Positions 1 to 64,000 of a stretch of DNA of 64,000 nucleotides are shown here, piece after piece. This DNA comes from an uncultured Gammaproteobacteria bacterium. GTDB lineage: Bacteria; Pseudomonadota; Gammaproteobacteria; Arenicellales; JAANXG01. Within the stretch, counting starts at the first letter, position 1; every line of letters begins with the position of its first letter. The stretch spans positions 150,503 to 214,502 of the forward strand of contig CAMYKK010000003.1 of the NCBI GenBank assembly GCA_947258975.1. The letters run 5' to 3'. The notes below the pieces were generated by a model that worked only from the letters and a program-made list of their open reading frames with translations, was not told the origin of the DNA and did no database searches. Both the position numbers and the translations under genes were made by a program.

Positions 1-948
1 TGTTTGATAGGAGTCAACCGCGTCGTTGACCGCAGCGTCAACAGTCTCTTGCCACCGTACCGCTGCATCGTGTTCCAGCCGGACCGGCCGCAGCCATTCC
101 TCCCAGTGCTCATTGAGCAGGGCGCGGGCCCCCGTATCACGCAGCGTCGCGGTGACCGGCTGCAATGTCTTGTTTACCGTGCGCAGAAAATCGTCCGAAG
201 CCGGGTTCGCCAGCAATGTATGGAGGTTTCCGTCTTCAACGTAGGGTAAGCTGCAGATCGGGATTTCCTGAGCGTGATAACGCGACTCCTCAATCCGACC
301 TTGCAAGGCGGATCGCAGTCTTGGTAGGTCCTGGCTTGCTTTATTGAGACAAATGAGCAGCGGCCGACGCAGGGGAAACAGCAAGTCCAACAATTTCCAC
401 ACGGATAAATCGGAGTACTTCTCCCTGCTGACCACGAGGATGATCAGATCGGACAGCGTGGCGGCCTGGGTGACCAAGGTGCGATATTCCCGCGACGAGT
501 GTGAGTCAAAATCAGGGGTGTCCCACACGGTGTAGGCACTATTTGCTAGTGCCCTTTTCGGATCATCGATAGCAGACAAGGACACCAATTCTTTGCGTGT
601 CTGGGAGAAAAACGCACCAACTTTACCATGCTGTGTATCACTGGTATTCACGGTGAATCCTTGTAAGGTGCGCGTAAAACCGGCGAGTGGACTGGTCCTT
701 GCCGCCTCCATTCCCAGCAGCAGGTTGACGATCGTGCTCTTGCCTGACTGTGTTGGCCCCAATACGGTGATATGCAACGGCACGGGACTATGTTCCATGA
801 GGTCCTTGAGTGCACCGATCGCCAGGTCCAAACTAAACACCGGTCCGCTGATCTCGCTGCCGGAGTCGTTGTGGATGCGTTGGTACGCTGAGCGCAGGCG
901 TCGCAGAAAGCCGTGTAGCAGTTCTACGGCGTCCTTCGAGGGTGACAT
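1..948 (-). CDS. Dynamin-like/HSR1-type GTPase, C-terminus cut by window edge
   Basis: This reading frame was found by translating the minus strand; it is missing from the ORF track because it runs off the left edge without a stop. From ATG at 948, 316 residues are visible. The G1/Walker A loop is GPTQSGKST (about residues 64-72), G3 is DTPDFD (143-148) and G4 is LNKAS (201-205). A roughly 60-residue polar N-terminus precedes the G domain, as in dynamin-like and 50S-ribosome-binding GTPase relatives. The C-terminal part, which would show membrane segments or coiled coils, is outside the window, so the subfamily is not settled. It is most likely a membrane-associated or stress GTPase. Confidence 0.8.
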   Translation of the reverse strand, partial: MSPSKDAVELLHGFLRRLRSAYQRIHNDSGSEISGPVFSLDLAIGALKDLMEHSPVPLHITVLGPTQSGKSTIVNLLLGMEAARTSPLAGFTRTLQGFTVNTSDTQHGKVGAFFSQTRKELVSLSAIDDPKRALANSAYTVWDTPDFDSHSSREYRTLVTQAATLSDLIILVVSREKYSDLSVWKLLDLLFPLRRPLLICLNKASQDLPRLRSALQGRIEESRYHAQEIPICSLPYVEDGNLHTLLANPASDDFLRTVNKTLQPVTATLRDTGARALLNEHWEEWLRPVRLEHDAAVRWQETVDAAVNDAVDSYQT

Positions 949-969
949 GATTAATCGACGGTGCGGAGG

Positions 970-1010
970 GTTGTCTGTTCTACGGGGCCGGGTCCCGTAG
1001 GGACGGGCGC
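970..1010. other. Overlapping alternative hairpins between two minus-strand genes
   Basis: A perfect GTCCC-GTA-GGGAC stem-loop lies at 992-1004. An alternative stem uses TACGGG at 981-986 with CCCGTA at 994-999, and the two cannot form together. It lies between the 3' end of the EF-hand gene and the start of the GTPase gene, both on the minus strand. There is no T-run, so intrinsic termination is uncertain; an attenuator or a chance structure is possible. Confidence 0.3.
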
Positions 1011-1108
1011 GGTAATTCTTGACGCCGCCGCCACAAGTCGGGCTTGATTCTCGAGATCAAACCGCTATGCGTGTTTTCCACCGAATTGGCGAATATCCAT
1101 GCGCCCGG

Positions 1109-1396
1109 TCAAATCGCTTTATGATGCGTGGGGGGATGAAATTTTCGTACCGCCAGCAGATACTCCGATTTGGCCACTACGCCATCTCCATCAAGGTCGA
1201 GCAACTGATAATCAACCGGGAATCCGCCGCCCTCGGTGTGTGCGTATTCCTCGGAAGTCAAAACTCCATCGCGGTCTAGATCCATCTGTTCAAATAATCC
1301 GGTTGCGAACGACTCCATGGTTTTTGTGTCGAACTCTTGTGCGCGTGCTCCACTCACAACCAGTAACAGGATTAGAAAAACTATTGAATGTTTCAT
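1109..1396 (-). CDS. Secreted EF-hand calcium-binding protein
   Basis: The predicted protein is 95 aa. ATG at 1396 is preferred over the track's upstream start because it opens directly onto a signal peptide (MKHSIVFLILLLVVSGARA) and has a GGAA-type ribosome site upstream. Two EF-hand loops follow, DLDRDGVLTSEE (39-50) and DLDGDGVVAKSE (67-78), each with Asp at positions 1, 3 and 5 and Glu at 12, so both should bind Ca2+. After cleavage little remains beyond the two hands, so it is probably a small periplasmic calcium-binding protein. Its partner is unknown. It lies 74 bp downstream of the cyclase gene on the same strand. Confidence 0.8.
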   Translation of the reverse strand: MKHSIVFLILLLVVSGARAQEFDTKTMESFATGLFEQMDLDRDGVLTSEEYAHTEGGGFPVDYQLLDLDGDGVVAKSEYLLAVRKFHPPTHHKAI

Positions 1397-1470
1397 GACG
1401 ATTCCGGTTCGGTCCTGGATGATCGCATTATATGCCAGAAACGGTCGCAGCATATCCAACTCGGGCGGTG

Positions 1471-3375
1471 TTACACATTATCCGCGTCGTGGGTGTAGGT
1501 CTCCAATTCCACAGCGGCATTCGACACTGTGCGTTTGGGCTGGATGAGAGGTTGTGGTTCACGATACGCGGTTAATTCCCTAGCGGGGATTCGCCAAAAA
1601 CAAATTGGGTCGGAAAATCCCGTCAGTGCAATCGTTTCCCGTACTGGAGAATAACCATCGAGTATCAGCGCAATCTGTGGATCATCGGCAAGTGCGGCCG
1701 ACATGACGATGTCGCCACCGTCACTTCGCGCTTGAAGCCTGGCGGCCAAATTGACTGCCGAACCATAATAATCGAGTCGGTCATTCAGGTTCACCGATAG
1801 GCACCGGCCGGTATGCAGTCCGAGTTTGACAATGATCGGGTCTCGATCGGATGTCCGATTAAACCAATTAATGTCATGCTGAATGCGTATCGCGCAATTG
1901 AGTGCGTCGACAGGATTAAAGAATACTGCCATAACTGCGTCCCCGATCTTTTTTACGATGCTCCCATCATGCTCATGGACCGCATCGCCGAGTATCTCGA
2001 AGTGCTCACGTACCAGTACATATGCCTGTGCGTCACCAATCTGATCGTACATCGCCGTCGACCCCTTGAGATCAGTGAACAGGAACGATATCGAATCAAT
2101 TTCGACGTCGTCCCCGGGACGCAGGACATCATCATTGAACAAGTCCCGAAATGCCTGCAGCGTAGTGGCACGATGAGCGGTCAAGGCGTCGCGCCGCCAC
2201 ATGAGTTCCTCGAGGATGAATGTCAACGGCCGGTGGCTGCGGTTGATGAACGCAACCATGCCCACGCTGACTGGCCCTCCGGTGGTAATGGCATCGCGTT
2301 CGGCAACCACCTCCGGAAAGCTTCCCCCTGTATAGGTCACGTTACATTCGTCTCCGGGTTCGAGGGTGCGAATCCTGTAGCCTACATCCGGCGTCAGTTG
2401 AACAGATTCCATGCGTTGTTCTCCGGCCGCAAGGGACAATTGCGCCAGAATATGCGGTGTGCTCATTGGTCCCATCAAGCAGTACTCCCGGTGGTCCAGG
2501 GCGCGGATTGTTGTAGCCGGATGAAAAACGAGTTCAATATTTTGTGAGAAACTTAATCCAAAGTCGATGTTGCAGGTCGAGCAATGAGCGCCCGTTGGTA
2601 GATCTTTCAGCGCCGCGACGCTGGCCTTGCCGGTTTGACATCGTGGACACAACAGTGACCAGCGTAATCCTAATAGACCCTGCCGTACCGCCTCCAAGCA
2701 CACCTCGATGGCATGGCGTTCAGGCACATCCCACAATCGCGCTAGAGCCAATGGCCGCATGCTCGCCACGTCGGCTTCCGGCCTGGTGATGACGTACTCA
2801 ACCAGCGTATGCGCAAGGTCATGACCGTGTCGTGTTGACTCGATTCGATCCGCGATTTGTGCGGTGCGTCGGGCCATTTCTTTTGGCAACGCCGGTGGCT
2901 TGATCTCGAATTGAGTCTCTCTCCACCCTTCGCAATACGCCTCCGCATCCGAAACCAAGCGCGTGAATTTACTGTATATCCGTTTGAAGAAACCGGGGCC
3001 GAGCAGAAGCTGGCCCAGGACGTTGGCCGGTTCGACTTCGATGGTGTACTCACCGTGGCTGCCGCCCCCGTTGGGGCGGAGCCGAAACGTGGCACAAAGA
3101 TAATTGAATGGTCCGTTGCGGAATCTTCTGCAATGACGGAACCATCGCTTCGACACCCAATTCTGCGGTTCATCATCCCAGGTGATGGTCAGCGGGCCGA
3201 CATTGGCATGAGCGACGAAGCTGACCGAACCGTCCGGCCGCGGGATCTCGTCGATATCGTGCTTGGGGAAACCGGCGGCTTCGTTAAAGAGCGCGGTGTC
3301 GGCCAACACAGACCACATGCGCTCTGCCGGAACCGCAAATTGCCAATCAAAGGTAATGCTTCTCACTTTCGACAT
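1471..3375 (-). CDS. Class III adenylate/guanylate cyclase with SRPBCC-like N-terminus and zinc-ribbon-like middle
   Basis: The predicted protein is 634 aa from ATG at 3375 (the track uses TTG at 3384). The first 150 or so residues resemble an SRPBCC/polyketide-cyclase fold. A CPRC...CSTC pair near residue 240-270 looks like a zinc ribbon, followed by a DUF5939-like region. The last 200 residues are a class III nucleotide cyclase domain: FTDLKGST supplies the first metal Asp, KKIGDAVMAVF the base-recognition Lys and second metal Asp, and VNLAARL the transition-state Asn and Arg. It should make cAMP or cGMP. No membrane segment is obvious, so it is probably cytosolic and controlled by its N-terminal module. 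The ligand is unknown. Confidence 0.85.
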   Translation of the reverse strand: MSKVRSITFDWQFAVPAERMWSVLADTALFNEAAGFPKHDIDEIPRPDGSVSFVAHANVGPLTITWDDEPQNWVSKRWFRHCRRFRNGPFNYLCATFRLRPNGGGSHGEYTIEVEPANVLGQLLLGPGFFKRIYSKFTRLVSDAEAYCEGWRETQFEIKPPALPKEMARRTAQIADRIESTRHGHDLAHTLVEYVITRPEADVASMRPLALARLWDVPERHAIEVCLEAVRQGLLGLRWSLLCPRCQTGKASVAALKDLPTGAHCSTCNIDFGLSFSQNIELVFHPATTIRALDHREYCLMGPMSTPHILAQLSLAAGEQRMESVQLTPDVGYRIRTLEPGDECNVTYTGGSFPEVVAERDAITTGGPVSVGMVAFINRSHRPLTFILEELMWRRDALTAHRATTLQAFRDLFNDDVLRPGDDVEIDSISFLFTDLKGSTAMYDQIGDAQAYVLVREHFEILGDAVHEHDGSIVKKIGDAVMAVFFNPVDALNCAIRIQHDINWFNRTSDRDPIIVKLGLHTGRCLSVNLNDRLDYYGSAVNLAARLQARSDGGDIVMSAALADDPQIALILDGYSPVRETIALTGFSDPICFWRIPARELTAYREPQPLIQPKRTVSNAAVELETYTHDADNV

Positions 3376-3625
3376 GGGCGTCAAACGTACGCAAGTTGCA
3401 AGGGACGAAACAACCTGCCTTTCTTAATAAGACGTAAAAACGTCCATAAATGGGCGGTTCGTGCCCGTCTCAATGCGGCCAATATTGGTGTAAGGGTGCC
3501 AGGATCTTGCTGCCTCGTTGACCACCTCATGATGGCCCCAGTTTGCGGCGTCTCAGCCCGCATGACGATGAGTGGCTGCGCGAAGCCATCGCTGAGCGAG
3601 TGTTCCTGTCAGAGCCCAACAAGCG

Positions 3626-4414
3626 TTACCACCGATATCGATTTCCCAGGATTGCAACAAGATCATCATTGGGTTGCTTGAAATATGCCGCTACTCTTTT
3701 GCGCGTGTCCGCCGACAGGTTCGTGTACCTTCCTACCTCCTGCGCCTGGGTGTTGTGCGGGTAAATCTTTTCGACGCCCAAGAACTCATAGACTTCGTCC
3801 AACGATTGTTTCGGGTCCTGAAAAAATTCTTCACTCTTGATAAATAAGAACTGGTCACGGTTGAAATGGCGAAGCCAATGTTTGATGTGATCTGCGTATC
3901 TTCCCCGATACAAATAGAGCGAACTTTGTTCGGATGACATGTCGTCGTTGGCGATAGCCTCCTCGAACGTCGGGAAGTCCCTCCTGTCCTCCCGTCGTTT
4001 GTTCATGCTGTAGGCAGAATATGCCCGGTCTATGGGATCTCGCAGAAGGGCAATCAACTTGACGTCCCGCAAGTCCTTTTTAATCCTCGGCGGTACGGTC
4101 TCGTCGAACAAATAGTACGGAGATGCTTCGCCGGTGAGCTGATGCCTGCTGAACAGACTCAACGGAAAGAAACTTTTGTACCATCCCAGCCCTTTGCCTC
4201 GCAAGGTGTAGTAATTGTAATAATGAATTTCCTTTATCGCCGAGACTCTGATACTTGGGTGCTGCGACAAATAGAAATACAGCGAAGAAGTTCCCGCTTT
4301 CTGGGCTCCGATAATGATAAAGTCGGGCATCCGGCGCCACCGGCTGGTAAGACGTCGATACACGCTGGCGACAGCCAAACGAGACTTTACAAGGAAGTGC
4401 GTGCATCGCAGCAT
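3626..4414 (-). CDS. PAPS-dependent sulfotransferase
   Basis: The 262-aa protein carries the two PAPS-binding signatures of Sulfotransfer_1 / heparan N-sulfotransferase-like enzymes: a 5' phosphosulfate loop in IIGAQKAGTSSLYFYL (about 34-49) and a 3' phosphate segment in LLRDPIDRAYSAYSM (about 123-137). It should transfer a sulfuryl group from PAPS to a carbohydrate or lipid. ATG at 4330 (MPDFII) is an alternative start just before the fold. It lies 28 bp downstream of the patatin gene on the same strand, so the two are probably co-transcribed and may modify the same envelope lipid or glycolipid; that link is inference. Confidence 0.85.
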   Translation of the reverse strand: MLRCTHFLVKSRLAVASVYRRLTSRWRRMPDFIIIGAQKAGTSSLYFYLSQHPSIRVSAIKEIHYYNYYTLRGKGLGWYKSFFPLSLFSRHQLTGEASPYYLFDETVPPRIKKDLRDVKLIALLRDPIDRAYSAYSMNKRREDRRDFPTFEEAIANDDMSSEQSSLYLYRGRYADHIKHWLRHFNRDQFLFIKSEEFFQDPKQSLDEVYEFLGVEKIYPHNTQAQEVGRYTNLSADTRKRVAAYFKQPNDDLVAILGNRYRW

Positions 4415-4442
4415 ATGACAATATCTCGCCGATTTTCGTCGG

Positions 4443-5546
4443 CTATCGATTCCGTTTTTTTACGAACCGTTTGACGTTACCGTTATTTGGGACAGTACTG
4501 TCTTCAGGTTCGGATGTTGTGGCTACTTGGGTGCGATGCCAATATTTGGGCGCCCATTCTTGTATGGACAAGCTGCTGCGTTTGCCTAACGTGTTGAAAT
4601 TAGCCGTTAACCACGCGTCTGACTCTCGACGGCCAGTCTCGCGAAGCTTGGTCAGGAACGACCACGCGGTGTCATATTTCGTATGCATGCTGAATTGCTT
4701 CATCTCCTCGTTGGCGTGCACGAGATGAAAGTAGGTACGGTGGAACCTGGGATCATCGACGACGCCGGCTTCGATCAACCGTGTGATCTCGGCAATGTGC
4801 CGAATTTCGCGCATAAGATTTGAGTTGAAAGTGATTTCGTTCAAGCGTTCGGAAATGTCCTGTGCGGTTACCGGAACCTCTTCGCGGTGAGTGGGATTGA
4901 TTTGAACGATCAGAATATCGTTGGCGTCGCAATCATTGACCAACGGTTCCAATACAGGATTGCCGGTAAACCCACCATCCCAATAGTACTCGCCATCTAC
5001 TTCCACCGTGTGATGTATTTGTGGCAGGCACGCAGATGCAAGCAAAGCGGAAACGCTCAGTTCCCTGTTGGTAAAGATTCGCAGGCGGTTGGTGCGTATA
5101 TTAGTGGCCGATACGAATAGTTTGAGTTCCGAACAATGTCGCAGGCAATCGAAGTCGATGGTGTTGACCAACACATCTTTTAATGGATTGATATTGAACG
5201 GATTGAGTTGATACGGAGAGGCGAGATGAGACAGTATGTTCAGCCACATGGCCGTCGGTGGCCAAGCTGGGCCGGTGGGATTGAGCGCGCTAGAATGGTA
5301 TGGATTGAACGAACCATAGCGGCTCATGGTGCGCCAAAATTTTTCCAGCGCCGCGGCCGCCCCTGCGCGTCCATTTTTATGATAACCGTCCGCAAGCACC
5401 GCAGCGTTTATTGCTCCTGCGCTGGTACCGCTGATGCCATCGATTTTGATGCGTTCGTCTTCGATCAATCTTTCCAGTACGCCCCATGTAAAAGCCCCGT
5501 GGGCGCCGCCCCCTTGGAGGGCGAGCGATATCGATTTTGCAGTCAC
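4443..5546 (-). CDS. Patatin-like phospholipase
   Basis: The predicted protein is 367 aa. GTG at 5546 is chosen over the track's 5639 because AGAAGGAGG sits six bases upstream and the protein then begins right at the patatin fold. Motifs are complete: the oxyanion loop GGGAHG (12-17), the nucleophile elbow GTSAG with Ser42, and the catalytic Asp in DGG (Asp190). This is a Ser-Asp dyad lipid acyl hydrolase. No signal peptide is present. A comparable proximal N-terminal layout is seen in RssA/YlbK-type proteins. The sulfotransferase gene follows after 28 bp. Confidence 0.87.
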   Translation of the reverse strand: MTAKSISLALQGGGAHGAFTWGVLERLIEDERIKIDGISGTSAGAINAAVLADGYHKNGRAGAAAALEKFWRTMSRYGSFNPYHSSALNPTGPAWPPTAMWLNILSHLASPYQLNPFNINPLKDVLVNTIDFDCLRHCSELKLFVSATNIRTNRLRIFTNRELSVSALLASACLPQIHHTVEVDGEYYWDGGFTGNPVLEPLVNDCDANDILIVQINPTHREEVPVTAQDISERLNEITFNSNLMREIRHIAEITRLIEAGVVDDPRFHRTYFHLVHANEEMKQFSMHTKYDTAWSFLTKLRETGRRESDAWLTANFNTLGKRSSLSIQEWAPKYWHRTQVATTSEPEDSTVPNNGNVKRFVKKRNR

Positions 5547-5565
5547 GGTATCCTCCTTCTGGAGG
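5538..5565 (-). promoter_or_regulatory. Strong Shine-Dalgarno that fixes the patatin GTG start
   Basis: Read on the minus strand, AGAAGGAGGATACC is followed directly by GTG at 5546. The AAGGAGG core is near-complementary to the anti-SD and correctly spaced. It argues against the upstream start in the ORF track. Confidence 0.8.
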
Positions 5566-6206
5566 AGAGCCCTACACTGCACCAAGCTTTCTGGATGACC
5601 GCACGGGTAGCGCGCGTTGACACCGCGCTGTAGCGACATCTATAGCCGTAGCTATGGATTGAGCGAATCACGAGTCGGGGTGTTCGAGATCGTGCGGACG
5701 CCGGGGTAGTCCGGCCTCTATTCGCGGTCTGCACCGGAAAGACGCACGGCGTGTCGTATAAGATCGGAAACATTCGATTCTCCAGGTTGCTTGGACGGAT
5801 TAGGGGTGGACCATCTTGGGCGATTTGTGGACTGGGATCTTCCGCGCACTCAGGATTCGTATTTATACCGACATTGATCGTGCGTGCAAGCTCTCAAAAA
5901 CAACGCCGTCCTCGGCCCTGATGTTGACGGCAAGTTTTACGCCAAGAATCCCGGAAGCTAGCGAAAAGACTTGTCCTGCGCGTAGTCGCAGGATCGGTTG
6001 GTGAGGACGCCGTGCCCGTGTGTTGTGACGTCACGACCCATAATCCGCGGCGAAGCTTATCAGCTCATGGGATGGAACTGAAATGACCGCTGCAATGTTT
6101 GCCGCTGCGGGTACAATGCTGTGTGCGGTTACTCTGTGCCCTCGTCCGGCCTTTGGTATCGGCAAGGTCTCAATGGCTCGCGGGGCGACTTGGTGCGATG
6201 CACAGG
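5547..6206. other. Non-coding accessory stretch with one repeat copy
   Basis: No convincing reading frame is present here; the short ORFs lack family features. The stretch holds copy A of the dispersed hairpin repeat (5941-6001) and a GC-rich imperfect palindrome near 5700. It may contain the promoter for the patatin-sulfotransferase pair, but no clear -35/-10 pair was recognised. Confidence 0.5.
5941..6001 (+). repeat. Dispersed hairpin repeat, copy A
   Basis: It contains GAAGCTAGCGAAAAGACTTG followed by the perfect stem-loop CCTGCG-CGTAGT-CGCAGG and then a GGTTGG-like end. Copies B (19990-20054, inverted), C (25240-25307) and D (42791-42846) share this order. The upstream flank CGCCAAGAATCCCGG matches the flank of copy C. 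It is a REP-like or small non-autonomous element; no family name is assigned. Confidence 0.7.
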
Positions 6207-6494
6207 TCAGTTCTCTCCCGCACGCTCGAATCGGCACCCGTACCGCGTGCTGCGTACCCCGGTTTGCTCGATGCGCACGATGACCCCACTAAATCGCAAG
6301 ATCGCACCGTTATGTTCCTCATGGATCTCGGCGTTAATTACGGTTCCCAGTTCGAGCTCGTGATCGCTCTCGAGCAGGATCCCGGTGCGACTCATGTCGA
6401 CGACGACGCCTTGTGCAATCTGGTTGTCGTTGTGCATGCGGAAGCGTATCGGGGCGCCGATGGTTAGCCGTGGCGCGTCGCGTTTCTCTGTCAT
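6207..6494 (-). CDS. PilZ domain protein
   Basis: The predicted protein is 95 aa from ATG at 6494, which places MTEKRDAPRL at the N-terminus; the longer start in the track adds non-conserved residues. The PilZ c-di-GMP signature is seen as KRDAPR (RxxxR-like, with Lys-Arg at the first position) and DMSRTG (DxSxxG). The rest fits a single PilZ barrel ending in GCRFE. It probably binds cyclic di-GMP and acts as a stand-alone effector or adaptor in surface or motility behaviour. No partner gene is adjacent. Confidence 0.85.
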   Translation of the reverse strand: MTEKRDAPRLTIGAPIRFRMHNDNQIAQGVVVDMSRTGILLESDHELELGTVINAEIHEEHNGAILRFSGVIVRIEQTGVRSTRYGCRFERAGEN

Positions 6495-7111
6495 CGCAAT
6501 ATTTGACCCCGTTAGTGCGTACGTCAAAAGTGTTGCGGGACATTCACGCCGCAACTGGCCGTTGTCGCGCATACGCGACGCCCCGCCGATTGTTTGCTGG
6601 TGATTGGTGAACGCAATGGGTGATTGCGTCTTCCCAAAAACCCCCTAAAAACCTAGGATATTGTTCGGACAGTGATTAATATTTAAGTCTAGCAGTCCAA
6701 CCGCAAAATCAAGCCCGGATTCATTGCCGTCCCACACCGGCTGACGATTCCGCAAGGACCGCATTCACGAAACTCGCGGCCGTAACCGAAAACCCAGCGC
6801 GCTAGGGGCAGCAGAGCGGCGAACTGGAATGAAAACGGGATCATCCTCGCGCGTGTCGCCTCCTGTCTCGTGGGCAGCCCCGGGTATGGATTACAAGCTC
6901 TTGTATTTTTTACTATTATCCGGGCGGTATGCGTCGCCGCGAATACAGAACCTGGCGGTGAACAAGCATCCAATTCGACATATCAGACAATCCGTTAGCG
7001 CCGCTTTCCCGGTCTTGATGCAATATGCGAGTTACAGGATAAATGTGCAGATGACAGCTTGATGAGCGCAGGTATAATGGATCTACCGTAGCGAAATAGT
7101 GTTTCAAAGCC
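6495..7111. other. Intergenic region without a recognised gene
   Basis: Short ORFs on both strands show no family features. The segment 6640-6690 is locally AT-rich and could hold a promoter for the PilZ gene on the minus strand. A TATAAT hexamer lies at 7073-7078 upstream of the FmdB-like gene. Nothing else was seen. Confidence 0.5.
7073..7078 (+). promoter_or_regulatory. Possible -10 box upstream of the FmdB-like gene
   Basis: A perfect TATAAT lies 33 bp before the ATG at 7112. The hexamer 17 bp upstream (GATGAC) matches the -35 consensus poorly, so this is only a candidate. Confidence 0.35.
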
Positions 7112-7369
7112 ATGCCGACCTATGATTATCTCTGTGGTGCCACCGGACGCGTATTCGAAGTCCGCCACTCCATTCACGGCAAACTGCGTTGCTGGGGCGA
7201 GTTATGCGCGGCGGTTGGGATGGACCCCGGCGATGTCGCGCTGGATACACCCGTAGAGCGCCTGATCAACGGTGGAAATGTGGTCAACAGCAGTGTGCTC
7301 AAAAACCCCGACGGTCCGCCTTGTGGTGCCGCCGCATCGCGCTGCAGGCGCGTATGTGGGTTGAATTAA
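7112..7369 (+). CDS. Small FmdB-like / zinc-ribbon-type protein
   Basis: The 85-aa protein begins MPTYDYLC and continues with FEVRHSI, CWGELC, PVERLINGGNVV and SSVLKNPDGPPC, the order seen in small FmdB-like regulatory proteins of proteobacteria. Five or six cysteines are available for metal binding. The C-terminus (PPCGAAASRCRRVCGLN) is less Gly/Cys-rich than I expect for the family and may be diverged. Its role is not established. It is followed after 28 bp by the DUF6817-like gene on the same strand. Confidence 0.7.
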   Translation: MPTYDYLCGATGRVFEVRHSIHGKLRCWGELCAAVGMDPGDVALDTPVERLINGGNVVNSSVLKNPDGPPCGAAASRCRRVCGLN

Positions 7370-7397
7370 CGGGGCATGCCAGGCTGGTAACCCGGTT

Positions 7398-7964
7398 TTG
7401 AACGCTGCGCACCGGCAATTGCTTGTTCACGTTGGAGCCCGCCAGGTACCGCACTCCGGCCGCACCTTGCTCGATCATCTAAGGGGCACCTACGAGCTGT
7501 TAACGCAGTGGGAGTGCAACGAAGCGACGTGCGTTGCCGGTTTGTTTCACAGCATTTACGGCACCCAAACATTTGCGCATTCGTTACTCGACCACAGCCA
7601 ACGTGGCTATGTTCGCAGCCTGATTGGCGTTGCAGCAGAGCAGTTGGTTTATTTTTTCAGCACGACCGACCGCAATAAATATTTTGACAATATCGGCGCC
7701 AGCGATGTAATGCTATTGAACACTATTGACGGCGAGTTGGTGGAAGTTCCATCCGCGACTCTGAACGCTTTGGTCGCCATCGAAGTCGCCAATACCGTGG
7801 AGCAAATTCCGCATAAGCCGCGGATCTCCCGCGGGGTAATGGAAGTCTACACACGGCAATGTGAAGCAGCCAAAGCCGTCATCCCCGATGAGGCCTTTAG
7901 GCAATGTGTGCGCGTGTTTGCTCATCATCGCTCGGAAGCAGGTTTGGGCGATCAGCAGTTTTGA
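7398..7964 (+). CDS. DUF6817/HD-like protein
   Basis: The 188-aa protein uses TTG at 7398, the only usable start in this frame after the preceding stop. The segment VPHSGRTLLDHLRGTYELL followed by CVAGLFHSIYGT is typical of DUF6817, which resembles an HD-type helical metal-binding fold (conserved H...HL and GLFHS.YGT). Further conserved stretches are AAEQLVYFFSTTDR and EVANTVEQIP. The enzymatic function is unknown. The close upstream FmdB-like gene suggests co-transcription. A clear Shine-Dalgarno is lacking, so the start is uncertain. Confidence 0.7.
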   Translation: MNAAHRQLLVHVGARQVPHSGRTLLDHLRGTYELLTQWECNEATCVAGLFHSIYGTQTFAHSLLDHSQRGYVRSLIGVAAEQLVYFFSTTDRNKYFDNIGASDVMLLNTIDGELVEVPSATLNALVAIEVANTVEQIPHKPRISRGVMEVYTRQCEAAKAVIPDEAFRQCVRVFAHHRSEAGLGDQQF

Positions 7965-8030
7965 TATGCCCTCAAAGCCGTGCGTGTGCAGATTCACAAA
8001 AGTACCCACTAGACAATTGAGGAGTATGAA

Positions 8031-8534
8031 ATGAAATACGGTGTACTGGTTGCCGCAGCCACTCTGTTCGTGAACACAGCGTTGTCGCACGCTGATGAAG
8101 AAGCACCGGCGACGCTTCCGATTCAGCGGTTGAGCCTGGACTTGGCGGTAAAAGCCGCCATGTCCACGATCGAGGCCTGTCGGGAGAAGGGCATGAACGT
8201 TACCGTGGCGATGGTGGACCGCGGTGGTCGGCAACAGGTCGTGTTGCGCGACACGCTTGCGATGCCGCTCACCGTGGACGTCGCGCAGCAGAAGGCCTAT
8301 GCGGCGATGAATTTCAATGCGCCGACGTCGCAACTCGAAAGTCGATTCACGTCGCCGTTCTCTCCCGGCAAGATAGAGGGGATCATATTGTCCGCCGGCG
8401 GTTTGCCCATAACCGCCGGCGGAACCATCATCGGCGGCATTGGTGTCAGCGGCGCGCCGTCCGGTAAAACGGACGAGGCATGCGCCAGCGCCGGTCTGGA
8501 TGCGATTACGGCGGAGCTAGAAATGTCCATGTAA
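8031..8534 (+). CDS. Periplasmic GlcG/HbpS family heme-binding-like protein
   Basis: The 167-aa protein has a signal peptide (MKYGVLVAAATLFVNTALSHA) and then a complete GlcG/HbpS domain (formerly DUF336): LDLAVKAAMSTIEACRE, VAMVDRGG, AQQKAYAAMNF, SAGGLPITAGG and GGIGVSGAPSGKTDEACA. GAGGAG precedes the ATG at good spacing. Relatives bind heme or cobalamin, or act as small-molecule sensors; here the export signal points to a periplasmic role. Gene order offers no further clue. Confidence 0.88.
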   Translation: MKYGVLVAAATLFVNTALSHADEEAPATLPIQRLSLDLAVKAAMSTIEACREKGMNVTVAMVDRGGRQQVVLRDTLAMPLTVDVAQQKAYAAMNFNAPTSQLESRFTSPFSPGKIEGIILSAGGLPITAGGTIIGGIGVSGAPSGKTDEACASAGLDAITAELEMSM

Positions 8535-8670
8535 CGATTGTTCTTATTTTAATTTCATTCAGCGTGTGTTCACACGTGGTTCAGCGCTGATTCATGGCCG
8601 ATGCGCTAGGGTGACGCGTAATCCAATCACTTGCGGATTTCCCGGCGAAACTTTAACAAAGGAGACGGCC

Positions 8671-9189
8671 ATGAAAACGTACGTAATACGATTCGTCCTG
8701 CCGCTGATCGGCACCACACTACTGGGTATGGGTCAGGCCGAGGCGCGGCAGTCCCATCTTCCGAATCACCAGCGCGTAGCGCAAGCGGCTGATGATTTCG
8801 AACAGGCGGCGGAGCACATGCATCATCACCTCCACCATATCCTGGGACGCGCTCACCTGACCAAATCGGCGCGCAAGCTCATCCGGGCCGCGAGACTATA
8901 CCGGCGCGCCCTCGAACCGCACGCGCCGCGCCGGCATCAGCGTCGGTTATTCGAAGAACTCGCTGCGGGTTTTCACGATTTTCGCAGCCAATACCGGTAT
9001 ACCTATCTCCCCGGGTCGCACCGCACCCACCAAGCGTTACGCCGGTTGCAGGGGTCGTTTCGGGATCTCAGACGTGAAACCCGCCATGCCCGTCGCCATC
9101 GCTACCAGTATCGGAGCTATGGCGGCGGCCGCAAAGATTATCCATGGTGGCCGAACAAGGGTGTTGTGGTGCTGGATGATTCACCCTAG
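8671..9189 (+). CDS. Exported His/Arg-rich protein of unknown function
   Basis: The predicted protein is 172 aa from ATG at 8671, where AAAGGAG lies upstream; the track start at 8566 is 35 codons too long. A signal peptide (about residues 1-24) precedes a mature chain very rich in His and Arg, including HMHHHLHHILGRAH and repeated RR pairs. Helical segments and an aromatic, Gly-rich C-terminus follow. The histidine cluster could bind metal, but no family is recognised. Confidence 0.75.
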   Translation: MKTYVIRFVLPLIGTTLLGMGQAEARQSHLPNHQRVAQAADDFEQAAEHMHHHLHHILGRAHLTKSARKLIRAARLYRRALEPHAPRRHQRRLFEELAAGFHDFRSQYRYTYLPGSHRTHQALRRLQGSFRDLRRETRHARRHRYQYRSYGGGRKDYPWWPNKGVVVLDDSP

Positions 9190-9239
9190 CTGCAGACACT
9201 ATAGCTACAACTGCCTCCGATTGCTCCTGCTGTGACTCG

Positions 9240-10145
9240 ATGACCAATCAACACAAAGCCTATATATTTGCTGCCATAACCGTGTTGTTGTGGTCGACCG
9301 TCGCTTCCGCGTTCAAGCTGTCACTTCGTTATATGGACTCCATTCAGCTGCTGTTTTACGCGAACCTGGTATCGGTGATTACTTTATTTGCAATCTTGCT
9401 CATCCAGAAAAAGCTTCACGTATTGCGTACCTATTCGCGGCAAGATCTGGTTCATGCGGCGCTATTGGGGACTCTAAGCCCCTTCTTGTACTACCTGGTG
9501 CTGTTCAAGGCCTACGACCTATTACCGGCGCAGGAAGCGCAACCACTGAACTACACCTGGGCGATAACGCTCACTCTGTTGTCCGTCCCTTTACTCAAGC
9601 AACGCATCGCGACCAGGCAGTTGCTGGCGATCTTGATCAGTTACTTGGGAGTCGTCATCATCTCCACCCATGGTGAGTTGTTGTCACTGCGGTTCAGCAA
9701 CGCCACCGGAGTGGCGCTCGCCCTGGGCAGCACGGTGATTTGGGCGATATACTGGATTTACAATACCAAGGATCGTAAAGACCCGGTGGCAAGCTTGTTT
9801 CTGAATTTCCTGTTTGGTTTGCCACTGGTATTCATTGCGGTGGTCGTTCTTTCGGACCTTCACATCGGGCATACCCTGGGATGGGTTGGGGCGGCATATG
9901 TGGGATTGTTCGAGATGGGTATCGCGTTCGTGCTGTGGCTAAATGCGCTGCGTCTGACGTGCGCCACTGCCAGTGTGGCAAATCTCATATTTTTCTCGCC
10001 ATTTTTGTCGCTGATCTTTATTCATTTTCTGGTTGGGGAGAAAATACTGGAATCGACACTGGTAGGTTTAGTGTTTATCGTGGCGGGAAATATTTTGCAG
10101 CAAGTCGGAAAAAAACCCATGCAGCCTGCGCCGGTCGCGGACTGA
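9240..10145 (+). CDS. EamA/DMT superfamily transporter
   Basis: The 301-aa inner-membrane protein has about ten hydrophobic helices arranged as two EamA repeats. The first begins YIFAAITVLLWSTVASAFKLSL and the second around VALALGSTVIWAIYWI. Members export amino acids, metabolites or drugs; the substrate cannot be read from sequence. A second EamA gene lies at 21356 with only family-level similarity. A basic tail ends the protein. Confidence 0.88.
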   Translation: MTNQHKAYIFAAITVLLWSTVASAFKLSLRYMDSIQLLFYANLVSVITLFAILLIQKKLHVLRTYSRQDLVHAALLGTLSPFLYYLVLFKAYDLLPAQEAQPLNYTWAITLTLLSVPLLKQRIATRQLLAILISYLGVVIISTHGELLSLRFSNATGVALALGSTVIWAIYWIYNTKDRKDPVASLFLNFLFGLPLVFIAVVVLSDLHIGHTLGWVGAAYVGLFEMGIAFVLWLNALRLTCATASVANLIFFSPFLSLIFIHFLVGEKILESTLVGLVFIVAGNILQQVGKKPMQPAPVAD

Positions 10146-10176
10146 TACCGGTGGTTGAAAAGAACAGGCGTAGCCC

Positions 10177-11022
10177 GTGAGACTTAGTATCGAGGAATTC
10201 CACAACTGGGCGAACAAGAGCATTACCCTGCTGGGTATGTCCGGCGTCGGCAAGACACATCTGTCAGGTATTCTGCGCCGGCATGACTGGTTCCACTACT
10301 CGGGAGACTATCGCATCGGTACGCGTTATCTCGATGAACCGATTCTCGACAACATCAAGCAACAGGCGATGGAAATGCCATTCCTGCGCGACCTGCTGCG
10401 CTCCGATTCGATCTACATCGGCCACAATATTACGGTGGACAATCTGGAGGCGGTGCTGAGTTTTGTCGGCAAACCCGGAGATCCGGACAAAGGCGGCCTG
10501 CCCATCAACGAGTTTGAACGACGACAGGAATTGTATCGGCTGGGCGAGATTGCAGCGATGAAGGACGTACCGGATTTCATACGCAAGGCGCGGCAAATAT
10601 ACGGCTACAAGAACTTCGTCAATGATGTGGGCGGTAGCTTGTGTGAATTGGAAGATGCCAGCTCGATGGAGGTGCTGGTCAAACATACATTAATTCTTTA
10701 CATTCAGGTGACCGCGGAGGATGAGGCTGAGTTGATCGAACGCGCGGAAGCCGATCCCAAACCGCTTTACTACCGGCCGGCTTTTTTAGAGCAACAATTG
10801 AGCGCCTACCTCAGGGATCAAGGTCTCTCTGGCCACGATGGGATTGATCCGGATGCTTTCACTCGTTGGGTGTTTCCGCGCTTGTTTCATGCGCGGGTCC
10901 CACGCTATGAGTCCATCGCTAAGCCACATGGCTATACGGTGACCTCCGCTGAGATCTCACAGGTAAGGGACGACGAGGATTTTTTGTCGCTACTCGAAGC
11001 GGCCATTGCTCGCCGTGCCTGA
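10177..11022 (+). CDS. P-loop ATPase of unknown function
   Basis: The 281-aa protein starts at GTG 10177, immediately after an in-frame stop. A Walker A motif GMSGVGKTHLS lies near the N-terminus (about 20-30). The following HDWFHYSGDYRIGTRYLDEPI and the later KNFVNDVGGSLCELED look like conserved nucleoside- or shikimate-kinase-style segments. A late segment LILYIQVTAEDEAELIERA follows. It resembles uncharacterised ATPases annotated in marine proteobacteria. Phosphotransfer is possible but the substrate is not known. The MaoC operon begins 64 bp downstream. Confidence 0.75.
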   Translation: MRLSIEEFHNWANKSITLLGMSGVGKTHLSGILRRHDWFHYSGDYRIGTRYLDEPILDNIKQQAMEMPFLRDLLRSDSIYIGHNITVDNLEAVLSFVGKPGDPDKGGLPINEFERRQELYRLGEIAAMKDVPDFIRKARQIYGYKNFVNDVGGSLCELEDASSMEVLVKHTLILYIQVTAEDEAELIERAEADPKPLYYRPAFLEQQLSAYLRDQGLSGHDGIDPDAFTRWVFPRLFHARVPRYESIAKPHGYTVTSAEISQVRDDEDFLSLLEAAIARRA

Positions 11023-11086
11023 TCGCTCCGGTGTCGTCCGGGATGTGTGGTATTGACCGCAATCGATTAATGGGAGTGAACAAGCT

Positions 11087-11593
11087 ATGGCGGTAAAGGA
11101 AGGTTGGCGGGGACGTTTTTTTGAGGATTTCGAAGTGGGCGATATCTACCGTCACCCACTCGGGCGCACTGTCACCACCACCGATAACATTTGGTTCACG
11201 CTGTTGACCCAAAACACGGCGCCAATTCATTTCGATCATCATTATTCCAAACAGACCGAATTCGGCCAACCGCTGGTCGACTCGACCTTTACGCTGGCAC
11301 TGGTGACGGGACAAAGCGTCACCGATATCTCGCAAAATGTGTTTGCGAATCTCGGTTGGGACGCGGTGACATTACCCAATCCCGTGTTCGAGGGCGACAC
11401 CATTTATTCGCAATCGGAGGTATTGGCCGCGCGCGAGTCGAAGTCCCGGGACAATGTGGGTATCGTTACGGTCAACACCATCGGCTATAACCAGTCTGGT
11501 ACGGTGGTGATCAGTTTTCAACGTACACTCATGGTGTATAAACGGGACTTCGCGCCGCAAATTCCGCGGCATGAACCGAACGGCGTGCCATGA
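11087..11593 (+). CDS. MaoC-family (R)-specific acyl-CoA dehydratase
   Basis: The 168-aa single hot-dog protein has the hydratase 2 motif in NTAPIHFDHHYSK (about 43-55), the position of the catalytic Asp/His. GRFFEDFEVGDIYRHPLGRTV is the usual N-terminal signature of mesaconyl-CoA hydratase-like members. It should hydrate or dehydrate an enoyl-CoA. Its stop overlaps the start of the MmgE/PrpD gene by ATGA, so it is the first gene of a translationally coupled acyl-CoA operon. Confidence 0.88.
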   Translation: MAVKEGWRGRFFEDFEVGDIYRHPLGRTVTTTDNIWFTLLTQNTAPIHFDHHYSKQTEFGQPLVDSTFTLALVTGQSVTDISQNVFANLGWDAVTLPNPVFEGDTIYSQSEVLAARESKSRDNVGIVTVNTIGYNQSGTVVISFQRTLMVYKRDFAPQIPRHEPNGVP

Positions 11594-13005
11594 CTGACGC
11601 CACGCAAAACGTGACGCGGGAGCTCGCCGCATTCCTGGCGAACTTATCGTTTACGATGCTGCCGGACGACGTTGTGGCGCGCACCGAGGAGCTGTTCCTT
11701 GACTGGATGGCCTCGGCATTCGCGGGCCGGGCGGCGCCTCCGGTGGTTGCTCTGGAGCGCTTTGCCGACAGCATGGGCCCCGCCACTGGGCCCAGTGAGA
11801 TCCTGGTGTCACGACGGCGCACCTCGCCATTATTCGCCGCGTTGGTTAATGCGGCCAGTTCGCACGTGGTGGAGCAGGACGATGTCCACAATGGTTCGGT
11901 GTTACATCCGGGCACGGTGGTATTTCCCGCGGTGTTGGCGGCTGGACAGTCCATCGGCGCCACGGGGCAAGACCTGATCACCGCCGCTACGGCGGGTTAC
12001 GAGGCGGGCGTCCGCATTGGAGAGTTTCTCGGCCGCTCTCATTATCGTGTATTTCATACCACCGGCACTGCGGGAACGTTGGCCGCCGCCGCTGCGGTGG
12101 CGCGTTTGCTGCGGCTCGACGGGGACACCATGCTGCATGCGTTGGGCAACGCGGGGACGCAGGCCGCGGGCCTGTGGGAGTTTTTGCGCGAGGGCGCGGA
12201 TTCCAAGCAACTCCACACCGCAAAGGCCGCCGCTGACGGCGTGTTGTCGGCGTATCTCGCGAGCGAAGGATTTACCGGTGCGCATCAAATCCTGACCGGC
12301 AAGCAAGGCATGGCCGCGGGAATGTCGGTGGATGCCGACCCCGCGCGCCTCACTGATCAATTGGGAAAGCGATGGGCGTTGACCGAGACATCATTCAAGT
12401 TCCATGCCTCGTGCCGCCACACGCACCCTGCCGCCGACGCGCTTTGCCAACTGATGCATCGCCTGGGATTGGGGCACCAAGACATCGTGCGCGTGGACAC
12501 CCATGTACACCAGGCCGCGATCGATGTGCTGGGGCCGGTCAGCGCCCCGCGGACCGTGCATCAAGCGAAATTCTGCATGGGGTTTGTATTGGCGTTGCTG
12601 GCGGTCCGCGGCCGCGCGGGCGTCGATGATTTTAACGATGAAACGTTGAATGACCCGGTAATTATTGATTGGAGCCAGCGGGTGGTCATGGTGTGTGATC
12701 CGGAAGTGGAAGCGGCGTATCCGCAACGCTGGCTGGGTAAAGTGAGAGTGACGACCCGGGATGGACGGGTTCATGAAATGCGCGTGGACGCGCCCCGGGG
12801 TGACCCCGGCAATCCGCTCAGCCGACCACAACTAGAGAACAAGGCGCTGCGGTTGGCGGCCTATAGGCAGGCGGCAACACCAGATGAGATGCACGGCCTC
12901 ATCCAACTGGCTTGGAATCTGCGCGACACGGGCAGTATTCAGTCGCTCTTTGCCGGCGGATTCGGGAAGCACCACCGGCAAGGCGCCGCAGGTGCTTGGG
13001 TGTGA
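11590..13005 (+). CDS. MmgE/PrpD family protein
   Basis: The 471-aa protein has the MmgE/PrpD layout: an all-helical domain with FLDWMASAFAG, HVVEQDDVH with SVLHPGTVVFPA, and AATAGYEAGVRIG, then the smaller lid domain with SFKFHASCRHTHPAADA. Known members include 2-methylcitrate dehydratase and cis-aconitate decarboxylase. The neighbours suggest a branched or dicarboxylic acyl substrate; the exact reaction is not determined. It overlaps the gene before it (ATGA) and the gene after it (GTGA). Confidence 0.88.
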   Translation: MTDATQNVTRELAAFLANLSFTMLPDDVVARTEELFLDWMASAFAGRAAPPVVALERFADSMGPATGPSEILVSRRRTSPLFAALVNAASSHVVEQDDVHNGSVLHPGTVVFPAVLAAGQSIGATGQDLITAATAGYEAGVRIGEFLGRSHYRVFHTTGTAGTLAAAAAVARLLRLDGDTMLHALGNAGTQAAGLWEFLREGADSKQLHTAKAAADGVLSAYLASEGFTGAHQILTGKQGMAAGMSVDADPARLTDQLGKRWALTETSFKFHASCRHTHPAADALCQLMHRLGLGHQDIVRVDTHVHQAAIDVLGPVSAPRTVHQAKFCMGFVLALLAVRGRAGVDDFNDETLNDPVIIDWSQRVVMVCDPEVEAAYPQRWLGKVRVTTRDGRVHEMRVDAPRGDPGNPLSRPQLENKALRLAAYRQAATPDEMHGLIQLAWNLRDTGSIQSLFAGGFGKHHRQGAAGAWV

Positions 13006-14159
13006 CCGGTTCTCGCGATTACAACGAACTGCGCGGCCCGGTCGGCGATCTATGCCGTCGCTATCCGGATGAATATTGGCGCCGCATCGATCGCGAGCGT
13101 CTGTATCCACAGGAATTTGTCCATGCGTTGACCGAGGCGGGCTGGCTGGGGGCCTTGATTCCTGAGCAATACGGCGGCTCCGGACTGGGTATCGCCGAGG
13201 CATCGGTGATTCTCGAGCAGATCAACCGCTGCGGGGGTAACGCGGCGGCGTGTCATGCGCAGATGTATACCATGGGCACGGTGCTGCGCCACGGTTCTGC
13301 GCAACAAAAGCAACGCTATCTGCCCAAGATCGCCAGCGGTGCATTGCGGCTGCAGGCATTTGCCGTCACCGAACCGAGCGCCGGCAGCGACACCACCAAG
13401 ATCCGCACCACCGCTATCCACAATGGCAACCGCTATGTCATCAACGGTCAAAAGGTATGGACATCACGGGTGCAGCATTCGGATTTGATGCTGCTGTTCG
13501 CGCGCACCACCCCGGTTGAACAAGTCGCCAAAAAGACCGACGGCCTGTCGGTGTTTCTGGTGGACCTGCGTGAGGCCATCGGCAACGGGCTGACGGTGAA
13601 GCCTATTGACACCATGATCAACCACGAAACCAATGAGTTGTATTTCGACGATCTTGAAGTACTCGAGGAGAATTTGATCGGCGAGCAGGGCAAAGGGTTC
13701 CGCTATCTGCTCGATGGATTGAATGCTGAGCGCATCCTGATCGCCGCGGAGTGTATTGGGGACGGGGACTGGTTTGTCGAGCGCGCCACTGCGTATGCGC
13801 GGGAACGCGTGGTGTTCGATCGGCCCATAGGTCAAAATCAGGGGATTCAGTTTCCGCTGGCTCACGCCTACGCCAAGCTGCGTGCCGCAGACCTGATGCG
13901 CTATCGCGCCGCCGAGTTGTTCGATAACGGATTTCCCTGCGGGGCCGAGGCGAACATGGCGAAGTTATTGGCCGCTGATGCCTCTTGGGAGGCCGCGAAT
14001 GCTGCATTGCAGACCCACGGTGGGTATGGATTCGCCAGCGAATACGACGTGGAGCGAAAGTTTCGCGAGACGCGCCTGTTCCAAGTAGCACCGATTTCCA
14101 CCAATCTGATTTTGTCTTACATCGCAGAGCACGTGCTCGGTCTGCCGAGGTCGTTTTGA
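13002..14159 (+). CDS. Acyl-CoA dehydrogenase
   Basis: The predicted protein is 385 aa. GTG at 13002 is chosen because it overlaps the preceding stop (GTGA) and starts the protein at the N-terminal helical domain; the track start at 13912-type upstream position (12912) lies inside the prpD-like gene. FAD signatures AFAVTEPSAGSD and QTHGGYGF are present, as is RVVFDRPIGQNQGIQFPLA. The catalytic base region is DGLNAERILIAAECIG. It oxidises an acyl-CoA to an enoyl-CoA. It is gene three of the operon. Confidence 0.9.
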   Translation: MTGSRDYNELRGPVGDLCRRYPDEYWRRIDRERLYPQEFVHALTEAGWLGALIPEQYGGSGLGIAEASVILEQINRCGGNAAACHAQMYTMGTVLRHGSAQQKQRYLPKIASGALRLQAFAVTEPSAGSDTTKIRTTAIHNGNRYVINGQKVWTSRVQHSDLMLLFARTTPVEQVAKKTDGLSVFLVDLREAIGNGLTVKPIDTMINHETNELYFDDLEVLEENLIGEQGKGFRYLLDGLNAERILIAAECIGDGDWFVERATAYARERVVFDRPIGQNQGIQFPLAHAYAKLRAADLMRYRAAELFDNGFPCGAEANMAKLLAADASWEAANAALQTHGGYGFASEYDVERKFRETRLFQVAPISTNLILSYIAEHVLGLPRSF

Positions 14160-14161
14160 AC

Positions 14162-15293
14162 GTGCTGCCGCTGGACGGCGTCATCGTAGTGTCGTTGGAA
14201 CAAGCGGTGTCCGCCCCGTTCGCGACGCGCCAACTCGCCGACCTCGGCGCAACGGTGATAAAAATTGAGCGGCCTGGAGACGGTGATTTTGCGCGACACT
14301 ACGACAAAACCGTGTACGGCATGTCGAGCCACTTTGTGTGGCTCAACCGCTCCAAACAGAGCTTGACCTTGGATATCAAGCATCCGCTGGCCGGGGATGT
14401 CCTCCATCGGTTATTGACCCGCGCGGATGTATACGTGCAGAACCTGGCGCCCGGCGCCGCCGCACGGGCCGGACTGGACTCGGCCGTTATCGCACAACAC
14501 AATGCAAGATTGATCCAGTGCAATATCTCCGGTTATGGGAAAGGTGGTCCATACGAGCACAAGAAGGCCTATGACCTGTTGGTGCAGTGTGAGACGGGCC
14601 TGGTGTCCACTACCGGCACCGGTGCCGACATGGTAAAGGTGGGCGTGTCCATTGCCGACATCGCAGCCGGCATGTACGCGTACAGCGGCATTTTGACTGC
14701 CTTGTATCAGCGTGAAAAAACCGGCCGGGGGACGGTGCTCGATGTGTCGCTGTTTGATGCGCTCGGAGAATGGATGGGATATCCCGCCTATTACACCGCC
14801 TACGGGGGCGCGGCGCCGCCGCGCAGCGGTTTGAGTCACGCGACCATCGCTCCCTATGGACCGTACGCAACGGGTGACCGTCGATGGGTGATGTTGGGAA
14901 TTCAAAACGAACGGGAATGGCAGGCATTTTGCCGCGAGGTGATAGGTCAACCCGAACTCGTCGCTGACGCCCGCTTTCAGAGCAACTCGCAACGGGTCGC
15001 GAATCGTGAGGATATGGATGAGTTTATCGCCACTGCCTTCAACTCATCTTCTACAGTGGAAGATCGGTCTCCAGGGAAAAGGCCAATAAAATCAATGGTC
15101 GGATCTTGAATTCTGCTCAAGTGTAGTGCCACGTATAGCCTTGCAAGCCCTGCTTCCCCCCATGGTGATGCACGGCGTCGAGGCAAGGATGGATCGAGTG
15201 CCGTCGTTGGGGGAACATAGCCACGAAATCCTGCGCGACCTTGGGTATGGGGACGATGATATCCACCGCCTCCAAGATGAAGCGGCGATATAG
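14162..15293 (+). pseudogene. CaiB/family III CoA-transferase, interrupted
   Basis: The N-terminal two thirds is intact in one frame: LPLDGVIVVSLEQAVSAPFA, IKIERPGDGDFAR, QCNISGYGKGGPYEHKKAYD with the catalytic-Asp region, and DVSLFDALGEWMGYPAYYTA. After DEFIATAF near 15045 the family match stops and the frame ends at TGA 15107-15109. The true family C-terminus reappears in another frame at about 15123-15293 (ALLPPMVMHGVEARMDRVP, then SLGEHSHEILRDLGYG). About 50 residues between are missing, replaced by about 75 bp bounded by CTACA and TGTAG. A start at TTG 14156 is also possible. The enzyme is probably inactive. Confidence 0.75.
15051..15126. mobile_element. Candidate small inverted-repeat insertion in caiB
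   Basis: This 76-bp segment separates the two parts of the CoA-transferase gene. It begins CTACAGTGGAAGATC and ends with GATCTTGAATTC...TGTAG, so the termini CTACA/TGTAG and internal AAGATC/GATCTT are inverted. It has no coding capacity and no clear target duplication. It is more likely a MITE-like remnant or deletion scar than an intact element. Confidence 0.35.
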
Positions 15294-15326
15294 CCCGTAC
15301 CACGCACCGGCTCGTCGTGTGCATAA

Positions 15327-15343
15327 GGCCGGACTATCCGGCC
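15327..15343. terminator. Strong hairpin downstream of the acyl-CoA operon
   Basis: GGCCGGA-CTA-TCCGGCC is a perfect seven-pair stem with a three-base loop, 34 bp after the residual caiB stop. No T-run follows, so it would be a weak or Rho-assisted terminator. A similar but imperfect GGCCGGACTACCCCGGC occurs on the minus strand near 5700. Confidence 0.4.
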
Positions 15344-15383
15344 CCTACCCAGCCGGCGGTTTCCATCATGAATGTGTGCGCAT

Positions 15384-15594
15384 GAGGGCTTGTCCTCGCA
15401 AAGCAGAGGGCTTGTCCTCGCAAAGCAGAGGGCTTGTCCTCGCGCAGCAGAGGGCTTGTCCTCGCACTGCGCTTGTCCCCGCACAGCAGGGGAACTACGC
15501 GCAGCACAAGCGCAGCGGAGGGCTTGTCCTCGCGTAGCGGAGGGCTTGTCCTCGCACTGCGACTACGCGCAGCACAAGCGCAGCACAGGCGGTG
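15384..15594. repeat. Tandem/compound repeat of a 22-bp unit
   Basis: GAGGGCTTGTCCTCGCAAAGCA and close variants occur about six times, three of them head to tail at the left end. Each unit can fold through GAGG...CCTC. Between units lie two copies of ACTACGCGCAGCACAAGCGCAG, which contains the reverse complement of the dispersed repeat core CTGCGCGTAGT. Both strands stay open over the repeats only because the unit lacks stops; no protein family is seen. Confidence 0.85.
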
Positions 15595-15689
15595 TTCCGC
15601 CTCAGGCTGATAACAGCACATGTTAATGGCTGATTAGGCCCAGATTTTCCCCCGGATCTTTAAACATTGTCTTTAAGTGTGCGGTATCG

Positions 15690-16640
15690 TTACTGCGTCA
15701 CTATGCGCGGTTTTAATATTACGGAAATGGCTCGCCGGTTTCGCTGTCGACCCACAGCCGTATTATTGTCTGCGATTGGGCGAATCTCACCATATCCTAC
15801 CGTACTGATGCGACTGCCTTCGATACCGTAGTCGCGAATGAATTTTGTCTTCACCGCATTGGCGCGGCGCTGCGACAAACCTTGGTTGTACGCTTCGGTA
15901 CCGATCCAATCAGTATGTCCTTCAATGGTCATGCTGATATCCGGGCTCTGCCTAAGAATTTGGGCGATTTCTTCAAACTGGGGTGTATAGACTTTTCTAA
16001 TGTCATACTTGTCAAAGTCGAACTCCACCAAGAGTTCATAGGTATCAATCACCTCGTTCTGCCGCGGTACGGATTCGGGTTGGGCCACAGGCGCAGGTTG
16101 TGATGCGGCCACAGTTTTGGGTTTTCGAAAATGCCAGTTTAGAGCCAGTCCTAACGCTTTATCGGAATTTGACTCATCGCCTAGGTCGAAGAAAACCTGG
16201 TATCCCAAACGCAGTTCGAGATTATTCGATAGATCTCCCGATACGCCGAAACCGCCTTGAATCTGCTGGGTGCTGCTATCAGTAGCGTTATCAACATCAA
16301 AGGCACTGACTCCGGCCGAGAGATACGGTTTCCACTTTTTGACGCCGAAAAATCGATAACCGTTGATATTAGCGTGGTCAGTACCCACCTCACCGCTGAA
16401 ATCGGTTCCCAGCGTCAGGTCTAGCGCCCACTGATCGTTGAACTGATATCCAATCAATCCGTTCAACATCTTGGATGAGTGACCGGGAGAGCTGGTTGGA
16501 ATATCAACCACCCGGGAATTATCTAACGCCAGCGCGCTGGCTCCCAAACCTAGGTAAACATTCCCCTCGGATTCAGCCGAAGCAGAATAGGCATAAATAC
16601 TCATGAAGGTCGCTAAGCCTAGAACGCGTAATTTTCTCAT
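15690..16640 (-). CDS. OmpA-family outer-membrane protein
   Basis: The 316-aa precursor has a signal peptide (about residues 1-22, ending ASA), an eight-strand beta-barrel domain typical of OmpA_membrane/OprF-like proteins (GNVYLGLGASALAL through LALNWHF, about 25-170), a Pro/Ala linker (QPAPVAQPESVP), and a C-terminal peptidoglycan-binding OmpA domain with FDFDKYDI, IEGHTDWIGT and NQGLSQRRANAVK. It anchors the outer membrane to the cell wall. The repeat patch lies just beyond its 3' end. Confidence 0.93.
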   Translation of the reverse strand: MRKLRVLGLATFMSIYAYSASAESEGNVYLGLGASALALDNSRVVDIPTSSPGHSSKMLNGLIGYQFNDQWALDLTLGTDFSGEVGTDHANINGYRFFGVKKWKPYLSAGVSAFDVDNATDSSTQQIQGGFGVSGDLSNNLELRLGYQVFFDLGDESNSDKALGLALNWHFRKPKTVAASQPAPVAQPESVPRQNEVIDTYELLVEFDFDKYDIRKVYTPQFEEIAQILRQSPDISMTIEGHTDWIGTEAYNQGLSQRRANAVKTKFIRDYGIEGSRISTVGYGEIRPIADNNTAVGRQRNRRAISVILKPRIVTQ

Positions 16641-17011
16641 CTCTTTATTTTCCCTTTCGCCATTGTCGGTCTGGCATAAGTTTTGCGGTGCTTGTAAGTG
16701 TATGTAAGTGCATTATTCTATCCTAAACAAAGGGGAGTGGTTTTAGCAATGGAATATCGCGCTGTGTCGCGCCGAGACATTCCGGCCGCTTAACGTCCGG
16801 AGTGTTCGTTCTCCATATTTCCGAGATTGGGATCAATCCCGTGTGTCTCGACCTAACTGCAAGAAATACGCGCGTCCGTGCTGTGGCGCCACCATCGCGG
16901 CCGCCCCGATGCGCAACTCGCTCCTTCCCGGGCGCCGGCTATCCCGTGAGCTGTCACATCGGCGTTGGGTCACCCAGGTGTGCCGACCCGACTGCGGAAT
17001 CTTCACGCCGT
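16641..17011. other. Region between the OmpA-like gene and mmsA
   Basis: This 371-bp stretch has no supported gene. The part next to the OmpA-like start is AT-richer and should hold its promoter on the minus strand, but no good hexamer pair was recognised. The remainder lies downstream of mmsA. Confidence 0.45.
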
Positions 17012-18532
17012 TCAATGTTCGCCACCTGCTTTGAAATGAAATACCGCGCCGTCCTTGATACCCGATGGCCATCTCGAAGTAATGGTCTTCATGCGCGTGT
17101 AGAACCGCACCCCCTCGGGCCCGTGTATGTAATGGTCTCCAAACAGCGAACGCTTCCAACCGCCGAAGCTGTGGTAGGCCACGGGTACCGGTATCGGCAC
17201 GTTCACACCGACCATGCCGATGTTGATTCGCGTGGTGAAATCACGGGCGCAGTCGCCGTCACGGGTAAATATGGCGGCGCCGTTGCCATATTCGTGGTCG
17301 TTGACCAGCCGCACCGCCTGCGCGTAATCGTCAGCCCGAACCACGCTCAGCACCGGACCGAATATCTCTTCTTGGTAGATTTTCATTTCGGATTTGACAT
17401 GGTCGAACAGGCAGCCGCCGAGGAACGCGCCGTTTTCATGACCTTCCACCAGAAGCTCCCGGCCGTCGACCACAAGATCAGCGCCTTCGGCCACGCCGAT
17501 ATCGACGTAGTTGCGTACCTTTCGTTGGTGCTCAGGGGTGACCAAAGGGCCCATCTCCGCCGACTCATCCGTGTATGGGCCGATCTTGAGGCCGCGTACT
17601 CGGGGCGCCAAGCGATTGATCAACTCGTCCGCGGTATCGCTGCCCACCGCGACCACGACTGAAATCGCCATACAGCGTTCACCCGCCGACCCATACGCCG
17701 ACCCCATCACTGCATCGGTCACCTGGTCCATGTCCGCGTCGGGCATGACCACCATGTGGTTTTTTGCTCCGCACAACGCCTGCACCCGTTTCCCGTGGGC
17801 GCAGCCGGTTCGATAGATGTGCTCACCGACCGGTGTGGATCCGACAAAGCTTACCGCGGCCACTCGTGGATCGCTCAACAGCGTGTCAACCGCCTCTTTG
17901 TCTCCGATGACCACGTTCAGTACGCCGTCCGGAAGTCCCGCCTCTTTCATCAACTCGGCCATGCGCAGGGAACAGGATGGATCCTTTTCCGAGGGTTTGA
18001 GTACAAAGCTGTTGCCGCACGCGATGGCGACTGGAAACATCCACATCGGCACCATGGCCGGAAAGTTGAATGGTGTAATTCCGGCGCATACGCCTACCGG
18101 CTGGCGGATCGAATAACTATCCACGTTCGTGGCCACGGTTTGAGCATGTTCGCCCTTGAGTAGTTGTGGGATGCCGCACGCGAATTCGACGACCTCCACA
18201 CCGCGCGTGATCGAGCCCTTGGCATCTTCGATGGTCTTGCCATGTTCGCTGGACACAATCTCGGCCAGCTCCTGGATGTTTGCTTTGACCAAATCCCGGT
18301 ACGCAAACATGACTTGGGCCCGCTGAGCGGGCGGTGTCTGCGACCAATCCGCGAAAGCGTCGGCCGCAGCGCCGATGGCACTTCGCACTTCATCCGCGTT
18401 GGCAAAGGGTGCATGCTTTGCGACCTCGCCGGTCGCCGGATTGTACACGTCGCCGGTACGGCTGCTCTGTCCCGCGACCTTCTTGCCATTGATGAAATGA
18501 TGTAGTGCAAACGGTTTGAGTTTCGCTGTCAT
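17012..18532 (-). CDS. mmsA: CoA-acylating methylmalonate-semialdehyde dehydrogenase
   Basis: The predicted protein is 506 aa from ATG at 18532, which has GGGAG upstream; the track start adds 66 unconserved residues. It is an aldehyde dehydrogenase of the MMSDH type: ITPFNFPAMVPMWMFPVAIA, VSFVGSTPVGEHIY, catalytic Cys in SAGERCMAIS, EEIFGPVLSVV, and the C-terminal SFGGWKRSLFGD. It converts (methyl)malonate semialdehyde to propionyl-CoA or acetyl-CoA with NAD+ and CoA, in valine, beta-alanine or inositol breakdown. Ald lies upstream on the same strand, with 216 bp between them. Confidence 0.93.
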   Translation of the reverse strand: MTAKLKPFALHHFINGKKVAGQSSRTGDVYNPATGEVAKHAPFANADEVRSAIGAAADAFADWSQTPPAQRAQVMFAYRDLVKANIQELAEIVSSEHGKTIEDAKGSITRGVEVVEFACGIPQLLKGEHAQTVATNVDSYSIRQPVGVCAGITPFNFPAMVPMWMFPVAIACGNSFVLKPSEKDPSCSLRMAELMKEAGLPDGVLNVVIGDKEAVDTLLSDPRVAAVSFVGSTPVGEHIYRTGCAHGKRVQALCGAKNHMVVMPDADMDQVTDAVMGSAYGSAGERCMAISVVVAVGSDTADELINRLAPRVRGLKIGPYTDESAEMGPLVTPEHQRKVRNYVDIGVAEGADLVVDGRELLVEGHENGAFLGGCLFDHVKSEMKIYQEEIFGPVLSVVRADDYAQAVRLVNDHEYGNGAAIFTRDGDCARDFTTRINIGMVGVNVPIPVPVAYHSFGGWKRSLFGDHYIHGPEGVRFYTRMKTITSRWPSGIKDGAVFHFKAGGEH

Positions 18533-18748
18533 CTGTGATCTCCCGGGCTGGCCATTGGTTCGAGGCGTACCCATTTTAAACAAGAATCCCCACCGCGTCG
18601 TCGCTGAGCGAATCTCCGGTTGCAGGGTACGCACCATGCGCGGCAGCATCCAAGTAAACCCGGCTAACAGATCATTCGTAGCTTTTCGCCGATCGAGGCG
18701 TGCCCCCATCGCGCAGCGCCTGCCCGGCATGCGTTCCCTGCAGGGCCC

Positions 18749-19870
18749 TTAGATCGCCCGTAAAACATCTATGGGATCCACATAGTCATATCCCAGATCG
18801 CGAGCCACCTCCTTACAGGTTACTTGGCCGTGGATGACATTGAGGCCGTTACGCAGATGCGGATCGTCGATCAGCGCCGACTTGTATCCCTTGTCCGCGA
18901 GCGTGATAACGTGGGGTAGCGTGACATTGTTGAGTGCGAACGTCGACGTTCGCGGCACCCCACCGGGCATATTGGTCACGCAGTAGTGAACGACGTCATC
19001 GACGACGTAGGTGGGTTCGGCGTGGGTGGTAGGCCGCGATGTCTCGAAACACCCCCCCTGGTCGATCGCCACGTCTACCACGACAGCGCCGGGCTTCATC
19101 TGCCGGACGGTCTCAGCGCCGACCAATTTCGGCGCCGCAGCGCCGGGAACCAGGACGCCGCCGACCACCAATTCAGCCACGAGTACGTGGCGCTCGATCG
19201 CGTCCCGGGTGGCGAACACCGTGTTCGTCGAGCGTCCGAACTGACGCCAGTGAGACGTCAACACGTCCGGATTGCGATCGAGGACCCAGACGTCCGCGCC
19301 CATCCCCACCGCGATGTGGGCGGCATGAGTTCCGACGACGCCGCCGCCCAGAATCACGACCTTGGCCGGATCCACCCCAGGCACGCCGCCCAACAGCATC
19401 CCAAGTCCGCCGTGGGGTTGTTCGAGGCAATAGGCGCCCGCTTGAATCGCCATGCGACCGGCGACTTCGGACATCGGTGCCAACAGCGGCAGGCCGCCAT
19501 TGGGCGAGGTCACCGTCTCGTAGGCAATGCATACCGCGCCGCTCTCAACCAAGTCGCTGGTTTGCTCGGGGTCCGGAGCGAGGTGCAGATACGTAAACAG
19601 TATTTGATCGGCGCGCAACATCGCCCGTTCGCCGGGCTGTGGTTCCTTTACTTTCACGACCAACTCGGCTTGCGCAAAGATCTCCGCGGCCGCATGCGTG
19701 ATGTTGGCCCCGGCACTCTCATACTCGGCATCGGTGACCCCGATGCCCACTCCGGCATCGTGTTCAACGATGACTTCATGGCCATGATGCACCGCCTCAC
19801 GAACGCCGGCCGGCGCGAGGCCGACCCGGTACTCATGGTCTTTGATTTCTTTGGGAACACCGATTAACAA
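18749..19870 (-). CDS. ald: Alanine dehydrogenase
   Basis: The predicted protein is 373 aa from TTG at 19870. That start is supported by GGGGAGG six bases upstream and by the family N-terminus (IGVPKEIKDHEYRVGL). Conserved features include VKVKEPQ with the substrate Lys, the catalytic-His region FTYLHLAPD, the NAD-binding GGGVVGTHAA, and VTNMPGGVPRTST. It interconverts L-alanine and pyruvate plus ammonia with NAD. With mmsA next to it, the pair points to amino-acid catabolism. Confidence 0.94.
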   Translation of the reverse strand: MLIGVPKEIKDHEYRVGLAPAGVREAVHHGHEVIVEHDAGVGIGVTDAEYESAGANITHAAAEIFAQAELVVKVKEPQPGERAMLRADQILFTYLHLAPDPEQTSDLVESGAVCIAYETVTSPNGGLPLLAPMSEVAGRMAIQAGAYCLEQPHGGLGMLLGGVPGVDPAKVVILGGGVVGTHAAHIAVGMGADVWVLDRNPDVLTSHWRQFGRSTNTVFATRDAIERHVLVAELVVGGVLVPGAAAPKLVGAETVRQMKPGAVVVDVAIDQGGCFETSRPTTHAEPTYVVDDVVHYCVTNMPGGVPRTSTFALNNVTLPHVITLADKGYKSALIDDPHLRNGLNVIHGQVTCKEVARDLGYDYVDPIDVLRAI

Positions 19871-19884
19871 GGTCCACCTCCCCG
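19866..19884 (-). promoter_or_regulatory. Shine-Dalgarno that selects a TTG start for ald
   Basis: On the minus strand GGGGAGGTGGACC runs directly into TTG at 19870. This gives a 373-aa protein, close to the usual family length of about 370. Confidence 0.75.
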
Positions 19885-19989
19885 CAGGACTGTTTGATGC
19901 ATTGACCGCCCCGAGGGCGGCTGGTTTTATCTTCCAAGACCCGGAGAGTTTTGTCGAGCGCAATCGTGGTATGTGGGTAGTCTCCGCAG

Positions 19990-20054
19990 CCGCCGGACCC
20001 TGCGACTATCGGCGGTGCAAGTCTCTTCGCCAGCTTCCGGACTCCTTGGTGCAA
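19990..20054 (-). repeat. Dispersed hairpin repeat, copy B
   Basis: This is the inverted copy of the repeat. On the minus strand it reads GGAAGCTGGCGAAGAGACTTG, then a degenerate core ending ATAGTCGCAGGGTCCGG. At its other end it carries the CCTTGGTGCAATATCCGGGC module, also seen alone at 24409 and 47618. It lies between ald and the zinc-peptidase gene. Confidence 0.7.
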
Positions 20055-20129
20055 TATCCGGGCGAAGTCCGATAGACCGGCAGCCCCGATTGCCGGCTAT
20101 GGGCGTGTGTGAGCGCCTTAGTCTCTGCG

Positions 20130-20996
20130 TCAGCGGCTGGCCCGGGCGAAGGTGTCGCAGGCGCCTAGTTTGCCGCTTGTTAAGCCGGTTCGAAACCAAT
20201 GCACGCGTTGTTCTGCGGAACCGTGGGTGAAGGACTCGGGTTGCACGCGTCGCCCGGCCATCTGCTGCATGCGGTCATCTCCCACTGACGCTGCGGCGCG
20301 CAGACCCTCTTCGGCATCGCCGGGTTCGAGAATGCGCCGTTGTTTGTGTGCATGATGTGCCCATACGCCGGCATAACAATCCGCCTGCAGCTCGGTGAGT
20401 ACCGACAACGCGTTGGCTTGCGACTGCGAGGCCTGGGCTTGCGCTTGCCTGACTTGTTGCGACGTCCCCAGCAGGTTCTGCACGTGATGAGCGATTTCAT
20501 GACTAACGACATACGCCTGGGCGAAATCACCGGAGGCGCCGAATTGCCGTAACTGGCGGAAGAATCCCAGATCAATGTACACCTTCTGATCAGGGGGACA
20601 ATAAAACGGCCCGGTTGCCGCCGAGCTGAATCCGCATGCAGATTGTACGTGATCTGTATACAACACCAGCTTGGGAGGTTGATACCGCGCCCCGGCGGAC
20701 CTGAACAGTCCGCTCCAGGTATCCTCGGTATCCGCCAGCACCACGGACACGAACTGTGCTCCCTGGTCCTCGACCGCACCTGGGCGCGGGGCCTCTTGCC
20801 GCTGCGGGCTCATCGAGCCGCCGCCGGCGAGCATGTTGAGGATCTGGGTGGGGTCCCCACCGAGAAACAGGACCGCCACCAACGCCAGCAAGCCGAACCC
20901 GCCGCCGAACTTGATGCCCCGCGGTACGCGCGGAGTCGATCTGCGGCCACGACGATCCTCAATGTTGCTGCTGCGTCTACCGGTTCTCCATCTCAC
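20130..20996 (-). CDS. YpfJ-family neutral zinc metallopeptidase
   Basis: The 288-aa protein begins MRWRTGRRSSNIEDRRG, the conserved start of the YpfJ/KPN_02809 family, followed by one transmembrane helix (FGGGFGLLALVAVLFLGG, about 31-48). The catalytic domain contains SHEIAHHVQNLLG, giving the HExxH zinc motif, and LTELQADCYAGVWAH with the downstream zinc ligand region. The active site should face the periplasm. Its physiological substrate is unknown. Confidence 0.9.
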   Translation of the reverse strand: MRWRTGRRSSNIEDRRGRRSTPRVPRGIKFGGGFGLLALVAVLFLGGDPTQILNMLAGGGSMSPQRQEAPRPGAVEDQGAQFVSVVLADTEDTWSGLFRSAGARYQPPKLVLYTDHVQSACGFSSAATGPFYCPPDQKVYIDLGFFRQLRQFGASGDFAQAYVVSHEIAHHVQNLLGTSQQVRQAQAQASQSQANALSVLTELQADCYAGVWAHHAHKQRRILEPGDAEEGLRAAASVGDDRMQQMAGRRVQPESFTHGSAEQRVHWFRTGLTSGKLGACDTFARASR

Positions 20997-21355
20997 GCTT
21001 GTGCTACCGACTTACAATGGTTCATTACATCATGTTGATTACTCGGAGGGTCGGTACGATAAATAAACTCGGGAAGATTGTCGAATTTTCGCCACGATTC
21101 ATCGTGTCATCTCGCCCAATTGCATGTCCTTGTATGATGCGCATATGGCCCGAGGTGTCGCTCGGTTGTCTGTGCGCACTAGCCGTATTCGACGCCACAG
21201 CGCAAGCCTGAAACATGTCCCGGCTCGACGTGCGGATTGGATCAGCGGCTTGACGCAGGTCCAGGCGCTAGCGAAGATCGCGGCTCATTTTCGTTAGCGG
21301 GTCGAGTACGGCTCGCCGCGACGCTTGGTGCAACGCAAGAGGGATATCCATTTCA
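20997..21355. other. Divergent intergenic region
   Basis: This 359-bp region separates the zinc-peptidase gene (minus) from an EamA gene (plus). No open frame with family features was found. It should carry both promoters. A short segment GCTTGGTGCAACGC near 21323 weakly resembles the second module of the dispersed repeat. Confidence 0.45.
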
Positions 21356-22258
21356 ATGTTTCTGCCTCCTCATGTATTACTGATCCTATGTGTGTTTTTT
21401 TGGGCCGGTAATGCCATCGTTGGCAAGATCGCAAGCGGCCACATTCCGGCATTTACTCTGTCTTTTTGGCGATGGGCTATTGCCTTGATCATTATCCTGC
21501 CGTTTGGGTACCGTTCGGTGTTCCGGCAGTGGCAGTTTTACCGCACTAATTGGAAGTATTTGCTGGTGATCGCATTTCTGAGCGTCACGGTTTACAACAC
21601 CTTTCAATATTGGGCGCTGAATTGGACGTCGGCGATCAATGTCGGCATCATCAGCGCCTCGTTGCCGATCATCATCTTATTGCTGACCACGTTGACAGGC
21701 CACGATAAACCCAACGCGTACCAATTCAGCGGGGCTTTTTTGGCTGTCGTGGGCGTGCTCTACGTTATCAGCCATGGCGACATCGAGGTGTTGCTCAATC
21801 TAGGCGTGAATGTCGGGGACGGCTTGATTCTGGTTGCGGTGCTCGGTTGGGCGGTATATTCCGTGCTCCTCAAGCGTTTGCCCGATGATATCAATCAAGT
21901 CGGGCTTCTGACTGTGCTGATCGTATTGGGTGTCACCGGGATTATTCCGTTTTACACCTGGGACTTGATGCACGGAAATACCTTTGTGCTGGACCGCACT
22001 GCGATTATCATTTTAGGTTACGTTAGTATTTTCCCCTCAGTATTGTCCTACGTGTTTTGGAACCGTGCGGTTCATGCCGGCGGCGCAAATCTGGCAGGTT
22101 TGTTTGTAAATTTAACGCCAGTGTTCGTTGCCGTGTTGGCAATTATTTTCCTGGGAGAACGATTGGCGAGCTATCACCTTGTCGGTGTCAGCTTGATATT
22201 CGCCGGTATCTATGTCGCGACCCGACTTGCGAATCGCAGCTTGCATCACAATTCTTAA
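21356..22258 (+). CDS. EamA/DMT superfamily transporter
   Basis: The 300-aa protein has ten predicted helices in two EamA repeats; the first contains VLLILCVFFWAGNAIVGKIA and the second VAVLGWAVYSVLLKRLP. FWNRAVHAGGANLAGLF and LTPVFVAVLAIIFLGERL are typical of the second half. It is an inner-membrane metabolite exporter or importer of unknown substrate. Confidence 0.88.
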   Translation: MFLPPHVLLILCVFFWAGNAIVGKIASGHIPAFTLSFWRWAIALIIILPFGYRSVFRQWQFYRTNWKYLLVIAFLSVTVYNTFQYWALNWTSAINVGIISASLPIIILLLTTLTGHDKPNAYQFSGAFLAVVGVLYVISHGDIEVLLNLGVNVGDGLILVAVLGWAVYSVLLKRLPDDINQVGLLTVLIVLGVTGIIPFYTWDLMHGNTFVLDRTAIIILGYVSIFPSVLSYVFWNRAVHAGGANLAGLFVNLTPVFVAVLAIIFLGERLASYHLVGVSLIFAGIYVATRLANRSLHHNS

Positions 22259-23286
22259 GCCTTCGGCTCCGCGCCGGGCCCGCAGTTGGGCGACGGTTTC
22301 TCCGGTTGTGTTGCGGGTTTGACATAAGCACCGGGGATTTCTGCGGCGTACGCTGGGACGCTTCCCACGCCAATCCGGGGAGCGGAAAAACGTGTTCGGA
22401 TAGGCCGGGCGCCCGCTATTTTTTTGCCACGTCCCGCAAAAATAGGCCAATCTTTTCGCCCCTCCTGCGACCCTTTCCAGTGCGACGTGACACCTTGCCG
22501 TCCGTCCGATGTAGCCCACGGCGATCGGATTCTCCACGGCGTTCTCGCCGGCGGCGCTCAGAACCAGAATATTTAGTGGAAATGACCACTTCTTCCACAG
22601 CGTCCCAACGGTTTCGATCTTCGCGCCCTATCATATCTCACCCCCACAGTGAGACTCTTACAAATTAAAAATGACATCCAGATAATGGGATACTTGTTCG
22701 CGACATGCCGTTGGGTCTAGTCCAAGACCGCCCTGACACACGCCGCATACCTTGGACACCCCAACCACGCCCGGAATCTAGGACCGGGGGTGGTTGAGAT
22801 TTGCTAACAAGTTAGAGTGTAGTCGCAAAAATCCATAGCGCCAATAACGATATGGCTATGGTTGACCGCTTTGCATCTATCAACCTTTCCGTTTTGTGGC
22901 GCTGGTCTATACTTTTCATAGCCCAGTCTTTTCGGGTAGGGGTAGTTCCGGCCACCGCCGGAAGTCAATTCCTTGAGTTGTTGTGTTGTCCCGCCTTTCG
23001 GATAGGTGGGGAAGTGGGTCGGTGGCCGATCCGTACTGGCCGCCGGCCTTTTTTTGACGACCGCCTGCGACGGAGTGCCGTGGAGGAACATGTGGGCTCG
23101 TGGGACCGGCGCGGTACAGCGCCGCAACATGTAGCCGCGGTGGAATCGAGCACGTTTGCACTTCACGGTGTTGGCGTCTGGATACCCATATTCAATAAGA
23201 CAGGTTTGGATTTGGGATCCACATCATGTGGGTGGGTCGTTGGCCATCGGCACTACCGCATCCCGAATGCCCGGCGATCCTGAAGT
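22259..23286. other. Long gene-poor stretch
   Basis: Over 1 kb holds no gene with family support. One short minus-strand ORF (22416-22634) is recorded separately. The 120-codon minus ORF at 22804-23166 has poor composition and no recognisable fold. The segment 22640-22680 is AT-rich and may contain promoters. Confidence 0.45.
22416..22634 (-). CDS. Small Arg-rich ORF, doubtful
   Basis: The 72-residue ORF contains ERRRRERRGESDRRG, a pattern often seen in short proteobacterial proteins and in linkers next to PilZ or GGDEF domains. There is no fold beyond that and no strong ribosome site. It could be real, a remnant, or chance in GC-rich sequence. Confidence 0.25.
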   Translation of the reverse strand: MIGREDRNRWDAVEEVVISTKYSGSERRRRERRGESDRRGLHRTDGKVSRRTGKGRRRGEKIGLFLRDVAKK

Positions 23287-23841
23287 TCAACCCTGATCTT
23301 TGGGCCCGGCGGGTTCGCACGCACCTTCGCTATTGACTTCGACCCGCGGGCGGTCCCAGATCCCCCGGCGTCGCAACACGATAAGAGATTCGTCAACGAA
23401 TGCCTCGAAGGACGAAAGGCCACCGGTTTTTTTTACCATGAGTTGCCCGTCGACCCGTAACTCGGCGCTGACCAGGCGATCGCCACAATAGTTGCCGATC
23501 GCTTGAACAAATTTACCGCTGGTGACGTTGCTGCAACCGTCAAAGCCCTGTCGTTTAATCTTGATGGTTTGAATGCCGAACTGTTTCAAGGCTCTGCTGG
23601 CGTGGGGCAGCGCGCCATCGAAGCCATAGCGCATAATAGCGGACTCCATAGCAGCTGAAGCACTTGCCTTTTCTTGGACAGAAAGATCGTCACCCTCCAC
23701 AAAGACGCTACCGGTCATGAATTGGCAGTTTTCATATATCCCCACCATCGTTGCGCTGGCGCCATGCGCGGGAGTTGTAGACCACAGCGCCATAGCTAAT
23801 ATCAAAGTAGACAGTTGTAGCAGCGAGTGTTGTGTTGTCAT
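23287..23841 (-). CDS. Exported hypothetical protein
   Basis: The predicted protein is 184 aa from ATG at 23841; the track start at 24273 adds 144 low-complexity residues. A signal peptide (about 1-28, ending PAHGAS) precedes a mature domain with four cysteines (in ENCQF, DGCSN, NYCGD and GACEP) that could form two disulfides in the periplasm. Secondary-structure alternation suggests a small alpha/beta domain. No family is recognised. Confidence 0.65.
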   Translation of the reverse strand: MTTQHSLLQLSTLILAMALWSTTPAHGASATMVGIYENCQFMTGSVFVEGDDLSVQEKASASAAMESAIMRYGFDGALPHASRALKQFGIQTIKIKRQGFDGCSNVTSGKFVQAIGNYCGDRLVSAELRVDGQLMVKKTGGLSSFEAFVDESLIVLRRRGIWDRPRVEVNSEGACEPAGPKDQG

Positions 23842-24479
23842 GTCTCGACCCCTACTCGGTCGGTTAAGCAAATCATCTAAGAAGGCAAGAGTTCTCGGTA
23901 TCCAACCGCATCGCGGTGACCCCGCTGAGGACCCGTTCAACCGCTCACGAGGCGATCCACTGGTAGATCCCGCTCGCTGGCGGCAGCGTCCTTCGCGGCC
24001 GTTGGCCTGTCGACCTGTCGACCCGCTACCGCTATGGTATCCGCTTTTCGGCAGGGATCGCCAGGCTTGTGGATCATGCGCGGCCGTATTGAGCACTTGC
24101 CCCACCGCATTGAGCGGCCGGGGCTCGTCAAAGGTGTAAGTCTCTCTTACACTGCAAGCCCGACTAAAAACCGGCATATTGCAACAAGATTGGGAAAAAT
24201 GGGGTAACGGCGTGTTTGCGAGAATGGCTTCGATAATCGTTAGATGCCCGTGTCGTACCCGAGGTCTGGACAATTCCAGTTCCGGCTGGGCCGTGACCGC
24301 GCGGATGCACGCTTCACTGTGCAGATGAATCAGGATCAGAATCGTCGGCTCGGCCGCCCGTTGTTCATCCCTCCAGCGCCGCCTCCTGCCGCCGTTATTC
24401 GGGATCCTTGGTGCAATGCGCGGGCTAATGGGTCGGCGCCGTAAGCAGCTTGGGATGATGAACAGTGGGGACAGATATC
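23842..24479. other. Intergenic region before mtgA
   Basis: No gene is supported in this 638-bp region. A copy of the second repeat module, GATCCTTGGTGCAATGCGCG, lies at 24411-24430 shortly before mtgA. Any mtgA promoter should lie here but none was clear. Confidence 0.45.
24409..24430 (+). repeat. Solo copy of second repeat module upstream of mtgA
   Basis: GGATCCTTGGTGCAATGCGC with following GGGCTAAT matches the arm of copy B (TCCTTGGTGCAATATCCGGG) and the stretch at 47618-47646 upstream of ubiJ. The hairpin core is absent here. Confidence 0.5.
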
Positions 24480-25400
24480 GTGGCGAAATCTAAACGCCGG
24501 CGTCGCGGCCCCGGTCGCTTGATTTTGAAACTCGTAAGCGTCGTTGTTCTTCTGTCCGTGTCTGTTGTGTGGGTGCTGCGCTGGTATCCGCCACTGACGT
24601 CCGCCTTTATGCTGCGAAGCCAGTATTTTTCCGATAACGGCGGTACCCGGATTGCGCATCGTTGGGCTCCTTGGGAGCGTATTTCGCCCCTTGTGGCGCT
24701 CGCCGTGATTGCCGCCGAAGACCAAAAGTTTCCGCGGCATTGGGGTTTTGATCTCCAGCAAATTAGAAACGCCGTTCGAGAGAACAAGCATCGAAGCCAT
24801 GCCCGCGGGGCCAGTACGATAACTCAGCAAGTCGCCAAGAACTTGTTCCTATGGCCCGGCCGCAGCTACGTGCGCAAGGGGTTGGAGGTGTATTTCACGG
24901 TCGTGCTCGAATTGCTGTGGTCAAAGCAACGCATTCTCGAGGTCTATTTGAACATTGCCGAATTCGCACCCGGCGTATTTGGTGTGGCGGCGGCGAGCAC
25001 GCGTTACTTCGCAAAATCAACAGAGAGTTTGGATGCTGATGACGCTGCGTTGTTGGCTGCGGTACTGCCAAATCCGCGACGGCTCAAGCTTAGCCGGCCT
25101 ACCCCGTACTTGCGTACCCGGGCGCAGTGGATACGCCGGCAGATGGACCAACTCGGCGGCGTGAGATACTTGGATAGCCTCGCCGGCATGTCGGGCCACG
25201 GATTCCGGATGGTGGCAATGGGAGAGGCGCCCAGCCGGGGTATTGCGCCAAGGATTGCGGAGGCTGGCGAAGAGACTTGTCCTGCGTGTAGTCGCAGGGT
25301 CTGTTGGAAAGAACGCCGCGCTGGAACGAGACCCATAGTTGGCTATGAGTCGAGTGAAGGCCAAGCGCTGATGGACGAGAGCCGGCCGGGGCCGGGATAG
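24480..25400 (+). CDS. mtgA: Monofunctional peptidoglycan glycosyltransferase with repeat-derived tail
   Basis: The predicted protein is 306 aa from GTG at 24480 (GGGGA eight bases upstream; GTG at 24465 is the alternative). A basic N-terminus and one membrane helix (about 16-36) precede a GT51 domain: [17 protein letters not shown] carries the catalytic Glu, then [36 protein letters not shown] and YF. It polymerises lipid II into glycan strands in the periplasm. Family members are near 240 aa; the last 50 or so residues here are encoded by dispersed repeat copy C and are not a conserved part. Confidence 0.9.
25240..25307 (+). repeat. Dispersed hairpin repeat, copy C, inside mtgA 3' end
   Basis: GGTATTGCGCCAAGGATTGC is followed by GGAGGCTGGCGAAGAGACTTG and the core CCTGCGTGTAGTCGCAGG. 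The copy is read in frame as the C-terminus of MtgA ([16 protein letters not shown]), so the insertion or extension replaced the original stop. Confidence 0.75.
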
Positions 25401-25511
25401 GCGTGACCGTCGTAAACCTGTGTCGTAAACTTTGGCGCAATGCCTCGCATGCTGACGCGGGCTCTGCGTGCCTGAAGTTGCGCATTAATCAATACCGGCC
25501 CGGGGCCGGAA

Positions 25512-26450
25512 TCATAGATTCCAGCAACTCGGCAGCATTTCGACTTTCGGGTATCGCACCAGGGCGTAAATCCTCGTCGGAAAATCGCCGACCTTGATTT
25601 CGTTGAGAACAATATCGTTGACCGCCCCCACGCCGTTCCGCGGTTCGATGACCCCCAACCTGGATATTCGCAGTCTGCGTCGGCGCAGCGTCAACAACTC
25701 TCCTGGTCGGCTCAAGGTAGCAGTCAGCTCCTCGACATAGGTGGCGGGGTTTTTGAAATTTAATCCGCAGCAAAGCAATTTATCATTTTGCGTGTTTCGC
25801 GCTGTACGCAATATTAATCTAGGCGCTGAGACGCGGAGATAGGCCGCAACGTTGGTGAGCAGGGTGTGTGTTAGGGCCTCGCGAACCTGGTTCTCAGTGG
25901 CGCAGGGTGCTAATAACTCGTGATCTGTAAAACTCAGCGTAGTCTGCGGCATATCACGCACGACAATGTTTCCCTGCAGGCCAAAGCCAAACGTATTCTT
26001 CTCCATTTTTGTGACGATAAGTACGGCGTAGGCCTCTTTCAGTCCGCGCGATGGCTCCGATAGGAAATACCGGTTCAACTCGCGTGCGTGACTGAAGATC
26101 CTCCGGATCTCCTGCGTGTTGGCGAAAATGGCGTTCACCAGCGGGTCAGCCGCGTAGGCTTTCCTGTTGACCGCAACGGCCACCGGCAAACTTTCCACGA
26201 TTGCTTCGACGTGCCGCAACAGAGATCTCACGCCGATCCGCAGCTTTTTCTTGTAAGCACTCACACACCGGATTCTCGCATCGGTGTCGTTAACGAAACT
26301 TTCAACGGTGTCCAACACCTTTTGTGTCTCCTTCCGTGTGTCTGATCGTTGCCTGAGCCATTCCCGGGATAACTGTTGAATATGCCCCCACTGCTCCTGA
26401 AAAAACCGGCGCATGGCAACGTTTCGCGGACCCCGGCGCTCTGCATGCAT
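25512..26450 (-). CDS. Conserved-looking hypothetical protein
   Basis: The 312-aa soluble protein starts at ATG 26450; ATG 26414 (MRRFFQEQW) is an alternative. The N-terminal half is helical and charged, with VSAYKKKLRIGVRSLLRHVEAIVESLP. The C-terminal half is mixed alpha/beta with many short hydrophobic strands. It is faintly reminiscent of stand-alone proteins with a TOTE- or DUF-type domain, but I cannot name a family. Neighbours (mtgA convergent, msrB upstream on the same strand) give no function. Confidence 0.6.
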   Translation of the reverse strand: MHAERRGPRNVAMRRFFQEQWGHIQQLSREWLRQRSDTRKETQKVLDTVESFVNDTDARIRCVSAYKKKLRIGVRSLLRHVEAIVESLPVAVAVNRKAYAADPLVNAIFANTQEIRRIFSHARELNRYFLSEPSRGLKEAYAVLIVTKMEKNTFGFGLQGNIVVRDMPQTTLSFTDHELLAPCATENQVREALTHTLLTNVAAYLRVSAPRLILRTARNTQNDKLLCCGLNFKNPATYVEELTATLSRPGELLTLRRRRLRISRLGVIEPRNGVGAVNDIVLNEIKVGDFPTRIYALVRYPKVEMLPSCWNL

Positions 26451-26716
26451 CGTCGCGATTACTCCCTGATCTTTATCTATATATACGACCCTGGCGGAGA
26501 AAGCTTTAGCCTGAAGACTGCATCATTGCCCGCGATGATCGTGTACGGATCGGGTGGCTGCTCGCCTTCTGCGGTCCGGTCGCGCATGGAAACCGCCGCC
26601 ACCTGCGGGCTAGCCGCGGTTAAGGCTCCACGCAGTGGCCGCCGCAAAAAACCGGTGCCCAAATCAAATCGATTCCACGTATGTCCAGCCGCGGCTATAA
26701 ATCTTCTCGCGCGTCG

Positions 26717-27223
26717 TTATGAGCTGGAAGCTTGCGGGATAAATTGTAGCGCGACGCCATTATTGCACCAACGCTTGCCGGTGGGGGGTGGGCCGTCTTT
26801 GAATACATGTCCTTGATGCCCGCCGCAACGCGCGCAGTGATACTCGGTTCGTGGATAAATGAGTTTGAAATCAGTCCTGGTTTCCAGATGGCCCTCGATG
26901 GAAGCATAAAAACTCGGCCAGCCGGTTCCGCTGTCGTACTTGGTTTGAGACAGAAACAACTCCAACCCACAACCCGCGCATACGTATACGCCTTTTCCAT
27001 ATTCTTTATCCAGGGGGCTGCTAAACGGCGGTTCGGTGCCTGCTTCGCGCAGCACCCGATACTGGTTCGACGTTAGTTGGCGCTTCCATTCTGCGTTCGT
27101 CTTAGAGATTCTTTCAATGCCGTTGGGTTCCTGATCCCTGGTACCAGCGCTGAGCATGCGATTTTTTGCAAATACCGCTGTGCCAAGTCCCAGCACGCCT
27201 AACACGAAGGTGCGTCTTTTCAT
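26717..27223 (-). CDS. msrB: Exported methionine-R-sulfoxide reductase
   Basis: The 168-aa protein begins MKRRTFVLGVLGLGTAVFA, a twin-arginine-like signal. The MsrB domain follows: zinc ligands in CAGC (about 82-85) and CARC, then GGHQGHVFKDGP and the catalytic Cys in RWCNNGVALQF, where most MsrB have RYC(I/V)NS. It reduces methionine-R-sulfoxide in proteins, here probably in the periplasm. It lies in the same orientation as the HELIHL peptidase gene upstream, 56 bp away. Confidence 0.92.
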   Translation of the reverse strand: MKRRTFVLGVLGLGTAVFAKNRMLSAGTRDQEPNGIERISKTNAEWKRQLTSNQYRVLREAGTEPPFSSPLDKEYGKGVYVCAGCGLELFLSQTKYDSGTGWPSFYASIEGHLETRTDFKLIYPRTEYHCARCGGHQGHVFKDGPPPTGKRWCNNGVALQFIPQASSS

Positions 27224-27279
27224 GGTCGGTTTCTTCGCTGTGATCTATATGCCATTAGATGGCTGGTCGCGGCATCAGT

Positions 27280-28275
27280 TCAATCCGTGAAATCCTTGTG
27301 ATGCGGCTCGGCGGCGTGAGTGCGGGTCTCGGCGGTGATTGCAGCACGCAGCGATGCGCGCGGCGCGCGATCGTTGAACTGTATTTTCTGGTGTTGGGCG
27401 TTGACGCCCAAATCATCCCACAGGGCGGGCAGATCGATGGCCTCGGGTGAGTCCTTCATCCGTTCGTACAGCGTGGTCAGCGCGAGGGTTCCGGTCGCCG
27501 CGTCGGCGACCGCGAACACGCGCGATAAGGAGTCGACCTGATTGGTCATATCAAGTCCAGCATTGACAATGCCACGCAGCGCATCGCGCAGCGTCATTTT
27601 TCCACCGCTTGCCGTGCGGATATCGATGTCCGCAAGAAGGCAGAATAGCGCTCCCCCCCAATAGGTGCGTCCCCAGGTTGGGGTGAAATCCAGGCCGCGG
27701 TCACCGGTGCGAGGCAGCCCGTGGGGCATCCCGCGCACGAATCCGTGCCATACCTCTTCCGGGGTCAAGGCTCCGGCATTTGCGCGTGCGATCGATTCAA
27801 CGTACACCGCGAGCCCTTCCTCGATCCAATGATGACGGTCCGGAACCCTGGGAAACGCCAAATGGATCAATTCGTGAATCAATACCCAGTCCGACTCGAG
27901 ATCATAGGGCGTGGACTCGACGCCCACGGTGATGTTCACCGTGGGACCGTGTCGTAGGGCGCGCCCGTTCTTGACGCCGGCGCCCGTGGCCGCCCGCACC
28001 CCGATATAGGCCTGCTCGGTTGGGAAGCGCGCATAATAATTGACGACGACAGCGGCGCTGCGCCGTATCCAACTCACGATCTCCTTGTTTGGCAAACGAA
28101 AATCAGAATTCTCTATGACCACGTGCAGTTGGCTGCCGGCCACATCGACTCTCGTCGCGTTTTGTGTCGCCCATACCGGGCACGCATTTCCGGTGAGCAC
28201 GGCGATCAAAAACACGATGGTAAGCGGACGCTCTAGCTTTCTAACGGTCGCAGCCACGTTAATAACGACAAGCAC
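27280..28275 (-). CDS. Exported gluzincin-type metallopeptidase
   Basis: The 331-aa protein has an N-terminal hydrophobic export segment (LTIVFLIAVLTGNACPVWA) and a HELIHL zinc motif near residue 135, followed by HHWIEEGLAVYVE, where the downstream Glu is the likely third ligand. This is the peptidase-MA-like arrangement. The remaining C-terminal helices are typical of that fold. The substrate is not known. It ends 56 bp before msrB and starts 13 bp after the stop of the double HAD gene, so the three are probably one transcript. Confidence 0.82.
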   Translation of the reverse strand: MLVVINVAATVRKLERPLTIVFLIAVLTGNACPVWATQNATRVDVAGSQLHVVIENSDFRLPNKEIVSWIRRSAAVVVNYYARFPTEQAYIGVRAATGAGVKNGRALRHGPTVNITVGVESTPYDLESDWVLIHELIHLAFPRVPDRHHWIEEGLAVYVESIARANAGALTPEEVWHGFVRGMPHGLPRTGDRGLDFTPTWGRTYWGGALFCLLADIDIRTASGGKMTLRDALRGIVNAGLDMTNQVDSLSRVFAVADAATGTLALTTLYERMKDSPEAIDLPALWDDLGVNAQHQKIQFNDRAPRASLRAAITAETRTHAAEPHHKDFTD

Positions 28276-28288
28276 ATGACCGCGAAGT

Positions 28289-29944
28289 TCACCGCCTGGT
28301 GATGGCGTCCATCGCGGGGCCGGTACGTCCTTTCAGCCGCTCCACGACATGCAGGAACTCGCGGAAGCCGTTGACGACGAGGTCCGGCTGGTGGGGATGG
28401 CGACTGGTGCCGGGGAAGATCTTGGCCTGCCATGCCTTGTCCCACTTAGCGCCATTATAAAATATACTGGTGGCGCGCGCGTTTTTGGCGGCGATGGTGT
28501 CAGTGGTGCTGTCGCCCACATACCAGCAATGCGGACCGGCGGCGAGATGCAGGTTATCGAGCGCCTTGAAAACTGGGTCGGGTTCGGGTTTTCGCCGCCG
28601 GGAGTCATCACCCGCGACGATGGTGTCAAACAGATCGATCCAGCCGACTCCGTCTACGACCCCGAGTTCGTGTTCAAGAAATTCACGATCTCGATTGCTC
28701 AAAACGCCGGTCTTGATGCCAAGCGTTTGTAATCGTCGAAGCATACTGGGTATCTCTGCTTCCAGCGGTTCCACGGCGCCGTAATGAAGGCGGTAGCAGA
28801 TATTGAATGCTTCATGCGCCCTCTGCTTCGCCGCATAATCCTCGCCGAACAATATTTCGAATATGTCGGTGCGCGAGATCTTCCGTGCCGCTTTGATTTT
28901 GGGGTGTAGTGCATAGTTTTCCATGACGTATTCCACCAATTTTTGGTCATCCTCGTTCTTACTTTGCTGCGGATCAATCAAGCGTTCCACCAATCCCAGG
29001 GGCTCCAGCTGCATCAGCATGTCGTCTACCGCACGGTACATTGCGTCCAATGTGTCAACGAGTGTGGCATGCCAGTCAAATAAGATAACGGCAGGTTCCG
29101 CAAGGCTTGCTATTTGACGCTCTCGCTGTTGGTCCCAACACTGATCAACCAGCGTTAACAGCTCCTTGAAGTCGTTGACTACGTAGTCCGGCCGATGGGG
29201 ATGATCCGGTGTATCCGGAAATATTTTCGTGATCCAATTCGGGTCCCACCCGGCGCCGTTGTAAAATACATTGGTGATCCCTGCGGCCTTCGCGGACATC
29301 GTGTCCGTAGTGCTGTCACCCACGTACCAAATGTCGGCATCGGGTCGCAGATCGGCTATTTGCAGCGCCTTGAGGACCGGGTCCGGCCATGGTTTCAGCC
29401 GCGCGGCGTCATCACCGGCGACAATAATTTCGAACAGGTCGCCCCAACCGCCGGCTTCGATCTCTTCCAGTTCATGAGCCAGGAATTCATGTACGCGGTT
29501 GGTCAAGATTCCCACCTTGATGCCCCATGCCTTGAGCGCTTCAATCACTGCGCGAATCTCGGGTTCAAAGGGCACGACCGCACTATAGTGGTCGCGATAG
29601 TGCCGGTTAAACGCCTGATGGGCGAGCCGTTTGGCCTCCTCGTCCGGTCCGAATAGGACCTCAAAAATGTCGGTGCGGGATACTTTCTTTTCTGACTTGA
29701 GTTTCGGATGCAGTCGTTTGTGCTCGTTGACGTAGGCTACCAATCTGCGATCGTCCTCGGTTTTACTGTCGCCCGGCGGCGTGAGCCGCGGGCGCAATTC
29801 GAGAGTATCGAGTTCGGCCAAGGTGTCATCCATGGCCGCATACATCGCCTCCATGGTGTCCGCTAAAGTTGCGTGCCAGTCAAACAATATCAAAACAGGC
29901 GGTGTTAAATCGTGCACTTTGTTGCGCCTGGAGTTTGGAACCAT
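28289..29944 (-). CDS. Tandem HAD-like hydrolase with two DWH-type domains
   Basis: The 551-aa protein (from ATG 29944; GTG 29917 is an alternative) contains two homologous HAD domains in tandem. Each has motif I as LFDWHATL (Asp22 and Asp290), motif II (GILTNR / GVLSNR), motif III Lys (RLKPWPDP / RRKPEPDP) and motif IV YVGDSTTDT. The usual DxD general acid is replaced by His in both copies. Cap regions of about 110 residues (SRTDIFEVLFG / SRTDIFEILFG) are conserved between copies. It is probably a phosphatase or a related phosphotransfer enzyme; the substrate is unknown. Confidence 0.85.
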   Translation of the reverse strand: MVPNSRRNKVHDLTPPVLILFDWHATLADTMEAMYAAMDDTLAELDTLELRPRLTPPGDSKTEDDRRLVAYVNEHKRLHPKLKSEKKVSRTDIFEVLFGPDEEAKRLAHQAFNRHYRDHYSAVVPFEPEIRAVIEALKAWGIKVGILTNRVHEFLAHELEEIEAGGWGDLFEIIVAGDDAARLKPWPDPVLKALQIADLRPDADIWYVGDSTTDTMSAKAAGITNVFYNGAGWDPNWITKIFPDTPDHPHRPDYVVNDFKELLTLVDQCWDQQRERQIASLAEPAVILFDWHATLVDTLDAMYRAVDDMLMQLEPLGLVERLIDPQQSKNEDDQKLVEYVMENYALHPKIKAARKISRTDIFEILFGEDYAAKQRAHEAFNICYRLHYGAVEPLEAEIPSMLRRLQTLGIKTGVLSNRDREFLEHELGVVDGVGWIDLFDTIVAGDDSRRRKPEPDPVFKALDNLHLAAGPHCWYVGDSTTDTIAAKNARATSIFYNGAKWDKAWQAKIFPGTSRHPHQPDLVVNGFREFLHVVERLKGRTGPAMDAITRR

Positions 29945-30174
29945 AACTACGGTAACAATACTAGGAAAGTATGGATAAGTGAAAACAAGTTCACCGCAGG
30001 CCGCTCGCGTGCTCGGAAACATCTTGCTTCACGGCGATTTGTGTCCGACAATTTCCAACGAGCATGGCAGAGCGCACAGACGTGTCTACTATCCAGGCCG
30101 ACGTCTTGCTGAGGATGGGGCGGTGTTGAAATGATCGCCTGTCAGGCGTCGTCCTACTCACATCGGTGTCGGGC

Positions 30175-30672
30175 ATGAGAGCAATTATCATACGATTCCA
30201 TCAATGGTTACAGCGTCTTAACAACGATCGCCGCCAATATTTCGACGAGGACATTGATCCAGACCTGTGGGATCTACTACAAACTTCATCCCTGCTCGAG
30301 ATCAAGGAATTTGACGTCTTCAAGTTGGCGTACAAAGAGTGGTTTGGTCATTTTCCGCAGCCCCATGTTTCCGAGGCTCATTTCGCAAACTATATGTTCA
30401 ACCAGCAAATACCGGTTTGGGTGCGGCGCTACGCTCGCAAGGTCATCGAGCTACACAAACAAGACGCCCTAAACCCGCGCGAGCTGGGAGTCTATCAGCC
30501 TTTACCAAGCAGGAGACTGAAGCGTATCGGGAAGATCTACACCGTGATGTTGTTGGCAGTGATGCTGTACCTGACCTTCCTTGCTTACCGGGACACGGAA
30601 TTGTTACAAACCTTGCTGCCCGTGAACGCGCCCGAGGGGAAAATCGGTCCGCACAATTACACAACGCCCTAA
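30175..30672 (+). CDS. Hypothetical protein with C-terminal membrane helix
   Basis: The predicted protein is 165 aa from ATG 30175 (GTG 30166 is the alternative). The N-terminal two thirds is soluble and charged with aromatic motifs (FKLAYKEWFGHFP, IPVWVRRYARKVIEL). One membrane helix follows (IYTVMLLAVMLYLTFLAY, about 125-142) and then a short tail. It may be a tail-anchored inner-membrane protein. It converges with the flavoprotein gene, overlapping by four bases. No family is recognised. Confidence 0.65.
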   Translation: MRAIIIRFHQWLQRLNNDRRQYFDEDIDPDLWDLLQTSSLLEIKEFDVFKLAYKEWFGHFPQPHVSEAHFANYMFNQQIPVWVRRYARKVIELHKQDALNPRELGVYQPLPSRRLKRIGKIYTVMLLAVMLYLTFLAYRDTELLQTLLPVNAPEGKIGPHNYTTP

Positions 30673-32105
30673 ACCGGAGTACGTGGTGATCCGTTCAGCC
30701 GGGCAAGTTCAAGCACGTCCTCGGATTGCCCGACCACCTGTTTTCGCAGATCCCGCAGGGCCGCTTGCAGTCCTTCCTCGATGGCGGGGTGATAGAACGG
30801 CATCTTGAGCAGATCGAATACGCTTTGGTCCTGCTGCATGGACCATGCCAGTAGATGGGCCAAGTGTTCGCCGTTCGGCGCTATCATGGAGGCACCCAGT
30901 AACCGTCCGTGTTGACGATTCCCGTAGACGCGCAGCACGCCTTTGTTTTTGCCCATCAGAAGCGCACGGCCCACAGGACCAAAACGGATCTCCCCGATCA
31001 CCACTTGTTCCTGCTCGAGTTCAGAAAAGGGCAACCCCACGTGGGCAATATTGGGATCGGTGAAGGTGATCGCCAGCGGGATTCTGCGCCGGTAGCACAC
31101 AACCTCGGCGGCCACAGCATTACTTCCCGCGATGCGGCCCTCGTCGGCGGCTTCGTGCAGAATCTGACGTTCGGCGTTGACGTCACCGGCAATGAATATC
31201 GGCATATCGTGAATCTGCATAGTGTGAGGGTTGTACTGCGGCATGCCGCGAGCGTCGGTGTTTATGCCGATTCCCCGTAAACCCAGCCGTTCCAGATTTG
31301 GTCGCCGTCCAAGGCAGGCGAGTATCTTGTCGACGTGAACGCATTGCTCGCCGCTTGTTACCGCCAGCTTGCCTTCATCGTCCCGCACCTCAATCTCATG
31401 TCCGAGCCACAGGGGGAACTCCTTGCCCAGAAGGCCCACCGCCGTCTGGTTCACCACCGGATCCGTGATTCCGCCGATGGTCTCCAGCATATCCACGCCC
31501 GTAACCGCCACGCCCATACGGCTCAGGGCCTGGCCGAGTTCGACACCGATTACACCTAGCCCCGCCACTGCAACTGACTCGGGCAAGTCGTCTTGTTCGA
31601 ATAGATTATCGGTGGTCAACACACGGTCCGCGAAGACCTGCCATGCCTTGGGTATGATGGGGCTGGAACCTGTGGCGATGACGGAGTTCGCGGCGCGAAT
31701 CCGTTGGCCCGCCACTTCGAGCACATCGGGTTCAATATAACGCGCGTAGCCATCGATGAATTTGTCGTCCAGGTTATCGGTCGTGCCCGCCAGCACACGG
31801 TCGACAAAAATATCGCGCAAATCCCGTGTATGCTCCATCGCCTCGCGTCTATCCAATGTCAGATAATCGTCTCCGTCGATGCCCAGGCGGTCAAAGATGT
31901 GTCGACGGTGAAAATCCTCGGCGACCTGAATGATCGCCTTGGATGGCATACATCCCACCCGCGCGCAGGTCGTACCCAACTCGCCGCCGTTAATTAATAC
32001 AAAATTATCGGTGGCCCGGCGGACTTGGGACATCGCCGCCAGACCAGCGGTTCCAGCGCCGATGATGGCAACGTCTACTGTGCGATTAAGCTTTATGCCG
32101 TTCAT
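30669..32105 (-). CDS. Dihydrolipoyl dehydrogenase-like flavoprotein
   Basis: The predicted protein is 478 aa from ATG 32105. It is a class I pyridine nucleotide-disulfide oxidoreductase: FAD-binding GAGTAGLAA, redox-active disulfide GTTCARVGCMPSK, NAD-binding GLGVIGVELGQAL, the second FAD contact IFIAGDV, and the C-terminal His-Glu dyad in HPAIEEG. Disulfide and dyad support dithiol or lipoamide chemistry. The nearest functional label is Lpd, but no 2-oxoacid dehydrogenase genes are adjacent, so its partner is unknown. Confidence 0.87.
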   Translation of the reverse strand: MNGIKLNRTVDVAIIGAGTAGLAAMSQVRRATDNFVLINGGELGTTCARVGCMPSKAIIQVAEDFHRRHIFDRLGIDGDDYLTLDRREAMEHTRDLRDIFVDRVLAGTTDNLDDKFIDGYARYIEPDVLEVAGQRIRAANSVIATGSSPIIPKAWQVFADRVLTTDNLFEQDDLPESVAVAGLGVIGVELGQALSRMGVAVTGVDMLETIGGITDPVVNQTAVGLLGKEFPLWLGHEIEVRDDEGKLAVTSGEQCVHVDKILACLGRRPNLERLGLRGIGINTDARGMPQYNPHTMQIHDMPIFIAGDVNAERQILHEAADEGRIAGSNAVAAEVVCYRRRIPLAITFTDPNIAHVGLPFSELEQEQVVIGEIRFGPVGRALLMGKNKGVLRVYGNRQHGRLLGASMIAPNGEHLAHLLAWSMQQDQSVFDLLKMPFYHPAIEEGLQAALRDLRKQVVGQSEDVLELARLNGSPRTPV

Positions 32106-32298
32106 GATCTCGTGACTCTCCAAAGTGGACTGCCCGCATCTTGCGCCGGGGCCGGGACTGCCGCGCGTCTATTTTTGCCAAGCAACAATGAGCATCGAAC
32201 GTCTCTATTTGACAGCAGTGACGTTGCGGATCTCTCCAGCGCATACCATGCATCGACACGGCGCCCCTGGGGACAATATGCTTCCCGATATCGCCCCG

Positions 32299-33405
32299 CT
32301 AAGCAATGTGCGTTTTGGCAAGGTATTCGTGTGTTTGCATTTCCGCGAGGCGGCTTGTGGTTCGCGCGAACTCGTCTCGCATCCGTGTCCCGGTATAAAG
32401 TTCAGCCGGTGCCGCTGCAGCGGAGGCGAGCAGCTTTACGCCGTGATCGTACAGGATATCAACCAAATTGATTAGACGACGTGCTGCATCGTCGGATTCC
32501 GCGTCCAGCCGGGGAATTCCGGATACGAACACGGTATGGAAGCACTTCGCTATTTCGAGGTAGTCATTCTGTGAACGTGGGCCGGCACATAGTACGTCGA
32601 AGTCAAACCATACCACATCGCCAGCATGGCGAACTGTTTGTATATCACGTCCCTCGATTTCCAGGGTCGCTCCGTTGACACTTGGTTCCGGCGCTATACG
32701 CTGGAAATTATGTAACAGGCCGGCTTCAGCAGCGTCGTCTACGGGGCTGAAGTAGATGTTCGCGCGCCCCAAGAATTGCAGCCTGTAATCCATGCTGCCG
32801 GTAACTTGGACGACCTCTGTGTGGTTCTTTATGAGTTCGATTGCGGGTCGGAAGTGATCACGTTGCAAGCCGTCTTTGTACAACTCGTCGGGAGGGATGT
32901 TGGAGGTCGCGACCAGCACCAGTTTGCGCGACAGCAGGTGTTTCAATAGTCCACCCAGTATCATTGCATCACCGATGTCCTTGACGATGAATTCATCAAA
33001 GCACAGCACCCGGTTCGTATCTGCGAATCGCTGCGCGACAATTGCCAGGGGATCTGTTTGATCGCGCAGGGTCTTCAGTTGCTCATGGATCTTGTTCATG
33101 AAGCGGTGAAAATGTGTGCGTTTTTTATCGGCAAAAGGCAGGCAATCAAAGAACATATCCATGAGATAAGTTTTGCCCCGGCCAACACCGCCCCATAAAT
33201 ACAGGCCGCGCATCGGTTCTGTTGACCGATCATTGGTTAACGTGCTGGTGATCCATGACAGCCAACCAGCTTTGGCGGAGGGGCGCTGGGTCAATTCTTC
33301 GTACAGCCGTTGCAAGTGCCGTACTGTTTGTTCCTGCGCTGCATCGTGCTGAAAATCCTGCTTGGCCAGATCGGCCTGGTAGCAGTCGATCGGCGTCATG
33401 CTCAT
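32299..33405 (-). CDS. zapE: AFG1-like ATPase, cell-division protein ZapE
   Basis: The predicted protein is 368 aa from ATG 33405; the track adds 76 residues that overlap the neighbouring gene in antisense-free but unconserved sequence. The AFG1/ZapE signatures are complete: Walker A GGVGRGKTYLMD, HFHRFM, Walker B VLCFDEFIVKDIGDAMIL, sensor LVATSNIPPDELYKDGLQR and the C-terminal FARTTSRLAEMQTHEYL. In E. coli ZapE is an ATPase linked to the Z-ring under stress. It is on the same strand as, and slightly overlaps the track start of, the SpoIIAA-like gene. Confidence 0.93.
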   Translation of the reverse strand: MSMTPIDCYQADLAKQDFQHDAAQEQTVRHLQRLYEELTQRPSAKAGWLSWITSTLTNDRSTEPMRGLYLWGGVGRGKTYLMDMFFDCLPFADKKRTHFHRFMNKIHEQLKTLRDQTDPLAIVAQRFADTNRVLCFDEFIVKDIGDAMILGGLLKHLLSRKLVLVATSNIPPDELYKDGLQRDHFRPAIELIKNHTEVVQVTGSMDYRLQFLGRANIYFSPVDDAAEAGLLHNFQRIAPEPSVNGATLEIEGRDIQTVRHAGDVVWFDFDVLCAGPRSQNDYLEIAKCFHTVFVSGIPRLDAESDDAARRLINLVDILYDHGVKLLASAAAAPAELYTGTRMRDEFARTTSRLAEMQTHEYLAKTHIA

Positions 33406-33460
33406 CGTGAAGCAATTACTACCGATATGCCGATGCCGATGCGCAGACGGGTTTACCGAC

Positions 33461-33808
33461 TCAGCCGGTTTCCAACCAAGCGCCGGCGCTGTCCAGATTC
33501 TCGAATTGTTGGACCTCGGCATCGACAAAGGCGCCGGCAAGCCATCCGACCCAGGCATGCCATTGGTTGTCGGTGACAACGGCAATACGTTCATAATCAC
33601 GGGCATGCTGTTTGTTGAATTTAAGTTCCTCAACGGCCACGTCCATACTGAAACGCTCCATATTGGTGAGATCGAATAAGACTTTCACGTGCTCGTATTC
33701 GCGGAGTTCATTGGACACCGCGTCTTCAAATTCGCGGAAATCGTCCAATGTGAATTCCGCATAGACATGCACCTTCAAAACGTCGTTAAGCTCCTCGATC
33801 ACGATCAT
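33461..33808 (-). CDS. SpoIIAA-like / STAS-fold protein
   Basis: The 115-aa protein fits the SpoIIAA-like family (DUF3478 type): VYAEFTLDDFREFEDAV, VKVLFDLTNMERFSMDVAVEELKF, ERIAVVTDNQWHAWVGWLAGAF. Such proteins have a STAS-like alpha/beta fold and are thought to bind lipids or act as small adaptors. Its ATG overlaps the rraA stop as ATGA, so the two are translationally coupled. Confidence 0.85.
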   Translation of the reverse strand: MIVIEELNDVLKVHVYAEFTLDDFREFEDAVSNELREYEHVKVLFDLTNMERFSMDVAVEELKFNKQHARDYERIAVVTDNQWHAWVGWLAGAFVDAEVQQFENLDSAGAWLETG

Positions 33809-34296
33809 GTCTTTCGCTCCCGCTTGTTCAAACTGTATTCGGATACGACGATACCATCGGTATCCGCATACACATAGGCGCCGGGCGTAAAACTCACCCC
33901 CGCAAAGTCAACCACTATGTCTCGTTGCCCCTCGCCGCGCTTGGCGCTTTTTGCGGGATTGGTGTTTAATGCCTTGACGCCGACATCCATGGTTCTAATC
34001 ATCTCTGCGTCCCTTATGCAGCCATTGAGGATGATTCCTGACCAACCGTTATCAACCGCTAATTGCGCCAGTTGATCACCGAGCAAGGCGCAGCGTAATG
34101 AACCACCCCCATCTACCACTAGGACCTTGCCCGCGCCGGGCTGATTCAGTGTTTCCCGCACCAGCGAATTGTCTTCAAACAGCTTCAAGGTCGTGATCTG
34201 ACCGGAAAACGCGCGCCTTGCCCCGTAGTTCACGAACGCGGGGGCAACCACCTGTAGCTGTTCTCCGTAGTCGTCATATAAGTCCGCAGTTTTCAT
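33805..34296 (-). CDS. rraA: Ribonuclease E activity regulator RraA family
   Basis: The predicted protein is 163 aa from ATG 34296, which matches the usual length near 160; the track start adds 28 residues. Conserved stretches are TADLYDDYG, VDGGGSLRCALLGDQLA and NGWSGIILNGCIRDAEMI, the Arg-Asp-containing core shared by RraA and aldolase relatives. RraA binds RNase E and limits mRNA decay, although many family members have lyase activity. Coupled by ATGA to the STAS-like gene. Confidence 0.92.
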   Translation of the reverse strand: MKTADLYDDYGEQLQVVAPAFVNYGARRAFSGQITTLKLFEDNSLVRETLNQPGAGKVLVVDGGGSLRCALLGDQLAQLAVDNGWSGIILNGCIRDAEMIRTMDVGVKALNTNPAKSAKRGEGQRDIVVDFAGVSFTPGAYVYADTDGIVVSEYSLNKRERKT

Positions 34297-34395
34297 AGTG
34301 TTATGTTCCGTCAGCAGGCTGATATTGTATTGATACAATGCAATGATACCGTCTGCCTCGATATTGAAGTCAACACGCATTGTTGTTCGTTTGCG

Positions 34396-35076
34396 TCATT
34401 CGTTTTCAATGTCATCCAGTTTAATACCAGGCATGATGTCGTCAAAGGAGTGAAGTGCCTGAAACTCCTCCACTTCCCGGACGGGTTGCTGTGAGTCCGG
34501 CTGATAGATGGCAAACAGATAACGAACGCCGTGTCCCCGCGCGGCTCGCAATACGTTGAGATTATCGTCGACTAACAAAGTCCGCCGGGGATCGAAGGGG
34601 TGACGCTCGTGCAGCAGGCTCCAGAATTCAGGCGCCTCTTTCGGGGCTCCGATGTCGTGTGAGCAAACAATCATTTCGAAATACGGCGCCAATCCGGTGT
34701 ACCTCATTTTCATCTGGATTGCCTTATTATGGGCGTTGGTTACTAGGCGAAGATCAATGCTCAATCCATGCAAAGCATCCAGAAACTTAATGACCCTGGG
34801 TCTAATGGATATTTTGTGGGACATGTCATGTTTCAATTGCACAATATCCAAGCCGAGTTTGTCGGACCAGTAGTCCACGCAATACCACTCTAGAGAACCT
34901 TCCACTTCCCGATAACGGGAAACCAGTTCCTGCATGGCCTGTTCGATGCCCATGCCGTGCATATTGGCAAATTGGTGGGGTACGTGAGTCAACCAAAAAT
35001 GATTGTCGAAGTGCAAGTCCAGCAACGTGCCATCCATATCGAGTAGCACGACATCGATGTCGTCCCAGTCAACCAT
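34396..35076 (-). CDS. yrfG: HAD nucleotidase of the YrfG type (GMP/IMP 5'-nucleotidase)
   Basis: The predicted protein is 226 aa from ATG 35076; GTG 35106 is the alternative. Motif I is LLDMDGTLLDL with HFDNHFW next to it, which matches YrfG/GMP-IMP nucleotidase orthologues. Motif II is VTNA, motif III K in GAPKEAPEF, and motif IV LVDDN. It should dephosphorylate purine nucleotides. It is divergent from nudE-cysQ, the arrangement known from other gammaproteobacteria. Confidence 0.9.
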   Translation of the reverse strand: MVDWDDIDVVLLDMDGTLLDLHFDNHFWLTHVPHQFANMHGMGIEQAMQELVSRYREVEGSLEWYCVDYWSDKLGLDIVQLKHDMSHKISIRPRVIKFLDALHGLSIDLRLVTNAHNKAIQMKMRYTGLAPYFEMIVCSHDIGAPKEAPEFWSLLHERHPFDPRRTLLVDDNLNVLRAARGHGVRYLFAIYQPDSQQPVREVEEFQALHSFDDIMPGIKLDDIENE

Positions 35077-35174
35077 GGCGCCCTGTTGTGTTAGGTATTT
35101 ATCCACTCATAATTTCGCGGTTAATAATTGACAACGCGGTTATAATGCAAAAACTCGCGCAGCGCCTGGATTCT
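35077..35174. promoter_or_regulatory. Divergent promoter region yrfG | nudE
   Basis: This short AT-rich spacer contains TATAAT at 35139-35144, about 30 bp before the nudE ATG, and TTGACA at 35127-35132. Their spacing is too short for one sigma70 promoter, so TATAAT probably works with a weaker upstream -35 or TTGACA belongs to another start. Confidence 0.4.
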
Positions 35175-35717
35175 ATGAATAAAAAACCCACGGTCTTACA
35201 GCAGCAGATAATCGCCGCTACCAATGTGTTCTCGATCGAGCGTGTTAGCCTTAGATTTTCCAATGGTGCCGAAGTCGATTATGAGCGGTTATGCAGCCGC
35301 GGCGGAGGCGCGGTGATGATTATACCTTTACTGGATGCGGGTACGGTGCTGCTGATTCGCGAGTACGCCGCCGGGGTTGACCGCTACGAGCTGGGATTTC
35401 CCAAAGGATTGATGGAGGATGGCGAGTCGATCGAATACGCGGCGGAACGTGAAATTAAAGAAGAAATCGGGCATGGTTCTCGGCATTTGACGAGATTAAA
35501 AACATTGTCCGTGGCCCCGGGATACGCCGACTTTGAGACCCATGTGGTATTAGCGGAAGATCTATACCCTGAACGGAATCCCGGGGACGAACCGGAGCCG
35601 ATCGAAGTAGTGCCATGGAAGGTCGGCGATTTCGCATCGCTTCTTGAACAGGAAGATTTCCTAGAGGCGCGGAGTATCGCCGCGCTGTATTTACTTCAAC
35701 AATATTTGGACAACTGA
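35175..35717 (+). CDS. nudE: ADP compounds hydrolase NudE
   Basis: The predicted protein is 180 aa from ATG 35175; upstream in-frame ATG 35145 overlaps the TATAAT box and is less likely. A full Nudix box is present (G-x5-E-x7-REIKEEIGH). It hydrolyses ADP-ribose, NADH and diadenosine-type compounds. Its stop TGA shares its last base with the cysQ ATG (TGATG), so the two are translated together. Confidence 0.92.
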   Translation: MNKKPTVLQQQIIAATNVFSIERVSLRFSNGAEVDYERLCSRGGGAVMIIPLLDAGTVLLIREYAAGVDRYELGFPKGLMEDGESIEYAAEREIKEEIGHGSRHLTRLKTLSVAPGYADFETHVVLAEDLYPERNPGDEPEPIEVVPWKVGDFASLLEQEDFLEARSIAALYLLQQYLDN

Positions 35718-36550
35718 TGTTTACCGAACAAGATCTTGCAAATTTGATTCCGGAAGTCGCACGGATCGCGCGGCAGGCAGGGGAGCGCATACTGGACATC
35801 TACGAACACGGTTTCGAGGTGCATACCAAGACCGACGGCACGCCGCTGACGACCGCTGATCGGGCCTCCCATGAGCTTGTGTGCCGGGAATTGGCCGTCC
35901 TCGACGGTAATATGCCGGTGTTGTCGGAGGAGTCGGCAGCAGACAATTACAGTGGTCGGGAGGGCTGGCGTCAGTTCTGGTTGGTCGACCCCCTGGACGG
36001 TACGCGGGAATTCGTGAAGCGCAATGGTGAATTCACCGTCAATATCGCTCTGATCGACGGTCACCGGCCGGTACTGGGTGTCGTCCACACGCCGGTCAAA
36101 GGCCTGACGCACTGGTCCCATACGGGGGCTCCGGCATACCGCTGTAGTGGTGACGACGAGGCGCAGCGCATTCAAGTGGCGCAATATCGCGGCGGACCGC
36201 CTCAGGTCGTGGCCAGCCGCTCTCATGGACGCGAAGCCTTGGTCCAGTTCCTGCTGCGGCTCCGGGAACGGGAGGGTGGATACGACACCATAAGCATGGG
36301 CAGCGCCCTCAAGATCTGCATCGTTGCGGAGGGTCGCGGCGATGTTTATCCGCGGTTGGGGCCGACCTATGAATGGGATTCGGCAGCGGCTCAATGTGTG
36401 CTCGAATCGGCTGGCGGTAAGCTGACCGACCGCCGCGGGGTTCCGCTGCGCTATAACAAGAAGTCGTTGTTGAATCCATGGTTCATAGCCAGCGGCTCAG
36501 GGGATTATGATTGGTACAGTCTGCTCGACGGGATCGAGGAAACGCCCTAA
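35717..36550 (+). CDS. cysQ: 3'(2'),5'-bisphosphate nucleotidase
   Basis: The 277-aa protein belongs to the Mg-dependent, Li-sensitive phosphatases: SEES (metal Glu), WLVDPLDGTREFVKRNGEFT and EWDSAAAQCVLESAGG. CysQ removes the 3' phosphate from PAP, the by-product of PAPS use. That fits the presence of a PAPS-dependent sulfotransferase at 3.6-4.4 kb. Translationally coupled to nudE. Confidence 0.93.
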   Translation: MFTEQDLANLIPEVARIARQAGERILDIYEHGFEVHTKTDGTPLTTADRASHELVCRELAVLDGNMPVLSEESAADNYSGREGWRQFWLVDPLDGTREFVKRNGEFTVNIALIDGHRPVLGVVHTPVKGLTHWSHTGAPAYRCSGDDEAQRIQVAQYRGGPPQVVASRSHGREALVQFLLRLREREGGYDTISMGSALKICIVAEGRGDVYPRLGPTYEWDSAAAQCVLESAGGKLTDRRGVPLRYNKKSLLNPWFIASGSGDYDWYSLLDGIEETP

Positions 36551-36776
36551 TCGCGCGCTTGTCCGCGTATCCAATCCCCACAGGCAATGGCGCACTCGCT
36601 TCCGGTCTGGCGCCGGTACAGATATATCCGTGCGCGGCCAGGCCCGGTCGCGAAAATCGAGCGTTGATAACGGTCGGGACAATCCTCCAGCTGCCGCCCC
36701 CCCCTCCTTTTTTTGCAACTCCGCGGAAATCGCGCAACCCACGTCGCCAACAAAGTACCGAGACGGAGTATCGAAA

Positions 36777-37454
36777 GTGAAGCGCATTCCCGAACCGGAA
36801 TTGATGGATGAGCCTGATCAGGCCCGTGCCTATGCCGAGGCCGACTTTGACCAACCGAACGCGTTATTTGTAGAGACGTTTACGCGCTGTTTCCCGGATT
36901 TTAACCGCGGGCGTCTGTTGGATGTCGGTTGCGGACCGGCAGACATACCGATTCGATTCGCCGGCCTGTTTCCGGAGATTAACGTGGTGGCCGTTGACGG
37001 CGCACAATCAATGATATCTCATGCTGATCGCGCCATTGAGCGTGCCGGAATGGCGGCCCGAATTAGGACAATCTGCTGGCGCGTCGGACGCGAGTACGGC
37101 CCCGCGGCAATCCACGGACGTGTCGACGGCGTGATCAGCAACAGCCTACTGCATCACTTGGATGAGCCCGCGGCGCTATGGCGTGCGATCTCGCGGTACG
37201 CCAAATTTCAGGCTCCCGTGTTGGTCATGGATCTCAGACGGCCGCGCTCCCACAATGCCGCGGAAGACATCGTGGCGCAGTATTCGGGAAACGAACCCGA
37301 AATATTGAAACGGGATTTCTATCACTCGCTGCTGGCCGCTTATCGCGAGGATGAGGTGCGGGAACAGCTAATCGCGGCCGGGTTGCCACATTTCAGCGTT
37401 GAGCAAATCAGCGATCGACATCTCGTGGCTTATGGAAGGTTATCGGCCGGCTAG
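36777..37454 (+). CDS. Class I SAM-dependent methyltransferase
   Basis: The predicted protein is 225 aa from GTG 36777, preceded by GGAG; the track start at 36507 adds 90 residues of junk overlapping the cysQ end. SAM motif I is LLDVGCGPADIP, then VVAVDGAQSM (acidic residue at the end of beta 2) and VDGVISNSLLHHLDEP. It resembles UbiE/COQ5-type methyltransferases. The substrate is unknown. It converges with the PGPGW protein gene, overlapping by four bases. Confidence 0.85.
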   Translation: MKRIPEPELMDEPDQARAYAEADFDQPNALFVETFTRCFPDFNRGRLLDVGCGPADIPIRFAGLFPEINVVAVDGAQSMISHADRAIERAGMAARIRTICWRVGREYGPAAIHGRVDGVISNSLLHHLDEPAALWRAISRYAKFQAPVLVMDLRRPRSHNAAEDIVAQYSGNEPEILKRDFYHSLLAAYREDEVREQLIAAGLPHFSVEQISDRHLVAYGRLSAG

Positions 37455-37753
37455 TCTTTTTGCGGCGGCTCGATGTTGGGAGTTCGATAACCGACCGCTG
37501 ATTTCAGTCTTTGCCACCACTGCTTCATGGTGGCGAGCATCTTTTTGGCACATGGGAAATCCACGGACAATAGAATGAGTCCCAATGGCAGCATCCAGAA
37601 TCCGAGCACCGGTAAGACTCCAAAAATGCCTCCGGTAACGAGTAGAATACCAGCGGTGATACGCACCCCTTTTTTGGGGTGCGTTTTCAGGTAATGAACT
37701 TTCTGGGTGATGTAGGACTTCACTCGTTGTTGCTTGAGGATCTTTCCGCGCAA
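37451..37753 (-). CDS. Small PGPGW-type membrane protein
   Basis: The 100-aa protein has a basic N-terminus, a hydrophobic hairpin (ITAGILLVTGGIFGVLPVLGF then LPLGLILLSVDF) typical of the PGPGW-type two-helix proteins, and a basic tail. Its function is not known. It lies divergently next to dapF, with 23 bp to the preferred dapF start. Confidence 0.75.
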   Translation of the reverse strand: MRGKILKQQRVKSYITQKVHYLKTHPKKGVRITAGILLVTGGIFGVLPVLGFWMLPLGLILLSVDFPCAKKMLATMKQWWQRLKSAVGYRTPNIEPPQKD

Positions 37754-37776
37754 CTATACAACAGTCTGTGAAGAGA

Positions 37777-38613
37777 ATGGGTATAAAGTTCACCAAGATG
37801 CAAGCGCTCGGCAACGACTTCGTTGTCATTGACGCAATGTCGCAGGTAGTCGCGATCGGTCCTGAACAAGCACGACGCATCGCCGACAGACGGTTGGGCG
37901 TAGGCTGCGATCAGATCATCCTGGTCGAAAATCCATCTAGCGATGATGTGGATTTTAAGTTTCGTATTCTCAACGCCGACGGTGGAGAGGTCGCGCAATG
38001 CGGAAATGGAGCCCGCTGCTTCGCGCTGTTCGTGCGTGAAGCCGGGTTGACGGACAAGACCGAGATCAAGGTGGAGACCACTGAGGATGTGTTGACGCTA
38101 AGCATTCTGCAAGACGGGCAAGTGCGCGTGAACATGGCCGTGCCGCGCTTCGAACCGGCAGAAATTCCATTTATCGCAACCGCACGGCAACACGTGTACG
38201 ATTTGGCATTGGAGGATACGGACATCGAGATATCAGCGCTGTCATTGGGCAATCCCCACGCGGTGCGAGTCGTCAAGGACGTGGAACTGGCCCCGGTGGC
38301 TGTACAGGGACCGATGATAGAACGCCATCAACGATTCCCACAGCGGGTCAACGCTGGATTTATGCAGGTGTGTGGCCGTGACCACATTCGGTTGCGTGTA
38401 TACGAGCGGGGGGTAGGGGAAACACCGGCTTGTGGGAGTGGCGCCTGTGCCGCGGTGGTGGCTGGGAGAACACGCGCTTTGCTCGACGAGTCGGTAATCG
38501 TAGATCTGCCCGGTGGCCGGCTGCGGGTCGAGTGGTCCGGTAATGCACAGCCGGTATATATGACGGGGCCTGCGCAGTCCGTCTTCGAAGGGAAACTAAC
38601 ACTGATTTTGTAA
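37777..38613 (+). CDS. dapF: Diaminopimelate epimerase
   Basis: The predicted protein is 278 aa from ATG 37777 (GTG 37768 is also possible). The two catalytic cysteines lie in NADGGEVAQCGNGARC and GETPACGSGACAAV. KFTKMQALGNDFVVIDA is the family N-terminus. It interconverts LL- and meso-diaminopimelate for lysine and peptidoglycan synthesis. It heads the dapF-DUF484-xerC run common in gammaproteobacteria. Confidence 0.96.
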   Translation: MGIKFTKMQALGNDFVVIDAMSQVVAIGPEQARRIADRRLGVGCDQIILVENPSSDDVDFKFRILNADGGEVAQCGNGARCFALFVREAGLTDKTEIKVETTEDVLTLSILQDGQVRVNMAVPRFEPAEIPFIATARQHVYDLALEDTDIEISALSLGNPHAVRVVKDVELAPVAVQGPMIERHQRFPQRVNAGFMQVCGRDHIRLRVYERGVGETPACGSGACAAVVAGRTRALLDESVIVDLPGGRLRVEWSGNAQPVYMTGPAQSVFEGKLTLIL

Positions 38614-38633
38614 TTGTGGCGGCCGGAGGGCAA

Positions 38634-39332
38634 ATGACGCAGAAACAAAACTTTGATCAGACCGAGAATCTGCAGGACGAGCAGCGTATCATCGAGTATT
38701 TGCGCGGTCACCGGGATTTTCTGGACCGGCATCCGGACCTGCTTGTCGACATGCATGTGCCGCATGAGTCGGGCAGCGGCTTATCACTAATTGAACGGCA
38801 GGTCGACGCTCTGCGTGAGGAAAATGCAGCGCTGAGGACGAAGTTGCGCACGTTGATCGAGACCGCGAAGCGGAACGAGTCTCTTAATCAGCAACTATAC
38901 AAGGTATTGCTGATGGCAATCGTTCAGAGCGATCTGGACACCGCGTTAGAGGTGTTGCCAGACACAATCAAAGAGCAGTTCGATCTGCCGTTGGTGGTCA
39001 TTCGAATCGCGAACGATGATCGCGAGATGGGCGCGCGTATTGAAATGGCTGACAAATCCGATATCCACTACCAACAAGTACATGCGCGTGTTGCTCACGG
39101 AAAAAGCGTTTGCGATGATCGTCTTCCGACGCAGGTCCTGAAGTACTTGTTCGCCGACCAATCGGAGCAGGTGGGTTCCTGTGTATTAGTGCCGTTGGGT
39201 TTTGGTGACCCGTTAGGCGTGCTTGCGCTCGCATCGTCGGACGAAAATCGATTCCGCGCCGATCTCGGCACATTGTTCCTAGATCGCATGGGCGTTGTCA
39301 TTGGAGTGGTTTTGAAACGTCTGCTCGGCTGA
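38634..39332 (+). CDS. DUF484 family protein
   Basis: The predicted protein is 232 aa from ATG 38634, where GGAGGG lies five bases upstream. IIEYLRGHRDFLDRHPDLLVDMHVPH and SLIERQVDALREEN are the DUF484 N-terminus, followed by a coiled coil and a GAF-like C-terminal half. Function is unknown; it always sits between dapF and xerC in this clade. XerC starts seven bases after its stop. Confidence 0.92.
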   Translation: MTQKQNFDQTENLQDEQRIIEYLRGHRDFLDRHPDLLVDMHVPHESGSGLSLIERQVDALREENAALRTKLRTLIETAKRNESLNQQLYKVLLMAIVQSDLDTALEVLPDTIKEQFDLPLVVIRIANDDREMGARIEMADKSDIHYQQVHARVAHGKSVCDDRLPTQVLKYLFADQSEQVGSCVLVPLGFGDPLGVLALASSDENRFRADLGTLFLDRMGVVIGVVLKRLLG

Positions 39333-39338
39333 ATATCG

Positions 39339-40241
39339 GTGTTGCCGGGATCCCAAAAACGATTGGCCGATTTCTTGGAGTATCTAGGCATTGAGCGGCG
39401 TATGTCTAAACACACACAATCTGCTTATGCCCGGGATCTAAAAAGCTTAACCGCATATTGCGATGGGCTAGGGTGCGCCGCATGGCGGGAACTTGACGTG
39501 CACCGCGCGCGTTTATTTGTCATCCACTTACACAAATCCGGCTTATCGGGGCGAAGCATACAACGCGCGCTGTCGGCGGCGCGTAGTTTCTTTCGCTACC
39601 TGATCCGCGAGCGGGCAATCGAGAACAATCCCTTCACCGGTATCCGTGCCCCGAAATCCGAGCAGCGTTTGCCCACGGCATTAACCGTGGACCAAGCGTC
39701 CTTGCTCGTCGCGGTGAAAGCGAAAGACCCACTGGCGTTGCGGGATCGTGCGATCATGGAGTTATTTTATTCATCGGGACTGCGGTTGTCGGAGTTGATC
39801 GGCCTCGATCTACCGCAACTGGACCAACAGCAGGCTTTGGTGCGAGTTAGCGGTAAAGGCGGCAAAACACGGGAGGTTCCCGTGGGGCGTCTGGCCATGC
39901 GCGCCATCGCCGAGTGGCTGCCGCAACGCGCGCGCTTGAGCAACGCCGACGAAGCGGCATTTTTCGTAACCAGGAACGGGAAACGTATGACGCCACGGGG
40001 GGTACAACAGCGCATCAAGTACTGGGGGAAACGCCAGGGGTTGGATGTGTCAGTGCACCCGCATGTGCTGCGCCACAGTTTCGCGAGTCATTTGTTGGAA
40101 TCCAGTGGCGAGCTTAGAGCGGTTCAGGAACTGCTGGGCCATGCCAACATCAGTACCACCCAAGTGTATACCCATTTGGATTATCAACATTTAGCACAGG
40201 TCTACGACCGCGCGCATCCAAGGGCCAAAAAAAAGGATTAG
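39339..40241 (+). CDS. xerC: Site-specific tyrosine recombinase XerC
   Basis: The 300-aa protein starts at GTG 39339, directly after DUF484. It has the SAM-like N-terminal domain and the catalytic set R (SGLRLSEL), K (GKGGKTREVP), H-x-x-R (HVLRHSFASH), H (LGHANISTTQ) and the nucleophile Tyr in VYTHLD. With XerD it resolves chromosome dimers at dif. Length is normal for the family. Confidence 0.95.
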   Translation: MLPGSQKRLADFLEYLGIERRMSKHTQSAYARDLKSLTAYCDGLGCAAWRELDVHRARLFVIHLHKSGLSGRSIQRALSAARSFFRYLIRERAIENNPFTGIRAPKSEQRLPTALTVDQASLLVAVKAKDPLALRDRAIMELFYSSGLRLSELIGLDLPQLDQQQALVRVSGKGGKTREVPVGRLAMRAIAEWLPQRARLSNADEAAFFVTRNGKRMTPRGVQQRIKYWGKRQGLDVSVHPHVLRHSFASHLLESSGELRAVQELLGHANISTTQVYTHLDYQHLAQVYDRAHPRAKKKD

Positions 40242-40778
40242 CAGTCGCCCTGGGAATTCTCAGCTTGCCCATGGCGGGTGGCCGGCTTCATCAGGAGTAT
40301 GCGGACTCCCGCCACGCACGTGGCGCGAGCGCAGCGACAAGAGGAGTCAGAAGTGCATGGCACGTACTCAAGGGATAATGACACGCTGAACCGAGTGGCC
40401 ATTCCCGGGACACGCCGTCAATACCTCCATGTAGGCTCGGCGCCAGCATCCTTGCTGGCGACGGTCCCGCAAATTCTCCCTCAATTCAGCACTTTTTGGC
40501 CCCGGTAAGGCTTGAGTAAGTGCCATTCGAGTCAGAAGTATAATAACAGGCACATCTGCGGGGATGGTCGTGCCGGATTGTAATCGCTTGCGACTCATAG
40601 ATGATTAGCTTGACTTAAGTGAGTTATGATACGCGATGCGCCGTCGGAATATCCGCGCGGCAGTGGGACCATCGCTCAGCGGGGACCCAAAATTTGTATT
40701 CGGTCATCCCATGGTAGCCGTGTCGTGACATCAAACGTTACCACGGTGCAACCACACCCAGCATGATAAGGGGAAATT
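40242..40778. other. Intergenic region between xerC and hppA
   Basis: No gene is seen in 537 bp. Two hairpins follow xerC: GGAGT-ATGCGG-ACTCC at 40293-40308 and the perfect CGCCACG-CA-CGTGGCG at 40310-40325; they may end xerC transcription although no T-run follows. A TATAAT at about 40541 is a candidate -10 box for hppA, with no good -35. Confidence 0.45.
40310..40325. terminator. Hairpin downstream of xerC
   Basis: CGCCACG-CA-CGTGGCG is a perfect inverted repeat adjacent to a second stem-loop. No T-tract follows, so termination would need Rho or be weak. Confidence 0.35.
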
Positions 40779-42788
40779 ATGTCGTTCGAAGCATTGATTC
40801 CAACTCTTCTTGGCGTAGGCGGGTTGTTCGCAGCATACAAGATCTTCCAAATGGTCCTGGAATACGACCCGGGTAGCGGTAAAGTCATTGAGATAGGTGA
40901 AGCCATACATAAAGGTGCGATGGTGTTCATGCGCCGCGAATACAAGGTACTGGCGATTTTCTCGGCAGTGGTGATCGTCCTCATTCTATTCTCGCCGCTG
41001 GGTTGGCGCACCGCGTTCGCGTTCATCGTCGGAGCGCTGTGTTCGGCGGGCGCAGGTTATATCGGCATGTACACCGCCACCCAGGCAAACGTACGCACCA
41101 CGACCGCCGCCCATGACAAGGGTGCCCCGGAGGCATTGACGGTGGCTTTCTTCGGGGGCTCCATCATGGGGCTCACGGTTGCGGCCATGGGACTGTTTGG
41201 ATTGGGGCTGCTCTATTTGTTTTTCGGCGGCGACCCACACACCGCTCACGTGATCCATGGGTTTGGCATGGGGGCCTCCTCGGTGGCGCTGTTCTCGCGT
41301 GTCGGCGGCGGTATTTTTACCAAGAGCGCCGACGTGGGCGCGGATCTCGTGGGTAAGGTGGAAGCGGGGATCCCCGAGGACGACCCACGCAACCCCGGGG
41401 TTATAGCCGACAATGTGGGAGACAACGTGGGAGACGTAGCCGGCATGGGATCGGACATTTTTGAGTCCTACTGCGGCGCCATGATCGCCACCATAGCCAT
41501 TGCCTCGACGATGGGTACGGCGGATTTGGAGTTGGTCGGACCGCAATCGACATTGATGTTTCTGCCATTGATGATGGCCTCGGTAGGCTTATTGTGTTCC
41601 ATCGGCGGGATCTATCTGGTACGGCGATATTCAAGCAAGTCACCGGAAGTCGCTTTGCGCATCGGCACCGTGGGTGCATCGGTGTTGTTTATCGTCGCCG
41701 CGTTTTTGGTGATCGCCGTTTCCGATGCCAGCATGCGGGTGTGGGTTTCGGTGCTGGTGGGGGCCATCGGCGGCATTATTATCGGTCTGGTCACCGAGTA
41801 TTACACCGCCGGTCCTCCGGTTCGCAAAATAGCCGAGGGCGGAGAAACCGGCCCGGCCACGGTGATGATTGCCGGTATCGCCACCGGTATGGAATCGGTC
41901 GTCGTGCCGTTGCTGTCACTCAGCGCCATTATTCTCATCTCGAGTCAGCTCTCGGGGCTTTACGGAGTCGGCATCGCCGCAGTGGGCATGCTCGCCACGG
42001 TCGGCATCACCATGGCCATCGATGCCTATGGGCCGGTGGCGGACAATGCCGGCGGTATCGCTGAGATGGCCGGCTTGGGCGAGGACACGCGTAAGATCAC
42101 CGATTCGTTGGACGAACTCGGCAATACCACCGCCGCTATCGGCAAGGGATTCGCCATCGGCGCCGCGGCGCTGGCGGCGCTGGCCATCATTACCGCCTAC
42201 ATCGCGGTGGTGTCGAACCGGATCGCGGATTTCAGCCTGCAAATCAATAACCCCTGGGTGCTTGCCGGTATGTTCATCGGCGGAATCTTTCCGTTTCTGG
42301 TCGGTAGTATGACGATGAAAGCGGTGGGCGACGCCGCGTTCGACATGATCAAAGAAATTCGTCGACAATTTAGGGAGATCCCCGGGTTGCTGGAAGGTGA
42401 GGCGCAACCGGACAACGAGCGTTGTATAGAGATCGCCACCGATGCCGCACTCAAGCGGATGGTGCCGCCTGGGGTGCTGGCGGTATCCGCTCCGGTGGTG
42501 GTTGGTTTCGTCCTCGGCCCCGAATCCTTGGGCGGTATGCTCGCGGGCGCACTGCTTGGTTGCGTACTATTAGCCCTTACCATGGCGAATGCAGGCGGGG
42601 CGTGGGATAACGCCAAGAAATATGTGGAGCGCGGAAATCTGGGCGGCAAAGGATCCGATACCCACAAAGCGACGGTGGTCGGCGATACGGTCGGCGATCC
42701 ATTCAAAGATACGTCGGGACCGTCAATGAACATCTTGATCAATGTAATGGCGATCGTGAGCCTGGTTATCGCACCGTTGCTCGGTTAG
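40779..42788 (+). CDS. hppA: Membrane-bound ion-translocating pyrophosphatase
   Basis: The 669-aa protein has about 16 membrane segments. The PPi/Mg site is [21 protein letters not shown], then [21 protein letters not shown] near residue 455 has Ala where K+-independent enzymes have Lys, so it is probably the K+-dependent type; whether it pumps H+ or Na+ cannot be decided by eye. It couples PPi hydrolysis to ion pumping or makes PPi from the gradient. It faces pfp across 1.7 kb including one small gene. Confidence 0.95.
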
Positions 42789-42790
42789 TA

Positions 42791-42846
42791 CGAAGGATCC
42801 CGGAAATCGGCGAAGAGGCCTGCGCTGCGCGTAGTCGCAGGGTCGG
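42791..42846 (+). repeat. Dispersed hairpin repeat, copy D, at the hppA stop
   Basis: Starting three bases after the hppA stop: AAGGATCCCGGAAATCGGCG, AAGAGGCCTGCG, then CTGCGCGTAGTCGCAGGGTCGG. It may also serve as the hppA terminator through its core hairpin. Confidence 0.7.
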
Positions 42847-42958
42847 GCGTGCGCGCGGCGCTGTGGGTCTGCTCGGCGCGCAGCCATGTATAGAGGGACA
42901 CGGGGCGCTGGTAGCCTCGATCAGGGTAACGGCACGTGCGGCGCCGGCAATATGCGGT

Positions 42959-43159
42959 TTAGCCGATAGATCCGAATCGTGTGCCCGCCTCGAATCCGAA
43001 AATCGAACCTAGATCAAGATCTTTGATGAGCTTGTCAACCGCTGCCTGACCGTGTTCCCGGTGCACTTCGGCCAAGATCAAACGCGCCGAGTTGCGGTTG
43101 TAAAAACCGCCAAAATCGGCTTGCACCTGTAACAATTCGTAGGCCTTATCGAGGGTCAT
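42959..43159 (-). CDS. Small conserved hypothetical protein downstream of pfp
   Basis: The 66-aa soluble protein (TLDKAYELLQVQADFGGFYNR, HREHGQAAVDKLIKDLDLG) is charged and mostly helical. It resembles small proteins annotated beside pfp in other gammaproteobacteria, but I cannot name the family. It is 64 bp downstream of pfp on the same strand and could be co-transcribed. Confidence 0.7.
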   Translation of the reverse strand: MTLDKAYELLQVQADFGGFYNRNSARLILAEVHREHGQAAVDKLIKDLDLGSIFGFEAGTRFGSIG

Positions 43160-43223
43160 TGCGTAGCTGCTCGATGAGCATGAGCGATACTACGGCGTTA
43201 AAGTGGCCGTTCAGGTGCATCGC

Positions 43224-44495
43224 TCAGACGATGAACTGTTCTTTTAGCTTCTTCGTTACCAGCTTGTTCTTGAGCCGAATATATTGCGGCAAGCCGTTTC
43301 TATACGGGGGGTAATCCTCACCCTTGATGAGCGGTGTCAAATATTCGCGACATTTGTCGGTGATGCCGAAACCATCCCGGGTAATGAAAGTTTTTGGCAT
43401 CATTTTTTCGACATTGGCGATTTTGTGCAACGGCGCCTTTACAATTTTCCATTTGTAGGGTTTGTTGGATACACGTTGGATCGCCGGCATCACCGCATTC
43501 TCACCTTTCAAAGCCATCCTTACCGCTTCGCGACCTATGGCGTAGGCCTGGTCGACATCGGTCCTGGATGCGATGTGACGCGCGGCCCGTTGCAGGTAGT
43601 CGGCTACCGCCCAGTGATATTTCAGATCCAGGTCCTGTTTGACCATGCCTGCCACCACCGGTGCCACGCCCCCGAGTTGCGCGTGACCGAAGGCATCCTG
43701 CAAACCTTGATCAGATAGAAACCTGTCGTCAGGCCCCTTCAGACCCTCGGAGACCACCACCGACACGTAGCCGTGTTTGGTTACCAGCTGATCGACCTTA
43801 TTCATGAATTTCTGGCGGTCAAATCGAACCTCCGGAAACAAGATCAATATCGGGATCTCGGTGTCTGCGCTCGACGCCAGCCCGCCGGCTGCGGCGATCC
43901 ATCCGGCATGGCGGCCCATCACTTCGAGTATGAATACCTTGGTGGATGTCTTTGCCATGCTGGCAACATCGAAGCTGGCCTCGCGTGTCGAGACCGCAAT
44001 GTATTTCGCCACCGAGCCGAATCCCGGGCAATTGTCCGTGATAGGCAGGTCATTATCGACCGTCTTAGGGGCATGAATGGCCTGGATCGGATATCCCATG
44101 GTCTCCGCAAGTTGCGACACCTTCAGGCATGTGTCCGCCGAATCGCCCCCGCCGTTATAGAAAAAATATCCGATGTTGTGGGCTGCGAATACCTCGATCA
44201 ACCTTTCGTACTCGCGTCTGTTTTCTTCCAGGCTCTTGAGTTTGTAGCGGCAGGATCCAAACGCACCGGATGGCGTATGACGCAGCGCGGCGATGGCCCG
44301 TGGCCTCTCCCGGCTGGTATCAATGAGATCCTCGCTCAGGGCGCCGATAATCCCGTTGTGCCCGGCGTAGACTTTACCGATCTTATTCTGGTGTTTGCGC
44401 GCGGTCTCGATCACACCGCAGGCGGTGGCGTTAATGACTGCAGTGACTCCGCCGGATTGGGCGTAAAACGCATTTTTAGGCCTAACTTTTGGCAT
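43224..44495 (-). CDS. pfp: Pyrophosphate-dependent 6-phosphofructokinase
   Basis: The predicted protein is 423 aa from ATG 44495, which has AGAGGGG upstream; the track start is 79 codons too long. The PFK fold is clear from AQSGGVTAVINA and GHNGIIGALSED. PKTVDND has Lys where ATP enzymes have Gly, marking PPi use, and NGGGDSADT fits the same class. MGRHAGWIAA follows. It makes fructose-1,6-bisphosphate reversibly from PPi and fructose-6-phosphate. Confidence 0.93.
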   Translation of the reverse strand: MPKVRPKNAFYAQSGGVTAVINATACGVIETARKHQNKIGKVYAGHNGIIGALSEDLIDTSRERPRAIAALRHTPSGAFGSCRYKLKSLEENRREYERLIEVFAAHNIGYFFYNGGGDSADTCLKVSQLAETMGYPIQAIHAPKTVDNDLPITDNCPGFGSVAKYIAVSTREASFDVASMAKTSTKVFILEVMGRHAGWIAAAGGLASSADTEIPILILFPEVRFDRQKFMNKVDQLVTKHGYVSVVVSEGLKGPDDRFLSDQGLQDAFGHAQLGGVAPVVAGMVKQDLDLKYHWAVADYLQRAARHIASRTDVDQAYAIGREAVRMALKGENAVMPAIQRVSNKPYKWKIVKAPLHKIANVEKMMPKTFITRDGFGITDKCREYLTPLIKGEDYPPYRNGLPQYIRLKNKLVTKKLKEQFIV

Positions 44496-44541
44496 GATTC
44501 CCCTCTTGTTGACGATTGAAGCGCGAGCACAACTATTTGAA

Positions 44542-44910
44542 CTACAGGTCTTTTCCTGTGGAGCCCGAGGATACGCCCTCACGCTCGCGCTCGCTATCTG
44601 ACTGGACTTGCAACAACGTAGACACACACGTACCGATGTCGTTGTACCGGCTGTGGCCGGTGCTGAACTGATCACCGGGCGCGTAGAAAAACTGGCATCG
44701 AAACTCATCAGATGCGGATTTAGCCACCACAAAGCTGCAATTCCGCACCTGCCAAAATACCGCTGGGCACTCGGTCAATTCGTTCGATGCGGGATCCAAG
44801 CGCAACTCGACATCTGCAAGGTGGACCTCCACCGATTCCTTGAATCGCAGTTGCAAAAGATCTTTTATGATATCGAGTTCAGAGTCGGAAAAATTAGAAA
44901 TTACAGACAT
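44542..44910 (-). CDS. Hypothetical protein upstream of pfp
   Basis: The predicted protein is 122 aa from ATG 44910, where GGAGG lies eight bases upstream. ISNFSDSELDIIKDLLQLRF begins a helical N-terminal part, then ECPAVFWQVRNCSFVVAKSAS and a Ser-rich tail. No family is recognised. It ends 46 bp before pfp and may be co-transcribed with it. Confidence 0.7.
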   Translation of the reverse strand: MSVISNFSDSELDIIKDLLQLRFKESVEVHLADVELRLDPASNELTECPAVFWQVRNCSFVVAKSASDEFRCQFFYAPGDQFSTGHSRYNDIGTCVSTLLQVQSDSEREREGVSSGSTGKDL

Positions 44911-44954
44911 CTGATTGCCTCCAGCACGTATTTTTCCCATATTACAGAGAATCT

Positions 44955-45121
44955 GCAAGCGTTGTGGATATCAAAGCTGTTGGTGCCGGGATAGGGGACA
45001 TTGATAGATTTCTGGTTTTGGACCATTGCGGCCCGGCCGGATTGCAAGCATTGTGGACGCCAAAGCGGTTGGTGCCGGGAACGGGTGCGTTTATAGTTCT
45101 CCGGTCTTGGCACTTTGCGCA
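44955..45121. repeat. 89-bp tandem duplication upstream of hemB
   Basis: GCAAGC(G/A)TTGTGGA and the following CAAAGC(T/G)GTTGGTGCCGGGA occur at 44955-44996 and again at 45044-45085, with 35 of 42 positions equal. Similarity continues through TTCTGG(T)TTTTGG and TTGCG. The unit is about 89 bp. It fills most of the spacer between the hypothetical gene (minus) and hemB (plus). Confidence 0.8.
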
Positions 45122-45144
45122 CCGCGTGGATAATGAGACGATAA

Positions 45145-46194
<1,050 letters not shown>

Positions 46195-46233
46195 GTATCA
46201 CAGGAAAGTACATCACGGAGAGTGACACGGCCG

Positions 46234-46629
46234 ATGTCTAAGGGAAAACCGACGCCAACCGACATCACGCTCCACCAGCAATCACGGGTGCTGGAGATCG
46301 AATTCGACGACGGCAGCCAGTTTGAATTGCCCTGTGAGTATTTGCGTGTCTACTCGCCGTCTGCGGAAGTTCGTGGGCACGGTCCGGGACAGGAAGTACT
46401 GCAGATCGGCAAAGAGAAGGTCAATATTGCGGCTGTCGAGCCGGTCGGCGCCTACGCGGTCATGCTGCGTTTCGACGACGGACACGATACCGGAATATTT
46501 TCTTGGGAGACCCTGTATGAACTGGGGGCAAATCGCAAGGCGTACTGGGCGGATTACCTCCAGCGTTTGGCTGATGCCGGTCACCACAGGGAGTCCCAGG
46601 CCTATGACGAGAAGATGAGCGGTGACTGA
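46234..46629 (+). CDS. DUF971 / gamma-butyrobetaine hydroxylase N-domain-like protein
   Basis: The predicted protein is 131 aa from ATG 46234 (GTG 46222 is the alternative). [31 protein letters not shown] and [31 protein letters not shown] are the DUF971 core. The family folds as a small domain that may contact Fe-S or metal centres; its role in the ubi cluster is unknown. It overlaps ubiE by eight bases. Confidence 0.9.
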
Positions 46630-47380
46630 GCCGGATCGCGACAACACCACCCATTTCGGTTTTCGGGATGTGCTGGAGAAGGACAAGCCACGCCTGGTTG
46701 CCGAGGTCTTCCGTTCGGTCGCCGATAAATACGACTTAATGAACGATCTGATGTCGTTCGGTGTGCATCGAGCCTGGAAGCAATTTGCCGTCGGCTTGAG
46801 CCATGTTCGATCCGGACATCAAGTGTTGGATGTCGCCGCCGGCAGTGGCGATCTCGCGGGCAGATTTGCCCGGTTGGTGGGCAGTTCGGGGATGGTCGTG
46901 TCTACCGACATCAGCGAGGCGATGTTGCAACGTGGACGCAAGCGCCTCACCGACGTTGGCATCGTCGGCAATGTGTTGTATGTCCAGGCGGATGCCGAGT
47001 ACCTGCCGTTTCGTGACAATTTGTTTCACTGTGTCAGCATCGGATTTGGATTGCGCAACGTGACGCACCAGCAAGTTGCGTTGCAGTCTATGTATCGGTG
47101 CTTACGACCAGGAGGCCGGGTACTCGTCCTTGAGTTTTCCCGGCCTACTACAAAATGGCTGCGCAAAGTCTATGACCTGTATTCGTTCAATCTGTTACCC
47201 CAAGTGGGGCGGCTCGTGGTCGGCGACAAAGCCAGTTATCAATATTTAGTCGAGTCGATTCGCAAACAACCGGCTCAGGCCGAATTACAGTCAATGATGG
47301 AAACGGCCGGGTTCGAACGCGTCGCCTATCATAACCTGAGCGGGGGAATTGTCGCGGTGCACACTGGCTATAAGTTCTGA
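46622..47380 (+). CDS. ubiE: Ubiquinone/menaquinone C-methyltransferase
   Basis: The 252-aa protein from GTG 46622 has the UbiE layout: [28 protein letters not shown] motif [30 protein letters not shown] and LEFSRP, ending [15 protein letters not shown]. It adds the C2 methyl group to the quinone ring. It overlaps the DUF971 gene by eight bases. Confidence 0.96.
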
Positions 47381-47673
47381 TTCGACATAAACCGGAAACC
47401 TAACCTGCATATTGCCTCAAGGCAGCGACAGGAGGATCAAACAGTTTGTTCGTGATGAAGCAATCGATCAACATCCGGTGCCCCGGTTTGGTGCCGGATG
47501 CTGGACTTAGTCCGGTACCGGGTTGTTCGCCAACGCCTGGGTTTGTGCTTCGCGCAATCCACAGCTACCGCTCCGCATATCATTCCGACGCGACGTCGAG
47601 CCGCGTCATCACTCGAGATCCTTGGTGGGATATACCGGCTAACAATGACCAATCGCAGGCGAGCAGTGTCTAA
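47381..47673. other. Spacer between ubiE and ubiJ with a repeat module
   Basis: 293 bp without a gene. It holds an inverted motif around CCGGATGCTGGACTTAGTCCGG (part) and, at 47618-47646, GATCCTTGGTGGGATATACC, a solo copy of the second repeat module. A spacer of this size within the ubi cluster may carry a separate promoter for ubiJ-ubiB. Confidence 0.5.
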
Positions 47674-48270
47674 ATGATTACCAATTTACTTGCGTCCATC
47701 GGGAGTCGATTTCTGCGTCTGGATCCGGACGCGCTTCAGCGACTCCAGGAGTTCGAGGGAAAGCTCATCTGCCTGGAACTCGCGGGCATTGACAGGAAAC
47801 TGTATTTGTCTGCCGGTGAAACCGGCATTGTGATTCGCGAGGTTTCGGAACACGAACCCGACGTTACGTTGACGGGTTCGCCCATCTCCTTCGCCGAACT
47901 AGGACTGCGGGGCTTGAACGTGACGCTGTTTCGAGAAGGCAAAATGAAGATTAGCGGCGACATCGAGTTAGGCCAAAAAGTGCAGCGATTTATCGAGGAA
48001 GTGGACATCGACTGGGAGGAGGTTCTGTCGCGGTACATCGGTGATCTAGCCGCGCATCAGACTGGGAATCTGTTTCGTGGACTCAACAATTGGCGGCTAA
48101 ACGCGCATCAAACCGCGGAACGAAACGTCTCCGAATTCCTTCAAGAAGAGGTCCGCCTGCTTGCCTCGGCGTCGAGTGTGGCCCGATTTTCGAATGCGGT
48201 GGATGATTTGCGCTCTACGGTGGACCGGCTAGAACAACGGGTGCAACGGCTGCAAGCGCGCTTGTCATGA
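47674..48270 (+). CDS. ubiJ: Ubiquinone biosynthesis accessory factor UbiJ
   Basis: The 198-aa protein has an N-terminal SCP2-like lipid-binding domain (LAGIDRKLYLSAGETGIVI, DVTLTGSPISFAEL, MKISGDIELGQKVQRFIEE) and a C-terminal coiled coil (LRSTVDRLEQRVQRLQARL). UbiJ organises the aerobic Ubi complex with UbiK. It overlaps ubiB by ATGA. Confidence 0.92.
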   Translation: MITNLLASIGSRFLRLDPDALQRLQEFEGKLICLELAGIDRKLYLSAGETGIVIREVSEHEPDVTLTGSPISFAELGLRGLNVTLFREGKMKISGDIELGQKVQRFIEEVDIDWEEVLSRYIGDLAAHQTGNLFRGLNNWRLNAHQTAERNVSEFLQEEVRLLASASSVARFSNAVDDLRSTVDRLEQRVQRLQARLS

Positions 48271-49922
48271 TACGGCCGCTCCAGTTTGTCAGACTCCTGC
48301 GAATCACTCAGGTGTTTGTGAAACATGGTTTGGATGATTTCGTCGCAGCCATTCACCTGTTTCGTCCGTACCGTTACATTGCCTATTTCATGCCCTGGCG
48401 TTGGCGCCCCTCCATAAGAAAGCCACGCGGTGAACGCTTACGTGAGGCGCTGGAGGAGCTCGGCCCGGTATTCGTGAAGTTCGGTCAGATGTTGTCCACC
48501 CGGCCGGATCTTTTGTCGGTGGATATCGCCATGGAACTCAGCAAACTACAGGATCAAGTCCCCCCATTTCCCGGTGATGCGGCAAGGGCCGTTGTCGAAA
48601 AGGCTTATGGTGCGCCGCTGGAACGACACTTCGCGTCATTCGAGTCACGGCCAATCGCGTCGGCGTCCGTGGCCCAGGTTCACGCGGCGAAACTACTGGA
48701 TGGTACGGATGTGGTCGTTAAGGTGTTGCGTCCCGATATACTAACGGTCATCGAGCGTGATTTGGCATTGCTCTACACGGTGGCGCGGTTGGCGGAGAGA
48801 TATTGGGATGAAGGCCCACGCCTGCGTCCCGTTGACATAGTCGATGAATACAACAAGACCATCCACGATGAACTGGACTTGAGACGGGAAGCGGCGAACG
48901 CTAGTCAGCTGCGTTCCAACTTCGAAAGCTCTGACATTATCTATATTCCGCGAGTGTATTGGGATGTCACCACCCGGGAGGTAATGGTCATGGAGCGTAT
49001 CTATGGTATCCCGATCCGGGATATGGAGGCCTTGAAGGCAGCGGGCATCGATATGCGCAAACTCGCACACGATGGTGTCGAGATATTTTTTACGCAGGCG
49101 TTTCGTGATGGATTTTTCCATGCGGATATGCACCCGGGAAACATCTTCGTCTCGGAGTCGGGCCAGTACCGAGCGGTTGACTTTGGCATTATGGGGACGT
49201 TGGAAGACAAAGATAAGCGTTACCTGGCGGAGAACTTTCTCGGATTTTTCAATCGCGATTATCGGGCGGTGGCCGAGGCTCACCTGCATGCTGGATGGGT
49301 GCCGGCGCACACGCGGGTGGATGAGTTCGAGGCAGCGATTAGAACGGTGTGCGAACCGGTCTTTGCGAAGCCAATCAGTGAGATTTCCTTCGGCAAGCTC
49401 GTCGTGCAACTGTTTCAAACCGCACGGCGCTTCGAGATGCCGATACAGCCACAGCTTGTGTTGCTGCAGAAGACCTTGTTGAACATCGAGGGTCTGGGCC
49501 GGCAGCTGTATCCACAGTTGGATTTGTGGGAGACCGCTAAACCGTACCTCGAGCGCTGGATGCGGCAACAAGTGGGGCCGTTGGCATTTCGTGATGGTCT
49601 CAAGCGTGAATTGCCGAAATGGGGGAGGATGTTGCCTGAAATACCCACACTGGCACATGGCCTGTTGCGTAAATTTCATGATGATGAGACCGCGAGCCGG
49701 CAGCAGGCGGATGAGTTGCGGCGCTTGCGCCGCGAGCTTACCGGGAATCAACGCCGGCAATACATCGGCACGCTGGGCGCCGCGTTGTTGTTGGCGGCCG
49801 CGATCCTGGCGGCATTGGACGGTTACGCCCCGCTGATGCTGCACAACGTGCCGGTGTCCACTTGGGTGTTGGGGGGGCTCGGCGTCTTGCTGCTGATGGT
49901 GAGCTGGCCGAAGGGGAAATAG
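48267..49922 (+). CDS. ubiB: Atypical kinase-like ubiquinone biosynthesis protein UbiB
   Basis: The 551-aa protein has the KxGQ motif in FVKFGQMLSTRPD, ASVAQVHAA, FHADMHPGNIF and AVDFGIMG of the ABC1/ADCK family, and two C-terminal membrane helices. It is needed for ubiquinone formation, probably acting as an ATPase or lipid chaperone. It is the last ubi gene; a 403-codon antisense ORF over it is a shadow. Confidence 0.95.
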   Translation: MIRPLQFVRLLRITQVFVKHGLDDFVAAIHLFRPYRYIAYFMPWRWRPSIRKPRGERLREALEELGPVFVKFGQMLSTRPDLLSVDIAMELSKLQDQVPPFPGDAARAVVEKAYGAPLERHFASFESRPIASASVAQVHAAKLLDGTDVVVKVLRPDILTVIERDLALLYTVARLAERYWDEGPRLRPVDIVDEYNKTIHDELDLRREAANASQLRSNFESSDIIYIPRVYWDVTTREVMVMERIYGIPIRDMEALKAAGIDMRKLAHDGVEIFFTQAFRDGFFHADMHPGNIFVSESGQYRAVDFGIMGTLEDKDKRYLAENFLGFFNRDYRAVAEAHLHAGWVPAHTRVDEFEAAIRTVCEPVFAKPISEISFGKLVVQLFQTARRFEMPIQPQLVLLQKTLLNIEGLGRQLYPQLDLWETAKPYLERWMRQQVGPLAFRDGLKRELPKWGRMLPEIPTLAHGLLRKFHDDETASRQQADELRRLRRELTGNQRRQYIGTLGAALLLAAAILAALDGYAPLMLHNVPVSTWVLGGLGVLLLMVSWPKGK

Positions 49923-50021
49923 CCGGTCGCAGCCGTGGCCTATGGCGCCCATCCCGATGGAGGTATATATTCCCTCTTACCTTCTGGGGGATTATTCGTT
50001 AGATTAGAGGGCGCTAATATT

Positions 50022-50054
50022 ATACTTGATTAAAACACTGGGTTATTTTACAGT
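50022..50054 (+). promoter_or_regulatory. IscR type 1 site overlapping the iscR-suf promoter
   Basis: A 25-bp stretch at 50022-50046 matches the type 1 IscR consensus at about 21 of 25 positions (ATACTTGATTA ... ACTGGGTTAT). It overlaps a sigma70-like promoter, TTGATT at 50026-50031, a 17-bp spacer, and TACAGT at 50049-50054. [2Fe-2S]-IscR bound here would repress its own operon. Confidence 0.7.
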
Positions 50055-50129
50055 TCATTATGACCTGCCCGACCGTTGGCGCGGCGAGTTTCGTACCCGA
50101 GTTGGGCAGTAACCGCGGGAGTTGCAAAT

Positions 50130-50606
50130 ATGAGACTAACTACCAAAGGACGTTATGCCGTTACGGCAATGATGGATCTGGCCATTCATGAGGTATCAGG
50201 GCCGGTGACCTTGAGCGAGATTGCAACGAGCCAGAATATCTCGCTGTCTTATCTCGAGCAGTTGTTTGCTTCGCTGCGTAAGGCCGGGCTGGTGAAGGGT
50301 CTGCGCGGTCCCGGGGGCGGCTATCGTTTGGCTTTGGCGGCAGCCGATATTTCAGTGGCCGATATCATTGTTGCGGTTGACGAGAAAGTCGATATAACCC
50401 GTTGCGGTGGGAAAGGAGACTGTCAGGATGGTGAGCCATGTTTGACTCACGAGCTGTGGAAGGACTTGAGTCAGCAGCTCTATGAGTTCTTGGACAAGAT
50501 TAAATTAGGGGAACTCACTGAATGGCCTTGTGTGCAGGAGCGGACGTTGCGCCAGGACGCACAGATGGGGCGGCGTGCCAGTTCGGCGTCGAGCATCAGT
50601 GTGTAA
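50130..50606 (+). CDS. iscR: Fe-S-responsive Rrf2 regulator IscR
   Basis: The predicted protein is 158 aa from ATG 50130 (GGGAG eight bases upstream). The winged-helix Rrf2 domain is followed by Cys92, Cys98, Cys104 and His107 ([17 protein letters not shown]), the E. coli ligand positions for [2Fe-2S]. It controls Fe-S assembly genes. It is the first gene of the suf operon, 36 bp before sufB. Confidence 0.94.
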
Positions 50607-50642
50607 CCCTGGTGATACAACCACGTAGGAGCAAAAATTTCG

Positions 50643-52088
50643 ATGGGCACTCCAGCGAATGACATCGATCGCTTAGTCAAACGTGAATACAAGGAAGGCT
50701 TTGTCACGGATATTGATTCCGAGACGCTGCCGCCGGGTCTTGATGAGAGCGTGGTTCGCTTCATATCGGAAAAGAAAAGCGAGCCGGAGTTCATGTTGGA
50801 ATGGCGCTTGAAGGCCTATCGTCATTGGTTAACGCTCACTGAGCCGCAGTGGGCGCATGTGCATTATGAACCGATCGATTATCAGGCGATCAGCTATTTC
50901 TCCGCACCAAAGGACAAGGACGGTCTTAACAGCCTGGACGAGGTAGACCCGAAGCTGCTCGAGACCTACGAAAAGTTGGGGATTCCACTCGAAGAACAGA
51001 AGGTGCTGGCGGGCGTGGCGGTGGATGCGGTATTCGACAGTGTATCGGTGAAAACAACTTTTCGCGAAAAGCTGGCGGAAGTTGGCGTCATCTTTTGTTC
51101 GATCTCCGACGCGCTCCATGAATACCCGGATCTGGTAAAGCGGTATCTCGGCAGCGTGGTGCCGGCGGGGGATAATTTTTATGCCGCACTGAATTCCGCG
51201 GTGTTCAGCGACGGATCGTTCGTATACATCCCCAAGGATGTACGTTGCCCAATGGAGCTGTCGACATATTTCCGGATCAATGCAATGAACACCGGGCAGT
51301 TCGAGAGAACGCTGATTGTCGCCGATGAAGGGAGTTATGTGAGTTACCTCGAGGGTTGTACGGCACCGATGCGCGACGAGAATCAACTGCATGCAGCGGT
51401 GGTTGAATTGATCGCGATGGAAGGCGCCCAGATTAAGTACTCCACGGTGCAGAATTGGTATCCGGGTGACGAGCATGGCCGCGGCGGTATCTACAATTTC
51501 GTGACTAAGCGCGGCGCATGCCGCGGCAGAAACTCCAAGATATCCTGGACCCAAGTGGAAACCGGATCCGCGATTACCTGGAAGTATCCCAGTGTGTTGC
51601 TTGAGGGAGACGATTCGGTGGGCGAATTCTACTCTGTCGCGTTGACCAACAACTGGCAGCAGGCAGATACCGGGACCAAGATGGTGCATATTGGCCGGAA
51701 CACCACCAGCACCATTATCTCCAAGGGCATCTCTGCCGGCCACGGGCAAAATGCTTATCGGGGATTGGTGAAGGTTTTGAATAAAGCGGACAAAGCGCGA
51801 AACTACTCGCAGTGCGATTCGCTATTGCTGGGAGATCGCTGCGGAGCCCATACCTTTCCCTACATGGAGGTCAAAAATCCAACCGCGCAGGTCGAACACG
51901 AGGCTACGACATCGAAAATCAGTGACGATCAGTTGTTTTATTGCCGGCAGCGAGGGCTATCGGAAGAGGATGCCGTATCGATGATTGTGAATGGCTTCTG
52001 TAAGGAGGTATTCAAGGAATTGCCGATGGAGTTCGCCGTCGAGGCGCAAAAGCTGTTGGAGATTAGCCTCGAGGGAGCCGTGGGCTAG
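50643..52088 (+). CDS. sufB: Fe-S assembly scaffold subunit SufB
   Basis: The 481-aa protein has the SufB signatures: [59 protein letters not shown], and [12 protein letters not shown] with downstream [13 protein letters not shown]. With SufC and SufD it builds Fe-S clusters. 86 bp separate it from sufC. Confidence 0.97.
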
Positions 52089-52174
52089 TTACCTGCGGAG
52101 ACGTTCTCAGGGGCGCCGGGCGCCGGCACCATACACACAGGGTCGCTCACCTTATAGCTGGATTCGGACTGACT

Positions 52175-52951
52175 ATGTTATCGATTAACAATCTGCACGC
52201 CACGGTGGCAGGCAATCCTATTCTCAAAGGCATCGACTTAGAGGTTGGAGCCGGAGAAGTACATGCCATCATGGGTCCCAATGGATCCGGCAAGAGCACC
52301 CTTGCGAACGTTCTCGCAGGCCGGGATGGCTATGACGTAACCGAGGGACAAGTGATATACCGGGACAAGAATCTTCTTGAATTTTCCGTCGAAGAGCGTG
52401 CCTGCGAGGGAATTTTCGTGGCCTTTCAGTATCCCGTCGAAATACCAGGGGTGAGCAACTTGTACCTGCTCAAGACTGCGTTGAATTCGGTCCGCAAGCA
52501 TCGTGGATTGAATGAACTGACAGCAGTTGAATTTTTGAAACTAATCAAAGAGAAAATCAAACTAGTCGAGATGAAGGAGGAATTTCTACATCGCTCTGTG
52601 AACGAAGGATTTTCCGGCGGTGAGAAGAAGCGCAACGAAATTCTCCAGTTGGCGGTTCTTGAACCCGCGTTGGCAATACTTGACGAAACCGATTCCGGAC
52701 TTGATATCGACGCCCTCAAAGTGGTCGCAAACGGAGTCAACTCATTACGCGATGCACAGCGAGCCATCATTGTGATCACCCACTACCAAAGGCTGCTCGA
52801 TTACATTGTTCCCGATAAAGTCCATGTTCTTGCAAATGGCCGGGTGGTGAAATCCGGCGATAGAACACTGGCGTTTGAACTTGAGAAACATGGTTACGCG
52901 TGGGTTGCACAAGATCCCAATGACGCGGTGGCGCCCTCGCCAGGGTCCTGA
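52175..52951 (+). CDS. sufC: Fe-S assembly ATPase SufC
   Basis: The 258-aa ABC-type ATPase has Walker A GPNGSGKSTL, signature FSGGEKKRNEILQ and Walker B LAILDETDSGLDIDAL. It powers the SufBCD complex. Its stop is six bases before the sufD ATG. Confidence 0.97.
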   Translation: MLSINNLHATVAGNPILKGIDLEVGAGEVHAIMGPNGSGKSTLANVLAGRDGYDVTEGQVIYRDKNLLEFSVEERACEGIFVAFQYPVEIPGVSNLYLLKTALNSVRKHRGLNELTAVEFLKLIKEKIKLVEMKEEFLHRSVNEGFSGGEKKRNEILQLAVLEPALAILDETDSGLDIDALKVVANGVNSLRDAQRAIIVITHYQRLLDYIVPDKVHVLANGRVVKSGDRTLAFELEKHGYAWVAQDPNDAVAPSPGS

Positions 52952-52957
52952 TTGATC

Positions 52958-54298
52958 ATGTTCGAGGCGGCGCAGCAGGCTTACGTCAACACCTACAAGG
53001 GTATCGCGCCCGATTTGCCCGGAGGCTCTGTTCCCTGGGTGCGTCGAGTTCGTGATTCCGGATTGTCAAGATTCCGTGAGATTGGTTTTCCGACCCCCGG
53101 TGATGAAGACTGGAAATACACGAACGTGCGCCCAATCGCGAAGCAATCCTTTGCCCCGGCCTTGAACGGACATAATGGTATCGATTTCACTCAGATTGAG
53201 ATCCTCAAGGATAACCGTTTGGGTAGCTGCAGATGTGTGTTCGTGAATGGGCATTTCGCGCCGCGTTTGTCGAATCTCGACCAACTGCCTCGCGGTGTCG
53301 CCGTGATGAGCCTGAGCGATGCGCTCAATCATCGCGCCGACGAGCTGGAGAACGAGCTTGGCCGCTGCGTACCGAACAAGTTGCATGGTTTTGCTGCGCT
53401 CAACACTGCGTTCCTGGCCGATGGCGCGTACATCCGCGTCGGTCCCGATTGTGACCTGGAGTGCCCCATCGAGCTGGTTTATGTCTCCACCGGAGACGGT
53501 GACCAACCGCAGGTTTCCTATCCGCGCAATCTGGCGATTCTCGACTCCGGCAGCCGTGCCGTAATCATGGAACGTTACTTGAGTCTGGGGCAGGGTCGTT
53601 ATCTAACCAACGCGGTCACCGAAATTGTGGCGCGGACCTCGGCGCAGGTGGACTATTACAAGCTGCAGGAGGAGAGTACGGATGCGTTTCATGTCGGGGG
53701 ACTGTTCGTAAACCAACATCGAGATAGCACCGTAACGACCAACAACATCGCCATCGGCGGCGCCATTGCACGCACCGATTTGCACGTCACGCTTAACGAC
53801 GTGGGCGCGCGCAGCAATCTGAACGGCCTGTACATAGGTATGGGCAGGCAGCACATAGATAACCATACCCAGGTTGATCATCGCGCTGCTTCGTGCACTA
53901 GCAGCGAATTCTACAAGGGCGTGCTGTCCGGGCGTTCCCGCGCAGTGTTCCACGGGCGAGTCGTGGTGCATCAGGATGCCCAAAAGACCGACGCGCAACA
54001 ACAGAACAATAATCTCTTATTATCGCGTGACGCTGAAATCGATACCAAACCACAACTGGAAATCTACGCCGACGATGTCAAGTGTTCCCACGGCGCGACA
54101 ATCGGCCAACTCGATCCAAACTCCATTTTTTATCTGCAATCCCGCGGCATAGACGAAACAACCGCTCGTGGCTTATTGACCTATGCCTTTGCCAACGACG
54201 TGATCAATCGCTTTGCCATCGAGTCAATTCGCAACGAGCTGGAACACCACTTAACCCGGACGTTGTTACATGGCAAGCACGTTGAGGCGCAGGCATGA
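52958..54298 (+). CDS. sufD: Fe-S assembly protein SufD
   Basis: The predicted protein is 446 aa from ATG 52958 (TTG 52952 in the track). GDEDWKYTNVRPI, LHVTLNDVGARSNLNG, DAQKTDAQQQNNNLLLS and CSHGATIGQLD are typical. It forms the SufB-SufD heterodimer. It overlaps sufS by ATGA. Confidence 0.96.
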   Translation: MFEAAQQAYVNTYKGIAPDLPGGSVPWVRRVRDSGLSRFREIGFPTPGDEDWKYTNVRPIAKQSFAPALNGHNGIDFTQIEILKDNRLGSCRCVFVNGHFAPRLSNLDQLPRGVAVMSLSDALNHRADELENELGRCVPNKLHGFAALNTAFLADGAYIRVGPDCDLECPIELVYVSTGDGDQPQVSYPRNLAILDSGSRAVIMERYLSLGQGRYLTNAVTEIVARTSAQVDYYKLQEESTDAFHVGGLFVNQHRDSTVTTNNIAIGGAIARTDLHVTLNDVGARSNLNGLYIGMGRQHIDNHTQVDHRAASCTSSEFYKGVLSGRSRAVFHGRVVVHQDAQKTDAQQQNNNLLLSRDAEIDTKPQLEIYADDVKCSHGATIGQLDPNSIFYLQSRGIDETTARGLLTYAFANDVINRFAIESIRNELEHHLTRTLLHGKHVEAQA

Positions 54299-55557
54299 CG
54301 CTTGCCGAGTCGTCTGCGGCACGGGCGGCGGGGACCCAGGACTTTGACATTGATCGGGTGCGAGCCGATTTTCCCATACTGCAACAAGAAATACACGGTC
54401 GGCGGCTGGTCTATTTAGACAATGCCGCCACTACACAAAAACCAGTGTCGGTGATCGAAGCCTTAGAGCGTTATTACTATCTCGATAACGCCAACGTGCA
54501 TCGAGGCGTGCATGAATTGAGCGAACGCGCGACGCGTGCGTTCGAGGCCGCGCGGGCGAATGTGCGCGATTTCTTAAATGCGCGTAATGCGGCGGAGATT
54601 GTTTTCGTGCGGGGGACCACAGAGGCCATAAATTTGGTCGCGCAAAGCTACGGTCGTTGGAGGTTCAAACAGGGCGACGAGATCTTAATCACTGCGATGG
54701 AGCATCATTCCAATATAGTCCCGTGGCAACTGCTGTGCGAACAAACCGGCGCGGTGCTCAAGGTCGCGCCGATCAACGAGCATGGCGAATTGATAATGGA
54801 TGAATTCGATCGGCTGCTCACTGAACGAACTCAGTTGGTGGGCATCGTGCACGTGTCTAACGCACTGGGGACGATCAATCCGGTCAAGACATTAATCCGA
54901 AAAGCTCACGCCGTCGGAGCAGTGGTTTTGGTCGACGGAGCGCAAGCGGTTGCTCACATTCAAGTTGACGTGCGTGACCTGAATTGCGACTTCTACGCGT
55001 TTTCCGGCCATAAAATCTACGGTCCAACTGGGATCGGCGTGTTGTACGCCAAGCAATCAATACTCGAAGCGATGCCGCCCTATCAAGGCGGTGGAGAGAT
55101 GATTGAACATGTCACCTTCGAGAAGACGACTTACAACAAACTGCCTTACAAGTTTGAGGCGGGCACTCCGAACATCGCCGGCGCGATCGGACTGGGTGCC
55201 GCTATCGACTACGTCACGTCCATGGGTTTAGGTGCCGTGTCTGCCCATGAGAGGAGCGTGCTGCAGTATGCTTCACAGCGCGCGCAGCAAATCGAGGGCT
55301 TGCGACTCGTGGGCACCGCAGATTTAAAATGCAGTATCCTGTCGTTCGTGGTGTCGGGAACCCACCCGGCGGATTTCGGCACTATTCTCGACCAGCTTGG
55401 GGTGGCAATTCGAACCGGCCATCACTGCGCGATGCCGGTGATGCAATATTTCGATGTTCCCGGAACCGCTCGGGCATCGATCGGAATGTACAATACCCGA
55501 GAAGAAGTCGACGTATTCATCGATGGCGTGGCGCGTGCCAGGCAAATGTTGGTTTGA
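54295..55557 (+). CDS. sufS: Cysteine desulfurase SufS
   Basis: The 420-aa PLP enzyme of group II has YLDNAATTQKP, VDGAQAVAH, the PLP Lys in SGHKIYGPTGIG, and the catalytic Cys in RTGHHCAMPVM. It gives persulfide sulfur to SufB. No sufE or sufU follows; SufT is eight bases downstream. Confidence 0.96.
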   Translation: MTLAESSAARAAGTQDFDIDRVRADFPILQQEIHGRRLVYLDNAATTQKPVSVIEALERYYYLDNANVHRGVHELSERATRAFEAARANVRDFLNARNAAEIVFVRGTTEAINLVAQSYGRWRFKQGDEILITAMEHHSNIVPWQLLCEQTGAVLKVAPINEHGELIMDEFDRLLTERTQLVGIVHVSNALGTINPVKTLIRKAHAVGAVVLVDGAQAVAHIQVDVRDLNCDFYAFSGHKIYGPTGIGVLYAKQSILEAMPPYQGGGEMIEHVTFEKTTYNKLPYKFEAGTPNIAGAIGLGAAIDYVTSMGLGAVSAHERSVLQYASQRAQQIEGLRLVGTADLKCSILSFVVSGTHPADFGTILDQLGVAIRTGHHCAMPVMQYFDVPGTARASIGMYNTREEVDVFIDGVARARQMLV

Positions 55558-55565
55558 TTTAGACG

Positions 55566-55913
55566 ATGAGCGAAGAAATGATACCCTCTGACGATCACGA
55601 AGGTGCGCGCTCCAGCCTTACAGAACGTGTAGTGGACGCGCTGAAGACCGTTTACGATCCGGAGATTCCGGTCAATATCTATGATCTGGGGCTGATCTAC
55701 AACATCAGCATCAGCGATGATTTGGTGGTGACAATCGATATGACCCTGACTGCGCCGGGTTGTCCGGTGGCGCAAACCTTCCCGGGCGTCGTTGAAAACA
55801 CCGTGAAATCGGTGGACGGGGTGAAAGACTCGATTGTCGAATTGGTCTGGGACCCGCCCTGGGACCAGAACAAGATGACTGAGGCGGCTAAGCTCGAGTT
55901 GGGCCTGTTGTGA
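55566..55913 (+). CDS. sufT: SufT / MIP18-family (DUF59) protein
   Basis: The 115-aa protein has the DUF59 core DPEIPVNIYDLGLIYNISI, MTLTAPGCPVAQTFPG and VWDPPWDQ. SufT helps mature Fe-S proteins under high demand. It closely follows sufS and is probably in the same operon. Confidence 0.92.
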   Translation: MSEEMIPSDDHEGARSSLTERVVDALKTVYDPEIPVNIYDLGLIYNISISDDLVVTIDMTLTAPGCPVAQTFPGVVENTVKSVDGVKDSIVELVWDPPWDQNKMTEAAKLELGLL

Positions 55914-56089
55914 GCGTGAGAACAACCCAGAGGCCCTGTTGATTATTCGGACGGCAGCCTCATAAAAATATTTGCGGCGCGTCGGGAGGCAGGCTGTAAA
56001 ATCTGCGCGCACGGGGCCGGCATCTCGAATGGCACACCATCTCCTAGCGGCAAACACGGTACACTTTTTATTTGTTATCTTGTTTCAAT

Positions 56090-56416
56090 ATGTCTGATTG
56101 GGTTGACGTCGTACGTAAAGATGAGCTGACTCACGGTCAGCACGTAATTATCGATATCGAAGACGTGGCGGTCGCTGTATTCAATATCGACGGCGAATTC
56201 CTGGCCGTCGAGGACGTATGCACCCACGATGGCGCGGAGCTGGCGAGCGGTGACTTGGAGGGAGATGCGATCGTTTGCCCTCGCCACGGAGCCAAATTCT
56301 GTTTACGAACCGGCGCGGTGTTGGCGCCGCCGGCGTACGAACCGGTCGCGATCTTCCCGGTTCGCATTCAAGACGGCATGGTTCAAGTCCGGGACGACAG
56401 ATGGGACGACGGCTAG
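56090..56416 (+). CDS. Rieske-type ferredoxin
   Basis: The predicted protein is 108 aa from ATG 56090. The [2Fe-2S] ligands are in CTHDGAEL and CPRHGAKF (C-x-H ... C-x2-H). It is a single-domain dioxygenase-type Rieske protein. 176 bp after sufT; often found at the end of suf operons, where its role is unclear. Confidence 0.9.
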   Translation: MSDWVDVVRKDELTHGQHVIIDIEDVAVAVFNIDGEFLAVEDVCTHDGAELASGDLEGDAIVCPRHGAKFCLRTGAVLAPPAYEPVAIFPVRIQDGMVQVRDDRWDDG

Positions 56417-56531
56417 GTGCATGGACCGCAGTCGAGCAGTATCGCACGATCTTGTTACGTGACACGATGTGCCGCGCACTGCCGCCGAGTGCCTGGTGCG
56501 TAACCATGTGCTCCTACGTCGCCGCTTGAAC

Positions 56532-57584
56532 ATGCCGGTTTCCAGGACGATTACAGTGTCTCTTGCGATGATTGCCACGGTGGTCATTTTTTATGTCCTT
56601 GCGGTGGGCAAGTCACTGCTCGTGCCGTTCGCAGTGGCAGTGATGATCTGGTACATCATCAATGCATTGAGCCGCTCGTACGGGCGATGGTTGCTGCGCG
56701 GCAGACGAAGCACGAACTGGGTAACGTTAATTCTGGCGTTGGTAACCATCATTCTGATCGCGGGAGTACTCGTGGACATGGTGCAGGAAAACATTGCCCA
56801 GGTCTCGGAGGCCGTTCCCGGCTATAGGCTCAATCTCGAACGGATGTTGGACAAGGTGATGATGTTGACCGGGTTGGAACAATTACCCAGCATCAGCCAA
56901 TTGACTGACCAGATTAAATTTGGCCCGGCGATATCGCAGTTGGTGGCGGCGCTTACCGGAGTTCTCGGTAATACTGGATTGATTCTCATCTATGTCGGGT
57001 TTTTGCTGGTCGAACAAAAGACTTTCTCCCGCAAACTGGATTATCTATTTACCGACCCGCAGAATCGTGCGTCCACAGAGAAATTGTTGTCTCAAATCCA
57101 ATCCGATATTCAGACCTACATCTCAATCAAAACACTCATGAGTCTGGTGACCGGATTGCTGAGCTATGGGATATTGATTGCGGTGGGGGTTGATTTCGCG
57201 GCATTCTGGGCGTTTACAATTTTCCTGCTTAACTATATTCCCACGATCGGCTCTATTGTTGCGACGGTATTTCCGGCGTTGCTGACACTGATTCAGTTCG
57301 ATAACGTATCTCCGTTTCTGGTCGTGGCCGTAGGCCTGACCGGGATTCAATTTTTCGTGGGTAACGTCGTGGAACCCAAGCTGATGGGCAACTCCCTCAA
57401 CCTTAGTCCGCTCGTCGTGCTATTGTCCTTGGTTCTGTGGGGCAGCGTCTGGGGTATTGCCGGGATGTTTCTGAGTGTGCCCATTACGGTCATAGCAATG
57501 ATCGTGCTGGCGAGCTTTGCCGGTACGCGGCCCATCGCCGTGTTGTTGTCGAAGGACGGTCGGCTGAAAAAGCTGGCGGAATGA
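56532..57584 (+). CDS. AI-2E/PerM family membrane protein
   Basis: The predicted protein is 350 aa from ATG 56532. It has about eight hydrophobic segments and the family motifs GFLLVEQKTF, LLNYIPTIGSIVATVFP, FFVGNVVEPKLMGNSLNLSP and LSVPITVIAM. Relatives transport AI-2, ions or unknown solutes. The convergent ctpA gene lies beyond a shared hairpin. Confidence 0.88.
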   Translation: MPVSRTITVSLAMIATVVIFYVLAVGKSLLVPFAVAVMIWYIINALSRSYGRWLLRGRRSTNWVTLILALVTIILIAGVLVDMVQENIAQVSEAVPGYRLNLERMLDKVMMLTGLEQLPSISQLTDQIKFGPAISQLVAALTGVLGNTGLILIYVGFLLVEQKTFSRKLDYLFTDPQNRASTEKLLSQIQSDIQTYISIKTLMSLVTGLLSYGILIAVGVDFAAFWAFTIFLLNYIPTIGSIVATVFPALLTLIQFDNVSPFLVVAVGLTGIQFFVGNVVEPKLMGNSLNLSPLVVLLSLVLWGSVWGIAGMFLSVPITVIAMIVLASFAGTRPIAVLLSKDGRLKKLAE

Positions 57585-57646
57585 GCGCTTATTCTACGAC
57601 CGCGATTGGTTCTCACACATCTGCGCTTGGCCTGCGCTCGACAGAA

Positions 57647-57684
57647 GAAAACGGGACGGAGTTCTCACACTTGGTCCCGTTCTC
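57647..57684. terminator. Bidirectional hairpin between perM-like gene and ctpA
   Basis: GAAAACGGGAC and GTCCCGTTCTC form an 11-bp stem with one mismatch and a 16-base loop. It lies between convergent genes, and A- and T-richer flanks suit a two-way intrinsic terminator. Confidence 0.6.
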
Positions 57685-57756
57685 GTCGTTCTAGCCGGCA
57701 TATCTCGACAGGACCCCAACGCCGGCGTGAGGAATGCGGGCCGGGACCGGCGCCAC

Positions 57757-59073
57757 TCAACCGGCGGTTTTTCCGCTCACGATATTGACGCCTTTGAGCA
57801 GGTTCAATGCTTCACGCAATTGAAAGTCGTCAGCGATGGACGGTTTCTTCTTCGTCTCAGCACTTGCGTCAGCGGCATCTTCGTCGCCATTCTCATTCTT
57901 GAGATGACGGGCAAGGTCCTCCTCGCGGATGCGTCGTGATCCGCGGCGCTCTTCTTTTGCAACCTGCAGATCCTCCACCACCACGTCGGGCACGATGCCG
58001 GACGCCTGAATGGAACGATCCTTGGGGGTGTAATAGCGTGCGGTAGTGATCTTTAGCGCCGCGCCGTTATTCATCGGCAGAATGGTCTGTACAGAGCCTT
58101 TACCGAACGTTTTGGTTCCCAAAATGATTGCGCGTTTGTGATCCTGTAACGCGCCGGCGACGATCTCCGATGCGGATGCCGAACCGCCGTTCACCAACAC
58201 TACCATCGGGGTATCGTCGAGATAGTCGGTGGGTGTGGCGGTAAACTTGAGTTGTGAATCCTCGATTCTCCCCTTGGTGGTGACTATTAAGCCCTTGGAC
58301 AGAAATGTGTCGCTGACTGCGACGGCCCCGTTCAGTACACCGCCCGGGTTATTTCGCAGATCCAGCACCAATCCGTCTAATTTGCCACCTGCCTTCTTCT
58401 TCAATTTCCCCAGTTCGCGGCGTACGGTGTCGGCGGTGGTGGACTGAAACTGGGTGATTCGCAGGTAACCGTAGCCGTCCTCCAAGATATTGCTGCGGAC
58501 GCTGGCGATCTTTATCACCGCGCGCGTGAGCACGAACTCCAAAGGTTGCGGTTCATCTTCACGCACGACGGTAAGCTTTATTTTGGTGTTCGGCTTGCCG
58601 CGCATCCGGCGCACCGCCTCACTAAGCGTCATTCCCTTGACCGGAGTGTCATCCAGTCTGGTGATGAGGTCGCCGGCCTTGAGTCCCGCATGATCTGCGG
58701 GCGTATCGTCAATCGGCGCCACCACCTTGACAAAGCCGTTCTCCATCGTGACTTCAATGCCAAGTCCCCCAAATTTGCCCTCAGTGCCGATACGAACCTC
58801 TTTAAAAGATTCCGGATCGAGATATGCGGAATGGGGATCGAGGCCGGACAACATACCGTGGATCGCGTCAACCAAGAGTTTGTCGTCCTTGACGGTTTCG
58901 ACATAATCACTTTTGATTTTACCGAAAACTTCCGTGAACACCTTTAGTTCGTCCAGCGGCAGGGGCTGCAGAGCCTCCTGGCGTTTGGCCTGGACGTCGC
59001 GATAGAACGTCGCTCCGACGCCTATAGACGCACCTAAGGCCAATATAAGAAAGTAATGAGCTAATTTTTTCAT
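57757..59073 (-). CDS. ctpA: C-terminal processing peptidase (S41)
   Basis: The 438-aa protein has a signal/anchor (MKKLAHYFLILALGASIGVG), a PDZ domain (GGLGIEVTMENGFVKV, GLKAGDLITRLDD) and the S41 core with catalytic Ser in GGSASASEIVAG and Lys in GTKTFGKGSVQT. It is a periplasmic Ser-Lys protease that trims proteins at the C-terminus. It lies 55 bp downstream of envC on the same strand. Confidence 0.94.
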   Translation of the reverse strand: MKKLAHYFLILALGASIGVGATFYRDVQAKRQEALQPLPLDELKVFTEVFGKIKSDYVETVKDDKLLVDAIHGMLSGLDPHSAYLDPESFKEVRIGTEGKFGGLGIEVTMENGFVKVVAPIDDTPADHAGLKAGDLITRLDDTPVKGMTLSEAVRRMRGKPNTKIKLTVVREDEPQPLEFVLTRAVIKIASVRSNILEDGYGYLRITQFQSTTADTVRRELGKLKKKAGGKLDGLVLDLRNNPGGVLNGAVAVSDTFLSKGLIVTTKGRIEDSQLKFTATPTDYLDDTPMVVLVNGGSASASEIVAGALQDHKRAIILGTKTFGKGSVQTILPMNNGAALKITTARYYTPKDRSIQASGIVPDVVVEDLQVAKEERRGSRRIREEDLARHLKNENGDEDAADASAETKKKPSIADDFQLREALNLLKGVNIVSGKTAG

Positions 59074-59128
59074 ACTGCTAGTCTCCCGTCGCGCGGACGT
59101 TTACTCGGGCCACGTCGTGATGGTGATC

Positions 59129-60292
59129 TCATTTTGCGGCGCACCAAATCAGCGGATTGCGTGGTTTTCCTTTGTACCTGATCTCAAAATATAATCCGGC
59201 CTCCGTCAAACCGCCACTGGTGCCCACTGCGGCGACCGGTTCTCCGGTCTCGACCCAATCTCCAACCTGTTTGTATAACACCTTGTTATGGCTGTACAAA
59301 CTCATGTAACCGTCGCTATGGTCAATGATTAATAATAACCCAAATCCACGCAGCCAATCGGCAAATGCGATTCGGCCATGGAAGACGGCGCGCACCGCCT
59401 GGTCTTCTCGGGCGTTTAGGAACAACCCATTCCAACGCATATTACCCTTTTTGGGCTGATCGAAGCGTGCGCCGATCCGGCCGCGCACCGGCAGATGAAG
59501 TTTTCCTTTCATCTGGCTGAATCGCATGTCCGCCCTGAGCTCGGTTGGAACATCCCGCATCAGCGCCGATAACTCGTCAAGTAATCGCTGCAGGCGGTGT
59601 TCGTTGCGGCGCAACGATTCCAGTTCCTGGCCCTGGTCGACAATGCGTTGCTCGAGCCGGCCGATCAACCGCTCTCGTTCACGGCGGCGCTCTTGCAAGG
59701 TCTTTTGGCTATGTACTTGAGACTTCTCTAGTTCGTGAAGTTCCCGGTGTTCAGTGTCCAGACGCTCCTTCAAGCGTTGTAACGTCGCCAGCGTCTCATT
59801 GATCTGCTCGATCTGACGCGTGCGGGCGCGGGCGAAATAGCGATAATAGGTAATGGCCCGCCCTAGCCTGGTCGGGTCCTCCTGATTGAGCAGCATCTTG
59901 ATGTATCCCTGACGCCCCATGACGAATGTGGCGTAAACGAGGCGTCCGAAGTTATCGGTTTGTCGTGACAGACGCTGTTGATGACGTTGATAATCGGCAG
60001 CCAGCCACTGGATGCGTTGGCTTCTTTGTTGGAGTTGTGTGCGTGTGTTGCGCAGCTTGGCGTTGATAGCCGCAATCTCCCGTTCGGTGGCGTTCAATGC
60101 CTCCCGGGTGGTGTCCCGCTGGCTTTTGTCCCGTTCGATGTCGGCCGTCAGGGACCGAATTTTGCCCCGCAGGCGCTCCAACTGCGCCGCATACGTTTGT
60201 TCCTCGGCACCGACCGACACCCGCGGTTGCCCAGCGCAAAGGGCCGCCGCCAACAATGCCGCGCTGAACGTGTTGACAATCAGGGAGCGCAT
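59129..60292 (-). CDS. envC: Murein hydrolase activator EnvC
   Basis: The predicted protein is 387 aa from ATG 60292. A signal peptide (ending about VSVGA) and a long coiled coil (about 30-260) precede a LytM/M23 domain. That domain has NGLFLNA and LYFEIR where active enzymes have zinc ligands, which fits an activator without catalysis. EnvC activates amidases at the septum. It should be co-transcribed with ctpA. Confidence 0.92.
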   Translation of the reverse strand: MRSLIVNTFSAALLAAALCAGQPRVSVGAEEQTYAAQLERLRGKIRSLTADIERDKSQRDTTREALNATEREIAAINAKLRNTRTQLQQRSQRIQWLAADYQRHQQRLSRQTDNFGRLVYATFVMGRQGYIKMLLNQEDPTRLGRAITYYRYFARARTRQIEQINETLATLQRLKERLDTEHRELHELEKSQVHSQKTLQERRRERERLIGRLEQRIVDQGQELESLRRNEHRLQRLLDELSALMRDVPTELRADMRFSQMKGKLHLPVRGRIGARFDQPKKGNMRWNGLFLNAREDQAVRAVFHGRIAFADWLRGFGLLLIIDHSDGYMSLYSHNKVLYKQVGDWVETGEPVAAVGTSGGLTEAGLYFEIRYKGKPRNPLIWCAAK

Positions 60293-60301
60293 GGATCTTA
60301 T

Positions 60302-60343
60302 ATTATACAAAGAGGTTTTATGTTAAATATATTAGTGTATAAT
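60302..60343. promoter_or_regulatory. Mirror-image -10 boxes between envC and arsR-like gene
   Basis: ATTATAC (60302-60308) and GTATAAT (60337-60343) are perfect inverted copies, giving a TATAAT box on each strand. The space between is AT-rich. It could be a shared operator or two divergent promoters; -35 boxes are weak. Confidence 0.5.
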
Positions 60344-60386
60344 CGAGTTCTAATAGACTTTCGTATTCGTTTAAGGGTCGAGTTCT

Positions 60387-60749
60387 ATGAGCAACTCAAA
60401 ATCCAGCGCCGATGATGCTTCCTCCGTCAACAGCACAGCGGAAATGCTGCTCGCCAGTGAGGCGGACATACATCATGCGTCGCGATCGCTCAAGGCGATG
60501 GCGCACCCACTAAGACTCAAGATCCTGTGTATCCTGGGTGGTGCCAAGGAAACCAGTGTGCAGGATCTCGTCGATATGGTCGGTACGTCGCAAAGCAACA
60601 TCTCCCAGCACCTCTCGATCCTGCGAGATAAGGGAATTCTGGAATCCCGCAAAGACGCCAATAAAGTGTATTACCGCATCGGAGATCAACGGATTTTACG
60701 GCTCATGGAATCCATGCGCTTGGCGTTCTGCACGTCTCCAGATCTTTGA
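60387..60749 (+). CDS. ArsR-family regulator with SqrR/BigR-like cysteine pair
   Basis: The 120-aa protein is a winged-helix ArsR member: MAHPLRLKILCILG, LVDMVGTSQSNISQHLSILRDKG and VYYRIGD. Cys48 lies in RLKILC and Cys115 in RLAFC, the same positions as the dithiol of persulfide sensors SqrR and BigR. The canonical metal box ELCVCD is absent. A rhodanese gene lies 141 bp downstream. Persulfide sensing is inference. Confidence 0.85.
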   Translation: MSNSKSSADDASSVNSTAEMLLASEADIHHASRSLKAMAHPLRLKILCILGGAKETSVQDLVDMVGTSQSNISQHLSILRDKGILESRKDANKVYYRIGDQRILRLMESMRLAFCTSPDL

Positions 60750-60890
60750 CCAATATATCCGGTCCGGTTGCCGCCTGTTACGCCGCGGCCGTCCACCTCC
60801 GGGCGCATCGCTATTGCTGAGCGTGTCTATAACCGGTAATCTGCCCGCCGTTTCCAAATTTGCCGGAAAGCTGGTTTATCGAGTCCCTGG

Positions 60891-61307
60891 ATGACTGCCC
60901 AATTCGTCATTGACAACTGGTATTTGTTTGCGATGGCCGCCGCAATCATTGTAATGCTGTTGCTGGAGCCTATTCGCCAGCGCGCCTCCGGTATTCGTTC
61001 CGTGGGTGCTTTGGAGTTGCCTGCCTTGCTTCGCGACGACGCGGTAATTCTAGACGTCAGCGAGCCCCATGAGTTCAAAAAATCCCGTATTCCAAATTCC
61101 GTCAACGTTCCTCTTAAGAAATTATCCGGAGATCTGGGTAAGCTGGGAAAGAGCAAAAACAAGACCATAGTGATAATTTGCCGCGCGGGTAACCGTTCGG
61201 CGGCTGCCGCTCGATTGCTTACGAAACAAGGTTTTGAGAGCGTGTACACCCTGGCAGGTGGACTGCTTGCCTGGGAGAAAGAAAAGTTTCCGATGGAAAG
61301 AGGTTAG
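60891..61307 (+). CDS. Membrane-anchored rhodanese-like protein
   Basis: The 138-aa protein has one N-terminal membrane helix (WYLFAMAAAIIVMLLLE) and a rhodanese domain with active loop CRAGNRS and HEFKKSRIPNSVNVP. It resembles YibN and would move sulfane sulfur at the membrane. It heads the rhodanese-secB-gpsA run. Confidence 0.9.
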   Translation: MTAQFVIDNWYLFAMAAAIIVMLLLEPIRQRASGIRSVGALELPALLRDDAVILDVSEPHEFKKSRIPNSVNVPLKKLSGDLGKLGKSKNKTIVIICRAGNRSAAAARLLTKQGFESVYTLAGGLLAWEKEKFPMERG

Positions 61308-61331
61308 ATCCAATCCTAAAGGTAGCCCGTC

Positions 61332-61877
61332 ATGGCAGAGCAAGAATACAGTGAGGCAAAATTTGGAATAAGAAAAATATACCTCAAGGACGTGTCCTTT
61401 GAATCACCCCAAGCACCGCAAATCTTTGTGCAACCCGACGTTACGCCCAAGATCGATGTCCAGATCCGCATCGGGCACACTGTGTTAAACAAAGAGGCCG
61501 GATTTTATGAGGTTGTATTGACGATGACGGTAACCGCGAAGTCCGGCGACCAGACTACTTTTTTGATAGAGGCGCAACAAGCCGGGGTATTCGAAATCAT
61601 GGGAATCAGCGAGCAAGAGCTTCCGTTGGCATTGGAGGTGGCGTGTCCCAACACACTCCTGCCTTTTGCCCGCGAAGCGGTGTCTGATTTCGTGGCAAAG
61701 GGAGGATTTCCGCAACTCCTGGTTAATCCAGTGAACTTCGAGGCCCTGTATGTGCAAAAACAGCGACAGGTGGAGGAACAGGCGTCTACCCCTCCAGATC
61801 AGGCAGAGGGAGCGGAAGCCGACGCGGTCAAACCCAAGGATCCCCATTCGTCGCAAAACAAAACCACGCGTGCTTGA
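61332..61877 (+). CDS. secB: Export chaperone SecB
   Basis: The 181-aa protein has the SecB core (IRKIYLKDVSFESPQAP, VTAKSGDQTTFLIEAQQAGVF, CPNTLLPFAREAVSDFVAKGGFP) and an Ala/Pro-rich tail slightly longer than usual. It holds preproteins unfolded and hands them to SecA. Confidence 0.96.
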   Translation: MAEQEYSEAKFGIRKIYLKDVSFESPQAPQIFVQPDVTPKIDVQIRIGHTVLNKEAGFYEVVLTMTVTAKSGDQTTFLIEAQQAGVFEIMGISEQELPLALEVACPNTLLPFAREAVSDFVAKGGFPQLLVNPVNFEALYVQKQRQVEEQASTPPDQAEGAEADAVKPKDPHSSQNKTTRA

Positions 61878-61913
61878 ATCAGCGCGCACAGATTTCTCGT
61901 TACCAGTTGATCA

Positions 61914-62939
61914 ATGTCAGAACCAAAGCCGTCGACGGCTGTAAATTCCGTCGTCGTGCTCGGGACTGGTTCCTGGGGTACGGCATTGGCCGTACTCTTG
62001 GCCCGCAATAATGTGCGGGTATTCCTATGGGGACATGATCGCGAAGAACTAGCGCGGGTGGCCGCGGAGCGGGAAAACCAAACCTATCTTCCGGGCGTGC
62101 CGCTACCGGAATCGATCCGTGTCGATTCCGATCTGGATCGTTTGGTTGGAGACAACGACCAAATTCTGGTTGTTGTGCCCAGTCACGCTTTCCGGGAGAC
62201 GATCTCAAGAATCGGAAGCGCGCGCGCCGAACGCGATGGCTTGATCGTGGCGTGGGGCACGAAAGGATTCGACCCGATCCGGGGGGTCTTGCTAAGCGAC
62301 GTGGTGACGGAGCTGCTTGGCACCACGGTATCGCGAGCAGTCATATCTGGACCCAGCTTCGCCAACGAAGTCGCCAAGGCGTTACCGACGGCACTGACGG
62401 TGGCGTCGGACGACGCAGCTATCGCGCATCGAGTGGCAGCCTGGTTGCGCAATGATCGCGTACGGGTTTACACCAATGACGATATGGCCGGCGTGCAACT
62501 CGGTGGCGCCATCAAGAACGTAATGGCGGTCGCCGCGGGGATAAGCGATGGCCTCGGATTTGGCGCCAATGCCCGCGCGGCGTTGATCACGCGGGGATTG
62601 GCGGAGATGAACCGTCTGGGTGTCGCACTCGGTGGTAAGCAACCGACCTTCATGGGATTGACTGGGGTCGGGGACTTGATCCTTACCTGCACGGATAACC
62701 AATCCCGAAACCGCCGTGTCGGTATCGGTCTTGGGCAGGGCAAGTCATTGCAGCGCGTGCTCGCCGAGATCGGTCAGGAAGCCGAGGGCGTAAAGACAGT
62801 CCGTGAGTTGTATGTCATGGCAAAAAGCCTGGATGTGGAGATGCCCATCACCGAACAGGTCTACCAGGTGATCTACCAGGAACGGTCGCCACAAAAGGCG
62901 GTCGAGGAGCTGTTCGGACGCGAACCCAAAGCCGAATAG
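61914..62939 (+). CDS. gpsA: Glycerol-3-phosphate dehydrogenase [NAD(P)+]
   Basis: The 341-aa protein has VVVLGTGSWGTALAVLLA, SGPSFANEVAKALPTA, LGGAIKNVMAVAAGISDG (catalytic Lys) and GLTGVGDLILTCTDNQSRN. It makes sn-glycerol-3-phosphate for phospholipids. It is the last gene of the run, 36 bp after secB. Confidence 0.96.
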   Translation: MSEPKPSTAVNSVVVLGTGSWGTALAVLLARNNVRVFLWGHDREELARVAAERENQTYLPGVPLPESIRVDSDLDRLVGDNDQILVVVPSHAFRETISRIGSARAERDGLIVAWGTKGFDPIRGVLLSDVVTELLGTTVSRAVISGPSFANEVAKALPTALTVASDDAAIAHRVAAWLRNDRVRVYTNDDMAGVQLGGAIKNVMAVAAGISDGLGFGANARAALITRGLAEMNRLGVALGGKQPTFMGLTGVGDLILTCTDNQSRNRRVGIGLGQGKSLQRVLAEIGQEAEGVKTVRELYVMAKSLDVEMPITEQVYQVIYQERSPQKAVEELFGREPKAE

Positions 62940-63251
62940 AGTTAATGGGGGCAATAACAAACCTAATGGGAGAATGCTTCATCACCCCCCGGCAATCGTT
63001 ATCTTCTGCTCCGCGACAACAAAATTGATATAAGTCAATATTCGATTACGGACTCGTATGCTATGTAAACATGAGCACCTGCACCGACAAGGAACACGCA
63101 GGCGCGGTTACGGAGAACTGAAACATATCAAACGCTGCAAAACAGAGTATTTCGCTAACCTCGATCCAAAGCCGGCGAGAATCTCTGTGTCCGTTTTCAA
63201 GAAACCTGGAACGGTCGAGTTGGTCGCGGCTGTTTTTACAAGGGGGAGATA
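62940..63251. other. Regulatory spacer upstream of the DsrC-like gene
   Basis: 312 bp with no supported gene; the 64-codon ORF at 63058 runs over the DsrC-like ribosome site and has no family features. An FNR-like palindrome lies at 63025-63038, with TATGCT/TATGTA about 30 bp downstream. Confidence 0.5.
63025..63038 (+). promoter_or_regulatory. FNR/ANR-like binding site
   Basis: TTGATATAAGTCAA matches TTGAT-N4-ATCAA at nine of ten conserved positions. The centre at 63031.5 puts a class II start near 63073, with TATGTA at the expected -10 place. Redox control of the DsrC-like gene is inference. Confidence 0.45.
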
Positions 63252-63605
63252 ATGTCTATTGAAGTGAACGGTAAGGTGATCGAGATCGATGAAGAGGGTT
63301 ATCTCGTTGATCGGGAAGATTGGTCCGAGGACGTGTCTGAAGCCATCGCTAACCGTGACGGTATAGATTTAAAAGATGAACACATGGGGCTGGTCGATTA
63401 TTTTCGCGATTATTACGAAGAACATCAGGTTCATCCCACCATGCATGTGCTCGTACAACGGCTTGGTGGCAAGATCGGAGAGAAGTTCCATGAGCACAAG
63501 GAGTATGAGAAGTTTCTCTATATGTTGTTCCCCACCGACCCTGTTTCCGAGTTATGCAAATTGGCCGGATTACCCAAGCCGTTACCTTCCGAGCACGATG
63601 GCTAA
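63252..63605 (+). CDS. DsrC/TusE-family protein lacking the C-terminal cysteine
   Basis: The 117-aa protein has the DsrC fold features EVNGKVIEIDEEGYLVD, DWSEDV, YFRDYYEEHQVHP and FPTDPVSELCKLAGLPKP. In DsrC the chain ends GLPKP-TGC-V with the swinging CysA; here it ends LPSEHDG. Only the second Cys (Cys102, CysB position) remains. GGGGGAG precedes the ATG. It lies 158 bp before dsrA, so a sulfur-relay or regulatory role in Dsr metabolism is likely, but not as a normal DsrC persulfide carrier. Confidence 0.85.
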   Translation: MSIEVNGKVIEIDEEGYLVDREDWSEDVSEAIANRDGIDLKDEHMGLVDYFRDYYEEHQVHPTMHVLVQRLGGKIGEKFHEHKEYEKFLYMLFPTDPVSELCKLAGLPKPLPSEHDG

Positions 63606-63620
63606 CGCTTTCCAACCATG

Positions 63621-63637
63621 CGGCGCTTAAGGCGCCG
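63621..63637. terminator. Hairpin between the DsrC-like gene and dsrA
   Basis: CGGCGC-TTAAG-GCGCCG is a perfect six-pair stem 15 bp after the DsrC-like stop. No T-run follows, so it may be a processing or attenuation site. Confidence 0.4.
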
Positions 63638-63763
63638 GTCTGTTGGCGGCAAAAAGGTACGGCCTTGTTTTAATGACGTATGCTCATCCCCGGTTCCGCT
63701 CGTGCGATCGCCGGTGTTTGCGTTTAGGGCATAAATAACCTCAGCTTGAGTAGGAGGCTGTTG

Positions 63764-64000
63764 ATGGCTAAGAAAGAAGACGATAAAGGAACGAACCCGG
63801 GATTAAACACCCCGTTGCTGGATCAACTGGAGGGGGGGCCGTGGCCCAGTTTCGTCTCTGACCTCAAACAGTGGTCAGAAACCAAACCCCAGGTGGCGCA
63901 GCTGTTGAATCAACTCGAGGAATCCTACGAGAACCGATGGAACTACTGGACCGGCACCGTTCTGAACGTATCAGGTTATGGCGGCGGCGTCATTGCACGC
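63764..64000 (+). CDS. dsrA: Dissimilatory (reverse) sulfite reductase alpha subunit, cut by window edge
   Basis: This frame is not in the ORF track because it runs off the right edge. ATG 63764 has AGGAGG seven bases upstream. The 79 visible residues include TPLLDQLEGGPWPSFVSDLK, then LLNQLEESYENRWNYW and VSGYGGGVIAR, the DsrA N-terminus. The siroheme and Fe-S motifs are beyond the window. In gammaproteobacteria DsrAB runs in the oxidative direction on stored sulfur; direction cannot be read from this fragment. Confidence 0.88.
   Translation, partial: MAKKEDDKGTNPGLNTPLLDQLEGGPWPSFVSDLKQWSETKPQVAQLLNQLEESYENRWNYWTGTVLNVSGYGGGVIAR

Follow-up and report, generated by a model that had tools for sequence, protein, structure and literature searches.

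A gammaproteobacterial genome of 5.5 Mb in 214 contigs encodes, near the end of the 64,000 nucleotides analysed here (the window, G000:C3:150503-214502), a DsrC paralogue, DsrC2, that has kept the inner arm cysteine (CysB), has lost the terminal one (CysA) and lies directly before the first gene of a second dsrA2-dsrB2-dsrL2 set. On the basis of sequence comparison, we give a probability of roughly 45% to the reading in which this second reverse-type sulfite reductase, DsrA2B2 with its NADP(H)-type DsrL2, has in DsrC2 a partner of its own that does not carry sulfur. The preliminary description of this DNA had reported a CysB-only DsrC paralogue directly before dsrA, which is confirmed by alignment and by the seven genomes that share its end. 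It had not recognized that the adjacent dsrAB is itself a second, divergent rDsrAB with a DsrL-2.

Results

The dsrC2 gene and its product

The features of the region, all on the forward strand, are as follows.

63025..63038, +, FNR-type box TTGATATAAGTCAA, shared by 5 genomes upstream of dsrC2, where the intergenic sequence has otherwise diverged
63062..63067, +, possible -10 element TATGTA, in the conserved stretch GCTATGTA, spaced from the FNR-type box as in a class II promoter
63252..63605, +, dsrC2, DsrC-family protein of 117 aa with CysB kept and CysA lost (ORF, profile, alignment)
63555..63557, +, TGC codon of Cys102, at the CysB position by alignment, invariant in 9/9 DsrC2 sequences
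63582..63602, +, tail LPSEHDG, which replaces the CysA-bearing TGCV and is the same in 7 genomes
63606..63763, +, dsrC2-dsrA2 intergenic region, 158 bp, with no significant RNA structure (z -0.16)
63764..64000, +, start of dsrA2 (429 aa; ATG at 63764), whose sequence runs past the window end and continues in locus L006 as dsrA2-dsrB2-dsrL2

The dsrC2 ORF starts with ATG, and its product scores 107.3 bits against the TusE/DsrC/DsvC profile TIGR03342 (cut-off 53.5) and 108.8 against Pfam PF04358 in the genome profile search (cut-off 24.9), while falling below the TusE equivalog PRK11508 of NCBIfam (87.8 bits vs a cut-off of 191). DsrC2 is predicted to have the DsrC fold, since its AlphaFold2 model (pLDDT 84) finds as best PDB match 1yx3, the DsrC of A. 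vinosum (TM 0.80). Cys102 aligns with CysB of the solved A. vinosum and A. fulgidus proteins, and the arm that follows reads AGLPKP as in canonical DsrC. The C-terminus then reads KPLPSEHDG, vs KPTGCV in canonical DsrC, so that CysA is absent; the proposal that GC(V) had given way to PSEHDG was right about the loss of the terminal cysteine, although the exact exchange is TGCV for LPSEHDG. The protein is therefore like canonical DsrC (A. vinosum, PDB 1yx3; TIGR03342, PF04358) in fold, CysB, AGLPKP arm and linkage to dsrAB, but differs in the missing CysA, the new tail, a four-residue insertion and the loss of several near-invariant residues (W45, Y58, A61, K95 and Q96 in canonical numbering). 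R65, K69 and K73 (same numbering) are also mostly gone, and together these losses suggest that the binding surface may serve a different partner.

TusE, like DsrC2, is a DsrC-family protein with a single arm cysteine, but it keeps CysA whereas DsrC2 keeps CysB, the reversal that had been noticed in the preliminary description and that the alignment bears out. Moreover, TusE works in tRNA thiolation, whereas DsrC2 sits with dsrAB. As had also been anticipated, intramolecular CysA-CysB chemistry is impossible in DsrC2, since CysA is absent.

Conservation of the variant end

Orthologues of DsrC2 were found in six other genomes of the same family, at 77-93% identity, and all six share the CysA-less end; no orthologue with an intact terminal cysteine, which could have betrayed an error, was seen. 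The terminal 18 residues, ELCKLAGLPKPLPSEHDG, are identical in the seven genomes, which rules out a sequencing error or frameshift as the cause of the missing CysA. Across codons 100-117, 17 of 18 columns vary in the DNA and none in the protein, whereas outside these codons 36 of 99 residues vary (Fisher p = 0.0014 for arm vs remainder, the sequences not being independent). Pairwise dN/dS values are 0.02-0.18 where computable, showing strong purifying selection on the coding sequence and ruling out a decaying pseudogene.

A protein of this type also precedes dsrA2 in two more distant Gammaproteobacteria (loci L084 and L099), where it ends in LCKL(A/S)GLPKPLPDGQ and bears an additional CxxC just ahead of this variant end. 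The tail thus lacks cysteine in both of its versions, LPSEHDG and LPDGQ. All nine DsrC2 sequences form a single clade (100/98) in a DsrC tree that is short (112 columns) and cannot tell which canonical DsrC gave rise to the DsrC2 stem. At every locus found dsrC2 adjoins dsrA2, despite differing wider neighbourhoods, and no DsrC2 without a neighbouring dsrA2 was seen in the genomes searched. In one genome, G011, the two genes are adjacent but divergently transcribed.

Cysteine loss of a similar kind has been described in viral genes: the second C-terminal cysteine of dsrC_1 from SUP05 phages was reported missing, with the suggestion that the protein is non-functional or modified in function (PMC4164917), and one phage DsrC has only the first cysteine motif (PMC8190135). 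A phage origin of DsrC2 was considered and is not supported. An IMG/VR search with the DsrC2 alignment gave one partial match, the 24 viral DsrC loci fetched all end in GC(V/I), and phage records gave two distant matches, one of them annotated as TusE. In the open literature searched, we found no description of a bacterial CysB-only DsrC beside dsrAB.

The canonical Dsr system and other DsrC paralogues

Profile search identified five DsrC-family proteins in the window genome. One of them is the canonical DsrC, ending in CKYAGLPKPTGCV, of a complete dsrAB-EFH-C-M-K-L-J-O-P operon on contig C6. The preliminary description had suggested looking for a full DsrC downstream of dsrAB; the genome does encode one, though not there but on a different contig, within the canonical operon. 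A canonical DsrC (PTGCV) is likewise encoded elsewhere in 9/9 DsrC2 genomes.

A distant paralogue beside the canonical locus, P0008, has lost both cysteines, ends in KGGY, lacks CysB and GLPKP and forms a clade separate from DsrC2. The reverse-strand cluster upstream of canonical dsrA (L007:7084-10361, on C6) includes such a Cys-less DsrC-like protein (tail KGGY), a TauD-like protein of dsrQ type, a 234-aa protein of unknown function and a Cas6/Cmx6-family protein (TIGR02807, 127.7 bits vs 98.85). Of 60 relatives, all 34 that have a DsrA match carry the Cas6-like gene, as does just one of those lacking such a match. A second, distant CysB-only DsrC-like family (L009 ~5913-6275, i.e. G000:C22:73912-74274, and L138-L160), ending in GCRIAGL..P.GS.D..FGSVQ, was matched in 24 of 60 relatives, with CysB replaced by serine in two; in the window genome its gene is not adjacent to dsr genes.

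The neighbouring dsrA2-dsrB2-dsrL2 set

DsrA2 is about 50% identical to the DsrA of the canonical operon of the same genome. The set looks competent for catalysis, since DsrA2 and DsrB2 retain the sirohaem cysteine motifs (CxxxxxC, CxxxC), along with KxKxK and HER in DsrA and the DsrB cysteine pattern. DsrL2 carries the YRR motif (VYRRTREEMPA), which is absent from the DsrL of the canonical operon and which Loffler 2020 (PMC7596348) ties to NADP(H). Downstream of dsrL2 in L006 lie unrelated genes.

Scanning 84,980 genomes with DsrA2 recovered relatives in Gammaproteobacteria, Magnetococcales, Nitrospinota, Nitrospirota and Gaiellales. In the DsrA2 tree it groups with Gaiellales SURF_19, Nitrospinota UBA9963 and UBA7883 and the second copy of UR-1. 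The first three are assigned to oxidative-type rDsrAB with DsrL-2 in PMC7596348 and PMC10591310, and PMC6783814 gives Ca. Magnetaquicoccus UR-1 a second dsrABL copy and a single dsrC. Judged by its sequence, dsrA2B2L2 is thus a second, divergent set of the known oxidative branch of rDsrAB with NADP(H)-type DsrL-2, the same branch as the systems of these three papers, whose accessible text reports no CysA-less DsrC beside an rDsrAB/DsrL-2 set. The set is rare, being found in 6 of 109 genomes of the order and 2 of 369 sampled genomes of the class (both counts include the window genome).

Position of dsrC across dsrA2B2L2 loci

In two Nitrospinota loci (L093, L100) a canonical dsrC lies directly before dsrA2, inside a full dsr cluster; in others it follows dsrL2, and in Magnetococcales dsrA2B2L2 occurs without a nearby dsrC. 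Within Gammaproteobacteria, the CysA-less variant is specific to the dsrA2B2L2 set. The closest DsrA2B2L2 sister, a nested clade of four loci (L079, L080, L082, L083), has no DsrC2 in the available sequence, on contigs that are short and in some cases end near the expected place of dsrC2. In L083, dsrA2B2L2 is followed by canonical dsrC-dsrM-dsrK, an arrangement implying that this enzyme type can work with the canonical carrier, and DsrC2 is therefore most simply seen as an added or substituted partner. On the DsrA2 tree the distribution of DsrC2 takes two events, which may be a gain plus a loss (in the four loci above) or two gains. Gain followed by loss is favoured by the single clade that the DsrC2 proteins make up. 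Sites separating DsrC2-bearing from DsrC2-lacking lineages number 11 in DsrA2, 5 in DsrB2 and 7 in DsrL2. Many are conservative, and at many it is the DsrC2-lacking lineage that has changed; with so few, there is no clear sign that DsrA2B2L2 has co-adapted to DsrC2.

Several neighbourhoods deserve mention in their own right. In L084 and L099 dsrC2A2B2L2 adjoins a malate dehydrogenase gene, the order in L084 being aconitase, pntA, pntB, mdh, dsrC2A2B2L2, sucC; a transhydrogenase would suit a neighbouring NADP(H)-type DsrL, and the context of these two loci suggests a coupling to NADP(H) and the TCA cycle. Directly beside dsrC2 in G011 (L045:1175-8663) are a PhsA-like molybdopterin oxidoreductase of the thiosulfate/polysulfide reductase type with FeS and NrfD subunits, rhodanese-like and cytochrome proteins, and a YeeE/TsuA-like transporter. 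Upstream of dsrC2 in the window lie genes for an ArsR-type regulator (60387-60749), a rhodanese (60891-61307) and SecB (61332-61877). In Magnetococcales HA3dbin3 (G118, locus L121), which has dsrA2B2L2 and whose genome may be incomplete, the only DsrC-family protein found ends in QALKLAGLPMPCGCN; its CysB is replaced and its end is TusE-like.

The upstream region

The FNR-type pattern occurs 99 times in the genome over both strands, palindromic sites counting twice, vs 7 times for the reversed control. The genome also encodes a CRP/FNR-family protein with an FNR-like CX2CX5C N-terminal motif. In G011 a 9/10 match to the box lies between the divergent dsrC2 and dsrA2, no box was found upstream of dsrC2 in G006, and none was seen before canonical dsrA. 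A generic sigma-70 scan of the region upstream of dsrC2 gave no site. As a reasonable inference from sequence, the candidate FNR-type promoter suggests use of the dsrC2 set under low-oxygen conditions. An RNA attenuator between dsrC2 and dsrA2 was considered and rejected, the intergenic RNA having no excess stability.

Discussion

In A. vinosum DsrC only the penultimate Cys111 (CysA) accepts sulfur, and it is needed for DsrEFH binding, whereas Cys100, at the CysB position, is not persulfurated and not needed for sulfur binding (PMC3397948). By analogy DsrC2, having no CysA, should not be loaded by DsrEFH, and since the sulfur-holding end has been replaced by an invariant tail, it probably adjusts or docks to the enzyme instead of carrying sulfur. 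Its arm would still dock in the DsrAB channel, where a cysteine-free tail could not bring a persulfide to the sirohaem; DsrC2 might then modulate the enzyme, either by sitting in the channel or gating it or by making the DsrA2B2L2 complex more stable, with canonical DsrC still acting as sulfur carrier. A further thiol contact may come from CysB, such as a mixed disulfide to canonical DsrC or to a partner protein. This dedicated-partner reading draws on the invariance of the tail, the adjacency to dsrA2, the canonical DsrC in 9/9 genomes, the sister clade without DsrC2 whose L083 set is operonic with a canonical dsrC, the predicted fold and the role of Cys111 in A. vinosum. Counting against it are the near-invariant DsrC residues that DsrC2 has lost, the lack of a clear co-adaptation signal in DsrA2B2L2 and the divergent arrangement in G011, which does not suggest a strict subunit stoichiometry.

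One may also consider, as a somewhat unlikely alternative, that CysB alone has a chemistry of its own, Cys102 taking sulfur from the CysA persulfide of canonical DsrC or forming a mixed di- or trisulfide with it, so that the two-cysteine cycle is split over two proteins. That Cys102 is invariant in all nine DsrC2 sequences, that both DsrC types co-occur in all nine genomes, and that P0008 has lost both cysteines, so that retaining CysB is no default, all fit this explanation; it sits badly with the A. vinosum results (PMC3397948), in which Cys100 carries no persulfide and sulfur binding requires CysA only.

Less probable is that DsrC2 is a transcription regulator or sensor in the sense of RspA, and not a partner of the enzyme. 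The DsrC fold contains a helix-turn-helix, and RspA-type proteins, to which a regulatory role is ascribed, are DsrC-like without the carrier cysteine, which DsrC2 lacks too. A putative role of DsrC in transcription is noted in PMC7787665, citing Venceslau 2014, and the divergent orientation in G011 is common for regulators. Matches to LexA DNA-binding domains do rank after the DsrC ones in the structure search, but they are weak and not significant (E ~1), the arm is the most conserved part of DsrC2, and the FNR-type box already provides a regulatory input.

We consider it rather improbable that the CysA-less DsrC is a permanent gating subunit, with DsrA2B2L2 exchanging sulfur species and NADP(H) electrons without a DsrC trisulfide cycle; if true, this would be a DsrAB working outside the accepted DsrC-carrier mechanism. 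Least probable is that DsrC2 acts as a decoy or brake, rivalling loaded canonical DsrC for access to either DsrAB and, for example, stopping sulfur flow to rDsrAB at low oxygen: the arm kept up to GLPKP without its cargo cysteine, the putative FNR-type control and the two Dsr sets in one genome are compatible with it, but dsrC2 is positionally tied to dsrA2, which a partner fits better than a general brake. A modulating docking partner would be one form of the regulatory or decoy role that the preliminary description had put forward as conceivable.

Mutants have so far been the main basis for inferring what the two DsrC arm cysteines do in catalysis by DsrAB. DsrC2 offers a natural test: evolution has taken away exactly the carrier cysteine and left the other in place, a new tail has become fixed, and the gene has stayed beside a DsrAB set. 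Setting it against the canonical DsrC from its own genome would tell docking apart from sulfur delivery. DsrC2 also calls for caution, in that a dsrC next to dsrAB should be taken to encode a carrier only once its arm has been checked, and it draws attention to dsrA2B2L2-type sets as a rarely noticed second set of enzymes of sulfur metabolism.
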